The notes under the pieces were generated by a model that was not told where the DNA came from, made no database searches, and saw nothing but the letters and a program-made list of their open reading frames with translations. Source: a virus. Taken from it: a stretch of 47,707 nucleotides of DNA. A program made the position numbers and the translations under genes. The first letter of the stretch is position 1. Each line of letters starts with the position of its first letter. Location of the stretch: the IMG/VR virus record IMGVR_UViG_3300027848_000035, positions 1 through 47,707 of that record, one strand, 5' to 3'. Shown piece after piece: positions 1 through 47,707 of the stretch.

Positions 1-33
1 AATCTTCAAGTCACTATTGAATGCTTTGTACAT
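1..33 (-). CDS. 5' end of an unidentified gene, cut by the window edge
   Basis: An ATG overlaps the TAA stop of the preceding gene in a TAATG arrangement and has a strong GGAAG ribosome binding site about 5 bases upstream. Only 11 codons are visible (MYKAFNSDLKI), so no function can be given. The start is believable because this coupling style is used throughout the window. Confidence 0.5.
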   Translation of the reverse strand, partial: MYKAFNSDLKI

Positions 34-278
34 TATTCTTCCTTTTCGTTGTCATCTTCGATTCGTAGGATGGCGTCCGCTAGTCTGGTTACATACGCCG
101 CGTGTTTTTCATCTGCCAATAGTAAGTATCCTACTCCTTGCTTTTGAAACGCCGCGACCTTGCCATTTAATACGGTCGTTGCCGCCAGACGAGATTCAGG
201 TGGGTACACTTGGCAAGTGCCACCTAGACTCTCAATCAAGCTACAGATAACCAGCACGTTCTCATAGTCAATTAACAT
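33..278 (-). CDS. Small hypothetical protein, 81 aa
   Basis: I do not recognise this protein. It starts MLIDYENVL, is soluble and mixed in composition, and ends in an acidic tail (IEDDNEKEE). The frame is open further upstream, but the ATG at 278 has an AAGGA ribosome binding site at good spacing and overlaps the end of the ribbon-helix-helix gene by only 11 bases, so I prefer it. It lies at the promoter-distal end of the DNA metabolism block and is followed by another coupled gene. No membrane segment or catalytic motif is visible. Confidence 0.6.
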   Translation of the reverse strand: MLIDYENVLVICSLIESLGGTCQVYPPESRLAATTVLNGKVAAFQKQGVGYLLLADEKHAAYVTRLADAILRIEDDNEKEE

Positions 279-462
279 CGGTATCCTTAATAACCTCGCG
301 GGTCTTTTGGCACTCAAACTTTTCCCCAAGGAGATGCTGGCGAAGCACAGTAATTACCTCTTGGTTAAGAGAGGTGTTCTTATGCTTTGCCAGCTTCTTG
401 AAGAACTTAAGAATCCATATTTGATCATCGGGGAAATGGATATTAGCTCTTTTCTCGCTCAT
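268..462 (-). CDS. Arc/CopG-type ribbon-helix-helix protein
   Basis: This 64-residue protein fits the ribbon-helix-helix pattern of Arc, Mnt and CopG repressors. A short N-terminal strand (ANIHFPDD) is followed by a basic amphipathic helix (FFKKLAKHKNTS) and a second helix (LNQEVITVLRQHLLG) beginning with the usual Ser-Leu-Asn. Such proteins bind DNA as dimers through the N-terminal strand and repress transcription. It has a GAGGA ribosome binding site just before the ATG and follows the 237-aa gene directly. The tail after residue 48 is charged and probably flexible. The target operator is not visible. It could be an autoregulator of this block; the fold call is fairly secure, the role is inferred. 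Confidence 0.65.
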   Translation of the reverse strand: MSEKRANIHFPDDQIWILKFFKKLAKHKNTSLNQEVITVLRQHLLGEKFECQKTREVIKDTDVN

Positions 463-1176
463 CTATGTCCTCGTGCTTACCACTTCTAGGTTAACGCCGA
501 ATATGTTCTCCACGATTGCGATGTACTTTTCAAGAGCCTGTAGCTTATTATCTTCAGGACTAGCTAATAAGTATGACGCCGCAATGTACTCTAACTGGGC
601 GGCCTCTTTCTCCAACTCCTGGTGATCTTTGGCCAACCTCATTGCCAGCCGAATTACTTCTGCCTGCTCCTCCGACGCTACAAAGTTTAACTTAGCCCAC
701 TTAGGATTGTCGTCCAAGTCTTGGTATTCCATTTGATCCCCCGACTGAGACTCATTGATATTGTCTCTCAGATCATTCTGGGAATTATTCTCTGCCTTTT
801 CTAGCCAGTCTTCTACATTAGTTTCATCGACTCGCGGCAGTAGCATCTTGAGCTTAGCCCAAGAGATTTCATTAATACGCTCTTGGGGGATCTTCAGGTC
901 CAGGATAAACGTTTCATATACTCGCATGAAGGTACGAATACTTGACGTGTCATACGAGAATTCTATCATCGCTGCTTGATATACTGATGTGTATGCCTTT
1001 GTTTCGCCATTTTCCTGGTAAGTCCAGTCCTTATAATATCCTTTCTCATTAGCCTCATAAAGCAGGTGCCCGAAGGCTACATTAGACATACTGCGAAGTC
1101 GGTTAATCTTCCGCAGGTTTTCCAGCACTGACTGAGACGGGTTGTCTTCTCGGATTTCAATCGATAGTTCGTTCAT
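463..1176 (-). CDS. Hypothetical phage protein, 237 aa, helical
   Basis: This is an almost entirely helical, charged protein. A central stretch (INEISWAKLKMLLPRV, then NVEDWLEKAENNS) resembles a pattern I have seen in uncharacterised phage and mobile-element proteins where SW-x-K is followed by a W-L-E-K-A helix. An acidic, Gln/Asn/Ser-rich linker sits around residues 125-155 (DNINESQSGDQMEYQDLDD). The C-terminal 80 residues form another helical region rich in Ala and Glu. Its ATG overlaps the stop of the HD-domain gene by four bases (ATGA), indicating translational coupling. I cannot assign a function; a DNA-binding or regulatory role is only a guess from its small RHH neighbour. Confidence 0.7.
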   Translation of the reverse strand: MNELSIEIREDNPSQSVLENLRKINRLRSMSNVAFGHLLYEANEKGYYKDWTYQENGETKAYTSVYQAAMIEFSYDTSSIRTFMRVYETFILDLKIPQERINEISWAKLKMLLPRVDETNVEDWLEKAENNSQNDLRDNINESQSGDQMEYQDLDDNPKWAKLNFVASEEQAEVIRLAMRLAKDHQELEKEAAQLEYIAASYLLASPEDNKLQALEKYIAIVENIFGVNLEVVSTRT

Positions 1177-1688
1177 TTTAGTTTCCCAAATTGGATAAGA
1201 AAGTCGTCAAAGGTTGAATCAATAATTAGCAGGGTAGGAGAACCCACATAGTCTTTAATCCTTTGATACAAAGGCTCTCCTTCTACTGGGGTTGTCGCCA
1301 TGTGGAACATCTCAATAAAGCATAGGTCAAGGTCCATTTCATTTACCCGAGGAGACATAACTTCAGGTAACCCATATTTTTTACGAATAACTGAATCAAA
1401 CATAGCCTCTATTTTTTTATACTCCGGTAATATGGACTTTAATGGTCTTGATACGTCACCTAAATATGCCTCCGCCGCGTCGTGAAGCAGGAATTCTAAC
1501 TTGTACTCATCCTCAATATGCCTTGTCCCAGTTAGGGAATGGTCTCGGACTGAGTAAAATTGATCGCAATGCCCAGTAAATCTACAGATATTCCCCAACG
1601 CCCAAGCGATATCCGGTAAGTTGATCTTACTAGGGTCTGGGTCTTGAAGGTCTATCTTATTGCCGGATTTTGTGTAAATATATGTCAC
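1173..1688 (-). CDS. HD-domain phosphohydrolase (YfbR-like)
   Basis: This is a 171-residue HD superfamily metal-dependent phosphohydrolase, most like bacterial YfbR 5'-deoxynucleotidases. Visible motifs are an early RFTGH, a YSVRDHS segment with the first ligand region, and the central LLHDAAEAYLGDV carrying the His-Asp pair, followed by PLK as in YfbR-type enzymes. The likely reaction is dephosphorylation of deoxynucleoside monophosphates, which would fit nucleotide-pool control in a phage replication block. The start is a GTG directly after the TAA of the upstream gene with a GAGGGGG ribosome binding site eight bases away. Substrate preference cannot be read from the sequence. Confidence 0.8.
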   Translation of the reverse strand: MTYIYTKSGNKIDLQDPDPSKINLPDIAWALGNICRFTGHCDQFYSVRDHSLTGTRHIEDEYKLEFLLHDAAEAYLGDVSRPLKSILPEYKKIEAMFDSVIRKKYGLPEVMSPRVNEMDLDLCFIEMFHMATTPVEGEPLYQRIKDYVGSPTLLIIDSTFDDFLIQFGKLK

Positions 1689-1985
1689 TTAAAATTCCCC
1701 CTCATCGTCGTCGTCTTCATCCAAATCTTCGTCATCAGAGTACGCATCGTATCCTAATAGCCTTTCTAAAGAGAAGTATAACCTGGCAGCCGCTTGGGCA
1801 CTTAACATGTGGGCATCCTTCACGTCACCCTTAATATCATAAAGCACTAGACATAGTACGTTATGGTCGGTGGCTTCTAAGGTATCAATACCTATTGTGC
1901 AAAGGTCTACCCTGTCGTGTAACTCAATTGTCTCCAAGTCTTTGGTCTTTTGATCCAGAAACTCTTGTATCTGCTTAAAGCTCAT
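1689..1985 (-). CDS. Small hypothetical protein with acidic C-terminus
   Basis: This 98-residue soluble protein is not recognised. It has an N-terminal amphipathic helix (MSFKQIQEFLDQKTKDLETI), a hydrophobic middle (NVLCLVLYDIKGD), and a helix starting AQAAARLYFSLERLL. The last 20 residues are almost all Asp and Glu. Acidic tails of this kind occur on DNA-metabolism partner proteins and DNA mimics, but nothing here proves that role. It sits between a Vsr-like nuclease and the HD phosphohydrolase and overlaps the nuclease gene by 11 bases. Confidence 0.65.
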   Translation of the reverse strand: MSFKQIQEFLDQKTKDLETIELHDRVDLCTIGIDTLEATDHNVLCLVLYDIKGDVKDAHMLSAQAAARLYFSLERLLGYDAYSDDEDLDEDDDDEGEF

Positions 1986-2325
1986 ATCCGTGATTCCTTA
2001 ATAAGTCTTCTATGTTCTCTACCGCAATGTCTGGTCGATCCCTTACTTCCGCCGCGAGTAGCATTAAAACGGTATATCCCGCTACTACTACACTTCTGTA
2101 CTTTGTTACGTCGGATACTTGGGACTTAGTATTACCTCCATGCCCATACCCTCCCGATCCTTGGACCTCTACTAGTATTTTAGTGCCATCTATTTGAAAG
2201 TCAAATACCCATTTGCGACTTGAGTAGTAATCCGTATCAGGCACTAGGTCTGAGTATTTTATTTGAGGTAGAAGTCTTCTACTTCCTTTCCATTGATTGT
2301 GTAAAATGATTTCTACTTCGTTCAT
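1975..2325 (-). CDS. Vsr/VRR-like PD-(D/E)XK endonuclease
   Basis: This 116-residue protein has the layout of small endonucleases of the restriction-endonuclease fold. A WVFDF strand supplies the first Asp, LVEVQG supplies an E-x-Q in place of E-x-K, a Gly-rich HGGN loop follows, and a SDVTKYRSVVVAGYTVLMLL segment resembles the Asp-x-x-(K/R) helix and final strand of Vsr and DUF559-type enzymes. The ATG at 2325 overlaps the stop of the exonuclease gene (ATGA), which fixes the start over longer alternatives. It lies in a run of recombination nucleases. Activity and specificity are unknown. Confidence 0.6.
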   Translation of the reverse strand: MNEVEIILHNQWKGSRRLLPQIKYSDLVPDTDYYSSRKWVFDFQIDGTKILVEVQGSGGYGHGGNTKSQVSDVTKYRSVVVAGYTVLMLLAAEVRDRPDIAVENIEDLLRNHGYEL

Positions 2326-3134
2326 TTTACCCATTTTTCCCACTCCTGCTTTTCGCGGTCCACATTCTCTAACCACTGGGCAAAGGACATCCCTAGAATA
2401 TCCTCCTCTGTTCGCCCTTCTGGTAACGGTAGGGTGTTGTTCTCTATTGCTGTGAAGATTGTCCTGGACAGTTCCTTAGTCTGTTCCCAGATATAGTCTT
2501 CCCCTTCATACCAAATGGTCTTAAGGGTCATGTCACTCTTGTTGACGAACAAGAATAATGTCCCTGGTTTATCAATGATCTTCTGGGTACATGCTGCTTG
2601 CACTCTGTAAGCGTACTTGATATCCGCCGAAGTTCTTATCTCCTTGTAGAGATCCGCCGAAATCGACTTAATTTCTAGGTGGATAAGTTCGCTGGTATCC
2701 GGAACCTCTTTACCTACCTTAGCCCCTAGTGCCTTGGTCGCCTCTTTAGCTAACAGGCCGTCGATCCTGCCAGAGATTCTAAACTCTTTGTTCTCAATCC
2801 GGACCTCCTCGTACTTCCCTGAGTATTGAGGAAACAATACCCCCATTTTGTGCAATGCTTGCTGGATGTAATCATGGATGACATCCCCGCATTTAGTATG
2901 AAGGTCTCCAGTCCAAGCCATGCTAAATGGGGCGGGCTTGTGGTAATTCAGTACGAAGTCAGTCGGATTCGTGTAAGCAATACTGCTTAACCATAACCTT
3001 TCTTTTAAGTAAGGTGTCCCTGGTGTCTTAGCCTTTTCAAGCAACCGCTTAATCTCCGCAGCGGTAACCGGGGCAAGGGTTCGTTTGTGAGCAAATTTAG
3101 GAAGATTATCAACCTTTAGTGCGTCTTTGAACAT
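2322..3134 (-). CDS. RecB/Cas4-like PD-(D/E)XK exonuclease
   Basis: This 270-residue protein shows the order of motifs of RecB-family nucleases: GDVIHDYIQ (motif with conserved His), ISGRIDGLL (G-x-x-D), IHLEIKS (E-x-K), and YRVQAACTQ (the Q-x-x-x-Y-like helix). Phage members act as 5'-3' or recombination exonucleases making single-stranded DNA for a RecA-like recombinase, which is encoded 0.4 kb upstream. No Cys cluster typical of Cas4 iron-sulfur centres is seen, so a lambda-exonuclease-like or AddB-nuclease-like role is more probable than true Cas4. The ATG at 3134 has an AGGAG site seven bases upstream and is preferred over an upstream TTG. Confidence 0.75.
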   Translation of the reverse strand: MFKDALKVDNLPKFAHKRTLAPVTAAEIKRLLEKAKTPGTPYLKERLWLSSIAYTNPTDFVLNYHKPAPFSMAWTGDLHTKCGDVIHDYIQQALHKMGVLFPQYSGKYEEVRIENKEFRISGRIDGLLAKEATKALGAKVGKEVPDTSELIHLEIKSISADLYKEIRTSADIKYAYRVQAACTQKIIDKPGTLFLFVNKSDMTLKTIWYEGEDYIWEQTKELSRTIFTAIENNTLPLPEGRTEEDILGMSFAQWLENVDREKQEWEKWVK

Positions 3135-3468
3135 CAATTATCTCCTGGAAGTCAATCTGTGGGACAATTACCCACGTTTTGGGTGTGCCGAATGCGGTGT
3201 TTTCTAGTTCGATTAGTAGGCCGGGTCTTTTTCCTTCCTCCCTAGCCTCCTTGGATATCTTGGCAAGCTGAGTGCCAGATATGTTTATGGAAAGTTTGCA
3301 AGTGTACTTATGATCAAGTAGGAAGTCCCCTACTTGTATGTCGCCTTTCTTGCCGTCCAAGGCTCCTGACATTGGTACTCTTGATCCCCCCATGTCCTTT
3401 GCCTGATGCTTTTCCTTTCGGTTGGCGACAGACTTGTTATCTTGTTTTGGTCCTAACGGTCGTCTCAT
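3109..3468 (-). CDS. Probable Holliday-junction-resolvase-like nuclease
   Basis: This 119-residue basic protein begins with a Lys/Arg-rich tail. It then has KKGDIQVGDFLLDHK, matching the D-x(n)-(E/D)-x-K core of small PD-(D/E)XK phage nucleases, followed by a helix (QLAKISKEAREEGKRPGLLIEL) and WVIVPQIDF. The pattern KGD, (I/L)-(E/D)-x-K, L-x-x-I-x-x-E-A, W-x-(V/I)-x-P recurs in phage resolvase-like nucleases next to recombinases. It follows the recA-like gene after a terminator and overlaps the exonuclease gene. A ribosome binding site (AAAGG) precedes the ATG. The resolvase role is inferred from motif and position only. Confidence 0.55.
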   Translation of the reverse strand: MRRPLGPKQDNKSVANRKEKHQAKDMGGSRVPMSGALDGKKGDIQVGDFLLDHKYTCKLSINISGTQLAKISKEAREEGKRPGLLIELENTAFGTPKTWVIVPQIDFQEIIDVQRRTKG

Positions 3469-3483
3469 ATTTAACCTTTACAT

Positions 3484-3509
3484 AAAAATAGGGCACGGAT
3501 GTGCCCTAT
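3484..3509 (-). terminator. Rho-independent terminator after the recA-like gene
   Basis: A perfect 9-bp inverted repeat (ATAGGGCAC with GTGCCCTAT) closes a four-base loop. On the minus strand it runs into five T residues. It lies 22 bases after the stop of the RecA-like gene and before the ribosome binding site of the next gene, the expected place for an intrinsic terminator. Confidence 0.8.
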
Positions 3510-3530
3510 CAGAGAATGCCGACCTATACG

Positions 3531-4586
3531 CTATTTACCCGCAATCCTAGCGTATACCTTATTTCTAACTTCTGCGTAAAAGATGGGGTCACTTAGCTTA
3601 TCTACAAAGTCGTCTTGAACTCTGTATACTTCGCCAAATACTTCCCAACCGTCCTTGCCTTTAGATATCCAGTCACTTTGACCTTTAACAAAAGTCCAGA
3701 TGGTCTTTACGTTATCCACATATCCAATGGGGTGATTGTCCATCGGCATAGTAGCCATTTCAAAGGCGAACGCCTTTTTAGGGGAGGCGGTCTTATTCTT
3801 ATCAATCACGCCACTAAACTCACCCATGCCAAATCTAGAGGTTTTATCCTTTTGCAACTTGCCTTTTGCCAAGTATGTGATGGTGGATGAATAGAACTTC
3901 TGGCCCTTTCCGCCAGGAACCTCTCTTGGATCTCCCATCATAACAATCTTGTCTCGGAACTGGTTGATGCAAAACAGTGTAGTGTTCTGCCAAGCGTTGC
4001 TAACCTTTGATGAGATCCCCGCACTTACCCACTTACGAAAGCAATCATTGAGGACTAATGCCCTGCGTCCAAGTCCTGCCGACTCTTCTGCTGACTTCTC
4101 GTTCTCTTTACTGCTCATCACAGGCTCAAGGGAATCAATGATGACAAGCCCGGCAGCATGAGAACTAATAATGTCCCGCACTATGTCATTCATCATTTCC
4201 CCGTATGATGGGGACACTACTACAAAAGCATCTTCATCAAGGATTACTCCATTTGCCCTAGACCAATCAGGGTCAAAGGTGTTTTCAAGGTCAATGTAAA
4301 TAACTGGAGTGGGGTCAGAGTAGGTAGGATCTACCATACCCGTTTTCCAATTGATCAATTGAACTTGGGCGGCAGTCTTTAAGGCAATCGTGGTCTTAGC
4401 ACTGCTCTCTGGACCTACAATAAGGTTGATAGTTCCTGCCTTTAGTCCGCCGCCTAAGGCAATGTCGTAAGCCACTACTCCAGTTGAGTATCGGTATCCG
4501 TCATTAGCCTGACCAATCATTACGGCGTCTTTATACGCCTTTTTCCAATCCTTCTGAAGTTCTGACAATTTCAGTCTATCACTCAT
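3531..4586 (-). CDS. RecA/UvsX-like recombinase
   Basis: This 351-residue ATPase matches the RecA core. It has a TGVVAYDIALGGGLKAG entry region, a P-loop reading GPESSAKTT (residues 58-66), LVIIDSLEPVM as Walker B, and a CINQFRDK segment equivalent to the conserved Gln switch region. RecA normally reads GPESSGKTT, so the Gly before the Lys is Ala here (A63, K64). The protein would coat single-stranded DNA and drive strand exchange in phage recombination-dependent replication. It overlaps the preceding small gene by four bases (ATGA) and is followed by a clear terminator, with resolvase and exonuclease genes next. Confidence 0.88.
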   Translation of the reverse strand: MSDRLKLSELQKDWKKAYKDAVMIGQANDGYRYSTGVVAYDIALGGGLKAGTINLIVGPESSAKTTIALKTAAQVQLINWKTGMVDPTYSDPTPVIYIDLENTFDPDWSRANGVILDEDAFVVVSPSYGEMMNDIVRDIISSHAAGLVIIDSLEPVMSSKENEKSAEESAGLGRRALVLNDCFRKWVSAGISSKVSNAWQNTTLFCINQFRDKIVMMGDPREVPGGKGQKFYSSTITYLAKGKLQKDKTSRFGMGEFSGVIDKNKTASPKKAFAFEMATMPMDNHPIGYVDNVKTIWTFVKGQSDWISKGKDGWEVFGEVYRVQDDFVDKLSDPIFYAEVRNKVYARIAGK

Positions 4587-4918
4587 TTAATCAGCTTCCG
4601 TTCTTTTAGCATGTCCACGAACTCCTCAAGACTAGGGGATAGGAATTCATCCAACTTGTCACCGGCTACCTTAAATGCGTCGTCTAGTTCCTCCACATAA
4701 GTAGGCAGGCTTACTGTAACAGATACTTTCGCACTGTTATAATCCCCTAGTGATTTGGTTAGCCCGCCTGTGATGCTCACCTGGGCTGTAGGGACATTCG
4801 CAAACGTATGTACTTCGACTGTCCGAACCTCATCCTCCATTGCATCCTCCTTGTTAAATCGACTAGGGCAATACTGCCGCGACACAACTACAACGGTTTC
4901 TAATTTCTTCTCTGTCAT
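4583..4918 (-). CDS. Conserved phage protein of unknown function
   Basis: This 111-residue acidic protein looks like a phage family I have seen near recombination genes. A strand pattern (TAQVSITGGLTKSLGDYNSAKVSVTVSLP) is followed by helices beginning YVEELDDAFKVA. The core is 'x-V-S-V-x-G-x-x-x-x-L-G-x-Y-x-S-x-x-V-x-V'. No catalytic residues stand out. The ATG at 4918 follows an AAGAAGAG ribosome binding site and is better than a GTG upstream. It is coupled to the RecA-like gene by an ATGA overlap, so it may be an accessory to recombination, but its biochemical role is unknown. Confidence 0.65.
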   Translation of the reverse strand: MTEKKLETVVVVSRQYCPSRFNKEDAMEDEVRTVEVHTFANVPTAQVSITGGLTKSLGDYNSAKVSVTVSLPTYVEELDDAFKVAGDKLDEFLSPSLEEFVDMLKERKLIK

Positions 4919-4952
4919 TTTCTCTTCTTTCTTAAGTAACACGAAATTTGAT

Positions 4953-6230
4953 CTACTTGAATCCTAGTTTTACAGACTGCCTTCTGATCTTATGGGATAT
5001 CGACTTCAGGTAAGGAGTCTGGATTATTGGGTAAATAATAAGTGGGGTCTTTTTACCCTTGTGTTCTCTTGTTATCCTCCCTGCAACTTGTTCTAAGTCG
5101 CCAACTGGGGTGCCTACTACCAATGTATCCAATGAAGGGATATCTGTTCCTTCTGATATCTTACTAATGGTGCTAAGAATAATTCTCGACTTCGATGCCT
5201 CTTCCTTGGTGATCTTTGATCCTCCTACATACAGTACGCTGTCCAATCCTTTGGACATTAAGGCGAGTTTCATTAGATTTAACTGCTCTTTTCTGTGGGA
5301 TGTGAACAGTATTTGCCGCCCCTCCTTATATAGGTCCGCAATCGTTATGGCTAGTTCACACACTAATGTTTGATTATTGCCAACTGCCGTAAGAATCTTG
5401 GAGTGGCTTATCTTCCCACGAATAAAACATTGCTGCTGGTTTATCCCTACTCGGTACTCCGGGAATCTAATGTGACGAGGCCCTGATGAATTAGTATCTT
5501 TGACCACAGGATCAATTGGGCCGAACATTACCCTCCAAATTTTATCGAGTTTGTCGCTCCTACGCCAAGTGGCGGACACTCCTAACTTGTATCTAGCCGG
5601 AATTCTCTTGATGATATTCATCATGGACTGGGCGGGGAGGTGGTGCCCCTCATCGATAAGCAAACATCCAAAATGGTCAGTAAACCCACTAGGAAGATTA
5701 TCCAGATTCTTTGTAAGAGTCTGCATGGTAGCACATACTACCGGATGCTTCCAATCCCAAGTGTCTTGCTGAACAATCCCACAAGTCTGCCCAAAGAAAT
5801 TCTCGGATGTATCTACCCATTGCTTGATAAGGTCTGTCTTATGGACTATGATAAGGGCATTAGTGTTAAGCTTACTTATGACTGCCGTTCCTACTAATGA
5901 CTTGCCAAATCCTGTGTAAGCTTGAATTAGGCAGGACCGGTACTGAATTAAATTACTCAGTGCCTTGTCTATGCAGGATCGTTGTCCTTTACGGTAATCG
6001 CCTTTGAATTCGGGCCAGTGGGCTTTAGGGAAAGATGTAAGGTCTGTACCTGGGAGTCCTTGCTTTCTTGCCCAATAGGAGGGAAGAGCAATCTCTTGAC
6101 CGTCAATCTGCCAGCAGTCGATAGTTTTAGTACCCACATAATTCTCTCCAGTAATTCGTAGTTCGTTTCGAATGAATCGCATGTCTACGTCATCCTTATC
6201 GGTGATATAGCTTCCTTCGTATCGAGCCAT
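4953..6230 (-). CDS. SF2 DNA helicase, UvsW/RadD-like
   Basis: This 425-residue superfamily 2 helicase carries the ordered motifs: an upstream RKGQRSCIDKAL (Q-motif-like), Walker A AYTGFGKS, motif Ia (ALIIVHKTDLIKQW), Walker B LLIDEGHH in place of the usual DEAH or DECH, motif III GVSAT, then in the second RecA domain ILFTSHR, ILSTISKISEGTDIP, and motif VI QVAGRITR. Such enzymes in phages branch-migrate and remodel recombination or stalled-fork intermediates, as T4 UvsW does. The start has an AAGGA site 7 bases upstream. The gene stands alone after a terminator and precedes the small recombination gene. Confidence 0.88.
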   Translation of the reverse strand: MARYEGSYITDKDDVDMRFIRNELRITGENYVGTKTIDCWQIDGQEIALPSYWARKQGLPGTDLTSFPKAHWPEFKGDYRKGQRSCIDKALSNLIQYRSCLIQAYTGFGKSLVGTAVISKLNTNALIIVHKTDLIKQWVDTSENFFGQTCGIVQQDTWDWKHPVVCATMQTLTKNLDNLPSGFTDHFGCLLIDEGHHLPAQSMMNIIKRIPARYKLGVSATWRRSDKLDKIWRVMFGPIDPVVKDTNSSGPRHIRFPEYRVGINQQQCFIRGKISHSKILTAVGNNQTLVCELAITIADLYKEGRQILFTSHRKEQLNLMKLALMSKGLDSVLYVGGSKITKEEASKSRIILSTISKISEGTDIPSLDTLVVGTPVGDLEQVAGRITREHKGKKTPLIIYPIIQTPYLKSISHKIRRQSVKLGFK

Positions 6231-6257
6231 TATGAGTCCTTATCTACCATCTGTCGT

Positions 6258-6294
6258 AAAAATATCCCTGAGGAGCCTAATGACCCCCCAGGGA
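6258..6294 (-). terminator. Probable terminator after the serine protease gene
   Basis: A 6-bp stem (TCCCTG with CAGGGA) can be extended inward by imperfect G-C pairs. On the minus strand it is followed by TATTTTT. It lies directly downstream of the trypsin-like protease gene and upstream of the helicase ribosome binding site. Confidence 0.6.
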
Positions 6295-6299
6295 ACTAA

Positions 6300-6953
6300 T
6301 TAAAAGTCGAATTTATATCTCTTGGCTTGATCAACCACTAGCTTGAGACTGGATAAGCTACAGGCTTTGCCAGGGCCTGCTAAAGTTCCGGACTTTCCCA
6401 TGTAAAGTGACTGCCCGCTGAGAATAATTCCCATCAACTTTCCATCGTGTAAGACAGCACCTCCACTATCCCCGTGAATAAATGGGCCATCGATAAATGT
6501 TCCCGTTCTCTCACCCGTTCCTACGCAAGTCTTAACGGTCCAATGCCTGATCTTATCTTGGAGAGTTGGTCCCCAACCTAAGCACTCCACCTCGATTCCC
6601 CCCGTAGGAACATCCTCGTACACGCTTAAAATCTTTATGTTATCCGTCCTCTTTATCATCAATACCGCAAGGTCACTGCTCTCTTTAACTATCACTAATA
6701 AGGCATTATGTGTTATGCCTTTATGGTCGATGACTTGCAACTTGGCTTGTTCATCGACCACATGAGCAGCGGTTACTAAGAATAAGTGGTCTTCTGTTGA
6801 GTGTACCGCTACTGCGGACCCTTTGCTGGCACTTATCAATGACCCATCATGTGAGGTAATGTAAGCTTTTACTCTTACCATTGAGTCCTCATGCCTGGTA
6901 TGTTCGACGTAGTTAAAGTCAAACATCATCATTAACATTAGAAACTTGATCAT
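6300..6953 (-). CDS. Trypsin-like serine protease, exported or membrane-anchored
   Basis: This 217-residue protein has the full chymotrypsin-fold catalytic triad: His64 in VTAAHVV, Asp94 in SSDLAVL, and Ser163 in HGDSGGAV. The segment from about residue 46 to 200 is a complete protease domain. The N-terminus is short and Met/Leu/Phe-rich (MIKFLMLMMMFDFNYV) and may be a weak signal or membrane anchor, though the charge pattern is atypical. No PDZ domain is present, unlike DegP. An AAGGAAG ribosome binding site precedes the ATG. Its place between PhoH and a helicase is odd for a protease. Possible roles include cleaving a host defence or envelope protein, or processing phage proteins; the sequence does not decide. 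Confidence 0.85.
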   Translation of the reverse strand: MIKFLMLMMMFDFNYVEHTRHEDSMVRVKAYITSHDGSLISASKGSAVAVHSTEDHLFLVTAAHVVDEQAKLQVIDHKGITHNALLVIVKESSDLAVLMIKRTDNIKILSVYEDVPTGGIEVECLGWGPTLQDKIRHWTVKTCVGTGERTGTFIDGPFIHGDSGGAVLHDGKLMGIILSGQSLYMGKSGTLAGPGKACSLSSLKLVVDQAKRYKFDF

Positions 6954-6974
6954 AAGGTACTTCCTTAGTTAAGG

Positions 6975-7640
6975 CTAATCTTCTAGTCTCCCTAGAACAT
7001 CTTTAAGTATTCCCGATCTTTGGATATCATTATAATCTAATTCGCAAACTCCTACGAATTCTGAAGGTTCTAATCTATTGACACATTCCATAAATCCTGA
7101 CTTTTCTGCCAAATCTGTTTGCCGAGTATCCCCGCACACTACCGCACGGGAGTTTTGGCCTAATCGACTCAAGAATAGTTTTATTTGAGACATATCACAG
7201 TTCTGGGCCTCATCCAATACGGTAAAGCAGTTGTGGTGATTTCTGCCTCGCATCAGTTCAAGAGGGGATAGTTTAATCACCCCTTGTTCAATGAGCATTC
7301 TTACCGTGGCTGGCCCAAAGATAGAATCAAGTTCATCTATCAAGGGCGTCATAAACGGCATAAATTTCTCAAGTTCGCTTCCGGGCAAGAATCCTAACCC
7401 GTTACCCGTTTGAACCATAGGGCGGCTCAAAATGATATTCTTAACCCTACCCTGAGATAATGCCTGAGCTGCCTTGAATACGGCGATTGCCGATTTACCC
7501 GTCCCAGCCGGGCCATAACAAAGCGTAATAGGATTATTCTCTATGGAATAGAAGTAGTCGGATTGATTATCTGTAGCTGGCTTCAACTTTCTTAGTAATG
7601 CTAGGGGAGGTAGTTCAGGTACTTGAGATTTTTTAGCCAT
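6975..7640 (-). CDS. phoH: PhoH-like ATPase
   Basis: This 221-residue protein is a PhoH-family P-loop ATPase. It has Walker A LCYGPAGTGKSAIA, the family signature (I/L)-L-S-R-P-M-V-Q-T-G-N-G-L-G-F-L-P-G, a PLELMRGR segment, Walker B FTVLDEAQN, and the late motif AVVCGDTRQTDL. PhoH proteins are common in phages, and ATPase or RNA-helicase activity has been reported for some, but the phage role is not settled. The ATG at 7640 has an AAAAGG site five bases upstream; the longer frame overlapping the polymerase gene is less likely. It lies immediately after DNA polymerase. Confidence 0.92.
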   Translation of the reverse strand: MAKKSQVPELPPLALLRKLKPATDNQSDYFYSIENNPITLCYGPAGTGKSAIAVFKAAQALSQGRVKNIILSRPMVQTGNGLGFLPGSELEKFMPFMTPLIDELDSIFGPATVRMLIEQGVIKLSPLELMRGRNHHNCFTVLDEAQNCDMSQIKLFLSRLGQNSRAVVCGDTRQTDLAEKSGFMECVNRLEPSEFVGVCELDYNDIQRSGILKDVLGRLED

Positions 7641-7656
7641 TGGTGCCTTTTCGGAG

Positions 7657-9510
7657 TTACTTAGCGTCCCCCCAGCTTGATGCAATAACTGGGTCTGCTC
7701 GTAGGGGAACTTTTAAGGTGATACAATTTTCCATGCATTCTCTTACGTCTTCCTTTGCCTCATCTAAGATGTCTAGGTCCGCCTCGATTACAATTTCATC
7801 GTGAATTGAATTGATAATCATGGCTTTATCTATCCACCATCCTTTCTTCTTCCACCTATTTCTTAGCTTTATTTGAGCCAACTGAATAATAATAGCTCCC
7901 GCCGCCTGTCCTGGGAAATTATTTAACTGGTTGAGGTTTAGTTTTTCGGACCTCTCTTTGCGGGCATCGTCAGTAATGTTTCTCTGCCTACCTAACAGGG
8001 ACATAACCGGCTGTTTCGCCCTGTACGATCTTGTCACTGACTTCAAAAACCTATCCACCCCAGAGTATTTGCGAAGAAACCCGCGTACAATATCTTCCCA
8101 TACATCTTGGGATATTTTAGGGTATTGAGTGTGTAATCTATACGCCTTTGCGTTGTAGATAATCGCCAAATTAGCGACCTTACCCGCTTTTCTATCCCCG
8201 TTCATTTGTGGGATGGAATCTGTCGTAGCTTGGTGAAGGTCTTGACCGTGCCAAAATCCGCCACTCTCATTTTCCTTTGCCCCACAGGATGGGCAGTTTC
8301 TTAGGATTCTATTAGCTGCTCCTTTTGCCCCACATGGGCATGAATAATTAAGGTAGGCATCCATAAATCCTTTATCTGCGGTTATGTGTCCTGCTAGCCT
8401 CAACTCCAATTGAGAATAATCAGATACGATTAGTTTCTTGCCTTTGCCAGCTACGAATGCCTTGCGAATATTTATACCCGCCAATTCTGGCTCCGAATAC
8501 TCAGTAGGAACATTCTGCAAATTATGATCGCTGCTTCTGGTTCGCCCTGTGTTAGAATGCAGATAGAAGTTCCCATGAACTCTACCATCCTTACTCACTG
8601 ATTCCTCCGTTGTTAAAGGCTCAATGTAAGTGGATATCAACTTAGCTACCTTTCGGTAACTAATGATCAGCTTGCAAACAGCATACCGCTTTGATAGTAT
8701 GATTAGGTTAGCCTCATCTAATGCTACCTTTCCGGTATTTCTGTTTTCGACTAATCCTTTCGGGGAATATCCAAGTTCATAAAATAGCCGTTTCTTTAGC
8801 TGCCCTGGGCTGGATATGTTTAACTTGCCGATCTTCTTAAAGATGCTCTTTTCAATTCTAGTTTTGGCCGCCAATAGTTTTATGTAAAGAGGGCGAGCCT
8901 GGTCAACATCCCATAGCATACCGTAGTACGATATGTCAGTAAATACTAACAGTGACTTCATCAAGACCGTGAATAATTCCCAGCATCCTTTTTTCTTTAC
9001 CTTCGGGCGGTAATCTAAGTAGATACGAAGCTCCCAGTATACGTCATCCTTGCCGTAATCATAAAAAGCCTGAGTGTCTAGCCCTGCGGCAGACGCCTCT
9101 TTGTAGCTAGACATCTTTTCCCCGTAAATCTCAGGGACGACATCCTTTAGCCCGTATGACTGCATGTTTTCATCATACAGATTTAGAAGTACGATGGTGT
9201 CTCGGATTAGGGGATCTTGAAATACATACCCGGCAGACTTTAAGCAATTCAAGTCAAATGATGCATTATGGGCGATTACCTCGATATCACCTACAAAGCA
9301 ATTAGTGAGTATCTTCTGGATGTCTTCTCTGGAGGTATAATACTCAGAGATAATCTTGCCATCTTTGAATGACGAAAATCCACAACCGTGAATATCAAAG
9401 TTGGGCAAACTCCACTTAGTAGTAGATTCATGCTCCACGTCAAAGCACAGTAACTTTGAATCAGTGGCAACTTTAATCATTTCGGCTACTGAGATTTTAG
9501 GGGCTATCAT
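7657..9510 (-). CDS. polA: Family A DNA polymerase with 3'-5' exonuclease and zinc-ribbon insert
   Basis: This 617-residue replicative polymerase has a DnaQ-like 3'-5' exonuclease (Exo I D24-x-E26 in LLCFDVEHE, Exo II AHNASFDL, Exo III YGKDDV) and no 5' nuclease domain. The polymerase domain shows NLQNVP, motif A VSDYSQLELR, motif B from R440 to N453, and motif C IHDEIVIE. Motif B has Leu448 where E. coli Pol I has Phe762 and Asn453 where the usual Tyr-Gly follows. Between motifs A and B an insertion carries C391-x-C393 and C406-x-x-C409, a zinc-ribbon pattern. It is flanked by a two-hairpin intergenic region upstream and phoH downstream. It is the likely phage replicase. Confidence 0.93.
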   Translation of the reverse strand: MIAPKISVAEMIKVATDSKLLCFDVEHESTTKWSLPNFDIHGCGFSSFKDGKIISEYYTSREDIQKILTNCFVGDIEVIAHNASFDLNCLKSAGYVFQDPLIRDTIVLLNLYDENMQSYGLKDVVPEIYGEKMSSYKEASAAGLDTQAFYDYGKDDVYWELRIYLDYRPKVKKKGCWELFTVLMKSLLVFTDISYYGMLWDVDQARPLYIKLLAAKTRIEKSIFKKIGKLNISSPGQLKKRLFYELGYSPKGLVENRNTGKVALDEANLIILSKRYAVCKLIISYRKVAKLISTYIEPLTTEESVSKDGRVHGNFYLHSNTGRTRSSDHNLQNVPTEYSEPELAGINIRKAFVAGKGKKLIVSDYSQLELRLAGHITADKGFMDAYLNYSCPCGAKGAANRILRNCPSCGAKENESGGFWHGQDLHQATTDSIPQMNGDRKAGKVANLAIIYNAKAYRLHTQYPKISQDVWEDIVRGFLRKYSGVDRFLKSVTRSYRAKQPVMSLLGRQRNITDDARKERSEKLNLNQLNNFPGQAAGAIIIQLAQIKLRNRWKKKGWWIDKAMIINSIHDEIVIEADLDILDEAKEDVRECMENCITLKVPLRADPVIASSWGDAK

Positions 9511-9553
9511 GTATCTTTCAATCTCAATGAATTAGTGAATCTTTACCATACTT

Positions 9554-9574
9554 AAAAAGCCGTTCTCTCCCGGC
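9554..9574 (-). terminator. Weak terminator-like hairpin before the polymerase gene
   Basis: The 109-base gap between the 139-aa gene and the polymerase gene contains a 4-bp GC-only stem (GCCG/CGGC, 8-base loop) that on the minus strand runs into TTTTT. A second hairpin just upstream pairs ACACC with GGTGT and encloses a C(TTCG)G tetraloop. Together they could end transcription of the repeat-protein pair. No promoter was recognisable in the remainder. Confidence 0.45.
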
Positions 9575-9619
9575 AGTCACACCACTACCCGAAGGCTGAA
9601 GCAGGTGTCGCTTAACATA

Positions 9620-10039
9620 CTAATCCAATACTCGCCTAAGCTCTTCCGCGAAGGATCGCTGACCTGGGAAAGCATACCATCCTGGTGGCATATCAACGCA
9701 GTCCCCATGCTCTGGGTGAAGCAATGATCGTGAAAGAGTGAACTTCATAACTGGTCCATCCAAGGCGTTTGCATCCTTTAGACTATACTCAGTTACTCCT
9801 TCATCACTGTCTAGGGTATGCCTGCTGCCGACCGTACTCCCTGGGGCCACTTGGAGATTAACTTTGTCACGACGGGTCAGCAAGCCTTCTTCGAAGTTGT
9901 CAGGTAGTCGGATAATTCTAACATCCCCTTGTCTCCACTCATCCAACGGCTCCATATTTGCAAGAGATTGGGGACTGTCATTTACGATTGACTCTACTTG
10001 AGCCTTAACTTTGTTAAACGATTCAATTGCTGTGATCAT
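9620..10039 (-). CDS. Partner protein of the DUF6745-like repeat gene, 139 aa
   Basis: This small soluble protein matches a pattern I associate with genes lying next to DUF6745-type proteins: W-x-Q-G-D-V (WRQGDVRIIRL), an APGSTVGSRHTLD segment, a GPVMKFT strand, HPEHGD, then PPGWY and a closing helix SFAEELRRVLD. The conserved His residues in GSRH and HPEH could bind metal. The gene starts in a TAATG overlap with the repeat gene, so the two are translated together. No enzyme activity is known to me for either protein. The family recognition is from memory, not a search. Confidence 0.65.
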   Translation of the reverse strand: MITAIESFNKVKAQVESIVNDSPQSLANMEPLDEWRQGDVRIIRLPDNFEEGLLTRRDKVNLQVAPGSTVGSRHTLDSDEGVTEYSLKDANALDGPVMKFTLSRSLLHPEHGDCVDMPPGWYAFPGQRSFAEELRRVLD

Positions 10040-12510
10040 TATGTTCTTCCTATGACTCTGGTTTTTGGAATTATTCTATCGATACTTGATCCGCTGTGTA
10101 GCCAATCCTGAGCTTGATCGCAAGTGGCTACGTCCTTTGCGAATTCTAATGAAAATACTTTCGCGGTAGAAGGGCAAGAGCAAATCAGTACCCGCATTTC
10201 CCCGCACTCCATTAACGCCTCATTAGTCTGCTCGATATCATTAGTCTGCTCGTCAAGAACAGTAGCTTGCATCTGTTCTAGATAAGACTGCCAACCAAAT
10301 CGATCAATTCGAACCCTCTTTACCTCCTCGTTTTTCTCTTGGTTAATCTGGTCTAAAGTTTGCGTCTCCGGACGCATAACGATTTGCTCATCGACTGGTA
10401 CGCCATTGATTGTCCATAACTTAAACTCATTATTGTATTCTACCGAAGGACCGTCATCACAGTGGAGAAATGTACCTTCCCAATTTACTTGAGTAGGCTT
10501 CTTCAATATGTATACGGCCTTATCACACCACATCCAAACAGGACACCTCTTATTGAATTCAGAAAATAAGGAAAGTTTATCCTCATCTAACTTTACGCCA
10601 AGGGCCACTGCCCCCTCGTAGTAACCACACCATGCATTCCACCACCCTCCGCAGTAGATGTTTAGTTTTTTAGCAGGAACCCCGCTAACCTGGTTGTTAA
10701 TGATGGAGTAAATCTTGTCGGCTATCTGGTCATCAAGCTGGTCGTTAATCTGTTCGCTTAGTTTAGCGTAAGACTTTTGTTCAAGCTGGGTGTAAATCTT
10801 GCGGCTAAGCTGGTCGGTAATCTGGTGGTAAAACGGCTCATCAAGCTGGTCATCAAGCTGGTCCCCAATCTGGGCATTAAGCTGGCTGCTAACCTGGTTG
10901 TGAAGCTGGTCCCCAATCTGGTCATCAAGCTGGTTGTAAATCTGTTCGCTAATCTGGTCGCTAAGCGGGCTGTCAAGCTGGTTGCGAAGCTGGTTGAGAA
11001 TCTGGTTGTCAAGCTGGCTGCCAATCTGGTTGCTAAGCGGGCTGCCAAGCTGGTTGTCAGGCTGGTTGTCAAGCTGGTTGCGAATCTTGTCGCTAAGCTG
11101 GTCGTGAATCTGGTTGTTAATCTGGTTGTAAATCTGGAGGTAAATATGGAGGTGAATCTTGGTGCCAAGCTGCGATTTAAGCGGGCCATCAAGCTGGTAG
11201 TGAAGATGGTCACTGATCTGTTCACCAAGCTGGTCGTCAGTCTGGCTGTCAAGCAGATCATCAATCTGGTCCTCAAGCTGGTTGTAAATCTGGTTGCTAA
11301 GCTGGCTGCCAATCTGGCTGCCAATCTGGTTGCGAAGCTGGTTGTGAATCCGATCCTCAAGCTGGCTGCCAAGCTGGTTGTGAAGCTGACTGCCAAGCTG
11401 GTTGTGAAGCTGGTCGTCAATCTGGTTGTAAATCTGGAGGTTAAGCTGGTTGAGAATCTTGTCGCTAAGCTGGTCGTCAAGCTGGTCGTGAATATTGTCT
11501 TTAATCCGATCCTCAAGATGGTCGCTAATCTGGATGCCAATCTGGTTGTGAAGCTGGGTGCGAATCTGGTTGCGAATCTGGCTGCTAATCTGGATGTTAA
11601 GCTGGTCGTTAATCTGGTAGTCAGTCTGGTCACCAATCTCTCGGCCAAGCCGTTTGCTAATCTGATCATCAAGCTTGTCATCAAGCTGGCTGCCAATCTG
11701 GTCGCTAAGCTGGTTGTAAATCTGGTCGTCAATCTGGGTGTCAAGCTGGTCGTGAATCTTCGACATAAGCTGGTTGCGAATCTGGTAGCTAAGCTGGTTG
11801 TAAATCTGGTTGCGAAGCTGGTTGTGAATCCGATCCTCAAGCTGGGTATCAAGCTGGTCTCCAATCTGGCTGCCAATCTGGTTGTAAATCTGGAGGTTAA
11901 GCTGGTTGTGAATCTGGCCCTCAAGCTGGTCCTCAAGCTGGTCGCTAAGCTGGGGGTGAATCTGGCTGCCAATCTGGTTGTAAATCTGGCTGCGAATCTG
12001 GCTGTCAAGCTGTTTGTGAATCTGGCTGCTAATCTGGTTGTCAATCGGGTTATACATCTGATCTTTAGTCTGGCCTTCAAGATGGTCCCCAATCTGGCCC
12101 CCAAGCCGTTCACCAAGCTGGTCCTCAATCTGGTCGTGAATCTGGCCGCTAAGCTGGCTTCCAATCTGGTTGGTAATCTGGTTGTGAATCTGGCTGCCAA
12201 TCTGGTCGTTAATCTGGTCGCTAATCTGGCCGTGAATCTGGGCGTGAAGCTGGCGTTTGAGACGGGACTTAATCAGGGCCCTTAGATTTGTATCATTTAA
12301 CGCGGGCATCAATCGAGACAACGCCTGTGCTTCTTGAGGGGAACCCACAAGGAATACCGGCACTTTAGGCAAGTCTAATTTTTCCAGCAATTTGTGTACG
12401 GTTTCAGTCACCTCTTCATGGGTGTACTGAGCAGTCTGTTCCTCGTTAAGCCATCGTTCTTTAATCTTATCGACTTCTGCCCACTGTTCTTCTGATACTT
12501 TATCAATCAT
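10039..12510 (-). CDS. Giant tetrapeptide-repeat protein, DUF6745-like
   Basis: This 823-residue protein has three parts. Residues 1-88 form a charged helical head with LPKVPVFLVGSPQEAQAL. Residues about 89-605 are a tandem array of some 130 tetrapeptides of form [N/D/S]-Q-[I/L]-x. Residues 606-823 form a Trp/Cys-rich globular tail (NIYCGGWWNAWCGYYEGA, then HCDDGPSVEY, WTINGVPV, and VKRVRIDRFGWQSYL). The head and tail resemble DUF6745 proteins, which usually have a much shorter [D]-Q-V-x array. A good AAGGAT ribosome binding site precedes the ATG. It sits between a structured RNA and its small partner gene. Function is unknown; a solenoid or elongated scaffold is a structural guess. Confidence 0.85.
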   Translation of the reverse strand: MIDKVSEEQWAEVDKIKERWLNEEQTAQYTHEEVTETVHKLLEKLDLPKVPVFLVGSPQEAQALSRLMPALNDTNLRALIKSRLKRQLHAQIHGQISDQINDQIGSQIHNQITNQIGSQLSGQIHDQIEDQLGERLGGQIGDHLEGQTKDQMYNPIDNQISSQIHKQLDSQIRSQIYNQIGSQIHPQLSDQLEDQLEGQIHNQLNLQIYNQIGSQIGDQLDTQLEDRIHNQLRNQIYNQLSYQIRNQLMSKIHDQLDTQIDDQIYNQLSDQIGSQLDDKLDDQISKRLGREIGDQTDYQINDQLNIQISSQIRNQIRTQLHNQIGIQISDHLEDRIKDNIHDQLDDQLSDKILNQLNLQIYNQIDDQLHNQLGSQLHNQLGSQLEDRIHNQLRNQIGSQIGSQLSNQIYNQLEDQIDDLLDSQTDDQLGEQISDHLHYQLDGPLKSQLGTKIHLHIYLQIYNQINNQIHDQLSDKIRNQLDNQPDNQLGSPLSNQIGSQLDNQILNQLRNQLDSPLSDQISEQIYNQLDDQIGDQLHNQVSSQLNAQIGDQLDDQLDEPFYHQITDQLSRKIYTQLEQKSYAKLSEQINDQLDDQIADKIYSIINNQVSGVPAKKLNIYCGGWWNAWCGYYEGAVALGVKLDEDKLSLFSEFNKRCPVWMWCDKAVYILKKPTQVNWEGTFLHCDDGPSVEYNNEFKLWTINGVPVDEQIVMRPETQTLDQINQEKNEEVKRVRIDRFGWQSYLEQMQATVLDEQTNDIEQTNEALMECGEMRVLICSCPSTAKVFSLEFAKDVATCDQAQDWLHSGSSIDRIIPKTRVIGRT
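10690..12246 (-). repeat. About 130 tandem 12-bp units coding for the Q-[I/L]-x-[N/D/S] array
   Basis: The unit on the coding strand is CAG, ATT or CTT, a variable codon, then AAC, GAC or AGC. Units differ mostly at codon first and second positions, while CAG and the T or C wobble bases stay nearly constant. The 12-base period keeps phase through more than 1.5 kb. Because the period is a multiple of three and the unit lacks stops in other frames, long false frames appear on both strands here. Confidence 0.9.
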
Positions 12511-12546
12511 TTGACTAATCCTTAATATTCTATTTCATCTAAAATT

Positions 12547-12768
12547 GAAAAAACAAGGCAGGGATTCGCACCCTGCATGAGGCAATTACCTTACGGTGAT
12601 ATAACCGGGATCATCCGTACTTCAGTGTGTTATTTGAATCTCTACCGGCCCTTATCCGGTCAAAGAGATATCCATCATAAACGTCACTCTTATTACTAAG
12701 AGTAGTCAGACTTTAACATTCTGCCTCTCGCACTGATACTAGCGTATACCTATTCCGCCACTTGTTTT
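12547..12768 (-). ncRNA. Structured RNA candidate with tRNA-like ends
   Basis: The 267-base gap between the SSB-like gene and the repeat gene has no convincing frame but strong RNA structure on the minus strand. An 8-bp terminal helix pairs AAAACAAG (12768-12761) with CTTGTTTT (12557-12550). Just inside the 5' end is TGGCGGAATAGGTATACGC, which reads as U8 and a class II tRNA D-arm with a GG loop. Just inside the 3' end is a T-arm-like hairpin, CAGGG-TGCGAAT-CCCTG. Between them lie a perfect 7-bp hairpin with a GTAA loop (12703-12686), an 11-bp bulged hairpin (12669-12638), and shorter stems. It ends in six T residues. It is too long for an ordinary tRNA; an interrupted tRNA, a tRNA-like regulatory RNA or a degraded tRNA are possible. 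Confidence 0.45.
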
Positions 12769-12777
12769 GAATTCCCT

Positions 12778-13494
12778 TTAGAAGGGTAAGTCCTCGTCTA
12801 CGTCGTATGCTTCATTTGATTCTGATCCTTGATCTTGTACATCTTCGCCGAATTCTAGGTCAGGGTCAAGGCGTAATGCCAATTCCTTTATCATGTCCGG
12901 GTCAGATACCAGAGTCGCAGATAGCTCATCTAAAGTAAACGGCGTCTTGTCCTCTTCAGTAAGTTCGTAATCCGCCAAGGCCACATGAGCCTTGAACCGG
13001 AACTTGCTTCCTGTAATAGGAGGAGATGGTTGAGCCTCTGGGCCGCGAGATACTTCAAACATTGCGTATTGCAATTCGCCGTCTGCTTGTTCTAGTGCCT
13101 CACTTACAATTAGCTCATAGCTTTGTTTGGTGCAGAGCATCAATTTCTTAGTAATTGGTACTACTGTGCCATCCTTTTTAGTATAGGGACGAAGGTCCAA
13201 TACCGTAAAGAAACTAGCAGGGGATCTCCACCCCTTCTTAGCGGCACCCGCTGCGTCACATAGGATACAGTGCCCCTCATCCGAGGTACATACCGCCATG
13301 TGACTGTCTCGCTTACCGAAGAACAGCTTGTGAATAAGTTGAGCAGGGACTTCATTCAAATTATCCAAGAAGATAACAGGAGCCTTAGACTCGCCATAAT
13401 CTAACCGATATTGAAGTGTACTAACTCCGCCCGACTTTGCTGCTCTACGCTTTGCTTCCTCTTCGTACAGAGAGGCACCACGTTTAAACGTCAT
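12778..13494 (-). CDS. Single-stranded DNA-binding protein, phage type
   Basis: This 238-residue protein ends in an acidic tail closing with DVDEDLPF, the hallmark tip of bacterial and phage SSB proteins that recruits partners. The N-terminal half has a Cys cluster (C69, C76, C79 with nearby His) followed by aromatic strands (SFFTVLDLRPYTKKDG), a layout found in gp32-like and other zinc-containing phage SSBs rather than in the E. coli type. It would coat single-stranded DNA at the fork and contact primase and helicase. It overlaps the primase gene by four bases (ATGA) and is followed by the structured RNA. Confidence 0.75.
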   Translation of the reverse strand: MTFKRGASLYEEEAKRRAAKSGGVSTLQYRLDYGESKAPVIFLDNLNEVPAQLIHKLFFGKRDSHMAVCTSDEGHCILCDAAGAAKKGWRSPASFFTVLDLRPYTKKDGTVVPITKKLMLCTKQSYELIVSEALEQADGELQYAMFEVSRGPEAQPSPPITGSKFRFKAHVALADYELTEEDKTPFTLDELSATLVSDPDMIKELALRLDPDLEFGEDVQDQGSESNEAYDVDEDLPF

Positions 13495-14393
13495 AGTATG
13501 CTTTCTAAAAATTCTGAATAGCTGAAGTCCCCAGGGTCTTTAACATTGCCATTTGGGGACGTGAATGGCCAATGTATACGGTATAGTAGATTGGATGGAT
13601 ACATCCTCTCTAATTCACTGAATCCTTTTTCGCCTGCCTGATCTTGATCGAACATGCAGTATATCATTTTACCAGATTTCGCCAGAATGTCTACCTGCCT
13701 ATACGATATATTTGCAGTTGTAGTGCATCCTACGTCAAATCTGTTATCTTTTGCCCACGGGTATATCTTAAGCATGTCAGTAAATCCCTCTACTAGTAGT
13801 AGATTGTCATACTGCCATTTTTCTTCCCCGCCTATTATGGTAGACGTATTTATGAAATACTTGTAATGCTCTTTGCGTAGTATTCCTCTGCCAATCGCCC
13901 CAAGTAACCCTTTCTTATCCCTGACTGGAAATATTACCCTTTGAGTCCTTCTGTCGAATCTGGTGTCAAATTCCTCGTAGCAAGTTATTCCCCTGGACAG
14001 TAAGTATTTCTCGCCTGCGGTTCCTACGCAAGAAGGAAATGTCTGAAGTAGGTCGTCGTCAAAATACTCCCTTCTAAATCTCTGCTTTACGGGTCTTCGG
14101 AGTTTCAACTTAAGTCTATGGGCGTCTGCTGACCACCCCAATAGTAATGCCGCCGAGACTGAATCCTTTCGGTACTTGTTTACGGTGGTTAAGAAGGAGT
14201 AATAGTCCCCCTTGCATCCGCAAGCATAGCACTGAAACTTATCTATCTCTGGCCAAATCACTAAGGACTTGTTGATATCTGATCCCTTCTCGTGGGTCCA
14301 CTCGGCAAAAGGGCACTGGCAAATATATCCTTTGGAATACTCTTTATGAGATATTCCTAATTTCGTAAGGTCGGCACTTATGCTAAGGCTCAT
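13491..14393 (-). CDS. DnaG-type DNA primase
   Basis: This 300-residue primase has an N-terminal zinc-binding module with C25, C27, H34, C55, C58 and C60 (YICQCPF and FQCYACGCKGD), resembling the CHC2 finger. A central region (YLLSRGI, VIFPVRDKKGLLGAIGR) matches the DnaG catalytic core, and the TOPRIM motifs appear as LLLVEGFTDML and MIYCMFDQDQAG. It lacks a helicase domain, which is supplied by the separate DnaB-like gene upstream. It is coupled to the SSB-like gene by an ATGA overlap, so primase, helicase, loader and SSB form one replisome cassette. Confidence 0.9.
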   Translation of the reverse strand: MSLSISADLTKLGISHKEYSKGYICQCPFAEWTHEKGSDINKSLVIWPEIDKFQCYACGCKGDYYSFLTTVNKYRKDSVSAALLLGWSADAHRLKLKLRRPVKQRFRREYFDDDLLQTFPSCVGTAGEKYLLSRGITCYEEFDTRFDRRTQRVIFPVRDKKGLLGAIGRGILRKEHYKYFINTSTIIGGEEKWQYDNLLLVEGFTDMLKIYPWAKDNRFDVGCTTTANISYRQVDILAKSGKMIYCMFDQDQAGEKGFSELERMYPSNLLYRIHWPFTSPNGNVKDPGDFSYSEFLESIL

Positions 14394-14435
14394 GGTATCT
14401 CTTTATCCGCAGGCAATCTACAAGGTTAACTAAAT

Positions 14436-15683
14436 TTAATACTCGATTCCCTCTATCTCTTTAGGCTCCGAGTTTTCTATTTGACTAAAATCGCCGGTTG
14501 TCAGATCCCAATTAACTTGAAAAGACTTCTCAAGGTCTGAGTCAAAGTACTGCTTGATCTTACAAATGTGCATTGTCGCGGTTCTGGCAAGTCTATCATC
14601 CTCTGTCGCATCTAGGGCGATTAAGTTAGTAGCCGCAATCATAAAGTCGCTTCCGTATCGTGTTTGGTATCCTCTATTGTGATTGCCCAAACTCTTGCCA
14701 GTTCCCGGCTTCTCTTGAGTAGTCGTTACCCAAGGCAACCCTGTTCTATTAGATGCCCTTTGAAGATCCTCTACAATATTCTTGATTTTCTCCCAACCAT
14801 CCGCAGCCTTTGATGCCCCCTCAAGTCGATAACAGGCGTCCACAATCACTAAGTCTGGCTTATAGGTGTCCGCAAGCATTTGAATATCAGATACTGTTCT
14901 AACCTCATTGCTTGATGCCATTAGGATATCCCCGCCATTCTGGTCAGGGTTTAACAGGCAATCTCGGTACTTTATTTCTGCCATTAGGCTTAGCTTACGG
15001 CGGGTTAGGTCTTTGTGGCTTACTTTATGAATCAGGAAGTCCAATCGACCTAACATAGCCTCGGTGGGATCCTCCATCGTGACAAATAGTACCTTTTTCC
15101 CCTCTTGATAAGTATGCCTTGCTATCGCTGTACAGATGTACGACTTTCCTATATTGGCTTGGCCCGTAAACACATTCAAGGACGGCCCTACCCATCCACC
15201 TAGTAACTCGTTTAAGTTTGTCCAAGGGGTTGATAGCCCTTTGATGCCCCTTCGCTTTGACAGTCTGTATTCAAAGTACCGTTCTTTTCCACCAGATACA
15301 AAAGATGATAACTTTCGGTCATTAGTTACTACCTCAGATACCGATAGGAACTTGCTTATCGCCGCCGATGTATCCACATGGATTAAGTCAATGGCTGATG
15401 ATGCTATCTCTGTGATCTTCTGCTGACTTAGATATTCCTTGTACTTGTCGATAGCAAATTTGGGATTGTCTATCTTAGGAAGTTCTACGTCTAGTTCGTC
15501 TAGGATAGTATCCGCGTTTGGCCAAGTCTGGTAGGTGTCTACATAAGCCTTGATGTAATCACAAACCGTCTTAGTGGGCGAATCTAAATCTAGGAATGAT
15601 AAATTATTATCTAATAATGGCTTGAAGCTTTGACTGTCTATGCACAGTCGGATGAATCTTCGAGAAGCCTGGTGTAAAATCAT
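14436..15683 (-). CDS. DnaB-like replicative helicase
   Basis: This 415-residue RecA-fold ATPase resembles DnaB and gp4-type hexameric helicases. An N-terminal helical domain (to about residue 150) is followed by GIKGLSTPWTNLNELLGG, Walker A FTGQANIGKSY, a VTMEDP strand, LVIVDACY as Walker B, and a late motif (LPWVTTTQEKPG) that resembles the T-T-Q-x-x-R stretch. A C-terminal acidic tail follows. It would unwind the template 5'-3' ahead of the polymerase. Its ATG overlaps the stop of the loader gene (ATGA), and primase lies directly downstream. Confidence 0.88.
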   Translation of the reverse strand: MILHQASRRFIRLCIDSQSFKPLLDNNLSFLDLDSPTKTVCDYIKAYVDTYQTWPNADTILDELDVELPKIDNPKFAIDKYKEYLSQQKITEIASSAIDLIHVDTSAAISKFLSVSEVVTNDRKLSSFVSGGKERYFEYRLSKRRGIKGLSTPWTNLNELLGGWVGPSLNVFTGQANIGKSYICTAIARHTYQEGKKVLFVTMEDPTEAMLGRLDFLIHKVSHKDLTRRKLSLMAEIKYRDCLLNPDQNGGDILMASSNEVRTVSDIQMLADTYKPDLVIVDACYRLEGASKAADGWEKIKNIVEDLQRASNRTGLPWVTTTQEKPGTGKSLGNHNRGYQTRYGSDFMIAATNLIALDATEDDRLARTATMHICKIKQYFDSDLEKSFQVNWDLTTGDFSQIENSEPKEIEGIEY

Positions 15684-16270
15684 GAATGGGGCCTAAAGAT
15701 GAAGTCAGGATCAGTGGAAACATACTTGAGGGATTCTGTCATCACTCTATAGAATTCTGGGTAGACCTCTTCCAAAGCTTTAGGACCGATGTTGCTAGTG
15801 ATAATCGTTGACTTCTTGGCATCAATTCTTCTCCTCACTAATGTTTCTATCATCTTTTCTCGTTCGCCGATTTTTCCTGTCACTTTTACTTTTCCGCCGA
15901 CAGTTTTACTGCTAGTAGGAAAGGCAAATTCATCAAGGATCAATAGCGGGACTGACTCGGCACGATCAATCACTGACTGGTCATCATCAAACGCGTACTT
16001 CTCTATGATGTACTGTGGGACTCTATCACATGTTAACCACAGCCCAATATATCCCTTACTGGCCGCCGCCTTTAAGCAAATAGCCGCTATCGCCGACTTC
16101 CCAGTGGATTGCCTATGGCTTATGTACATCCCTTTGCCCTGCTTGATGTTATTGGCTATATCCTCCACATAAGATACTACCCAAGCTTTATGCTTCGCTG
16201 AATCTGAAATCTCTGAGATTCTTACGTCCCACTGATTTACAGGGAGATTCATTCGTTGTAATACGTCCAA
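15680..16270 (-). CDS. DnaC/IstB-like AAA+ helicase loader
   Basis: This 196-residue AAA+ ATPase has the size and motif order of DnaC-type loaders. It has an N-terminal helix, Walker A read as SHRQSTGKSAIA, LWLTCDRVPQYI, Walker B PLLILDEFAF, sensor 1 STIITSN, and a C-terminal RVMTESLKYV with an Arg-finger-like region. The first Gly of the P-loop is replaced (H-R-Q-S-T-G-K-S). An immediate downstream DnaB-like gene supports helicase loading. A TTG start after a GGGAG site directly following the preceding stop is the best choice; an ATG six codons later is possible. Confidence 0.8.
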   Translation of the reverse strand: MDVLQRMNLPVNQWDVRISEISDSAKHKAWVVSYVEDIANNIKQGKGMYISHRQSTGKSAIAAICLKAAASKGYIGLWLTCDRVPQYIIEKYAFDDDQSVIDRAESVPLLILDEFAFPTSSKTVGGKVKVTGKIGEREKMIETLVRRRIDAKKSTIITSNIGPKALEEVYPEFYRVMTESLKYVSTDPDFIFRPHS

Positions 16271-16831
16271 TTATTCTAACTCCCTATGTGCAAAACTCTC
16301 TTGAGACTTCCTAGTCCTAGAAGGAATACCGTCCTCTCGCCACCTGATCAACTCATTAAGATACAAGGGATTAAGTAGTTGCATAATCTCTAGTTTCTTT
16401 GGAAGTTCCTCCTGGGAGTCGTTTACCCATTGGTATAAATCTGCCAACCCTTGCGGGTCATACTCTTCTGCGACTGGTTTTGCAAACTTAACGTACTTTG
16501 GCGAGTACGCCCTAGTCCCGTTTATGTAAAGGTCAGACGGCAGGGGGAATAATCCCACTAAGGTATCAAGCACTCTTTCATAATTCCGCCGAAGTCTGGG
16601 TCTTTTGAAAGACGATTTCATAGAATGGGTGAACTTAGGCGAGTCTTTGATAATAGTTACCTTGAACTTCCCCTTTAATTCCGTGAATGTCAAAAGTTCC
16701 ATATCCCTATATTCTACTAGGGAATAATCTGCCTTGCTGTCAACCACTGGGTCATCCATCAAGCATAGTTCCATAAAAGGAAGCATGTGCTTTCCATGTT
16801 CCTTGTATAGTTTCTTTAATTTATCTATCAT
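16271..16831 (-). CDS. Hypothetical protein at the head of the replication block
   Basis: This 186-residue soluble protein is not recognised. It begins with a charged helix (MIDKLKKLYKEHG), has a basic central patch (SFKRPRLRRNYERVLDTLVG) that could contact nucleic acid, and ends with a helical domain and a charged tail (RTRKSQESFAHRELE). The ATG at 16831 overlaps the TGA of the large tail gene (ATGA), so I prefer it to an earlier ATG. It precedes the helicase loader directly, so it may be an origin or replisome accessory, but no motif proves this. Confidence 0.65.
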   Translation of the reverse strand: MIDKLKKLYKEHGKHMLPFMELCLMDDPVVDSKADYSLVEYRDMELLTFTELKGKFKVTIIKDSPKFTHSMKSSFKRPRLRRNYERVLDTLVGLFPLPSDLYINGTRAYSPKYVKFAKPVAEEYDPQGLADLYQWVNDSQEELPKKLEIMQLLNPLYLNELIRWREDGIPSRTRKSQESFAHRELE

Positions 16832-19050
16832 ATCGTGAATTTCTTGGTTAACGTCCAATTGGATACGATGTATCCTACTGCCTCAGCCGGGGCGTTTAAG
16901 TAAAATTGTAATGTAAACGACGACGATGCAGGCACAAAGGTTTGAGTAAATAGCAAGGGGTTGCCCGCCATTTCCAAGATAGTCTGAATCCCTACCTCAC
17001 TGTTAGAGTACGTTACTGGGAATAAGTTGCCTATCCCCGTCCCTGTTGGGTGGTAAGCATTGAGGGGGTAAGTCTTTTGAACATAGCAAGAGAATGTGTA
17101 CTCATCTCCAACCGTAGCGTCCGCGTGAAAATAACTGCAATTCGGACTAGATGCCCCACCCCCTGCACTGGCTATGAATAACGAGTAATTTTGGAATTGT
17201 ACTATTTGATTCGTCGTGGCTGAACCAACGGTAAACGGGCTTGAGTCCGCCTCGAATCCTCCATTTGCCGCCGCTATTAGGTTGCTTGTCTGTAACTCCC
17301 TTTCTCCCGTCAGGCACGACACATCCCATACAGTTAAGCTCATCTCAACTGTACCAGGATCTGCCGAATACTGAGTCTGGATTCCCGCAATGATAGCCTT
17401 GACTATACGCTGAGGCATTTCATTAGTGCCCGGCGTGTAGAACTGAATAACATCATTGATCTTCAACCACGACATATAAGGACAAGTTATCGTCATAGTA
17501 TTGGCGTCTAGGTATAACTCTTGATATCTCCGCTTTAGAATCCTTGCCAATTTTTCTGGGGAGTCGGAATACACGTTAGAGATAGTTTCTGACGTGAACC
17601 CACAGTACCCTGTTTGATTGATATCTATTACTGCAACTGATAAAGCATTCTGAGATTGATTCTGGCCTGGATTTGAATTGAATGGTCTTACGTTATTGTT
17701 GCCCCTATTTCTTTGCCCTTTACCACCCGCTGGTCCTCCTACTATGGTATTAGGGGTAGTTATGTAAGGCTTACGGGAATTTACTACGTTAGCCTTTGCT
17801 CTGGCTTCTCTGTTATTTTGGTCTAAGCTTTCCCTGCCGCTACCGGGCTTTATGCCCATTCCACCATATTTGTAGATATCCTGTACTGACCTCTCTACGT
17901 TTCCTCTTCGGATTACCCCTTTTCTCACGGACCTCATCATTGCCGCTTCGGATGCTTCGTCTATCTTGGCGAATTTTGCATTGATCTGGTCAACTAGCTG
18001 GTCATTTATTTCTCTATCAATGGGGGGCTTATCCTCGACCTCCATTGATCTCCCCCGGACTATGTACATTACTTCGTCGTTTCTGAAATAATCCCCGCTG
18101 CTTTTCTTGACCTCTGTTTGGAATACGCCGTCAGCGATGGACGCTTTTGAGGTCTCTTCTATTTCGGTAGGGCCCGTCGCGGATACTAATTCGGCATTCT
18201 TGATGGTCTCTTCATTAGCCGCTAGGTTAGTTACGTTAATCTTAGCCTTTGGGGCCCCAATACCCGACAATACATGGGTCGTATTAGCTCCTGGGGAGGA
18301 AGAATACCCACCAAGGTTAGTAGGAGATACCTTGGACGAGGTAAATACTAAAGTCCCGGCATTCATAATAGACTGCTGAGCCCCAGTAGCGGAGATTAGA
18401 TAGGAATTTACCGGGGCACTGGTAGACTTGGACGCAGAGATAGCCCATTCTTGGGGAATTGTGAAGTCTACCGCACTGTCTTGATCCTTCCAAGGGGAGA
18501 ATTCTAACTTTCCTCCTACCTGTACATACATATTACCCCCTGCCGCTTGGGCAAGATTACGCATCTCGGCTAGAGAATCCTGACCTTGGACTAAACCAGA
18601 GAATGTAATAGCGGAGGATAAGCTATTGGTAATTAGGCTGCCCTCTACCCCGAGGTAGATAGTCAATATGTCAGTAATCGCCGTGGCAATTGGGGCAGAG
18701 AATGTCTCTGTGTATACAGGGGTTGACCTTAGACGGGTAAAGAAGGATGACACCCCCATTGATATCGTGTCTGATTCTAAGGAGGCTGTCTCGCTGTAGG
18801 ATCCAATGATGCCATTTATCCAGAATGGGTCGTTGGCTGCATATAGGGCCGATATGGCTGAGGAGCCAGTTACGTCCGATCCTACTCGGCCTTGAACGCC
18901 ATACTTTAGCCTAATAGGTACACAATTATCAAAACAGCCTGCATACCAACCCCCGTCTTGGTTAGTCAGGCTGAAATTTCCAGAGAAATTATCAGAGATT
19001 GAGTAACTTGCGGAAGCAGCATACAGGCTTTCATTCAGCGTATAAGGCAT
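16828..19050 (-). CDS. Large tail hub/tip protein with C-terminal binding module
   Basis: This 740-residue virion protein probably belongs to the tail tip or baseplate hub. The N-terminal half is strand-rich and Ser/Thr/Gly-rich and includes a segment (RNLAQAAGGNMYVQVGGKLEFSP) typical of hub proteins. The middle (about residues 330-470) is charged and Asn/Gly-rich and looks like a linker. A conserved stretch (LKINDVIQFY) follows. The last 160 residues (from NLIAAANGGFEADSSPF to the end) look like a jelly-roll carbohydrate-binding module, with regularly spaced aromatic strands. It could recognise host surface sugars. It ends the structural region and overlaps the next gene by four bases. Confidence 0.65.
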   Translation of the reverse strand: MPYTLNESLYAASASYSISDNFSGNFSLTNQDGGWYAGCFDNCVPIRLKYGVQGRVGSDVTGSSAISALYAANDPFWINGIIGSYSETASLESDTISMGVSSFFTRLRSTPVYTETFSAPIATAITDILTIYLGVEGSLITNSLSSAITFSGLVQGQDSLAEMRNLAQAAGGNMYVQVGGKLEFSPWKDQDSAVDFTIPQEWAISASKSTSAPVNSYLISATGAQQSIMNAGTLVFTSSKVSPTNLGGYSSSPGANTTHVLSGIGAPKAKINVTNLAANEETIKNAELVSATGPTEIEETSKASIADGVFQTEVKKSSGDYFRNDEVMYIVRGRSMEVEDKPPIDREINDQLVDQINAKFAKIDEASEAAMMRSVRKGVIRRGNVERSVQDIYKYGGMGIKPGSGRESLDQNNREARAKANVVNSRKPYITTPNTIVGGPAGGKGQRNRGNNNVRPFNSNPGQNQSQNALSVAVIDINQTGYCGFTSETISNVYSDSPEKLARILKRRYQELYLDANTMTITCPYMSWLKINDVIQFYTPGTNEMPQRIVKAIIAGIQTQYSADPGTVEMSLTVWDVSCLTGERELQTSNLIAAANGGFEADSSPFTVGSATTNQIVQFQNYSLFIASAGGGASSPNCSYFHADATVGDEYTFSCYVQKTYPLNAYHPTGTGIGNLFPVTYSNSEVGIQTILEMAGNPLLFTQTFVPASSSFTLQFYLNAPAEAVGYIVSNWTLTKKFTI

Positions 19051-19053
19051 AGT

Positions 19054-20685
19054 TTAATACTTCAATTGGGAGGACTCTTTGGAATAAATCTCTACTAAGT
19101 TATTTAGTTCTAGTTCTAGGTCTCGCCTCCTAGAATAACCACTTAGTATATTCAAAAATACGTCGATGTCTGGGTCTTTTGGATTCTGCCAATTTACTAA
19201 GGTATCCTTTGTTCGTATGATCCAATTGGCCTTTTGAATGTAATTAGTCATTGCTCCAAGCTGAACGGGGGTTAACTCTTGAATAGGGTACAAATTGCAA
19301 TCTTCTAATAGGATTACCCCAGGGGCATAATTCTCTAGGTCCGCAAAGCTTATCTCTTTTAGGAGTTCTCCGATTGTGTTTGGTCCCCTAAGACTCTTGA
19401 ACTTAGCACCGTTTTGCTGCATTACTTGATTTGTTACATCAGTGGTAGGAAACACATTAAGGATAGGTTCGCCGATTCTAGGCAGGAACTCCCCCAATTT
19501 CTGCATCCTAGATAGCATCTCAGGGGCACCTAAGTATCCAAACCTATAGTTAGTCCAGTATTCTTGGCCAGTATCCTCTTGAAGGTATTCTAACCAAGTT
19601 GCCCCCACCGACTCAATACTGAATCTACTTGAATCAGGTAACTCTACTCGCTCTCTTGGTAGATCCTCTAAGTACTTTGCCCACTTCTCAATTGACTTCT
19701 CTAAGTTGGGCAGTTCAAAATAAGTAGAGTCGCGGTATAGGAGGCTAACCCCCTCGGCGGAATGCTCAAGGTTAGGATGAATCTCCTTAAATACGCCTAA
19801 CTTGGTCACAAATTGGGGGAGTCCAATCATTGCCGCTTCCAAGAACGACACGCCAAATCCTTCTCCTGCACTAAGGTTTAATGATGCGTCAGATAACGAG
19901 TACAATTCTATCAATTCCTCGCGGGTTAACGCGGATGTGATCAGGTTGAATCTGTCCCCTAAATTGAATAGTTTTGAGCCATTTTCTAAATCAAACGCAT
20001 CCTTCACCCCTCGGTTACCGCATCTCCCAATATACCTTAGATTCTTATTGCCATTTAGTAGTGCCGCGAATGCTTGAAGATTGTACTCCCACATCTTACG
20101 CCAATAGTTTTCATTGACGTTAACTAAGACGTAATCAGATGGGAGAATATCTACTTTAAGGCGGTCAGACCATTTAGCTCTAAGATCGGTAATATCAGAC
20201 TGGTTGTATGGGGTAAACTTTATATCATCCCTTACCGCGTGATACGCCACTCGATTAGTATTAAATACATGGGACCATACGTCCTTTGAGAAGTTATTCA
20301 TGTGGATTAGAGAGTTAGGCCGCATGATCGAATAACTACTTTTGATGTAGCTAGGCACCATACAGCCTTCAAATGCCCACCAGTAATACACAGGGCAGTT
20401 TGCCTGAGGTTCCCTTAGCCCAAACAACTCTCTAGTTACTGGGGAGGGTGCCAGTACAATTACCGCATCAGGTTGATTATTCCTAATCACCGAAATAACT
20501 TGATCACATTCTCGGATAGACTTCACGAGATCAATATCATACTTGCCCCTTCCAAATGATCCTAAGGAATAAGCAATAAACCGCACCGTATGCCCTTTGG
20601 AGATAAAGTAATCCCCTAGTAATTGGGCTTGGTGCCCGAATCCCGTAGGAAGCATTGGGCTGTCTGATACTATTGTGATCTTCAT
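19054..20685 (-). CDS. GT-B glycosyltransferase (family 4-like)
   Basis: This 543-residue enzyme has the two-domain GT-B layout. The N-terminus begins MKITIVSDSPMLPTGFGHQ with the usual Gly-rich loop, and the C-terminal donor domain contains ELYSLSDASLNLSAGEGFGVSFLEAAMIG, the E-x(7)-E motif of GT4-type retaining transferases. About 150 extra residues follow the donor domain and are unassigned. It lies between a tail-hub gene and a small zinc protein. It might glycosylate a virion protein or modify host surface glycans. The ATG at 20685 is preferred because family members begin at MKI, though an upstream GTG is open. Confidence 0.8.
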   Translation of the reverse strand: MKITIVSDSPMLPTGFGHQAQLLGDYFISKGHTVRFIAYSLGSFGRGKYDIDLVKSIRECDQVISVIRNNQPDAVIVLAPSPVTRELFGLREPQANCPVYYWWAFEGCMVPSYIKSSYSIMRPNSLIHMNNFSKDVWSHVFNTNRVAYHAVRDDIKFTPYNQSDITDLRAKWSDRLKVDILPSDYVLVNVNENYWRKMWEYNLQAFAALLNGNKNLRYIGRCGNRGVKDAFDLENGSKLFNLGDRFNLITSALTREELIELYSLSDASLNLSAGEGFGVSFLEAAMIGLPQFVTKLGVFKEIHPNLEHSAEGVSLLYRDSTYFELPNLEKSIEKWAKYLEDLPRERVELPDSSRFSIESVGATWLEYLQEDTGQEYWTNYRFGYLGAPEMLSRMQKLGEFLPRIGEPILNVFPTTDVTNQVMQQNGAKFKSLRGPNTIGELLKEISFADLENYAPGVILLEDCNLYPIQELTPVQLGAMTNYIQKANWIIRTKDTLVNWQNPKDPDIDVFLNILSGYSRRRDLELELNNLVEIYSKESSQLKY

Positions 20686-20693
20686 CTGAGGGG

Positions 20694-20957
20694 TTACCAC
20701 TTGTTTTCAGGGCAGGATTCTGTTGAGTACGAAGTCTTTAAGGGGAGATAACATCCACATGAACCGCAGACGTCTCCCTCTCGTAACTCGCAGGAATTGC
20801 AAATGCTTAGCCTCTTAACCAAAGTGGGTACGTCTGTGGCCTTCCCCCTAAATAACATCTTGTATTGTGCCTTGAGGCATAGATAAGGGCCGAGGATAAT
20901 CTTACGAAGGTTTGCAATCATTACAGGTTCCACATATTCTTGCTGGGTTTGGTTCAT
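20694..20957 (-). CDS. Small zinc-ribbon-like protein
   Basis: This 87-residue protein ends with a Cys cluster: C-x-x-C (SICNSC), then C-x-x-C-x-C (VCGSCGC), and finally a TESCP-x-x-x-W end. This compact ending is widespread in short phage and bacterial proteins of unknown function, in which the Cys residues probably bind zinc. The N-terminal half is basic and helical. The start is uncertain: ATG at 20957 and GTG at 20987 both lack a clear ribosome binding site. It is followed closely by the glycosyltransferase gene. Confidence 0.65.
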   Translation of the reverse strand: MNQTQQEYVEPVMIANLRKIILGPYLCLKAQYKMLFRGKATDVPTLVKRLSICNSCELREGDVCGSCGCYLPLKTSYSTESCPENKW

Positions 20958-20998
20958 TATGGTAATTATGATATTCGACAAAAGCACACGGCTTATTG

Positions 20999-21030
20999 AA
21001 TAAAGTACACAGATTCAAAGGTACTTTATT
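20999..21030. terminator. 10-bp perfect hairpin between small genes
   Basis: AATAAAGTAC and GTACTTTATT form a perfect 10-bp stem around a 12-base loop in the gap between the 35-aa frame and the zinc-ribbon gene. The stem is AT-rich and its flanks hold only short T runs, so it may be a weak terminator, an mRNA processing site or a protein-binding palindrome. Confidence 0.4.
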
Positions 21031-21045
21031 TGCAGTGGCTCCCCG

Positions 21046-21153
21046 TCATCCGCAGTAGCCTTTTTTAGACCGATATCCAGATAACTCCCCACGGTATACG
21101 CAGGAGGTTACCTCTTGCTCGGTAAATCCGTTGGGCATTTTCTTATCAGTCAT
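21046..21153 (-). CDS. Possible 35-aa small protein
   Basis: This short frame starts with an ATG that overlaps the TGA of the preceding gene (ATGA), the same coupling seen at many real genes here. It begins MTDKKMPNGFTEQEV, contains two Cys (SCVYRG and KGYCG) and ends before the 10-bp hairpin. The composition (Lys, Tyr, Gly, Cys) is protein-like. No family is recognised. Confidence 0.45.
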   Translation of the reverse strand: MTDKKMPNGFTEQEVTSCVYRGELSGYRSKKGYCG

Positions 21154-21371
21154 TCGTGGCTCCTTAGAGACTTTGCTAACTCTTCCTGCTTGTCTTTTAA
21201 GGACAATTCTAACTCCTTATGCACCGCTGCCATTAAGGTGTCGTCTTTTACATTACATGTGTTCCATACTAGACACTCTTCGCCGGACTCCCTCAGGTAA
21301 TATGACCTTCCGCCCGATGGGTTTTCTCTCCAGTATAGGGGCTCTCCGTTTTTTAGTTTTACTTGTTTCAC
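21150..21371 (-). CDS. Small hypothetical protein, GTG start, 73 aa
   Basis: This protein is not recognised. From the GTG start it runs through a strand-rich segment (EPLYWRENPSGGRSYYLRESGEECLVW) to a C-terminal charged helix (AAVHKELELSLKDKQEELAK) that may form a coiled coil. The GTG shares four bases with the GNAT stop (GTGA) and has an AGGA site six bases upstream. An ATG further upstream would overlap the GNAT gene by 46 bases and is less likely. Confidence 0.6.
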   Translation of the reverse strand: MKQVKLKNGEPLYWRENPSGGRSYYLRESGEECLVWNTCNVKDDTLMAAVHKELELSLKDKQEELAKSLRSHE

Positions 21372-21775
21372 TTTATATCCTTGAACCAATAGTTGGAGTC
21401 CTTGAATGCCCAAGGATTCTGAGGTAGGTAAAGTTTGAACCCGCAGGATATCAGACTGTTTTCACTTGCCGGATTTCTACGGGTATCCGTCAGCACGTAA
21501 CTATATCCTAAATCCTTGCACATCTCGATTCTTTTTAAGAGCAATTTCTTTTGTATGCCTTTTCCCCGAAACTCAGGGATCACTCCTACTCTGCACAGAT
21601 ATCCCGCGTCCGACCATTGATGACTAGGCTTTAGCCCTGCATAGGCAACTGGCTTGCCCCCCTGCCAGGCTATCCACCATAAGCCAGATTCTTTTACGGC
21701 GTAGTCCGATGGAAAGCAAACTCTGTCCAATTGGTGGATAACCTCAAATGGACCTTTATACTGAGTAATCCTCAT
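21368..21775 (-). CDS. GNAT-family N-acetyltransferase
   Basis: This 135-residue protein has the GNAT fold signature. A mid-protein strand (PVAYAGLKP) leads to LCRVGVIPEFRGKGIQKKLL, containing the (V/I)-x-P-x-x-R-G-x-G-(I/K) acetyl-CoA pyrophosphate loop, and a late strand (GYSYVLTDT, NPASENSLISCGFKLY) carries the N-x-x-S-x-x-x-x-x-x-x-G-F motif. It would transfer an acetyl group to an amine on a protein or small molecule; the acceptor is unknown. The ATG at 21775 has a GGAG site seven bases upstream and is preferred to an upstream TTG. It sits between two glycosyltransferase genes. Confidence 0.82.
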   Translation of the reverse strand: MRITQYKGPFEVIHQLDRVCFPSDYAVKESGLWWIAWQGGKPVAYAGLKPSHQWSDAGYLCRVGVIPEFRGKGIQKKLLLKRIEMCKDLGYSYVLTDTRRNPASENSLISCGFKLYLPQNPWAFKDSNYWFKDIK

Positions 21776-21937
21776 GTACAAACTCCGTGATAATACGCAG
21801 AATTTCTGTAAATATGGTTACTCATCTAAAAATCCAAGTAATAGGCAGCACTGTTCTTAACTAGATTTAATCTGTGTCTCTCTAATGTTAAATGTATTAG
21901 CATGAAGATCATCAATATCAAGATGATTGTCCATACA

Positions 21938-23158
21938 TTATGCCTTAACGTCGAATTTCCGCCTTCGGGAGTCACTAGGGAAAGTCCTTAACTTCATGGT
22001 GGCGTACTTGAGGGTTAGATAATCTTGTCTATTGCTTCCATCATTTAGTAGGATTGCCCGACTGTAACTAGGTGCCAAACGAATCCATCCCTTTGAATCC
22101 GCCAAAGCCATGATCACAAACTCCAGTTGTGATGAAGGGTTGGCCATTACTTTCATGCGAGACTTGATATTGTACTCGCCAGGAATAACTCCAGTGGATG
22201 ATGTCTTTAGGTTGGCTGAGGTAATTGGCTCTAGCCATTTCTTTACGGATCGATGAGGACGGGTCTCGTAAGGACCAGACAAGAATAATTCCTTGTAGTT
22301 ATCTAGCTTGGCCTTGATCCCTCTGTATACAACCGCCGAAATTGAATACGCTCGCATGTCCTCAGAGTACGTTACGTTTAGTTGATCCGCGTAATCCGTA
22401 TCGGGGGAGATATTGTAGTTCCATGCCTGGATAATTCCTACATTATCCTGACTTAAAGACTTCCTGATCTGGTGAACCAATTTAGGGAAGTTACTTACTA
22501 TCTCCATGTTAGGATCTACTACGAGTACCTCAGAATACCCAAAGTCAAATAATTGGTCAAGCCCGTGAAGGACAAGTCTACCTTTTCCTACATCCTTCTG
22601 CATTTGAACGACGGTAATTCCATTATCCAAGGAGAATTTAATTGCCTCATCTTGGACGGTCTTTTCGAATCCTGTCTTTGGATTGACCAGGACATAAATA
22701 TCTGAGTCCTTTAGGTTGACAATTGACTTGAGTGATTCAACTGCACAAGATTGACCCTCTAATGGGACTAATACCGCCGTACTTTGAGTGCCTACCTTAG
22801 TGAGTGGGGTTTGAAATTGCTGGTAACTGTATTCAACAGGTCGGCGGTCATCATATTGGAAATTTTCCTTGGAAATCGTCTCCGGTACTCGTTTCCAGGA
22901 TTCCTTATTCTTAGGGATAAGCCGAACTTCCGCGAAACTTGACCTTCCAATAAACTCTAACTGCCTCTCTGTATAAAGCATTACGAATTTATATGTATCC
23001 CCCTTGTAGAACATCATTTTAGGGATATTGTTTACCTCGTTTGAGTAGACATATCGATCTACCTCTTCCAAGGGATCTACAATCTTACCATCTTCTAGGG
23101 AAACTTCGCGTTTTCCAATCAAACTCTGTAAAGTGTATTCAGTATCTTTTAGCATCAT
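21938..23158 (-). CDS. Family 2-like (GT-A) glycosyltransferase or homologous tail-associated protein
   Basis: Residues about 120-330 of this 406-residue protein look like a GT-A fold nucleotide-sugar transferase. A strand-helix start (TAVLVPLEGQSCAVESLKSIVNL) leads to DSDIYVLVNPKTG, a helix with GKGRLVLHGLDQLFDFG, and VLVVDPNMEI at the position of the D-x-D metal motif (here D-x-N). The N-terminal 110 residues are strand-rich and unassigned. The replaced motif could mean altered metal use or loss of activity. Its ATG at 23158 overlaps the upstream stop (ATGA). It follows the collagen-like and Cys-rich tail genes, suggesting virion glycosylation, though that is inferred. Confidence 0.6.
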   Translation of the reverse strand: MMLKDTEYTLQSLIGKREVSLEDGKIVDPLEEVDRYVYSNEVNNIPKMMFYKGDTYKFVMLYTERQLEFIGRSSFAEVRLIPKNKESWKRVPETISKENFQYDDRRPVEYSYQQFQTPLTKVGTQSTAVLVPLEGQSCAVESLKSIVNLKDSDIYVLVNPKTGFEKTVQDEAIKFSLDNGITVVQMQKDVGKGRLVLHGLDQLFDFGYSEVLVVDPNMEIVSNFPKLVHQIRKSLSQDNVGIIQAWNYNISPDTDYADQLNVTYSEDMRAYSISAVVYRGIKAKLDNYKELFLSGPYETRPHRSVKKWLEPITSANLKTSSTGVIPGEYNIKSRMKVMANPSSQLEFVIMALADSKGWIRLAPSYSRAILLNDGSNRQDYLTLKYATMKLRTFPSDSRRRKFDVKA

Positions 23159-23685
23159 AATGGTGGAGGCTCTTCTTCTGAGGGACAATGGGTATCACTA
23201 TAACTTAACTCAGGTCCACTTATCGGACCTCTATCTGACCATATAAGTACGATAATGTCAGTAGCCACTTCGCAGTTAACAGAGTTAACCGTAAATGTAG
23301 CTGAGAATGTAACCGTACTTGAGGCTGGAATTGACGTGAACCATTCTACATTTCCGTCAAATCCTACTATCGTATTGGTTCCTGCCGGGCTGGATGAGAC
23401 ATAAGTAAAAATACTTCCATCATAATCCAGGTTTGTGCCGTCCGGGGCAGTTCCTACTGGGTCCACGGTATTATTAGTTACGTCAAACGTAATTGTTATG
23501 TCTTCCCCCAAACATGCTACAGTAGGAGATATAACAATGTTGCTAATTATTACGTCCGCATCCTCTACGGGATCATGGAAACTTCCCGTTTGTACAATGC
23601 AACAAGGGCAACAACAGCAACTCTCATCCATTGCTATGAGTCCCCCGACCAGCAGGATCTTTCCCTCTACTATAATTATGGGCAT
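23155..23685 (-). CDS. Cys-rich protein with a DUF11-like domain
   Basis: This 176-residue protein opens with a short hydrophobic segment (MPIIIVEGKILLVGGLIAM), then a compact Cys cluster, DESCCCCPCC. From about residue 50 it has an immunoglobulin-like repeat of the DUF11 type (VISNIVISPTVACLGEDITITFDVTN split over several strands) and ends in a Pro/Glu-rich tail. The Cys cluster could bind metal or carry disulfides or lipid. It overlaps the collagen-like gene by ten bases and precedes the glycosyltransferase, so it is probably a virion or surface protein. The start inside the longer frame is chosen because the longer frame runs deep into the upstream gene. Confidence 0.6.
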   Translation of the reverse strand: MPIIIVEGKILLVGGLIAMDESCCCCPCCIVQTGSFHDPVEDADVIISNIVISPTVACLGEDITITFDVTNNTVDPVGTAPDGTNLDYDGSIFTYVSSSPAGTNTIVGFDGNVEWFTSIPASSTVTFSATFTVNSVNCEVATDIIVLIWSDRGPISGPELSYSDTHCPSEEEPPPL

Positions 23686-26036
23686 ACTGTTCCTGTCAAC
23701 GTAATATTGGCACCTGCCACGCTGGAGCATACAGATATGTCCGCCGTAGTGAAGACTAGATTTCCTCCGACAATTGAAACTCCCGTGAGTACGTTTACTG
23801 TGGTTGAACAATCAGCATCCAGCCCGGCAGGTCCGGCGGGTCCAGTAGGTCCGGCAGGTCCGGCAGGTCCGGCAGGTCCGGCAGGTCCAGCAGGTCCAGC
23901 AGGTCCGGTAGATCCGACAAGGGCAGGGTCAACATACAAATTAGGGCAGTCATCAAAGTCAGTATCCCCTACTAGCAATCCGGTGCCCGCTAAGGAATCA
24001 AAATCAATTGCTAGTTTTCCGTCCGTGACTGTCAATCCGCATCCAAGAGGTAGCAGGCTCCTAGACACTAACTTTGGGTCGCAATCCTCAGACACGTCAT
24101 CTATTTCAACCCTACCTATCATCATTGCGTTAGTTGCCGTGCCTCCTAGACTACATGAATCTAACGGCGAGACCGTTCCGTCTAAGCAGGTTGTAATGAC
24201 TACTCGCTCTTCGTCGGTTACTCTCGTGGCGTCTATTAGGTCAAACAGATTTACCTGCAACTGAAGTGGTGGGTTGCTTAGAAATCCCACTGGTCTCCTT
24301 AATCCGCACCCTACAGCATCTCGGCAGGTCTCATAAATAACCCCGGCACTAAAGTCCGCGATGACCGCAGCGTCTATGTCAGTACACGGGTCTACAGGAA
24401 GTTCCACCACATACGCATCAATGAGAATGCCTAATCTAATCTCCCCTTGGGCCGCGGGGGTGTCCACCTCTACGGTTAACTGTTTGGATAATGTAGCCGC
24501 CGTCCAAACTGAGGAATTTACTTCTATGCGAAACTTAACAATATTGCCAGACACACACGAAACTACCCCTGCCGGTAAGCTAGGGGTACTGAGAGTCAAT
24601 GCCATGTTTGACTCAGGGTAGAAACGGTATCTAACTTCCCAATAATCCCCTGCGGGGAATACAAAGGCAGTCCTGTTTGAGAACTCTAATTCGGAGGTAA
24701 ATGTATAAGGGCCATTAAACGGCAATTCTTTTCTGTATGTATTGGTTATCCCTATATCATATTTTGCCGGGCTGCGGAGATTTGCTACCGTCTGGGGAGT
24801 AGCACTATCTCCAAATATATGACGCACACCCCCCCAAAAAAATATCGCATCAGATAGCGTACCAGATCTTCCAGTCAACGTAAGGACATCAGGATCGCCT
24901 TCATTACATACTGCTAGGCTATTGCACCCTTCTGGGTCAGACACTACTATTAGGCCCCTGCCCGCAAGCTGCTCGTGGTTTATTTCAATTGCCCCATCTG
25001 TTACTTTTAGCCCGCATCTGATTGGGATATTTATCTCGGTAAATAATGCGCCATACTCGCAGCAATCCCCTACATATTCTGATGCGTACTCACTATCAAA
25101 CTTTACTATGCCCGAAGTCGTTGCCAACGTCTCATAAGAATTCAGAGCGCCCGTAAACCCAAGGACCGCATTAGAATCAGGACCAGATCCTAATGACTCA
25201 GGCAGGGTCGCATTAAATTCCCCAGATATTGCTAGGTGGTGTATGTCCTTTGCATCGACATACACGATTTTCTCCGCCTTTACCTCAAAAGATGTCGAGG
25301 TAAGTTTATTTGTCAGAGTTACCGCAACCCGTACAGTCGCTACGAACACTTCATCCCCACACCACGCTACAGTAGCCATGTTAGTTAGAGGTTGGTTCTC
25401 GGTGAGAGTCGGAGGAGGTATAGTGTCCTCTACTGTGACTGTCCATAAAGAAGACGTTGCTTCACATAACTCCCTACCAGAGTCGTCCTTTGACTCATAC
25501 GTTAGTTCAATTGAATATGTGGAAGTTTCGCATAACCTAGAGTGGTCTGGCCCTGAAATATCAAGCTTTACATCAAAATTCTTAGCCTCTCCTAAGTCCC
25601 CCTCTGATTGATCCATGTTAGGGTCATTGCCCAGACAATTGAAGGTTACTCTAGATACTATGCTTTTTGTTGATACGCCGCCAGTGGTTCCGTTTAATGC
25701 AATGATCTGCCAAAATATGGTTTCCCCTAGATTGATATCCGGACCTCGTACCAGTACATAGGAATTACCCGTGACCTTTCGTTGGGCTACGTTTGGCCCA
25801 GACATGTTCTGGTCTTTTGACCATTGAACAATGTAATGGGTGGCTCCGACAACTTCCAACCACTGTAGGATTATGCCGGTCCCTGACGCCACGTTGCTTT
25901 TTAGGCAGACAGTCGCCCCATCTCTCGGCAATAGTATCAAAGGAGTGCTAAGTACCCGCTGGTTAGACCAGTTTACATAATCGTCTGTTAAGTCTGGACA
26001 TACTTTTAGGTTCAGTGAATAGTCGTGATTACTCAT
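23676..26036 (-). CDS. Tail-tip/fibre protein with FN3-like and collagen-like segments
   Basis: This 786-residue structural protein begins with an FN3-like domain (about residues 35-130, GIILQWLEVVGATHYIVQW). Several strand-rich regions follow. A module beginning C-G-L-x-V-T-D-G occurs twice (IRCGLKVTDGAIEINHEQLA and LGCGLTVTDGKLAIDFDSLA), each followed by a Gly-Leu step and a Cys-x-x-L strand, indicating internal duplication. Residues about 711-740 are a collagen-like Gly-Pro-Ala tract of about ten triplets ending in GLDADC. A short strand-rich domain closes the protein. Collagen-like trimers are common in phage fibres. It lies downstream of the tape measure, the usual position for a tail-tip or fibre gene. 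Confidence 0.7.
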   Translation of the reverse strand: MSNHDYSLNLKVCPDLTDDYVNWSNQRVLSTPLILLPRDGATVCLKSNVASGTGIILQWLEVVGATHYIVQWSKDQNMSGPNVAQRKVTGNSYVLVRGPDINLGETIFWQIIALNGTTGGVSTKSIVSRVTFNCLGNDPNMDQSEGDLGEAKNFDVKLDISGPDHSRLCETSTYSIELTYESKDDSGRELCEATSSLWTVTVEDTIPPPTLTENQPLTNMATVAWCGDEVFVATVRVAVTLTNKLTSTSFEVKAEKIVYVDAKDIHHLAISGEFNATLPESLGSGPDSNAVLGFTGALNSYETLATTSGIVKFDSEYASEYVGDCCEYGALFTEINIPIRCGLKVTDGAIEINHEQLAGRGLIVVSDPEGCNSLAVCNEGDPDVLTLTGRSGTLSDAIFFWGGVRHIFGDSATPQTVANLRSPAKYDIGITNTYRKELPFNGPYTFTSELEFSNRTAFVFPAGDYWEVRYRFYPESNMALTLSTPSLPAGVVSCVSGNIVKFRIEVNSSVWTAATLSKQLTVEVDTPAAQGEIRLGILIDAYVVELPVDPCTDIDAAVIADFSAGVIYETCRDAVGCGLRRPVGFLSNPPLQLQVNLFDLIDATRVTDEERVVITTCLDGTVSPLDSCSLGGTATNAMMIGRVEIDDVSEDCDPKLVSRSLLPLGCGLTVTDGKLAIDFDSLAGTGLLVGDTDFDDCPNLYVDPALVGSTGPAGPAGPAGPAGPAGPAGPTGPAGPAGLDADCSTTVNVLTGVSIVGGNLVFTTADISVCSSVAGANITLTGTVCP
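23823..23906 (-). repeat. 9-bp tandem repeats coding for the collagen-like tract
   Basis: Units of GGACCTGCC or close variants encode Gly-Pro-Ala. They are nearly identical, so copy number could change by slippage. The same DNA also encodes Gly-Pro-Ala in a frame on the opposite strand, which is a coincidence of the codon composition. Confidence 0.85.
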
Positions 26037-26044
26037 GTTGGGTA

Positions 26045-26419
26045 TTATTCGCAGATATTAAGTATGACGGATGTTACTAGAAATTGGCCAGATATGGAGA
26101 AAGTAGACGCAGTAGTCCCTGAGATAGACATAGATACCAATCGTACTTTGTACTCCTCTCCATTATACCCCACAAAGGTCAACGGGACAATTGTAAAAAA
26201 TCCCCTTCTGTAGTAAATATCGTCAAATAGACACTTCTCCTCTGCGCACAATCCCAAGCAATTAAATTCGAAGGTATCCTCCCCATGAACAATTGGGTTA
26301 CACGACTCCTGATACACAACTGCGTTCGCGGTTCTCTGAGTAGAATACTTGATCGAAGGTAGGTAAGGTGAGTAGCTAAATTGAACAGGCATCTCTACAC
26401 CATTTATCGTGACTGCCAT
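26045..26419 (-). CDS. Small tail protein between tape measure and tip genes
   Basis: This 124-residue strand-rich protein starts MAVTINGVEMPVQFSYSPYL and contains four Cys in a short stretch (NCLGLCAEEKCLF). A C-terminal strand series (VRLVSMSISGTTASTFSISG) resembles small distal-tail or tail-tip proteins. It lies directly between the tape measure gene and the fibre-like gene, the usual place for a distal tail protein, but it is shorter than typical Dit proteins. The role is inferred from position. Confidence 0.6.
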   Translation of the reverse strand: MAVTINGVEMPVQFSYSPYLPSIKYSTQRTANAVVYQESCNPIVHGEDTFEFNCLGLCAEEKCLFDDIYYRRGFFTIVPLTFVGYNGEEYKVRLVSMSISGTTASTFSISGQFLVTSVILNICE

Positions 26420-26427
26420 CTTTTATC

Positions 26428-29400
26428 CTATATGTATGGGTTTATGATTGGAAAAATATCCGCAGAGTCATCTACAATTATATTGAAGGTACGATTATCA
26501 TTGACAATTGACCCTTGCCCTGGTTGATTGCCGCCTTTTATATTAGGAGCAGCCCCCGGACCGACTTTGAGATTGATGGTCATTCCAGCAAGTTGGATCT
26601 TTAGGCTTTTTGCTATTGCCTCTGCCCAAGTTCGTCCTAATTCTTCTACGAAGTTAGGAAGTAGTAGGGAATCGCCAACTGCCTTGGCCTGGGCCTGAAC
26701 ATTTTTAGCTAGAGGTTTAAACTTCTTACCTGCCCGATTAGCATCAAACTCAGCATCCGCCTCTGCAATTTGCAAATTCTGATTAAGCCTTGCGACTTTT
26801 TGCATATTTGCATTTGGGCCTTTTGCTAGTTCTTTGTTCTTTTGGTCATTAAGATTATTAAGCCTTCTTAGGGATCTTTCCGCCCGATTGTCCGCCTGCT
26901 CTTGTATCTTATTTCTAAAGGCTAAGAGTTGATTGGCCGTGGCAATGGATGCCACTTGACTAGCTAGTTTATCCGTGATGGATTCTACTAGCTTGTCTTC
27001 CTTTTTAAGTTCATCATTCTTATCCGAAATCGCCTTTTCTCGTTCCTCTTTTAACTTAGCCAGATCTCCTAAAAGAATAGCATCTAGCTGAGCCTTAGCA
27101 GTGGCCTTAGCTCTCTTAATTAAGTCTAAGTCTGCCTCGTCTCGGAACTTTTCTTCCAGGTCTTTTATCTCGTCATTGAGTCTTTGCTGCGATTCGAGGA
27201 TGACAATGCTTCGTTCCTCTTGATACTTCATCTCCTCGTCTTTGATATCCTCTAGCAACTCTCGCCGTCTGGATAAGGTGTCTGCCGCTATATCCTTATC
27301 TCGATCTGCCCTGAATTTATCAATGGCGTCTTGAATAGCGGCTTCATTATCTACTCTATCTTTGATGCGGGCATCTACATCTAAGGTGGACCCACCTTGT
27401 GCTACAGTAGCCGCCCGTTCCTTATTAAGTTCTACAATTGCCTTACGCTGGGCATCTATCGCCGCATTGTATGCCGCTATAGCACTTGCACCCTTTTGCT
27501 GCGATTCGGTAAATTCTTCAAAGGATTTATCGGCAGCATCCATTGCCTTTGCTAGGGCATCTGAGGCTCCTGCCTGATCCCCGATATAAGTGGCGACTAA
27601 CTTGATTATCGAATTTTTGGTAAATCCTTTAGATACGCCGTCAGATATAATACTAGCAATTTCGTCGGCTTTAGGGAGAATCTTATTAAGTGCATTACTT
27701 TGAATAAGTTTATTCTTGGCTAATTCTGCCGCCTTGCTTACCGCCTTGTCGATATCCTCGGCACCACTTTCAGGGGTAATCCCTAAAAGAGTCGCGAGGT
27801 TAGGGGATGAAGCTACTAACCCCTTAAGTGCAGAGTTGTTCCCCTCTCTAAGCAAAGCCCTCCTTGCTTTTAGTAATTTGGTTTGGAAGTTAGACAGTTC
27901 GGTTGCCTCGTTCGCAAGGGAATCCCTTGACGATTTGACAGTAGCCGCACCTTGTTTAATAGTATTATAGAATTCATCGTAAGAATTTGCTGCCACCTTT
28001 AATTTATCAGATAATCCGGTCAAGGATGCTAATTCTGAAGTTAATGTGGAAGTCCCTACTAAATCTCCTAGCTTCTTAGCCTTAAGTAGTTTATCCTCAG
28101 TTTCCTTTATCTTAGTCTGGACTGCCTTTATATCTGCCTCCATGCTCGACCTATCGAACTTACCAGAGTTAATCTGGCTTTTTAGTTCCTCCGATTGGGT
28201 CTTATTTAGGGATGGCAGATTGAGGAATAATTCCAGACCTTTGTTGAACTCTTGGGCGGTATCAGATACCGCCTCTCGGAAGTCAGACAGTTTCTTGATG
28301 TACTTATCGTACTTCTGAAATACCTCATCCGTCGCGTCCCCTGAATCCTTAGCGGCTTTGGCCAGACCAAAAAATTCCCCGATCATCCCTCCTAGAACTG
28401 GAATTAAAAGTAGTCCCCCCGAGGCAAAGTATAGAAACAGGTTCGTGAATGCATCCTTTGCACCCGCTGCGGATACACCGGATATTATAAGAAACCCTGA
28501 TACCCTTGCCAGCGATTTACCTAGCTCAGGTAGTACCTTAATCAGCAGCTCTAAAACAGTTAGCGTCTTCCCAAAGAATCCGATGATGTTATCTTTGTTA
28601 TCCCTCACCATCTTAATCATCTCGGTTGCAAACCGTATCATGTTTGCAAATGTCTCAGCTACTGTGTATCCTAAGCTCTCAAATCCTGGAGTAAGCTCGC
28701 TACTACTCTTAGAAAACTCGGCAAAGAGTAATTGTAACTCTCTTGAAAAATCCCTAAAGGCGGGAACTACTAGGGCATACACCCCTAATTGGAACATCTT
28801 AAACGCAGGGATTACAGTCTTTTGAATAATTCCTGCGATTGATTTTAGGATGTCGCTAATGGATTCCGTTGCAAATCCTACATCATTAACTAATGCGGTC
28901 GAAAATGCCCCTGCCATCGCCACTGCAAATGCGGATACCGCTACTATTACTGCGCCGATTGCTGCTATGAGTGGAAGGGTGATGATGGAGGTGATAAATA
29001 TTAAGGTGCCTGCCGCCGCCGCAATAGGGGCCAGTATCCCAGAGAATGAAGCGAAAAGGGTGGTTGCAAGAGTGATAGCCCCTACTAAAGACCCGATTCC
29101 TGTTACTAGCGATCCGATGACCAGTACAACAGGGACCGCTGCTGCCGCAAGTGATCCCATACCAAAGGTAAAAGCCCCTATGGTAGTTAAGGTTGCCCCA
29201 AATGCGATGCCTACTTTAGAGATACTACTTACTATCCCTTGGCTTTGACGAACAAATGCCGTCATCCCCGTTACTATATCAGTAAGGGCTTGGATCACTT
29301 CTCTGGATGGGGCTAGAAGGATCTTACCTAAAGTAATTGATAACGACTTAACCGCACTGTTGAGGATAGTTACATCACCAATTAGTGTATTAAGCTTGAT

Positions 29401-30915
29401 TCTTTCAATTGATCTTGCTAATCCCGTTGCGTTTTCGATCTGAGCTAATAACGCATCAAATGTCGCAGAGCCTTGGTTAATAAGGGCTTGCAATGAACGG
29501 AATGCTCGTTGGTCGAATAGTTGACCTAATGTCTCAGCACTTGTGCCGATTCTCTCAAACTCTTTTACGATCTGAGATAGATTATTCTTTCTAGGATCAA
29601 TCGCTGAAAAACTAGAACCTAATCGTTGTAGTGTCTCATCTGCTAGGTCTGCGTTTTCTACCAACTGAGTAAGAATTCTGGATAGTCCAGTACCCGCAAT
29701 ACTTGATCTAAGACCTGAGTTAGCTAATACGCCCAGGGCTGCTGCTGTTTGTTGTACCGACTGCCCGAATGCCGCCGCCGCAGGGGATGCAATCTTGAAC
29801 GATTCCTTGAGCTTAGTGATATCGGTGTTAGCATTAGTTACCGTGGCTGTGAGGATATCTGCTACTTCATCCGCAGACTTCGCCGACAAGGAGAATGATC
29901 TAAGAATAGATGCCTGTAGGTCGGCAGCGTCCTTAATACTAGATCCGGTTGCTGCCGCTAACCTAGCTACGCCCGCAATAGAGTCCGATACCTCTTGGAA
30001 TGAGAATCCCGCCAATCCTAATACTTCAGCTGCGGCTGCGATTTCAATGGCGGTGAACTTAGTGGTCTCCGCCAATTTCAATATCTGGTCAGATAGGGCC
30101 CCAATTTTTAACTGGGTTTCTGCTGACCCGTCTTGAAGTCCGTTGATAACAGAACTAAAGTCGGCAACTGCCTGTTCATACTTGGCCGAGTCGCTGGCGA
30201 ATACTACGAAGAACCCACTTAAGATTGCCCCATAAGCCAGTAACTGAATGCCCGCGTCTCTAAGAATAAATCCGGCTTGTCGTAAGCTAGATCCAAAGCT
30301 AGTAATGACTCCGCCGATTGACTTGAGACCATTGCCAATCTGGGCAGCGGCATTAACTATGTTTCCACTTAAACGACGAAAGGCGTTACCTAAATTAGCG
30401 ATACCCGCCGAAGCATTCCCCTTGGAGAATTCTCGGATAGCACGCTGAATTTGGATAACGCCTTTTCTCACATTTAGAAATGGAGTGCGAGTCGCAGTGT
30501 CTAGTTTTTTAGCCGCATCAATGATAGATCCAAAATTAGATGCATCCCTGGGCTTAAACGGAGCATCTCTACGCCGTCCGCTTTGCTTAACGGTGTCTCT
30601 TTCCTTCTGGTCATCTTTTGCCTGCTTCCTCGCGGTATTGATCTGGCGAGTGAGCTTTAAAATAGCAACAAGCCTATTAACAGTAGTCTTAAATGCCCTG
30701 TTAAGAAGCGTTACCGATGCCGCAACATTGTCGAAGATACCCTTAGCATCGAGGAAGTTAGCCAGTCCGACTTTAATTAGCTGGATGTCATCGTATAGTT
30801 TCTGGGCAGAAACCCCTACTTTGTCCATAGAAGCAGGTAGAGTATTTAATCTCCTAGCACCCTCTACTAATATCTTGATCTTGAGGATTGCTTCCCCTAA
30901 CGATGACGCTGCCAT
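26428..30915 (-). CDS. Tape measure protein, TP901 type
   Basis: This is the longest gene in the window at 1495 residues. The N-terminal third contains the TP901 core, with YEQAVADFSSVINGLQDG, AETTKFTAIEIAAAAEVLGLAG, SFQEVSDSIAGVARLAAATG, and LANSGLRSSIAGTGLSRIL. A series of hydrophobic segments lies at about residues 560-700, consistent with membrane insertion during genome ejection. Long charged helices predicted as coiled coils follow (around residues 870-1400). At about 1.5 angstrom per residue, the length would set a tail near 220 nm. It begins 13 bases after the end of the frameshifted chaperone, the classic order. Confidence 0.95.
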   Translation of the reverse strand: MAASSLGEAILKIKILVEGARRLNTLPASMDKVGVSAQKLYDDIQLIKVGLANFLDAKGIFDNVAASVTLLNRAFKTTVNRLVAILKLTRQINTARKQAKDDQKERDTVKQSGRRRDAPFKPRDASNFGSIIDAAKKLDTATRTPFLNVRKGVIQIQRAIREFSKGNASAGIANLGNAFRRLSGNIVNAAAQIGNGLKSIGGVITSFGSSLRQAGFILRDAGIQLLAYGAILSGFFVVFASDSAKYEQAVADFSSVINGLQDGSAETQLKIGALSDQILKLAETTKFTAIEIAAAAEVLGLAGFSFQEVSDSIAGVARLAAATGSSIKDAADLQASILRSFSLSAKSADEVADILTATVTNANTDITKLKESFKIASPAAAAFGQSVQQTAAALGVLANSGLRSSIAGTGLSRILTQLVENADLADETLQRLGSSFSAIDPRKNNLSQIVKEFERIGTSAETLGQLFDQRAFRSLQALINQGSATFDALLAQIENATGLARSIERIKLNTLIGDVTILNSAVKSLSITLGKILLAPSREVIQALTDIVTGMTAFVRQSQGIVSSISKVGIAFGATLTTIGAFTFGMGSLAAAAVPVVLVIGSLVTGIGSLVGAITLATTLFASFSGILAPIAAAAGTLIFITSIITLPLIAAIGAVIVAVSAFAVAMAGAFSTALVNDVGFATESISDILKSIAGIIQKTVIPAFKMFQLGVYALVVPAFRDFSRELQLLFAEFSKSSSELTPGFESLGYTVAETFANMIRFATEMIKMVRDNKDNIIGFFGKTLTVLELLIKVLPELGKSLARVSGFLIISGVSAAGAKDAFTNLFLYFASGGLLLIPVLGGMIGEFFGLAKAAKDSGDATDEVFQKYDKYIKKLSDFREAVSDTAQEFNKGLELFLNLPSLNKTQSEELKSQINSGKFDRSSMEADIKAVQTKIKETEDKLLKAKKLGDLVGTSTLTSELASLTGLSDKLKVAANSYDEFYNTIKQGAATVKSSRDSLANEATELSNFQTKLLKARRALLREGNNSALKGLVASSPNLATLLGITPESGAEDIDKAVSKAAELAKNKLIQSNALNKILPKADEIASIISDGVSKGFTKNSIIKLVATYIGDQAGASDALAKAMDAADKSFEEFTESQQKGASAIAAYNAAIDAQRKAIVELNKERAATVAQGGSTLDVDARIKDRVDNEAAIQDAIDKFRADRDKDIAADTLSRRRELLEDIKDEEMKYQEERSIVILESQQRLNDEIKDLEEKFRDEADLDLIKRAKATAKAQLDAILLGDLAKLKEEREKAISDKNDELKKEDKLVESITDKLASQVASIATANQLLAFRNKIQEQADNRAERSLRRLNNLNDQKNKELAKGPNANMQKVARLNQNLQIAEADAEFDANRAGKKFKPLAKNVQAQAKAVGDSLLLPNFVEELGRTWAEAIAKSLKIQLAGMTINLKVGPGAAPNIKGGNQPGQGSIVNDNRTFNIIVDDSADIFPIINPYI

Positions 30916-30928
30916 AAGGTATTACTGC

Positions 30929-31629
30929 CTATTGAAAGTTTTTGATGAAGTCGCTATATCCGCTCTCAGTTGCGTTAGAAGCACGAGATACATTAGCAAG
31001 GGTTAGATAATGTTTGTTTTTGTGTCTTCTAACAGTATCGAGGAGGGTCATCATTTGATAGTAAGTCAAATCTAACACCTCCTCAATGGGCCTGCCTAAT
31101 TCAATTACAGAGTCGGAAATAAACTCACCTAATCCGTAACTACTTCCTTGGGAATCTCCTGAAAAAAGGTCAGAAGTGCTTGGGGAACTGGAATCCCCGC
31201 TAGTAGAAAATTTTTGCGGATGGTACTTACATCGTATACCTCCTTGACGGCTACAATAATCTCGGATAAATCCACCAAGTTAATGTCATTGTCCCAGTCA
31301 TCGGCGTAAAGATCCGCCTTTTCTCGAATCGATGCATAGATAAACTTTTTAACCAATTCGAATAGCTCAGGGCTTAGTAGCATTACCGCGAACGCTCTAA
31401 CGCTAGATAGGTCAGACTCGTCATCTTCATTACCTGCCAATTGACTAAGGACTTCCATCAAGTTGAGTCCGTCTGAGATTAGGGTGAGCATTGCCCGAGT
31501 CCCTAATGCCTTGAATTGGTATGTACCAATTGTCAAGTTTACTTCATGCCCTAAGTTGGCAAGTTTGATTGCGTCTACTCCAGTTTGGGTCTTGGCGACG
31601 TTTCCGTCTTTCCCTAAATCTTTAGTCAT
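30929..31629 (-). CDS. Tail assembly chaperone, -1 frameshift fusion (GT-like)
   Basis: A ribosome that slips -1 at the A AAT TTT heptamer (codons for Asn140-Phe141) would continue for 92 codons in an open frame ending at a TAG 13 bases before the tape measure start, giving about 233 residues. The new sequence begins with a Ser/Thr/Gly/Asp-rich linker (STSGDSSSPSTSD) followed by a helical domain (EFISDSVIELGRPIEEVL, QMMTLLDTVRRHKNKHY). This extends coding through what would otherwise be a 200-base gap. The arrangement matches the conserved G/GT system of siphoviruses. The exact slip site is inferred. Confidence 0.7.
31129..31629 (-). CDS. Tail assembly chaperone, unshifted form (G-like)
   Basis: This 166-residue acidic protein occupies the position of lambda gpG: after the tail tube gene and before the tape measure. 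It is helical from residue 40 on and carries an acidic loop (AGNEDDESDLSS). Its final quarter overlaps an open -1 frame that can be entered by ribosomal slippage. The unshifted protein probably binds the tape measure during tail assembly. The start is an ATG just after the preceding gene. Confidence 0.75.
   Translation of the reverse strand: MTKDLGKDGNVAKTQTGVDAIKLANLGHEVNLTIGTYQFKALGTRAMLTLISDGLNLMEVLSQLAGNEDDESDLSSVRAFAVMLLSPELFELVKKFIYASIREKADLYADDWDNDINLVDLSEIIVAVKEVYDVSTIRKNFLLAGIPVPQALLTFFQEIPKEVVTD
31207..31213 (-). promoter_or_regulatory. Slippery heptamer A AAT TTT for -1 frameshifting
   Basis: In the zero frame the codons read AAA AAT TTT, so A AAT TTT fits the X XXY YYZ rule for tandem -1 slippage. 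A second, weaker candidate is a run of six T (31162-31167, codons TTT TTT). Both lie where zero and -1 frames are both open. A downstream stimulatory structure was not established. Confidence 0.6.
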
Positions 31630-31631
31630 CT

Positions 31632-31904
31632 TTATTGCTTTCGTGTTTGGTTGCTTAGGTGGTCTAATAGCTGACCGATTTTCTTATTGTAGGTCAAAGG
31701 TTCAACGCAGGTTTCTCCATTAGTGTACTGAAACAGCAATTCATTAAACTGCTCCCTGCTGGCTTCAACCTCGAAGTTGAATAAGAAGATGTCTCTTCCT
31801 CGCTCGTTGTGAAGGGGGGTTAATCCCTTGAACCTAGCGTCATGCACTAATTGGGCCCATATAAACCCGGCCTGTTTCATGTCTCGCGTGCTGTATGTGA
31901 TCAT
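31632..31904 (-). CDS. Small hypothetical tail-region protein, 90 aa
   Basis: This soluble protein (MITYSTRDMKQAGFIWAQLV...) has the alternation of a helix with F-x-W-x-x-L, a strand (DIFLFNFEVEAS), and a closing helix (QLLDHLSNQTRK). The pattern looks like a small family found in phages that I cannot name with certainty. It lies between the tail tube genes and the tail assembly chaperone. No catalytic motif is visible. Confidence 0.6.
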   Translation of the reverse strand: MITYSTRDMKQAGFIWAQLVHDARFKGLTPLHNERGRDIFLFNFEVEASREQFNELLFQYTNGETCVEPLTYNKKIGQLLDHLSNQTRKQ

Positions 31905-31905
31905 G

Positions 31906-31956
31906 TTAATTTGAATCCAATGTGATGAGAAAATAAATCTTTAATCTTACGTTCAT
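31906..31956 (-). CDS. Possible 16-aa leader-like peptide
   Basis: A short frame (MNVRLKIYFLITLDSN) begins at an ATG with an AGGA site five bases upstream and stops one base before the ATG of the next gene. It might couple or regulate translation of that gene, or be chance. Confidence 0.25.
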   Translation of the reverse strand: MNVRLKIYFLITLDSN

Positions 31957-31983
31957 AAATATCCTGTGATCTAGGTTAAGCGA

Positions 31984-32331
31984 TTATACGCTTAGGAATG
32001 GGGCAGTCACCGTCAAGTTAGTCGTAACGATGGTGTGGGAGGTCTCTGGGAACACGTATCGGGCTTTCTTAAGTTCGGAGTACCATGAAGCTCCGTCTGG
32101 ACCTACGGCACATCCGCAGTCACCCGCATCGCAATGACGAGACGTATCCAACGTGTTAGCCAATCGGTAATCACCGATAGCGGCGCTCAAGATGGACCGA
32201 ATCAAACCTGATTCGCTCAATACGCTGCTTGGGTCAAGAATCGTGAAGTCCGCTACGGCTGGGCTGGCGGTGACTTCTGCTACCGTAACTGTGAATGAGC
32301 CAATTTGGAAGGCTTTGTTAACTAGCGACAT
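31984..32331 (-). CDS. Tail-associated structural protein, 115 aa
   Basis: This Val/Thr/Ser-rich protein lies directly downstream of the tail tube gene and has a strong ribosome binding site (AAAGGA). The N-terminus (MSLVNKAFQIGSFTVTVAEV) resembles the start of the tail tube protein in pattern. A Cys cluster (HCDAGDCGCAVG) occurs near residue 70. It may be a second tube or tube-decorating subunit. The role is inferred from position and composition only. Confidence 0.55.
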   Translation of the reverse strand: MSLVNKAFQIGSFTVTVAEVTASPAVADFTILDPSSVLSESGLIRSILSAAIGDYRLANTLDTSRHCDAGDCGCAVGPDGASWYSELKKARYVFPETSHTIVTTNLTVTAPFLSV

Positions 32332-32362
32332 TTTTTATGTCCTTTCAAGGTTTGAAATAATA

Positions 32363-32881
32363 CTAAGTACAAGCGATAGCATCTACATAAGTACATCCAT
32401 CGGTTACGATACCGAAGGTATTAGCGTTTAAAGGGTCTTTCAAGATTTCGAATTCCATTGCCAATTGAGTATTTTCTGTGATACTCAATACATATTCGGA
32501 TTCAGTGATGCTTACTGCCCGATAGAATTCAAAGGATCGGCAACCGCAAGCAGGGCCTGGTCCCTTAATTGCCAAGGTGTTCTCTTCTAGCAAACAACCG
32601 TCGTTGTATCCTAAAGTAAGAACCGCCAACGCCAAGTTTGCCGCAGGGTATCCCATTGCCAATCGCAATAGGTCAAGAGTTACCTCTTGGGCGGTCAAAC
32701 TTACAAATAGTTGCTCTGATGTTCGAACTGTCTTAGCAGTTCCTGCTAGCTGGTCGGATGGGATCGACAAGTAAGTTGGGGTGTGCCGAACGGTGCAAGA
32801 CCCAGTTGTCGATCCAATATCCGCATCATTAAGACATATCGTGTATGTACCAATGATGAAGTTGGTTGGATCAATAGCCAT
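32363..32881 (-). CDS. Probable major tail tube protein
   Basis: This 172-residue strand-rich protein follows the tail-terminator candidate and has one of the best ribosome binding sites in the window (AGGAG). The pattern (MAIDPTNFIIGTYTICLNDADIG, then a helix after SLTAQEVTLDLLRLAMG, then SITESEYVLSITENTQLAMEFEILKD) fits tube proteins that pack as hexamer rings. Gene order (completion, terminator, tube, chaperone, tape measure) supports the assignment. Several Cys residues are unusual for such a protein. Confidence 0.7.
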   Translation of the reverse strand: MAIDPTNFIIGTYTICLNDADIGSTTGSCTVRHTPTYLSIPSDQLAGTAKTVRTSEQLFVSLTAQEVTLDLLRLAMGYPAANLALAVLTLGYNDGCLLEENTLAIKGPGPACGCRSFEFYRAVSITESEYVLSITENTQLAMEFEILKDPLNANTFGIVTDGCTYVDAIACT

Positions 32882-32894
32882 TAGTTTTTAACTC

Positions 32895-33395
32895 CTAACA
32901 CTCGCCTAATTCTGAAGGTCGAGTGTCTGTTAAATTGGGACATTCCTCAATGTCTATTACTGTCTGAGGTTGGCAAGCCTTCCTCCAAGTAAATTCTACG
33001 TCAAGAACGTCTGTAAATATATCTAAATTGTTATCAAAATCGTCATCTATTGTTTGCCTGAAGATTATCTTGCTATAAGAGTTATCTATATCAGAATTTG
33101 ATACATCCCAGTAAGGGACGGTTTCTGCCAAACCTTCAATGGCGTCCATGATCTGCATGTATTTTAATGGATGCGTACTATGCGATGAAATTCGCACGGT
33201 GGTCTTCTTTATGCTCATTATGGTATCAGATAGGGGAAGGCTTGGCCTAATCTCTACTGATACATACGGCGTAATCTGCCTGCCTTTTTTTAGATCCTGC
33301 CCTATGCTGACTTTATCTGTGGGTAGTAGCGAGGTCAAAGGAGCATAAGCGGATAGAGAGGAGATTATCGCAGATCGGAATAAGATATTACTCAT
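32895..33395 (-). CDS. Tail terminator-like protein
   Basis: This 166-residue protein has the size and pattern of tail terminator or DUF3168-type proteins. It has an N-terminal helix (FRSAIISSLSAYAPLTSLLP), then ITPYVSVEIRP, TTVRISSHSTHPLKYMQIMDAIEGL, and a strand containing VLDVEFTWR. Terminators cap the tail tube and join the head. It overlaps the preceding gene in an ATGA and lies just before the tube gene, the standard order. Confidence 0.65.
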   Translation of the reverse strand: MSNILFRSAIISSLSAYAPLTSLLPTDKVSIGQDLKKGRQITPYVSVEIRPSLPLSDTIMSIKKTTVRISSHSTHPLKYMQIMDAIEGLAETVPYWDVSNSDIDNSYSKIIFRQTIDDDFDNNLDIFTDVLDVEFTWRKACQPQTVIDIEECPNLTDTRPSELGEC

Positions 33396-33928
33396 AGTAT
33401 AATCACCGTTCTCATTCTTGATAACACGGCAACTGCAAATGCCTCCATTATCAGGCTCTTATTATCCTCGTACACCGGGATGATAATTGGGTATGCCTTT
33501 GTCCCGTAGGACATGATATACTTTCTAAAGGAAGTTGTCTTTTTATCTAATGTCTCTTCCTTTAGTCCTGGATATCTATGCTTCATCCACGCCCTAAGTG
33601 CAGCGAACTCTACTTTTCGTGGGGATGTTCTTTTCTTGCCGGGAAGAGGCTCAATGTTAAGACCGTGACTTATGAAATACCCAAAGGTGACCTCTCTCTT
33701 AACCTCACTCATCTCTGATCTAGTACTCGCGAGCAAATTGCCCGTGAATATATGATCCCCCCACTTTGGCCGGGTGTCATTCCCTAATACTGCTTTGATT
33801 CTATCAATAACAACGGCATCAATTGCAAATTTAAGGGCGGGGGTAAAGCTTGCCTCTATTGCCGGAAGTCGTTTAATATTAACCAACGCCTTTTCGAATC
33901 CCGAAATCTCCGCATCAATATTAAACAT
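33392..33928 (-). CDS. HK97 gp10-like tail completion protein
   Basis: This 178-residue protein resembles the HK97 gp10 family. It begins with a basic helix (GFEKALVNIKRLPAIEASF), then ALKFAIDAVVIDRIKAVL, an HIFTGNLLASTRSEM segment, and a basic loop (GKKRTSPRKVEFAALRAWM). These proteins sit at the head-tail joint. The start follows directly on the preceding gene stop, and the stop overlaps the terminator gene start. Confidence 0.65.
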   Translation of the reverse strand: MFNIDAEISGFEKALVNIKRLPAIEASFTPALKFAIDAVVIDRIKAVLGNDTRPKWGDHIFTGNLLASTRSEMSEVKREVTFGYFISHGLNIEPLPGKKRTSPRKVEFAALRAWMKHRYPGLKEETLDKKTTSFRKYIMSYGTKAYPIIIPVYEDNKSLIMEAFAVAVLSRMRTVIIL

Positions 33929-34585
33929 CTAGTACCCCTCATTTGGATAGTCTCGGTCATCCAACTCTACTTGTAAAGTAGTGTGGTGCCATCTTCCATC
34001 TACATCCAGTTGATGCTTGTATCGGATAATCTTGTAGTAAACAGGAGGGGCGGTGAATCTATAGAATTGAAAATCCCCCTCCAACTCTACGCAGGTATCT
34101 AGTGAGTTATACGTCCTTGATGACGATCCATTAGATATGGTCCAAACCCCTTCAGACACTGACACAAAATTGGCACCATTTTCCCACTTACTGCTTGTGG
34201 GATTCCAAGTGAATATCTTGTCCCCACTTATAGTACCCATCACTATTTGCGGGCCAGTATTATCCGGCACGTTTAAGGGGGTTACTACGTTAGGAGGGGT
34301 TCCCCAATGGACTACTACAAAGTCAGAGTTTAGTATCTTGTTTGGTAGTTCAGTGCCATTTAAGATTACTCGCCGCATCTTGGCGGACCCTTCACCGTAA
34401 TCCATAGGACGTGTGAAGTTCTCCGAAAAGAATCGTAGCTGAGACATTCTTCCTGGGATAGAATCGTATAGAACAATGTCATCGCAGTCAGGGAGTATCG
34501 TACCGTGTACTACTTTATTTATCCTGCGGACTATCTGGAATGAATGCTGGCTTCTCATCTGATTCGGACTTCTTGGCACTGTCAT
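33929..34585 (-). CDS. Head-tail joining protein candidate, 218 aa
   Basis: This strand-rich protein is not recognised by motif. It starts with a basic helix (SQHSFQIVRRINKVVHG) and continues with strands, including VVHWGTPPNVV and FYRFTAPPVYYKIIRYKH. It lies between connector-like and gp10-like genes and so is probably a neck or stopper protein. The start is uncertain: ATG at 34585 has an AAGGAG site nine bases upstream but overlaps the preceding gene by 71 bases; ATG at 34558 is the alternative. Confidence 0.6.
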   Translation of the reverse strand: MTVPRSPNQMRSQHSFQIVRRINKVVHGTILPDCDDIVLYDSIPGRMSQLRFFSENFTRPMDYGEGSAKMRRVILNGTELPNKILNSDFVVVHWGTPPNVVTPLNVPDNTGPQIVMGTISGDKIFTWNPTSSKWENGANFVSVSEGVWTISNGSSSRTYNSLDTCVELEGDFQFYRFTAPPVYYKIIRYKHQLDVDGRWHHTTLQVELDDRDYPNEGY

Positions 34586-34754
34586 ATTTCTTAGGCTCCT
34601 TCTTCTCAGACGTTAGTGTTAAGGCTGTGCCATCAGTGAATTCATTTGGCAGTTTGAAGTCCGCCGTGTCAATCTTGGAGCCTTCTGAGAACAAATACTT
34701 GCCGGATTTAATGAAAACGGCTTTTCCTTTAGGAACAGTAAAAATTACCGACAT
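34515..34754 (-). CDS. Small hypothetical protein, 79 aa
   Basis: This protein starts with strands (MSVIFTVPKGKAVFIKSGKYLF) and ends in a Lys/Glu/Ser-rich disordered tail. It has an AAAGGA site before the ATG and overlaps its neighbours on both sides. A head or neck accessory role is plausible only from position. Confidence 0.6.
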   Translation of the reverse strand: MSVIFTVPKGKAVFIKSGKYLFSEGSKIDTADFKLPNEFTDGTALTLTSEKKEPKKYDSAKKSESDEKPAFIPDSPQDK

Positions 34755-35404
34755 CTGTTATTTCCTTTACATGAATCATCGTAGTCGCCACTAATCGCGA
34801 TGATTCCTAACTGGTGAAATGGGTTGATATACGCTTCTAGTTTCACATCCAGTTCACTAAACCCTGTAGAGATTCTTAACTGGGATAATGTGTAATCTTG
34901 TTGCCATGATTTGCTAGTGTCTTCGAAGTCTTCACGAGTCACTCTAGCCTTTAGTAACCCCATTGATCCTGGCTTGATGTACTCATGGGCTAATGTGTAT
35001 ACCACATCTATTACGCCCGCTGGCATTGTCTCTCCAAACGTCCCGCAGATCCGAATCTCTCTGCAAGGAAAAGAATCATTGCAATACTTGATCTTTCTAG
35101 GACTGGACTCAAAGTGATCAAGATCTATTGTTTCCCACTCATCACATTGGTAGGAGCATTTTTTTATCTCCACCGATGCCAATGTTTGCAGTGCTTGGGA
35201 AGTGAGAGTGTGAAGGAAGATCTCACTATTGTTCTTGCCTACGGTTGTGAGGCACATTTCAGTAGGGCAGTAATTCATCCCGGTCATTCTGGATACAAGC
35301 TCTAAGGCAATATCCAACTTAGTCTGAATGAATGCCTCACTACAACATAGAGTGTCTGTAGTGCATGAAAAATATGAGGTTAGGTTAGATGCTAGTAAGC
35401 ACAT
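34745..35404 (-). CDS. Head-tail connector candidate, Cys-rich, 219 aa
   Basis: This protein lies between the accessory block and the neck genes, where head-tail adaptors are found. The helical N-terminus (TKLDIALELVSRMTGMNYCP) and later helix (GVIDVVYTLAHEYIKPG) resemble adaptor proteins such as HK97 gp6. It contains 13 Cys, many in pairs (TLCC, CPTEMC, CSYQC, CNDSFPC), which is unusual in this role and may indicate metal binding or disulfides. It overlaps the 83-aa gene by 20 bases. Confidence 0.55.
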   Translation of the reverse strand: MCLLASNLTSYFSCTTDTLCCSEAFIQTKLDIALELVSRMTGMNYCPTEMCLTTVGKNNSEIFLHTLTSQALQTLASVEIKKCSYQCDEWETIDLDHFESSPRKIKYCNDSFPCREIRICGTFGETMPAGVIDVVYTLAHEYIKPGSMGLLKARVTREDFEDTSKSWQQDYTLSQLRISTGFSELDVKLEAYINPFHQLGIIAISGDYDDSCKGNNRCR

Positions 35405-35636
35405 CGGTTCTTAACTTTCTTCTAAAATAGAATCTACGCCGTTTTTGGTCAGATTGATCCTGCTCATATTCCTCATCTTGGGGATCAGTCTTGAAGAACC
35501 ATTTTCTATCCTCCTGGCGACGTTCTCTTTGCTTTTCAAACCAGTCTATAATGGGAGTATTCCGGTACTTGCAAGATTGGATTAATCCAATCAAGCAGAG
35601 TAACAGAATAATTCCAAGAATTAGATAGGACTTCAT
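35385..35636 (-). CDS. Small membrane protein with a charged tail, 83 aa
   Basis: A hydrophobic helix (YLILGIILLLCLIGLIQSC) at the N-terminus is followed by a strongly charged, Arg/Glu/Asp-rich cytoplasmic-like or periplasmic tail. The Cys after residue 20 could be a weak lipobox. The size and single helix resemble spanin-like or other lysis accessory proteins, but nothing confirms that. It follows the secreted Cys-Gly-Pro-Asn-Gly-Cys protein gene with a one-base overlap. Confidence 0.6.
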   Translation of the reverse strand: MKSYLILGIILLLCLIGLIQSCKYRNTPIIDWFEKQRERRQEDRKWFFKTDPQDEEYEQDQSDQKRRRFYFRRKLRTDVLTSI

Positions 35637-36064
35637 TAGTAGCAGCCGTTAGGGCCACAAACTTGCGAACGGGGAGCAAAGAACCTTGGGCGATTCATCA
35701 CTCGGCGAACCGGCTGTGCCGCTCGTTGAGGTTGATATTGAACGGCAGGCTGTGGTTGGTATTGAACGGCAGGCTGGGATTGCGGCTGAAAGTAAGTCGT
35801 GGGGCGGTCAACCGGATTTCCATTGATATGAGTTACTCTCTCGCTAACTACTCCTTCTAACGCATATTGTGATGTATCAGCTACTGCCGCCGACTTTACC
35901 GATGCCTCGTGCTTTGCCTCAAGGGCACTGATACGAGTTTCGTGGTCATCCAATTGCAAAGACATGGCGTCCGCCAAAGTCATTACCAAAGGTTTGCCGT
36001 CTTGAACGGGGATAGCTCCAACGCCACACATTGCTACTAACGATAGGATTACATTCTTGATCAT
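35636..36064 (-). CDS. Exported protein with Gln/Pro repeats and CGPNGCY end
   Basis: This 142-residue protein has a short signal peptide-like start (MIKNVILSLVAMCGVGAIPV), a helical segment (LQLDDHETRISALEAKHEAS) likely to form a coiled coil, a repeat of P-A-V-Q-Y-Q-P-Q, and a basic Arg-rich end closing in CGPNGCY. The C-terminal Cys pair resembles endings I associate with planctomycete surface proteins. It is probably secreted or in the periplasm. It lies downstream of the peptidase gene, within a run of membrane or exported proteins. Confidence 0.65.
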   Translation of the reverse strand: MIKNVILSLVAMCGVGAIPVQDGKPLVMTLADAMSLQLDDHETRISALEAKHEASVKSAAVADTSQYALEGVVSERVTHINGNPVDRPTTYFQPQSQPAVQYQPQPAVQYQPQRAAQPVRRVMNRPRFFAPRSQVCGPNGCY

Positions 36065-36073
36065 GGTATTACC

Positions 36074-36961
36074 TTATAAGTTTGAGTTTTCGGGATCTTC
36101 TACAGACCCAGTGATTACATAGAAGTCGTGGAACTTGCGGCATTGAAAGGCGGATTGCATGGTCATTAGACCGTAACCTGCTTCGCCCCAACTTGGGCCT
36201 TTTGGTCCATACAGGGCGTCTTGAGTCGGACCCCATGAATTTTTAAGGTCAGGGTGAATGATGTCATTGCCTCCAACCCATTTACCTGAGTGGAACAAGG
36301 TAGCGTGATTTCCTGGTCCTCGACCTTGATCTACGTACCCATTAGAAAGCCGCATACTAGCATTAGACACATGCCAAGCCATGACAATAGGATAATTGCG
36401 AGCAATACAAGTAGCAATAGTTCTTCGGAACCCTTCATAATCATCCGGGACTTTGTAAGGTTCCCATGCCTTGAATCTAGAAGCTGCTTTGTCTGCCTCT
36501 TGACGGACTGCCGAATTTACTTGGCTTTTATTATAAACCAAGTGGCCAATCTGACCCGAAGGTAGAACTCTGGGGGCACATCCTACATCCTTAATAAATT
36601 CCATGCCTTTGTGTAGCAAAGATCCAATATCTCGCCCATCATTGATATGGTAGTAGATGTGGTTGTCTGCTAAGGCTACATGCTTTTGGCCAGTTTGCTC
36701 TCGGATTTGGTGTAATCCTCCTGCCGCAGCACTCGCATTACATTTTCCGATGGATGATTGGTTAATCAGGTACTTACCGTGTTTGATACGGTCTTTTTTA
36801 TAATCCTTGGCTTTCATCAACTTTTCGACGTCTTTGTCGTCAAGCAATCTAGCCTCTGGAAATTCAGCAAATAGATAAGGAATTTCACCATCTGGTACAA
36901 TGTTACCAGTTGCTACCATCGTTCCGTCAGGTAACTGGAATTGTTCTAATTCTTCTGCCAT
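36074..36961 (-). CDS. Papain-family (C1) cysteine peptidase
   Basis: This 295-residue protein has all four papain-type active-site residues in order: Gln68, Cys74 (INQSSIGKCNASAAAGG), His219 (GPGNHATLFHSGKW) and Asn241 (LKNSWGP). The Gln-to-Cys spacing of six equals papain. A long insert lies between Cys and His. There is no obvious signal peptide, although the neighbours are membrane or exported proteins. Such peptidases are rare in phages. It might cut an envelope or S-layer protein during entry or lysis, or mature a virion protein. It overlaps the thioredoxin-fold gene by 16 bases. Confidence 0.85.
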   Translation of the reverse strand: MAEELEQFQLPDGTMVATGNIVPDGEIPYLFAEFPEARLLDDKDVEKLMKAKDYKKDRIKHGKYLINQSSIGKCNASAAAGGLHQIREQTGQKHVALADNHIYYHINDGRDIGSLLHKGMEFIKDVGCAPRVLPSGQIGHLVYNKSQVNSAVRQEADKAASRFKAWEPYKVPDDYEGFRRTIATCIARNYPIVMAWHVSNASMRLSNGYVDQGRGPGNHATLFHSGKWVGGNDIIHPDLKNSWGPTQDALYGPKGPSWGEAGYGLMTMQSAFQCRKFHDFYVITGSVEDPENSNL

Positions 36962-37476
36962 TTAATGAACTCCTCTAATGCTTCAATTGAGCCTGGGAAT
37001 TCCCCAGACTTGAGAATCTTCCCGCCTTTTTCAATATACACGGCTGGGGAAGGTCTGGCTTGTAAGTAGAACTGGGAGGCGGGCTGATCATCATCCCATT
37101 TCCTAAACCCTGCAAACTTATACTTGGATAAGATTGGGGCAGGGTTGCCATTCTCATCATCTTGTAGTTCGTTGACAATCAACTGCTGGTCAACTGAGGT
37201 CTCAGAGTCAAGGACAATAACTAGGTTAGCTCCTTCATAGGATACTTGTTCTTTACCTTCGTCCTTGTCCTTCTCCTTCTCCTTCTCCTTGTCGTCGGGG
37301 ATTACCTGCCCTTGGTCGTCATTCTTATCAAATGGCCACCTCTGGTTGTCGAATTGTACAAACAATAATACTCCGACTACTAAGGCAATACCTAAGTACA
37401 AAGCAGTGTTGTTACTCTTAGGCGGAGGGGTCTTACCTAAAATTGAGTTTAAGTATTCTGATTGATATTGAGGCAT
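36946..37476 (-). CDS. Membrane-anchored thioredoxin-fold protein lacking CXXC
   Basis: This 176-residue protein has one membrane helix (ALYLGIALVVGVLLFVQF) near residue 30, then a Lys/Glu/Asp-rich linker made of simple repeats, then about 95 residues with thioredoxin-fold features: ANLVIVLDSE, a SPAVYIEKGGKILKSGEFP strand pair matching the cis-Pro and following strands of thioredoxin, and a final helix. The active-site CXXC is absent, so it should not be a redox enzyme. The ATG at 37476 is in a TAATG overlap with a GAGGAAG ribosome binding site. It is coupled to the membrane protein upstream and the peptidase downstream. Confidence 0.7.
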   Translation of the reverse strand: MPQYQSEYLNSILGKTPPPKSNNTALYLGIALVVGVLLFVQFDNQRWPFDKNDDQGQVIPDDKEKEKEKDKDEGKEQVSYEGANLVIVLDSETSVDQQLIVNELQDDENGNPAPILSKYKFAGFRKWDDDQPASQFYLQARPSPAVYIEKGGKILKSGEFPGSIEALEEFIKWQKN

Positions 37477-37934
37477 TATACTTCCTCGCAAAGTTCAGAC
37501 TTATTGATCTTCTGCCACACTTTGGTGTAGGTCTCACTATCGCCCTCCATTAAAGCAAGGGTCGCTGCTGCCCGTAGACCTTCCATCACTTGTGGAGGAA
37601 TCTCTTCCTTGGTCAATTCGTCCAGCAATCTCTTGGCCGAGATTGGCTCTTGAATTGATTGCACTTTCATACCATCCACCCAATCTGCCGCCCCATCCCA
37701 AATCTTTGCACTGTACGACCAAACAACAGCACCAATCGAAATCACGAAGTTCAGTACCATTACAATAACGTCTGCCGCACCTACGCTCAGCCTGCCATCC
37801 TCTACTTGAGGGGCAAATAATACAGACAATGGATTCCAGTTAAATAGAAAGGTCCAAGCTAGGTAGAAGGTGATTGCACCTAGCATCAACTTCAACCATC
37901 GGTAATCTTTCTGTAACTCTAGCTTATCAAACAT
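37476..37934 (-). CDS. Two-helix membrane protein, possible holin
   Basis: This 152-residue protein has two predicted membrane helices (LMLGAITFYLAWTFLFNW and VIVMVLNFVISIGAVVWSY) separated by a short loop, then a helical soluble tail rich in Glu and Ala. Two helices, small size and position next to a protease and exported proteins would fit a holin, but the tail is long and no holin family is recognised. It overlaps the GT9-like gene by 16 bases. Confidence 0.55.
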   Translation of the reverse strand: MFDKLELQKDYRWLKLMLGAITFYLAWTFLFNWNPLSVLFAPQVEDGRLSVGAADVIVMVLNFVISIGAVVWSYSAKIWDGAADWVDGMKVQSIQEPISAKRLLDELTKEEIPPQVMEGLRAAATLALMEGDSETYTKVWQKINKSELCEEV

Positions 37935-38995
37935 GTTTTCTCTTTTCCTGCCTTTTGGGTAATGTCTCTAATAACCCTCGGCAGATTCAAATAATGTGAT
38001 GCAAATGTAAGTGTAACATCGCCTGATTGCATTTTTACAAGTATGTCTTCAATCAGCGTCAAGTGGACATCCTCATCGGACTCTACTATCTTGAAGTTAG
38101 TCAAATAAGGTTTAATCGCTTGGCCTGGGTCATTAGATATTTTGACTTTTAATTTAGTCGAAGTATCCGCCTTTTGGTACTGAGTAACTGGAATTATTCC
38201 GATCTCCTTGCATATCTGTTCGCAAGTTATGGAATTCGCCAATTCCTCAGTCACTGGGCAATAAGGGGCCAAAGAGTGGGAAGGGGATAGGTCTTTTGAG
38301 AAGTTTTCTATTGCTTTTAAGGTGGCATAGTTTTTGCATACATTATACCCGGTATTGGTAAGAATTACAATACCTTTGATGCCTAAGATGCCTGCAATGT
38401 GGGAAAACCCTGATGATATTCCGATAAACATGCCTGATCTGGCAAGTAACTGGGATTGTCCTAGCAATGACTCCTCTGAATCGGATGCCTTGCGGATATT
38501 ATTCTCCTCATCCGTAAAGCCATAATCCCCCCTGGTTCCAAGGAATAATACCTCATATCCAGATTCACTGAGGCTGTAGGCAAGGTTATCCCATATTTGA
38601 TTAGGGATGCCCCTGTTGATGTTAGATGCAGTGGTGTGTAAGCATACTAAGTTATCTTGCCTTTTGCCTTTTTCCAGCATCAATTTAGGAAATTCTGCCT
38701 TCCTCTGATTTAACCTTTTTGCGGCAAGTTGGTAATAATCTTCTGCCCTTAAATGCGTGTAAGTGTTTAAGAAGAGGTCTCCATATACCACTTGGTCGTA
38801 TTGACTTAGTATCTGGTCCGGGTCTTTCTTGTGCTCTGGGCTAAACGCATCGTAGCATTTACCAACATTGGATAACTTACTGACTATTGGGATATGGTGG
38901 TTCCTTACAGCAACGTCCACCATATCCTTACATGCCCCGATTAGTATCAGGCACTCACTAATCCCTCCTACGCAAATTATGATCTTCTTATTCAA
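37919..38995 (-). CDS. GT9/heptosyltransferase-like glycosyltransferase
   Basis: This 358-residue protein has the GT-B donor-domain pattern of heptosyltransferases: NLVCLHTTASNINRGIPNQIW, YEVLFLGTRGDYGF, and the motif GMFIGISSGFSHIAGILGIKGIVI, corresponding to G-x-D-S-G-x-x-H-(L/I)-A in family 9. The N-terminal domain is degenerate. About 80 residues after the donor domain are unassigned. It could modify host surface sugars or a phage structural protein. It stands between a head protein and the membrane block. Confidence 0.65.
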   Translation of the reverse strand: MNKKIIICVGGISECLILIGACKDMVDVAVRNHHIPIVSKLSNVGKCYDAFSPEHKKDPDQILSQYDQVVYGDLFLNTYTHLRAEDYYQLAAKRLNQRKAEFPKLMLEKGKRQDNLVCLHTTASNINRGIPNQIWDNLAYSLSESGYEVLFLGTRGDYGFTDEENNIRKASDSEESLLGQSQLLARSGMFIGISSGFSHIAGILGIKGIVILTNTGYNVCKNYATLKAIENFSKDLSPSHSLAPYCPVTEELANSITCEQICKEIGIIPVTQYQKADTSTKLKVKISNDPGQAIKPYLTNFKIVESDEDVHLTLIEDILVKMQSGDVTLTFASHYLNLPRVIRDITQKAGKEKTCLIS

Positions 38996-39005
38996 GGTAA
39001 TCTTT

Positions 39006-39611
39006 CTATGACTTCACAGATGCGGTAATGGTTGCTGCCGCGACTGTGGCTGAACTTGTAACAAGGATCACGTCATCCAACGGGAATAAAGTAAGGATCT
39101 CGGTGTCATCGAACGAGTTCCATCCAGTGGCCACTACCTTAGTCATTACGGTCACCGGGGATCCACCGGTTACTTGGGTTTGAAACGTAATGGTATCGCC
39201 GTTGAACTCTGCCGGTATGTCCATTCCAATTGCAGCGTACCTGCCGTAACTCTGGGTGTTTGAGGTAGTCGCCCCTAGTGTAAAACTCCACACAATCTCA
39301 GCGGGGAGTCTAGCGGAAGTCGTTGATGATTCTGGGGTAGGCGTGTCCCCTGACTCTAGTACGCCTTTACACGAGGAAATGTATCCTCTTACCATAGCGT
39401 AAGTAAGAGGTCCGTCAGTTCCGGTTAATTCATCGTCATCATGTAGGGCGACTGATCCTGATCTAGTAGATTGTACTATCCACTTGCCTTCCGCGACTTT
39501 TCTTACCTCTGCCTGGGTCAAGTCGATATCAGTAGTGTACCCACTGTTTGGGGCGGTGAAGATAAGATTACATCCTACCTTGTCATACCTAGTGTATCCG
39601 CAACATGCCAT
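39006..39611 (-). CDS. Head-associated structural protein, 201 aa
   Basis: This is a Ser/Thr/Val-rich, strand-dominated protein directly downstream of the capsid gene. It starts MACCGYTRYDKVGCNLIF with three early Cys and contains a Pro/Ser/Thr linker (TPTPESSTTSARLP). The C-terminal half (FTLGATTSNTQSYGRYAAIG to the end) looks like an immunoglobulin-like or jelly-roll domain. A head decoration or cement protein is likely from position, unproven by motif. Confidence 0.55.
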   Translation of the reverse strand: MACCGYTRYDKVGCNLIFTAPNSGYTTDIDLTQAEVRKVAEGKWIVQSTRSGSVALHDDDELTGTDGPLTYAMVRGYISSCKGVLESGDTPTPESSTTSARLPAEIVWSFTLGATTSNTQSYGRYAAIGMDIPAEFNGDTITFQTQVTGGSPVTVMTKVVATGWNSFDDTEILTLFPLDDVILVTSSATVAAATITASVKS

Positions 39612-39742
39612 TTAAGTTACTTTCTTGATGGATTGATCACCATTCGCCTTCTCTATGAAGGCATACCACGAAATACCTGCTATGGGTTATATCTTATCTT
39701 TTGACAACTTGCTCATCAGGCAGAGTTCGTTAATTCTCTACG

Positions 39743-39769
39743 ACAAAGGTGATAAAGCACCACCTTTGT
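39743..39769 (-). terminator. Hairpin downstream of the major capsid gene
   Basis: A perfect 9-bp stem (ACAAAGGTG with CACCTTTGT, nine-base loop) lies 21 bases after the capsid stop. No strong T tract follows, so it is more likely a transcription attenuator or mRNA-stabilising 3' structure than a full terminator. The 178-base gap holds no other feature I could support. Confidence 0.5.
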
Positions 39770-39789
39770 TTCGCTTTGTCAAGCAAAAA

Positions 39790-40842
39790 CTATGCAGGGT
39801 TGGCAGGGTTGTGATTGGCGTCTTGAGTACCAGCCGAGCAGAGACCCGTAGCTGGCGTTCCGCAAAGACGTAGGTTCTTGACCAAAACAACCATATCAGG
39901 GTTTTCGACCATGAAGTCGGCATTCCAATACATGGTGTATTCCCAGCTATCGCAACGAGGCTTACGTTCACGCTCGATACTCAAGTCGTATCCGGTAACG
40001 TAGATTAGGTTTTCCAAAGGAGTGTACAACATGTACGTTCCATCAGTTTCCCCGGCACCGTTATCCAAGTTTTCAGGCCAGTTGTTGACCTTAAATACCG
40101 ATTCGCCCAGAGGGTTCAAACCAGACGTTCCACCTAGAATTACTTGGTCGCCCAAGCCGGTGTTACGAGTGATTAGGCTCTGTGCCCATTTGTTGTACAT
40201 ACGAGGACCAAGAATCCAACGGTATGAATCCATCTCACTCATGTATTCTACAGGAATACGATTCTGGATTTCGAAGAACAAGTCCGTCGAAATTCCGGCA
40301 CCAGCCGCGTCGATAACTTGAGAGGCAGGAACTGAGTCCTTCAACAATCGGATAAATCCGTCGTTGATGCCAATCAAGTTGTTAAGGGCCGATTGATTGT
40401 CCCCGGTAGGAACCGAAGTGTCGCTCATCACAGCCGCTCGTTCCATATCGACGGCAATTCGCTTACGGAACATGCCCAACAACGTATCTAGCAACTGAGT
40501 GCCTTCAACATTGTATCGCAACATGTCAGACGTAATACTGAACGCACTACGGTACTTTTCCAAGTCGTAGGTGATCATCGAATCTTCTGGGCGACGTTCT
40601 ACTGGGCAGCTAGTGGTGTTAGCACCTTCAGATACAACTCCCCCCAAGTCCAGACGATGGAACTTGCCCTTACGGTCGGTTACCCGCATTTGGCGGATAT
40701 TTTGCAAGAAGTTCGAGGAATCCCGAACTAGGTCGAAGAATCGGTCAGCTTGGACGCGATCCATCATTGCATTTGGGTTGGTTGCTTCACTAATCGGCGA
40801 AGCACATCCCTTTAGCAAATCTTCAAATTTCAAAGTGGCCAT
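39790..40842 (-). CDS. Major capsid protein, HK97 fold
   Basis: This 350-residue protein is the likely major capsid subunit. It follows the portal and protease genes and precedes a head protein. Features include an N-terminal helical region (MMDRVQADRFFDLVRDSSNF), an E-loop-like segment (MRVTDRKGKFHRLDLGGVVSEG), SAFSITSDMLRYNVEG, RKRIAVDMERAAVMSD, a long central helical and strand region, and the late ENLIYVTGYDLSIERERKP, all typical of HK97/P2-like capsid proteins. It has a strong ribosome binding site (AAGGA). Confidence 0.85.
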   Translation of the reverse strand: MATLKFEDLLKGCASPISEATNPNAMMDRVQADRFFDLVRDSSNFLQNIRQMRVTDRKGKFHRLDLGGVVSEGANTTSCPVERRPEDSMITYDLEKYRSAFSITSDMLRYNVEGTQLLDTLLGMFRKRIAVDMERAAVMSDTSVPTGDNQSALNNLIGINDGFIRLLKDSVPASQVIDAAGAGISTDLFFEIQNRIPVEYMSEMDSYRWILGPRMYNKWAQSLITRNTGLGDQVILGGTSGLNPLGESVFKVNNWPENLDNGAGETDGTYMLYTPLENLIYVTGYDLSIERERKPRCDSWEYTMYWNADFMVENPDMVVLVKNLRLCGTPATGLCSAGTQDANHNPANPA

Positions 40843-40851
40843 TTTCGTTCC

Positions 40852-42297
40852 TTAGTTTCGCAGCATAAATGAGAATAGTTCAAAATCAGTTTTTGGTGTG
40901 TTATCTGCCGACTTGGTTACTTCGACTCGCTCTTCGCGACTGGTCAAAGGTAAAGAGATAGACTTGGCTAGTTCTCGGATGATTTCACTCTTCATCACCT
41001 CTACCAAAGATTCTCGCTCTTTTTCCGAGTCTACAGCAACTGGTGCCGGGGCAGTCAACTTAGCTTCCAGAGATTCCAATCGAGCCAACAACTTGGCCAA
41101 TGGGTCTTCTGCTGGGGCTTCTTCAGAAGGTGCTTCAGCGGTAACAACTTCGGGGGTTACTTCTTCAGCCTGTTCGGCATCTGCTGCAACTTCCTCTGTT
41201 TTTGCTTCAGGCGTTACTACTAATGCCTGAATATCCTCATCTGAGATTTGTACTTGGACGTACTCTTGCGTTACTACTTCGCCGGATTCATTTTCAACCT
41301 GCTCTGATTTAACTATATCCTTAACTGCGTTAGGGAAGAATTTATTCAGAACGGTCTCATCGACGAAGCATAGCCGCAAGGATTTTGCTACAGGAGTTTT
41401 CTCACTCACAGTGTTATCCTCAACTTGGGTTTCGATTGTATCGCCGACTGTCTCGGCTGTAGAAGTATCTTTATCTAGTCGTGAAGCAGTCACCACCGAT
41501 ACGTCCCCAAGTTTTACTAGGTAACTCTTGGTTATGTCATAGTCTGCCTGATCTTGAACTACTGCGAAGAAATCGCTTTCGCTCTCAGTAATGGATGTAT
41601 ATTCAATTCCTCTTGCCTTTAGGAAACTACTTACTGTTTCTTTGTTAGGGTAGAATGATTTAGCTAGTTTGAATTTAATGATCTCGTTGGGGATAATTTC
41701 CCCTTGATCAAAGTCATCAGACTTTCCTAATGTAATTGCCGCAGAGGTGTGTTTTGGCATGTGTACTAAGGAGATTTCCTTAAGGTCAATCATTCTTAGT
41801 ACGTCGTGTTTTTCCGTCTCTGACTTTTCTATGTGGGCTATACCTCTCCATGAGAAGGCTCCGAGTTCCCCGCTAATTACCTCTTGCTTTGCCAAATCAT
41901 TGATGACCTCGGCAACAATAAATAGACCCTTGTCCCCAATGGTTAGGTCTGGATACTTAGACTTTGGCAGGCGGTTGATCTCGTCCATGCTTCTGGAAGA
42001 ACTAATGATGTATTCTTCAGCCTCTTCGCCCGAAATGTAGGCAGGCTCCGCGTCCCGGACTACCCCAGCAGATCGGTCATTTCCGTAGCGGTCCTTGATA
42101 AACTTATGGTCTCTTAATAACGTGCCAGTGTTTAAGAAAGTGTCTACGTTAAATTCAGATGCCGGTGCAAAGTGGTTGTCTCTGTCTGGTGATTCTATTG
42201 ATGCGAATCCTTTTACAAAGACTGAATTGTCTGACTCTTTAATATCCGCCGCCAGTGGGGCAGATACTTCTATCGTCTCATACGAAGGGTATGACAT
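40852..42297 (-). CDS. HK97-type prohead protease fused to a scaffold-like tail
   Basis: This 481-residue protein begins with a prohead serine protease domain (about residues 20-200): FASIESPDRD, LLRDHKF with the likely catalytic His, GAFSWRG with the likely catalytic Ser, and ISLVHMPKHTSAAIT. After it come two weakly similar globular segments, then an acidic Glu/Ala/Pro-rich linker and a coiled coil (LAKLLARLESLEAKLTAP), typical of scaffolding delta domains. The protease would process capsid proteins and itself during prohead maturation. It lies between portal and capsid. Confidence 0.82.
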   Translation of the reverse strand: MSYPSYETIEVSAPLAADIKESDNSVFVKGFASIESPDRDNHFAPASEFNVDTFLNTGTLLRDHKFIKDRYGNDRSAGVVRDAEPAYISGEEAEEYIISSSRSMDEINRLPKSKYPDLTIGDKGLFIVAEVINDLAKQEVISGELGAFSWRGIAHIEKSETEKHDVLRMIDLKEISLVHMPKHTSAAITLGKSDDFDQGEIIPNEIIKFKLAKSFYPNKETVSSFLKARGIEYTSITESESDFFAVVQDQADYDITKSYLVKLGDVSVVTASRLDKDTSTAETVGDTIETQVEDNTVSEKTPVAKSLRLCFVDETVLNKFFPNAVKDIVKSEQVENESGEVVTQEYVQVQISDEDIQALVVTPEAKTEEVAADAEQAEEVTPEVVTAEAPSEEAPAEDPLAKLLARLESLEAKLTAPAPVAVDSEKERESLVEVMKSEIIRELAKSISLPLTSREERVEVTKSADNTPKTDFELFSFMLRN

Positions 42298-42298
42298 A

Positions 42299-43990
42299 TT
42301 AAGTTTCCTTAGACTTGTCTAGGTCGCTTGACTCCGCATTTGCCAAATTCTCATTAGGTGCCTGGGCAGAAAAGTCAACTACTGATGTGGGTAAGTTTTT
42401 TAAGTCCGCAATCTTTAATATGGTGCCGTTAGAAGTTCTTAGGAAGTTATAATTTCCGCCAGGGACGGTATCATAACTCATCTCGTTTCTAACTTCGTTT
42501 ATGTCAAGTACGCCACGGTCTAACAATCCCGTGTGAACTTCCATTTGCATTCTCAAGTCGCGAATGTCTAAAGGATCAAACTTGATGTAACTGTGAATAA
42601 TTCCTAGCCCTTTGGATAGCAATCGATACAGTTGATCTTGCCAATACTTTTGACTTGGAGTTACAATCCTGTCCTTATACAACTCAGCCTGAGATAGCCC
42701 TTTTCCGGACCCTAGAGAACTCTGCTCAGCAATACCTAAAATGGCTGGTGATGTTCCGTGGCTTGTTTGAATCTGCTGAGAATTGGCCCGGTAGGTATCC
42801 AAAAAGTCAGCCTCTTTAGAATCGGTGTCAATTTTCTTGAACTCTACGTCTACTGACTTGCCGCCAGAGTTTGGGAGGGCTAAGACTAGCGTAGTGTGTG
42901 CTTTGCCTTTTACTTCTTTTTGGAAGTAGTTTGTGATGGTTCTTCGGAACTCATCATCGATGTTACTGCCCTTGACGGTAACCACATATCTTGGAACAGT
43001 GTTATGCTCAAAGAATTGCAATAAGTAGTCTTTGATCTTAGAGTTTGCAATCAATGCCGAAAGGGCGGGCACTACGTCAGAGTATCCGTAGTAGATAGTG
43101 TTTGGGTGAGATTTAACTAGCCAAAGAACCTCATTGGCGGATTCTGCTAAGTCGTCAGTTGGGGTGCCATCTTTCTTACTTATGAGGTTCCAGCCAACTT
43201 CACTCGAATCCATCTTACCGTGTTGGATTGGGTCATACGGTTCAAAATTATCACCGCCGACGATTGAGGGTAATTTGGATCTAACTCCAACCTTTTCACC
43301 GAAATTTTGATAAAATGTGTATTGTCCGTCACCGGGAGTGTTCCTCACTTCTACGAAACCTCGCCAATCCCGCAACACTTTTAACCTAGATGCTGGGATG
43401 TGCTGGATATGCCTGATGGACTTATCTAAATTTCTTGTTACTTCGATTGCCCCCCATCCAATAGACTCCCTATCCATTGCCGCAGATCGAATGACTTCCT
43501 CGAATCCTTTTAAGGGATTGCATAGCCGGATGAAGTCTTTTATCTGCTTGCTCTCTTTCTTGAATTCAGATTTTAGCAAGTAGTCGGATTCATCTTGGTC
43601 TTCTGAAAATTCATCCACAACTTTTGCAAATGAATCTATCATGTAACTTCTGCCAACTGAGTCTAACACCTTAGCGGTTACTGCCCGAAAGTGGGTCTCA
43701 TCACTCTCTAATAAGTCTGCCATTGACTGGGGATCATACGGAGGCTCAATTACTTGTGCCCCTCTGCTTTTTACTGGCAAGGCACTGTAGTTATTCTGCT
43801 TGATTTCATCAGCACTTTGATGAACGTCATCTAAGCCTTTTATTAGGTCTTTTTTATATGCCAATGACTGCTGAATCTGGTATGCCTTTTTCTGGACTGA
43901 GGGGGAGACTTGGAAGTCAAATTCCCCTTTATCGTCTTCAGTAATAAAGGCTATCAGCTCGTTGTGTTCTACTTCATGGTTCTGTTTCAT
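42299..43990 (-). CDS. Portal protein
   Basis: This 563-residue protein fits the phage portal family. It has IRSAAMDRESIGWGAIEVTRN, HIPASRLKVL, NTIYYGYSDVVPALSALI, and the late SLGSGKGLSQAELYKDRIV with the C-terminal helical barrel-like region after it. Portal proteins form the dodecameric vertex through which DNA enters. The order terminase, portal, protease, capsid is standard. Confidence 0.88.
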   Translation of the reverse strand: MKQNHEVEHNELIAFITEDDKGEFDFQVSPSVQKKAYQIQQSLAYKKDLIKGLDDVHQSADEIKQNNYSALPVKSRGAQVIEPPYDPQSMADLLESDETHFRAVTAKVLDSVGRSYMIDSFAKVVDEFSEDQDESDYLLKSEFKKESKQIKDFIRLCNPLKGFEEVIRSAAMDRESIGWGAIEVTRNLDKSIRHIQHIPASRLKVLRDWRGFVEVRNTPGDGQYTFYQNFGEKVGVRSKLPSIVGGDNFEPYDPIQHGKMDSSEVGWNLISKKDGTPTDDLAESANEVLWLVKSHPNTIYYGYSDVVPALSALIANSKIKDYLLQFFEHNTVPRYVVTVKGSNIDDEFRRTITNYFQKEVKGKAHTTLVLALPNSGGKSVDVEFKKIDTDSKEADFLDTYRANSQQIQTSHGTSPAILGIAEQSSLGSGKGLSQAELYKDRIVTPSQKYWQDQLYRLLSKGLGIIHSYIKFDPLDIRDLRMQMEVHTGLLDRGVLDINEVRNEMSYDTVPGGNYNFLRTSNGTILKIADLKNLPTSVVDFSAQAPNENLANAESSDLDKSKET

Positions 43991-43995
43991 ATTGA

Positions 43996-45693
43996 TTACG
44001 CTATAAATGCACAGGAGGAGCCAGATAACATGTCTTGACTCATTGTTTCAAACGCCAGCAAGTCATATACATCGGAATGTCGAGAGTGATTTTCTTTTGA
44101 CCCTACCCACTGATACTTTGGCTTTCCAGTTTTGTCTTCGGAATAATTCCTAACCATTGCGGTCATTTCTTTGACATAAGATCCGCCGTAAATTGAGTCA
44201 TAGTTAGCGGGCAGTAAGTTCTTTCGGCTTTTTAATTGAGAGTATCCCCTGTCCAAGGCTTCTGTATTATCAATGGAGATAATCATCTCATTGTGATTAT
44301 ACTTCATTGTTCTCTCAGTTCCTGATCCAAGGTACTTACATCTCCATACCTCGCACTTTGCCTCTGTCTGGAAGTCTTGGGCCAGTTTTGATTCGGGTCC
44401 AGAGTCAATTACGGCACACTTTACGTTATACCTTTCGACTAAGTTATGCAGGTCTTGCCAGGCTGTGGCGGTGTCTAGTTTCCCAATAAATAATGCCCTA
44501 CGTTTGCCTTTATAATTGGTACTAATTCTTACGTCCAATCGACTTCCCCCAACGTCAATACCCATAGAAGACGCTGACTCAGATCTGTCCATTTTCGTAT
44601 ACGCCATTTCAGGGTGGATCTCAAAGTGTTCCTCTGGATCAGAACATTTACCCAGTAGGTCTTTACTGATCGAACTGCCTTGGGCAGAGAATGGAAGTCC
44701 TAAACGCATGTTGTAGAAGTATCGTAGCTTTGAAGGGTCGGATTGACCCGCTACGAATTCCTCGTAGAGTTCAGTTACAGATACTAACGGGGATACAATA
44801 GACGGAACATGGTATCCTTCAATCTTAGATTCTGCGTGAGGCTTCCAGTAATTAGCGTCGTCAAACCTGCTAATCTTTCCTGTATGGCAGTGAGGACATA
44901 TAATGTTAATATCCCTGCCACAACCTCGCTCCCACTCTTTGTCTCTTAGCCTATATCCTAAAACTCCGCCCGCCGAGTCGGAAATAGGCTCAACCACTGA
45001 GTCAAACCAATCCATGTTGCAGGATTCTCCGCAATCTAGGCAAGGTGCCATGTACTTTCTTTGATCCGACGCCAAATACATCTTATAGATGCGGCCATCG
45101 GGAGTAGATGGATTAGATAGATAGACCTCAAACTTGAATCGAGAAGATGCAAGACGGGATCGTCCCAGTTCCACATTATCCCAAGTACTTACCTGGTCAG
45201 TTTCATCTACACAGTACATATCTCCAGCGAACTCTACGAAGTCGGATTCTACATTTGCCCCTACAAATCTTAGCATCCCCTTACCAAAGGATAAGGTAAC
45301 TGTCGAGTTCATCAGGCCATCCCTTAGAATTGCCTGATATTCCGCCGACTGCTGAATAGGTCGTTTGATTCTCGATAGAACGTAAGACTCCTTCATTTCA
45401 TATTTAGGCAAAATGCAAAATACATTACAACCACAATATGAGGTAGCCAACATGTTGATTACCATAAACTCTGACTTGCAGATTTGGGCGGCACCCATTA
45501 ACACTAAGTGAGGACTAGTCGATTCATACCAGTCAATACAGTGCTTAAATCTTTTGAAGTCCATTGGCTCGCCGCGAGTGCTTTTGTGGAACTTCGTGGC
45601 AAACTTGATTCGGGTATTCCTAATGTCGATCATTCGGTCTAATCGAGCCATCTCATCGTCATTAAGACCATCAACATATTCTTGGAAAGACAT
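43996..45693 (-). CDS. terL: Terminase large subunit, GpA-like
   Basis: This 565-residue packaging ATPase-nuclease has a P-loop (HLVLMGAAQICKSEFM) near residue 65, in which the Gly before Lys is Cys, NVFCILPKYEMKESYV, Walker B MYCVDETDQV, two CxxC pairs of a zinc ribbon (CLDCGESC and CPHCHTG), and a nuclease domain beginning SMGIDVGGSRLDV with later CAVIDSGPES. The zinc ribbon and the deviant P-loop resemble the lambda GpA group. It overlaps terS in TAATG. The enzyme translocates DNA into the prohead and cuts concatemers. Confidence 0.92.
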   Translation of the reverse strand: MSFQEYVDGLNDDEMARLDRMIDIRNTRIKFATKFHKSTRGEPMDFKRFKHCIDWYESTSPHLVLMGAAQICKSEFMVINMLATSYCGCNVFCILPKYEMKESYVLSRIKRPIQQSAEYQAILRDGLMNSTVTLSFGKGMLRFVGANVESDFVEFAGDMYCVDETDQVSTWDNVELGRSRLASSRFKFEVYLSNPSTPDGRIYKMYLASDQRKYMAPCLDCGESCNMDWFDSVVEPISDSAGGVLGYRLRDKEWERGCGRDINIICPHCHTGKISRFDDANYWKPHAESKIEGYHVPSIVSPLVSVTELYEEFVAGQSDPSKLRYFYNMRLGLPFSAQGSSISKDLLGKCSDPEEHFEIHPEMAYTKMDRSESASSMGIDVGGSRLDVRISTNYKGKRRALFIGKLDTATAWQDLHNLVERYNVKCAVIDSGPESKLAQDFQTEAKCEVWRCKYLGSGTERTMKYNHNEMIISIDNTEALDRGYSQLKSRKNLLPANYDSIYGGSYVKEMTAMVRNYSEDKTGKPKYQWVGSKENHSRHSDVYDLLAFETMSQDMLSGSSCAFIA

Positions 45694-46253
45694 TAGGATA
45701 ACGCTTTAATCGTGGTGAGCTTTTCTAGTAATTTCATCTTTTTATACTCGCTGGTATTGTAAGCTTCATCTTCCTTAGAATCGACGACTTTATTGTCAGA
45801 TACTACATGGTAGATCTGCTCTGACTTTTTAGGAAGAATCCCTACAGATTGTTGCAGATCAATCAGCATCTTCTGAAATTGTTGAACTGATCTCATGGAG
45901 TCGTTAAACGCCTTTGCATCAGGCTTTGTCTGGTTGACCGTCTGTTGCTTAGGGTCATATTCAAACTTCTCCCTACTTGCCTGGGTTGCTTCGTACAAAC
46001 ACATATCAATGTAAGTCTGTAACGAGTGCATGTGCTCTACCACAATATCAATTGGTCTTTGTGCCTCAAGTTCCGCTAATACTGGTTCTCTTGCTGCATG
46101 TAGCCAATTGTATATTGCTTTTTTTGATACGCCGAAAAAGGATGCAAGGTCGGTTACTGAGATTCCTTGGTACTTCCACTTTAAGACGTATTCGCCTTTT
46201 TTCTCTAAGGATAGACTAAGGAAGTCTTCTTTTTTTACTTTAGTCAACTCCAT
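45693..46253 (-). CDS. terS: Terminase small subunit
   Basis: This 186-residue protein has an N-terminal helix-turn-helix (GISVTDLASFFGVSKKAIYNW) followed by a helical oligomerisation region and a charged C-terminus, the usual organisation of TerS. It lies immediately before terL and overlaps its start. It would recognise the packaging site and regulate TerL. Confidence 0.85.
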   Translation of the reverse strand: MELTKVKKEDFLSLSLEKKGEYVLKWKYQGISVTDLASFFGVSKKAIYNWLHAAREPVLAELEAQRPIDIVVEHMHSLQTYIDMCLYEATQASREKFEYDPKQQTVNQTKPDAKAFNDSMRSVQQFQKMLIDLQQSVGILPKKSEQIYHVVSDNKVVDSKEDEAYNTSEYKKMKLLEKLTTIKALS

Positions 46254-46267
46254 CAGTATTTACCTTT

Positions 46268-47506
46268 CTAGTCTTCAAGTGCCGCGTAAGTTACTCGAAT
46301 TTTACCTTGAATTATTACCTCATGTGTCCCCACTTTTCGCAAGGAGTATAGGTGGTAATTCGTATTTGTAGTAGGATTAGCGGTAACCGGGGCGGTGTTA
46401 GTGAAAATTACAAATGCCCCTGCATGTCCTAAGTCTGCGTCATTGAGTAATTGGAGGTCAACTTTATCAAAACTCTCTATCACCATGTATAGAGTGAATG
46501 CTGATAGATCGATTGGGTCGCCGTCCCTATCTTTGACGTTGATAGTGTTAGTCATCAATTCGCCAACATACAAGTCAAGGAGGGTTGAATCCGACCTAGT
46601 GATTGATGTTCCGACGTATGGAAGAACTGTAAGATTTGGCAACTTAAGCATTGCGTCAGTAGACCACTGAGGGGTAAGGGTGTTACTGTCGTCTATCATG
46701 TTATCCAAGTCCGTTAAGGTTGGACTACTAATTACATCAGATCCCAGGCTTATAGATTCAGATAGGATTACATTTCCTGTAGATGATCCGCCGAAAACTA
46801 CCGTAGATGATCCTGTTGCCCAGGCGGTATCAGGTACATCTATTTGATACCATCCATCAGCCACTTCGTTAAAGTTGCCGTCCACATGAGCCGCTGATAG
46901 CCCTGAGCCATCAGCTAAGACTACTACTACTTTGTCTTCACCATCTCGCTGATACCAGAACTCGGTAATATCTGCTGCTACTAATCCTTCTATTGGATTC
47001 TTAATGCCATCTTCTACAATATACAGGCGTACCCTTTGATCCACGGAAAGATATACGGTCATACCTCCAAATGATATAAGGGTTGATTGTGGCCCATAGT
47101 ATAGTGAATCCGCCGTAAACTGTGGTGTTGCTGTTCCGCTGTCCTCTATCATGTTAGCAAGATCGCTGGCAAAGGCAGGCAGGACCATGATCGGTTCGCA
47201 AGTTACGATTAAGCCCGAAAGCGTACCCGATAAAGTTACCATCTTGCCTGACGCGGCGGCAATCGAATCAGGCAGAGCAACTTGGTAATAGCCGTTGAAT
47301 AATTCAGAAAAACCGCCGGCGGCCCAAGCCGCATCAGGTGCTGCGGCGACTAAAGTTAGCAAGGTAACCGCGCCACCCGAAACTTGGAATTTAATTTGGC
47401 TACTGGCAAAGTCATCAAAAACGACTCCAGTTTCAGGAGCGCCCGTCGTCTGATTCGCGATGAACAGAACGCCGAAAGTTCCAGTCGTTCCTTTGGTGAT
47501 AATCAT
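46268..47506 (-). CDS. Virion protein with three BppU-like repeat domains
   Basis: This 412-residue protein consists of repeated strand-rich domains. Two copies contain a Gly-x-Tyr strand step (GYYQVALPDS and GWYQIDVPDT), each followed by a linker ending in an (I/D)-D-x-M-I-(E/D)-D helix and S-x-(T/L)-(T/P)-Q. The third is more divergent (VKDRDGDPIDLSAFTLYMVI). The pattern matches BppU N-terminal-like domains of phage receptor-binding baseplates. It lies upstream of terminase, unusual for a tail protein. The start at 47506 overlaps the upstream stop in ATGA and replaces an earlier ATG. Confidence 0.6.
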   Translation of the reverse strand: MIITKGTTGTFGVLFIANQTTGAPETGVVFDDFASSQIKFQVSGGAVTLLTLVAAAPDAAWAAGGFSELFNGYYQVALPDSIAAASGKMVTLSGTLSGLIVTCEPIMVLPAFASDLANMIEDSGTATPQFTADSLYYGPQSTLISFGGMTVYLSVDQRVRLYIVEDGIKNPIEGLVAADITEFWYQRDGEDKVVVVLADGSGLSAAHVDGNFNEVADGWYQIDVPDTAWATGSSTVVFGGSSTGNVILSESISLGSDVISSPTLTDLDNMIDDSNTLTPQWSTDAMLKLPNLTVLPYVGTSITRSDSTLLDLYVGELMTNTINVKDRDGDPIDLSAFTLYMVIESFDKVDLQLLNDADLGHAGAFVIFTNTAPVTANPTTNTNYHLYSLRKVGTHEVIIQGKIRVTYAALED

Positions 47507-47706
47507 TCGTCTGGTCCTGCTGCCCAGTCCAAGTGACCAGGCCATATTGTGTCAAAAAAATAAATCCAACTGGACCAATACCAATTCGGATTAGTTCCAC
47601 GATAACTTGCCACTCTTGCCGAAAACGTCTGATTTGGATTCCCGCCGTGCAACGTGTTGATTGCTTGGCTGAACGATTCTAAGTTATTTATTGCGTATTG
47701 TTTAAG
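47503..47706 (-). CDS. C-terminal part of a Trp-rich small protein, cut by the window edge
   Basis: An open frame entering from the right edge encodes 67 residues and stops in an ATGA overlap with the next gene. The sequence (NLESFSQAINTLHGGNPNQ, FSARVASYRG, YWSSWIYFFDTIWPGHLD) resembles a short family of phage proteins with a conserved F-S-x-R and a C-terminal W-x-x-x-x-x-x-x-x-x-H pattern that often sits near lysis or packaging genes. Role unknown. Confidence 0.65.
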   Translation of the reverse strand, partial: LKQYAINNLESFSQAINTLHGGNPNQTFSARVASYRGTNPNWYWSSWIYFFDTIWPGHLDWAAGPDE

Positions 47707-47707
47707 G

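Follow-up and report, generated by a model that had tools for sequence, protein, structure and literature searches.

Gene Neighborhood and Domain Organization of the DUF6745 Locus

The analyzed stretch of DNA (hereafter the window; 47,707 nucleotides, IMG/VR record IMGVR_UViG_3300027848_000035) originates from a siphovirus-like genome that comprises tape measure, portal and large terminase genes. On its minus strand, an open reading frame at positions 10039–12510 (ATG at 12510, stop codon at 10039–10041) encodes a protein of 823 residues (P0001) that is assigned to the DUF6745 family on the basis of its translation and a PF20530 match; an earlier note on this DNA had delimited the same, real reading frame without naming the strand. 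The gene is flanked by replication genes, as that note had stated: DNA primase (13491–14393) and a DnaB-like helicase (14436–15683; both on the minus strand and recognized by database profile matches) are located upstream, and a family A DNA polymerase (7657–9510, minus strand; PF00476, E=1.6e-66) is located downstream. A partner gene of 139 amino acids (P0002; 9620–10039, minus strand) follows directly downstream and overlaps the stop codon of the DUF6745 gene.

The protein is composed of a head domain (residues 1–81; 12268–12510), a tetrapeptide array (residues 82–601; 10708–12267) and a tail domain (residues 602–823; 10042–10707), all encoded on the minus strand. The PF20530 match covers residues 645–755 of the tail with 48.1 bits (gathering cut-off 27), and a tail HMM that was built from 40 homologs with the window left out recovered the window protein at E=3e-32. 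The tail motifs of the family (LHxxxGPA-like; N-x-E stretch) are present, and His-683 and Asn-727 are invariant in an alignment of 41 sequences. The head lies outside the Pfam match; the HMM built without the window gave modest but consistent values of about 1e-4 for the whole protein and 8e-4 for the domain. Thus, the DUF6745-like character that had been proposed for both ends is firmly established for the tail and only modestly supported for the head, which lacks Pfam coverage. Two further family features, a conserved head ahead of the array and an adjacent small partner gene, are likewise found in the window. When the window's tail, DNA polymerase and partner were each used in single-protein scans of viral contigs, no relatives were recovered. 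Pfam matches inside the array (YpjP, DUF668, Trigger_C and others) and the PADLOC matches were discarded as low-complexity hits; no stretch passes alone.

Composition and Codon Usage of the Window Array

When the array region is divided into 134 consecutive 4-mers, I, L, V, M or F occurs in the same phase in 127 of them, and a scoring scan delimited 130 unbroken units of the type [D/N/S]-Q-[I/L]-x, in agreement with the approximately 130 units estimated previously. The residues of the unit (designated x1 to x4) are predominantly Asp (40), Asn (33) and Ser (21) at x1, Gln (103) at x2, Ile (64) and Leu (58) at x3, and Gly (22), Asp (22), Ser (19), His (18) and Tyr (14) at x4; approximately 104 Gln and 42 Asn are present among the 520 residues. 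At the DNA level, the unit comprises 12 nucleotides with the core CAG-ATT or CAG-CTT, and a pattern of three consecutive units matched 38 times in the window versus not once in 100 dinucleotide shuffles. The codon usage of the array is far from that of the genome: CAG encodes 103 of 104 Gln, CTT 56 of 65 Leu and AGC 35 of 41 Ser, versus genome fractions of 0.43, 0.17 and 0.12, respectively. This uniformity indicates that the array has grown from a small DNA seed and was kept homogenized thereafter. The long reading frames on the opposite strand (10777–12285) and in a second minus-strand frame (10758–12200) are by-products of the stop-free 12-nt repeat.

Partner Gene and Two-gene Module

The partner gene, which the earlier note had overlooked together with the variation pattern described below, belongs to a family for which no Pfam or NCBIfam name was found. 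Its assignment is based on alignments, a partner-family HMM without the window (E=1.8e-11 for the window partner), the adjacency in other genomes and AlphaFold2 (AF2) modeling. The His/Glu-rich proteins share QGD, GxxxH-type and HxEH motifs (typically GExTGHxH ... HxEH), and in an alignment of 59 sequences His-74 and His-111 are invariant and His-108 is nearly so; metal binding by the partner is a guess from these conserved residues. According to the AF2 model (mean pLDDT 78.7), an N-terminal helix is followed by an all-beta domain, for which Foldseek returned no significant fold match in the PDB.

The partner adjoins 118 of the 151 DUF6745 reading frames, in every case on the same strand (a count that includes duplicates and truncated contigs). 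Among additional genomes and plasmids, mainly from the mycobacterial family and Rhodobacteraceae, it was present at 38 of 39 mostly array-free loci (five are identical copies, one repeats an earlier locus); DUF6745 itself was detected in 106 of 401 mycobacterial-family genomes versus 3 of 395 Rhodobacteraceae genomes. DUF6745 and the partner hence constitute a conserved two-gene module of phages and bacteria, and as the partner is retained at loci that mostly lack the array, the module is wider and probably older than the latter.

Other gene associations were of limited range. In a phage subgroup (loci L127, L128, L129, L130 and L135), DUF6745 is located beside a DUF2201 (VWA/metallopeptidase-like) gene with no partner found, and a MoxR-like AAA ATPase is also encoded nearby at L128–L130 and L135; being confined to this one subgroup, the MoxR/DUF2201 link was rejected as a general feature. 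On three plasmids and in one genome (L005, L006, L008, L029), DUF6745 and the partner are adjacent to STM4011–4015 radical-SAM genes; this link, first seen on the three plasmids, was dismissed because no more than 1 of the 55 genome loci showed it.

Distribution and Length of Arrays in the DUF6745 Family

The scans of viral and bacterial contigs comprised approximately 150 DUF6745 reading frames. Most phage members carry an array of x-[Q/S/N]-[V/L/I]-x units at the same place: after reduction to distinct tails, arrays were present at 52 of 65 viral versus 17 of 50 genome loci (Fisher p ~1e-6). The array is an insertion between the conserved head and tail that occurs mainly in phage members. 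Most chromosomal copies of the mycobacterial family lack it, and it is thus dispensable to the core function. In a pattern-only DNA scan without any DUF6745 information, about half of 45 loci led to DUF6745 genes; the remainder were truncated or unrelated.

In the sample, arrays comprise 22 units in the median and 35 at the 90th percentile, with a maximum of 69. With 130 units, the window array is the longest among the approximately 70 seen and about twice as long as the next longest; it shares with the family the tail match, the head and tail that are conserved in phage and bacterial members alike, and the array site. Besides its length, it is set apart by unusually diverged units (98 distinct among 130) and by a broader range of residues at x4 (G, D, S, H, Y, E, N, R). 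The shorter D-Q-V-x arrays that the note had ascribed to other members do exist (many homolog arrays are of the DQV type), whereas the view of the array as very unusual is valid for its length by this census of units and not for the array as such, a common feature of the family. Equally long arrays, which would have refuted that view if common among the homologs, were absent from the sample. However, lengths outside the window are probably under-counted, because short-read assemblies are expected to break in near-identical 12-nt units: 21 of 78 array reading frames run off the end of the locus, and some arrays are split over two loci, e.g. L187 and L176 of the same contig, with at least 45 NQI-type units together. 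The window array may have been assembled because its units are diverged.

Two singular gene arrangements were encountered. A Roseovarius MAG carries five identical DUF6745 genes on one chromosome (L067–L071), most of them about 46–49 kb apart, a spacing that suggests tandem related prophages; a Mycolicibacterium plasmid (L193, 1237–3558) encodes an array-free protein that resembles two DUF6745 units in a single chain.

Structure Prediction

AF2 modeling of the full chain with 41 sequences resulted in a confident head (pLDDT 73–90, residues 1–80) and tail (70–94, from about residue 631 to about 800). The array was predicted as a long helix with a pLDDT of 66–78 in the first 60 residues and mostly 40–66 beyond. 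The designation of the array as solenoid-like thus finds no support in the sole structure prediction available, nor is it excluded: helix, beta-solenoid and disorder all remain possible, with the low-confidence model leaning towards an alpha-helix. No solved relative was identified by sequence or fold: Foldseek found nothing significant for the full chain, and the PDB sequence matches to the array were unrelated, mostly repetitive proteins of low complexity.

Variation and Turnover Inside the Arrays

The array DNA is homogenized including its silent positions, and the variation is focused on two neighboring residues, x4 and the x1 of the following unit. Each variant codon was scored a single time per array, provided that two or more units carried it. 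On this basis, the codons 1 and 4 of 70 arrays yielded 203 non-synonymous versus 3 synonymous variants (44.7 synonymous expected, p ~1e-17), compared with 36 versus 20 at the core codons (13.3 synonymous expected); variants that belong to the same array do not represent fully independent events. At the nucleotide level, positions 2 and 10 of the 12-nt unit rank as the two most variable in 39 of 61 arrays.

Arrays with different core-codon backbones repeatedly show the same letters, namely G, W and R at x4 and D together with A or G at x1: GGG and TGG together with one of AGG/CGG are present in 43 arrays with 15 different backbones. For arginine, exactly one of AGG and CGG is used in 54 arrays and both in only one, which is consistent with a letter that arises rarely and then spreads through its array, and which speaks against a mutator.

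In the window, x4 is coupled to the x1 of the next unit (mutual information z=5.5) and not to that of its own unit (z=1.0), and in other arrays R-D and G-A neighbors are enriched. Although the coupling could partly reflect linkage by DNA distance, it supports, together with the neighbor enrichment and the variation pattern, the division of the unit into a core and a variable di-residue formed by x4 and x1. Along the arrays, the letters follow one another in a nearly random order, with a weak two-unit correlation as the exception.

The arrays turn over faster than their flanks: two loci with approximately 91–95% nucleotide identity around the array (L012 and L017) nevertheless contain about 20 and 33 units, respectively, in differing order, and relatives with tails of about 84% identity can differ in their core codons.

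Possible Functions of the Array

The observed pairing of the module, the amplification and homogenization of the 12-nt unit and the focus of amino-acid variation on x4-x1 are tentatively explained by a repeat scaffold on which the variable x4-x1 residues form a diversifying binding surface (probability about 0.4); this reading is inferred, in the absence of any target, binding or structural evidence. The array would grow as 12-nt units are duplicated in tandem and recombined, and selection would keep its letters diverse; x4-x1 would then present an exposed surface of variable specificity on the regular scaffold, by which the module of head, tail and partner might bind a changing target, e.g. 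a factor of the host or of a rival phage. The window, with its unusually long and diverged array, probably carries an old version. Three points count against a binding surface: in the low-confidence AF2 helix a spiral hydrophobic stripe would leave no single clean exposed face, the letter order is nearly random, and array-free copies indicate that the core function does not depend on the array.

The main rival is a plain spacer or ruler of variable length between head and tail that changes by slippage; in that case nothing but hydrophobic spacing and solubility would count, and x4 and x1 would simply tolerate substitutions. Array lengths from 0 to 130 units, the existence of array-free members and the almost random order of letters are all consistent with such a spacer, and it accounts well for the length variation. 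Tolerance, however, predicts about 45 synonymous variants among the 206 at x1 and x4, of which only 3 were observed, and instead of drifting freely, the letters are drawn from a restricted set that reappears on independent backbones; as neither the scarcity of synonymous variants nor the recurring alphabets are explained, a mere spacer is considered possible but somewhat unlikely. Self-assembly, i.e. Q/N/S-rich repeats driving the formation of filaments or condensates with the variable residues tuning solubility, would agree with the high Gln and Asn content of the window array and with long, exactly periodic repeats; many arrays, however, contain little Q/N and are built on S-V or S-L, and the recurrence of the G/R/W letter sets is not accounted for, which makes this proposal improbable. 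A targeted mutator that rewrites two positions per unit, e.g. a diversity-generating retroelement, would match the two variable nucleotide positions of many arrays and was rejected as highly improbable based on the AGG/CGG pattern (mutation at that base would produce both codons, which almost never occur together in one array), with the remaining adenines of the unit invariant in many arrays and no reverse transcriptase (RVT_1) match in the window record, which may be a fragment.

A more specific version of the diversifying binding surface is conceivable by analogy with TAL effectors: the arrays might act in modular recognition, each unit contributing a di-residue from a small alphabet, and phages would change the binding by recombining units; without binding data, this extension remains speculative and rather unlikely. 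TAL effector repeats consist of homogenized DNA repeats with a unit of approximately 34 residues, in which adjacent residue positions hold almost all of the variation. The DUF6745 arrays resemble them in the homogenized repeats and the variation at adjacent positions, and differ in the unit of only 4 residues, the missing sequence relation and the lack of a known target or code. Pentapeptide-repeat proteins are built from a short regular unit, in which a polar and a small residue precede a single central hydrophobic one. The DUF6745 array is alike in this arrangement, but its period is four residues, AF2 did not predict a beta-solenoid and no pentapeptide family was among the Pfam matches.

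A full-text search of an open-access library for DUF6745 and typical array strings retrieved no paper describing the module or the array. The family, whose annotation does not go beyond a domain of unknown function, emerges as part of a widespread two-gene module; its phage arrays are rapidly rebuilt and show, at two positions, a strong selection signature for diverse amino acids. This signature points to an arms-race interface and offers a testable handle on an otherwise opaque phage gene.

Additional Genes of the Window

Elsewhere in the phage genome, a reading frame of 740 amino acids (16828–19050) has no match in either Pfam or PHROG. A trypsin-like serine protease (6300–6953; Trypsin_2, E=3e-9) and a glycosyltransferase (19054–20700; PF00534) are encoded as well. 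A 9-bp repeat that occurs ten times at 23824–23916, inside a 786-aa reading frame with a tail-fibre-like C-terminus (23676–26036), is possibly collagen-like.
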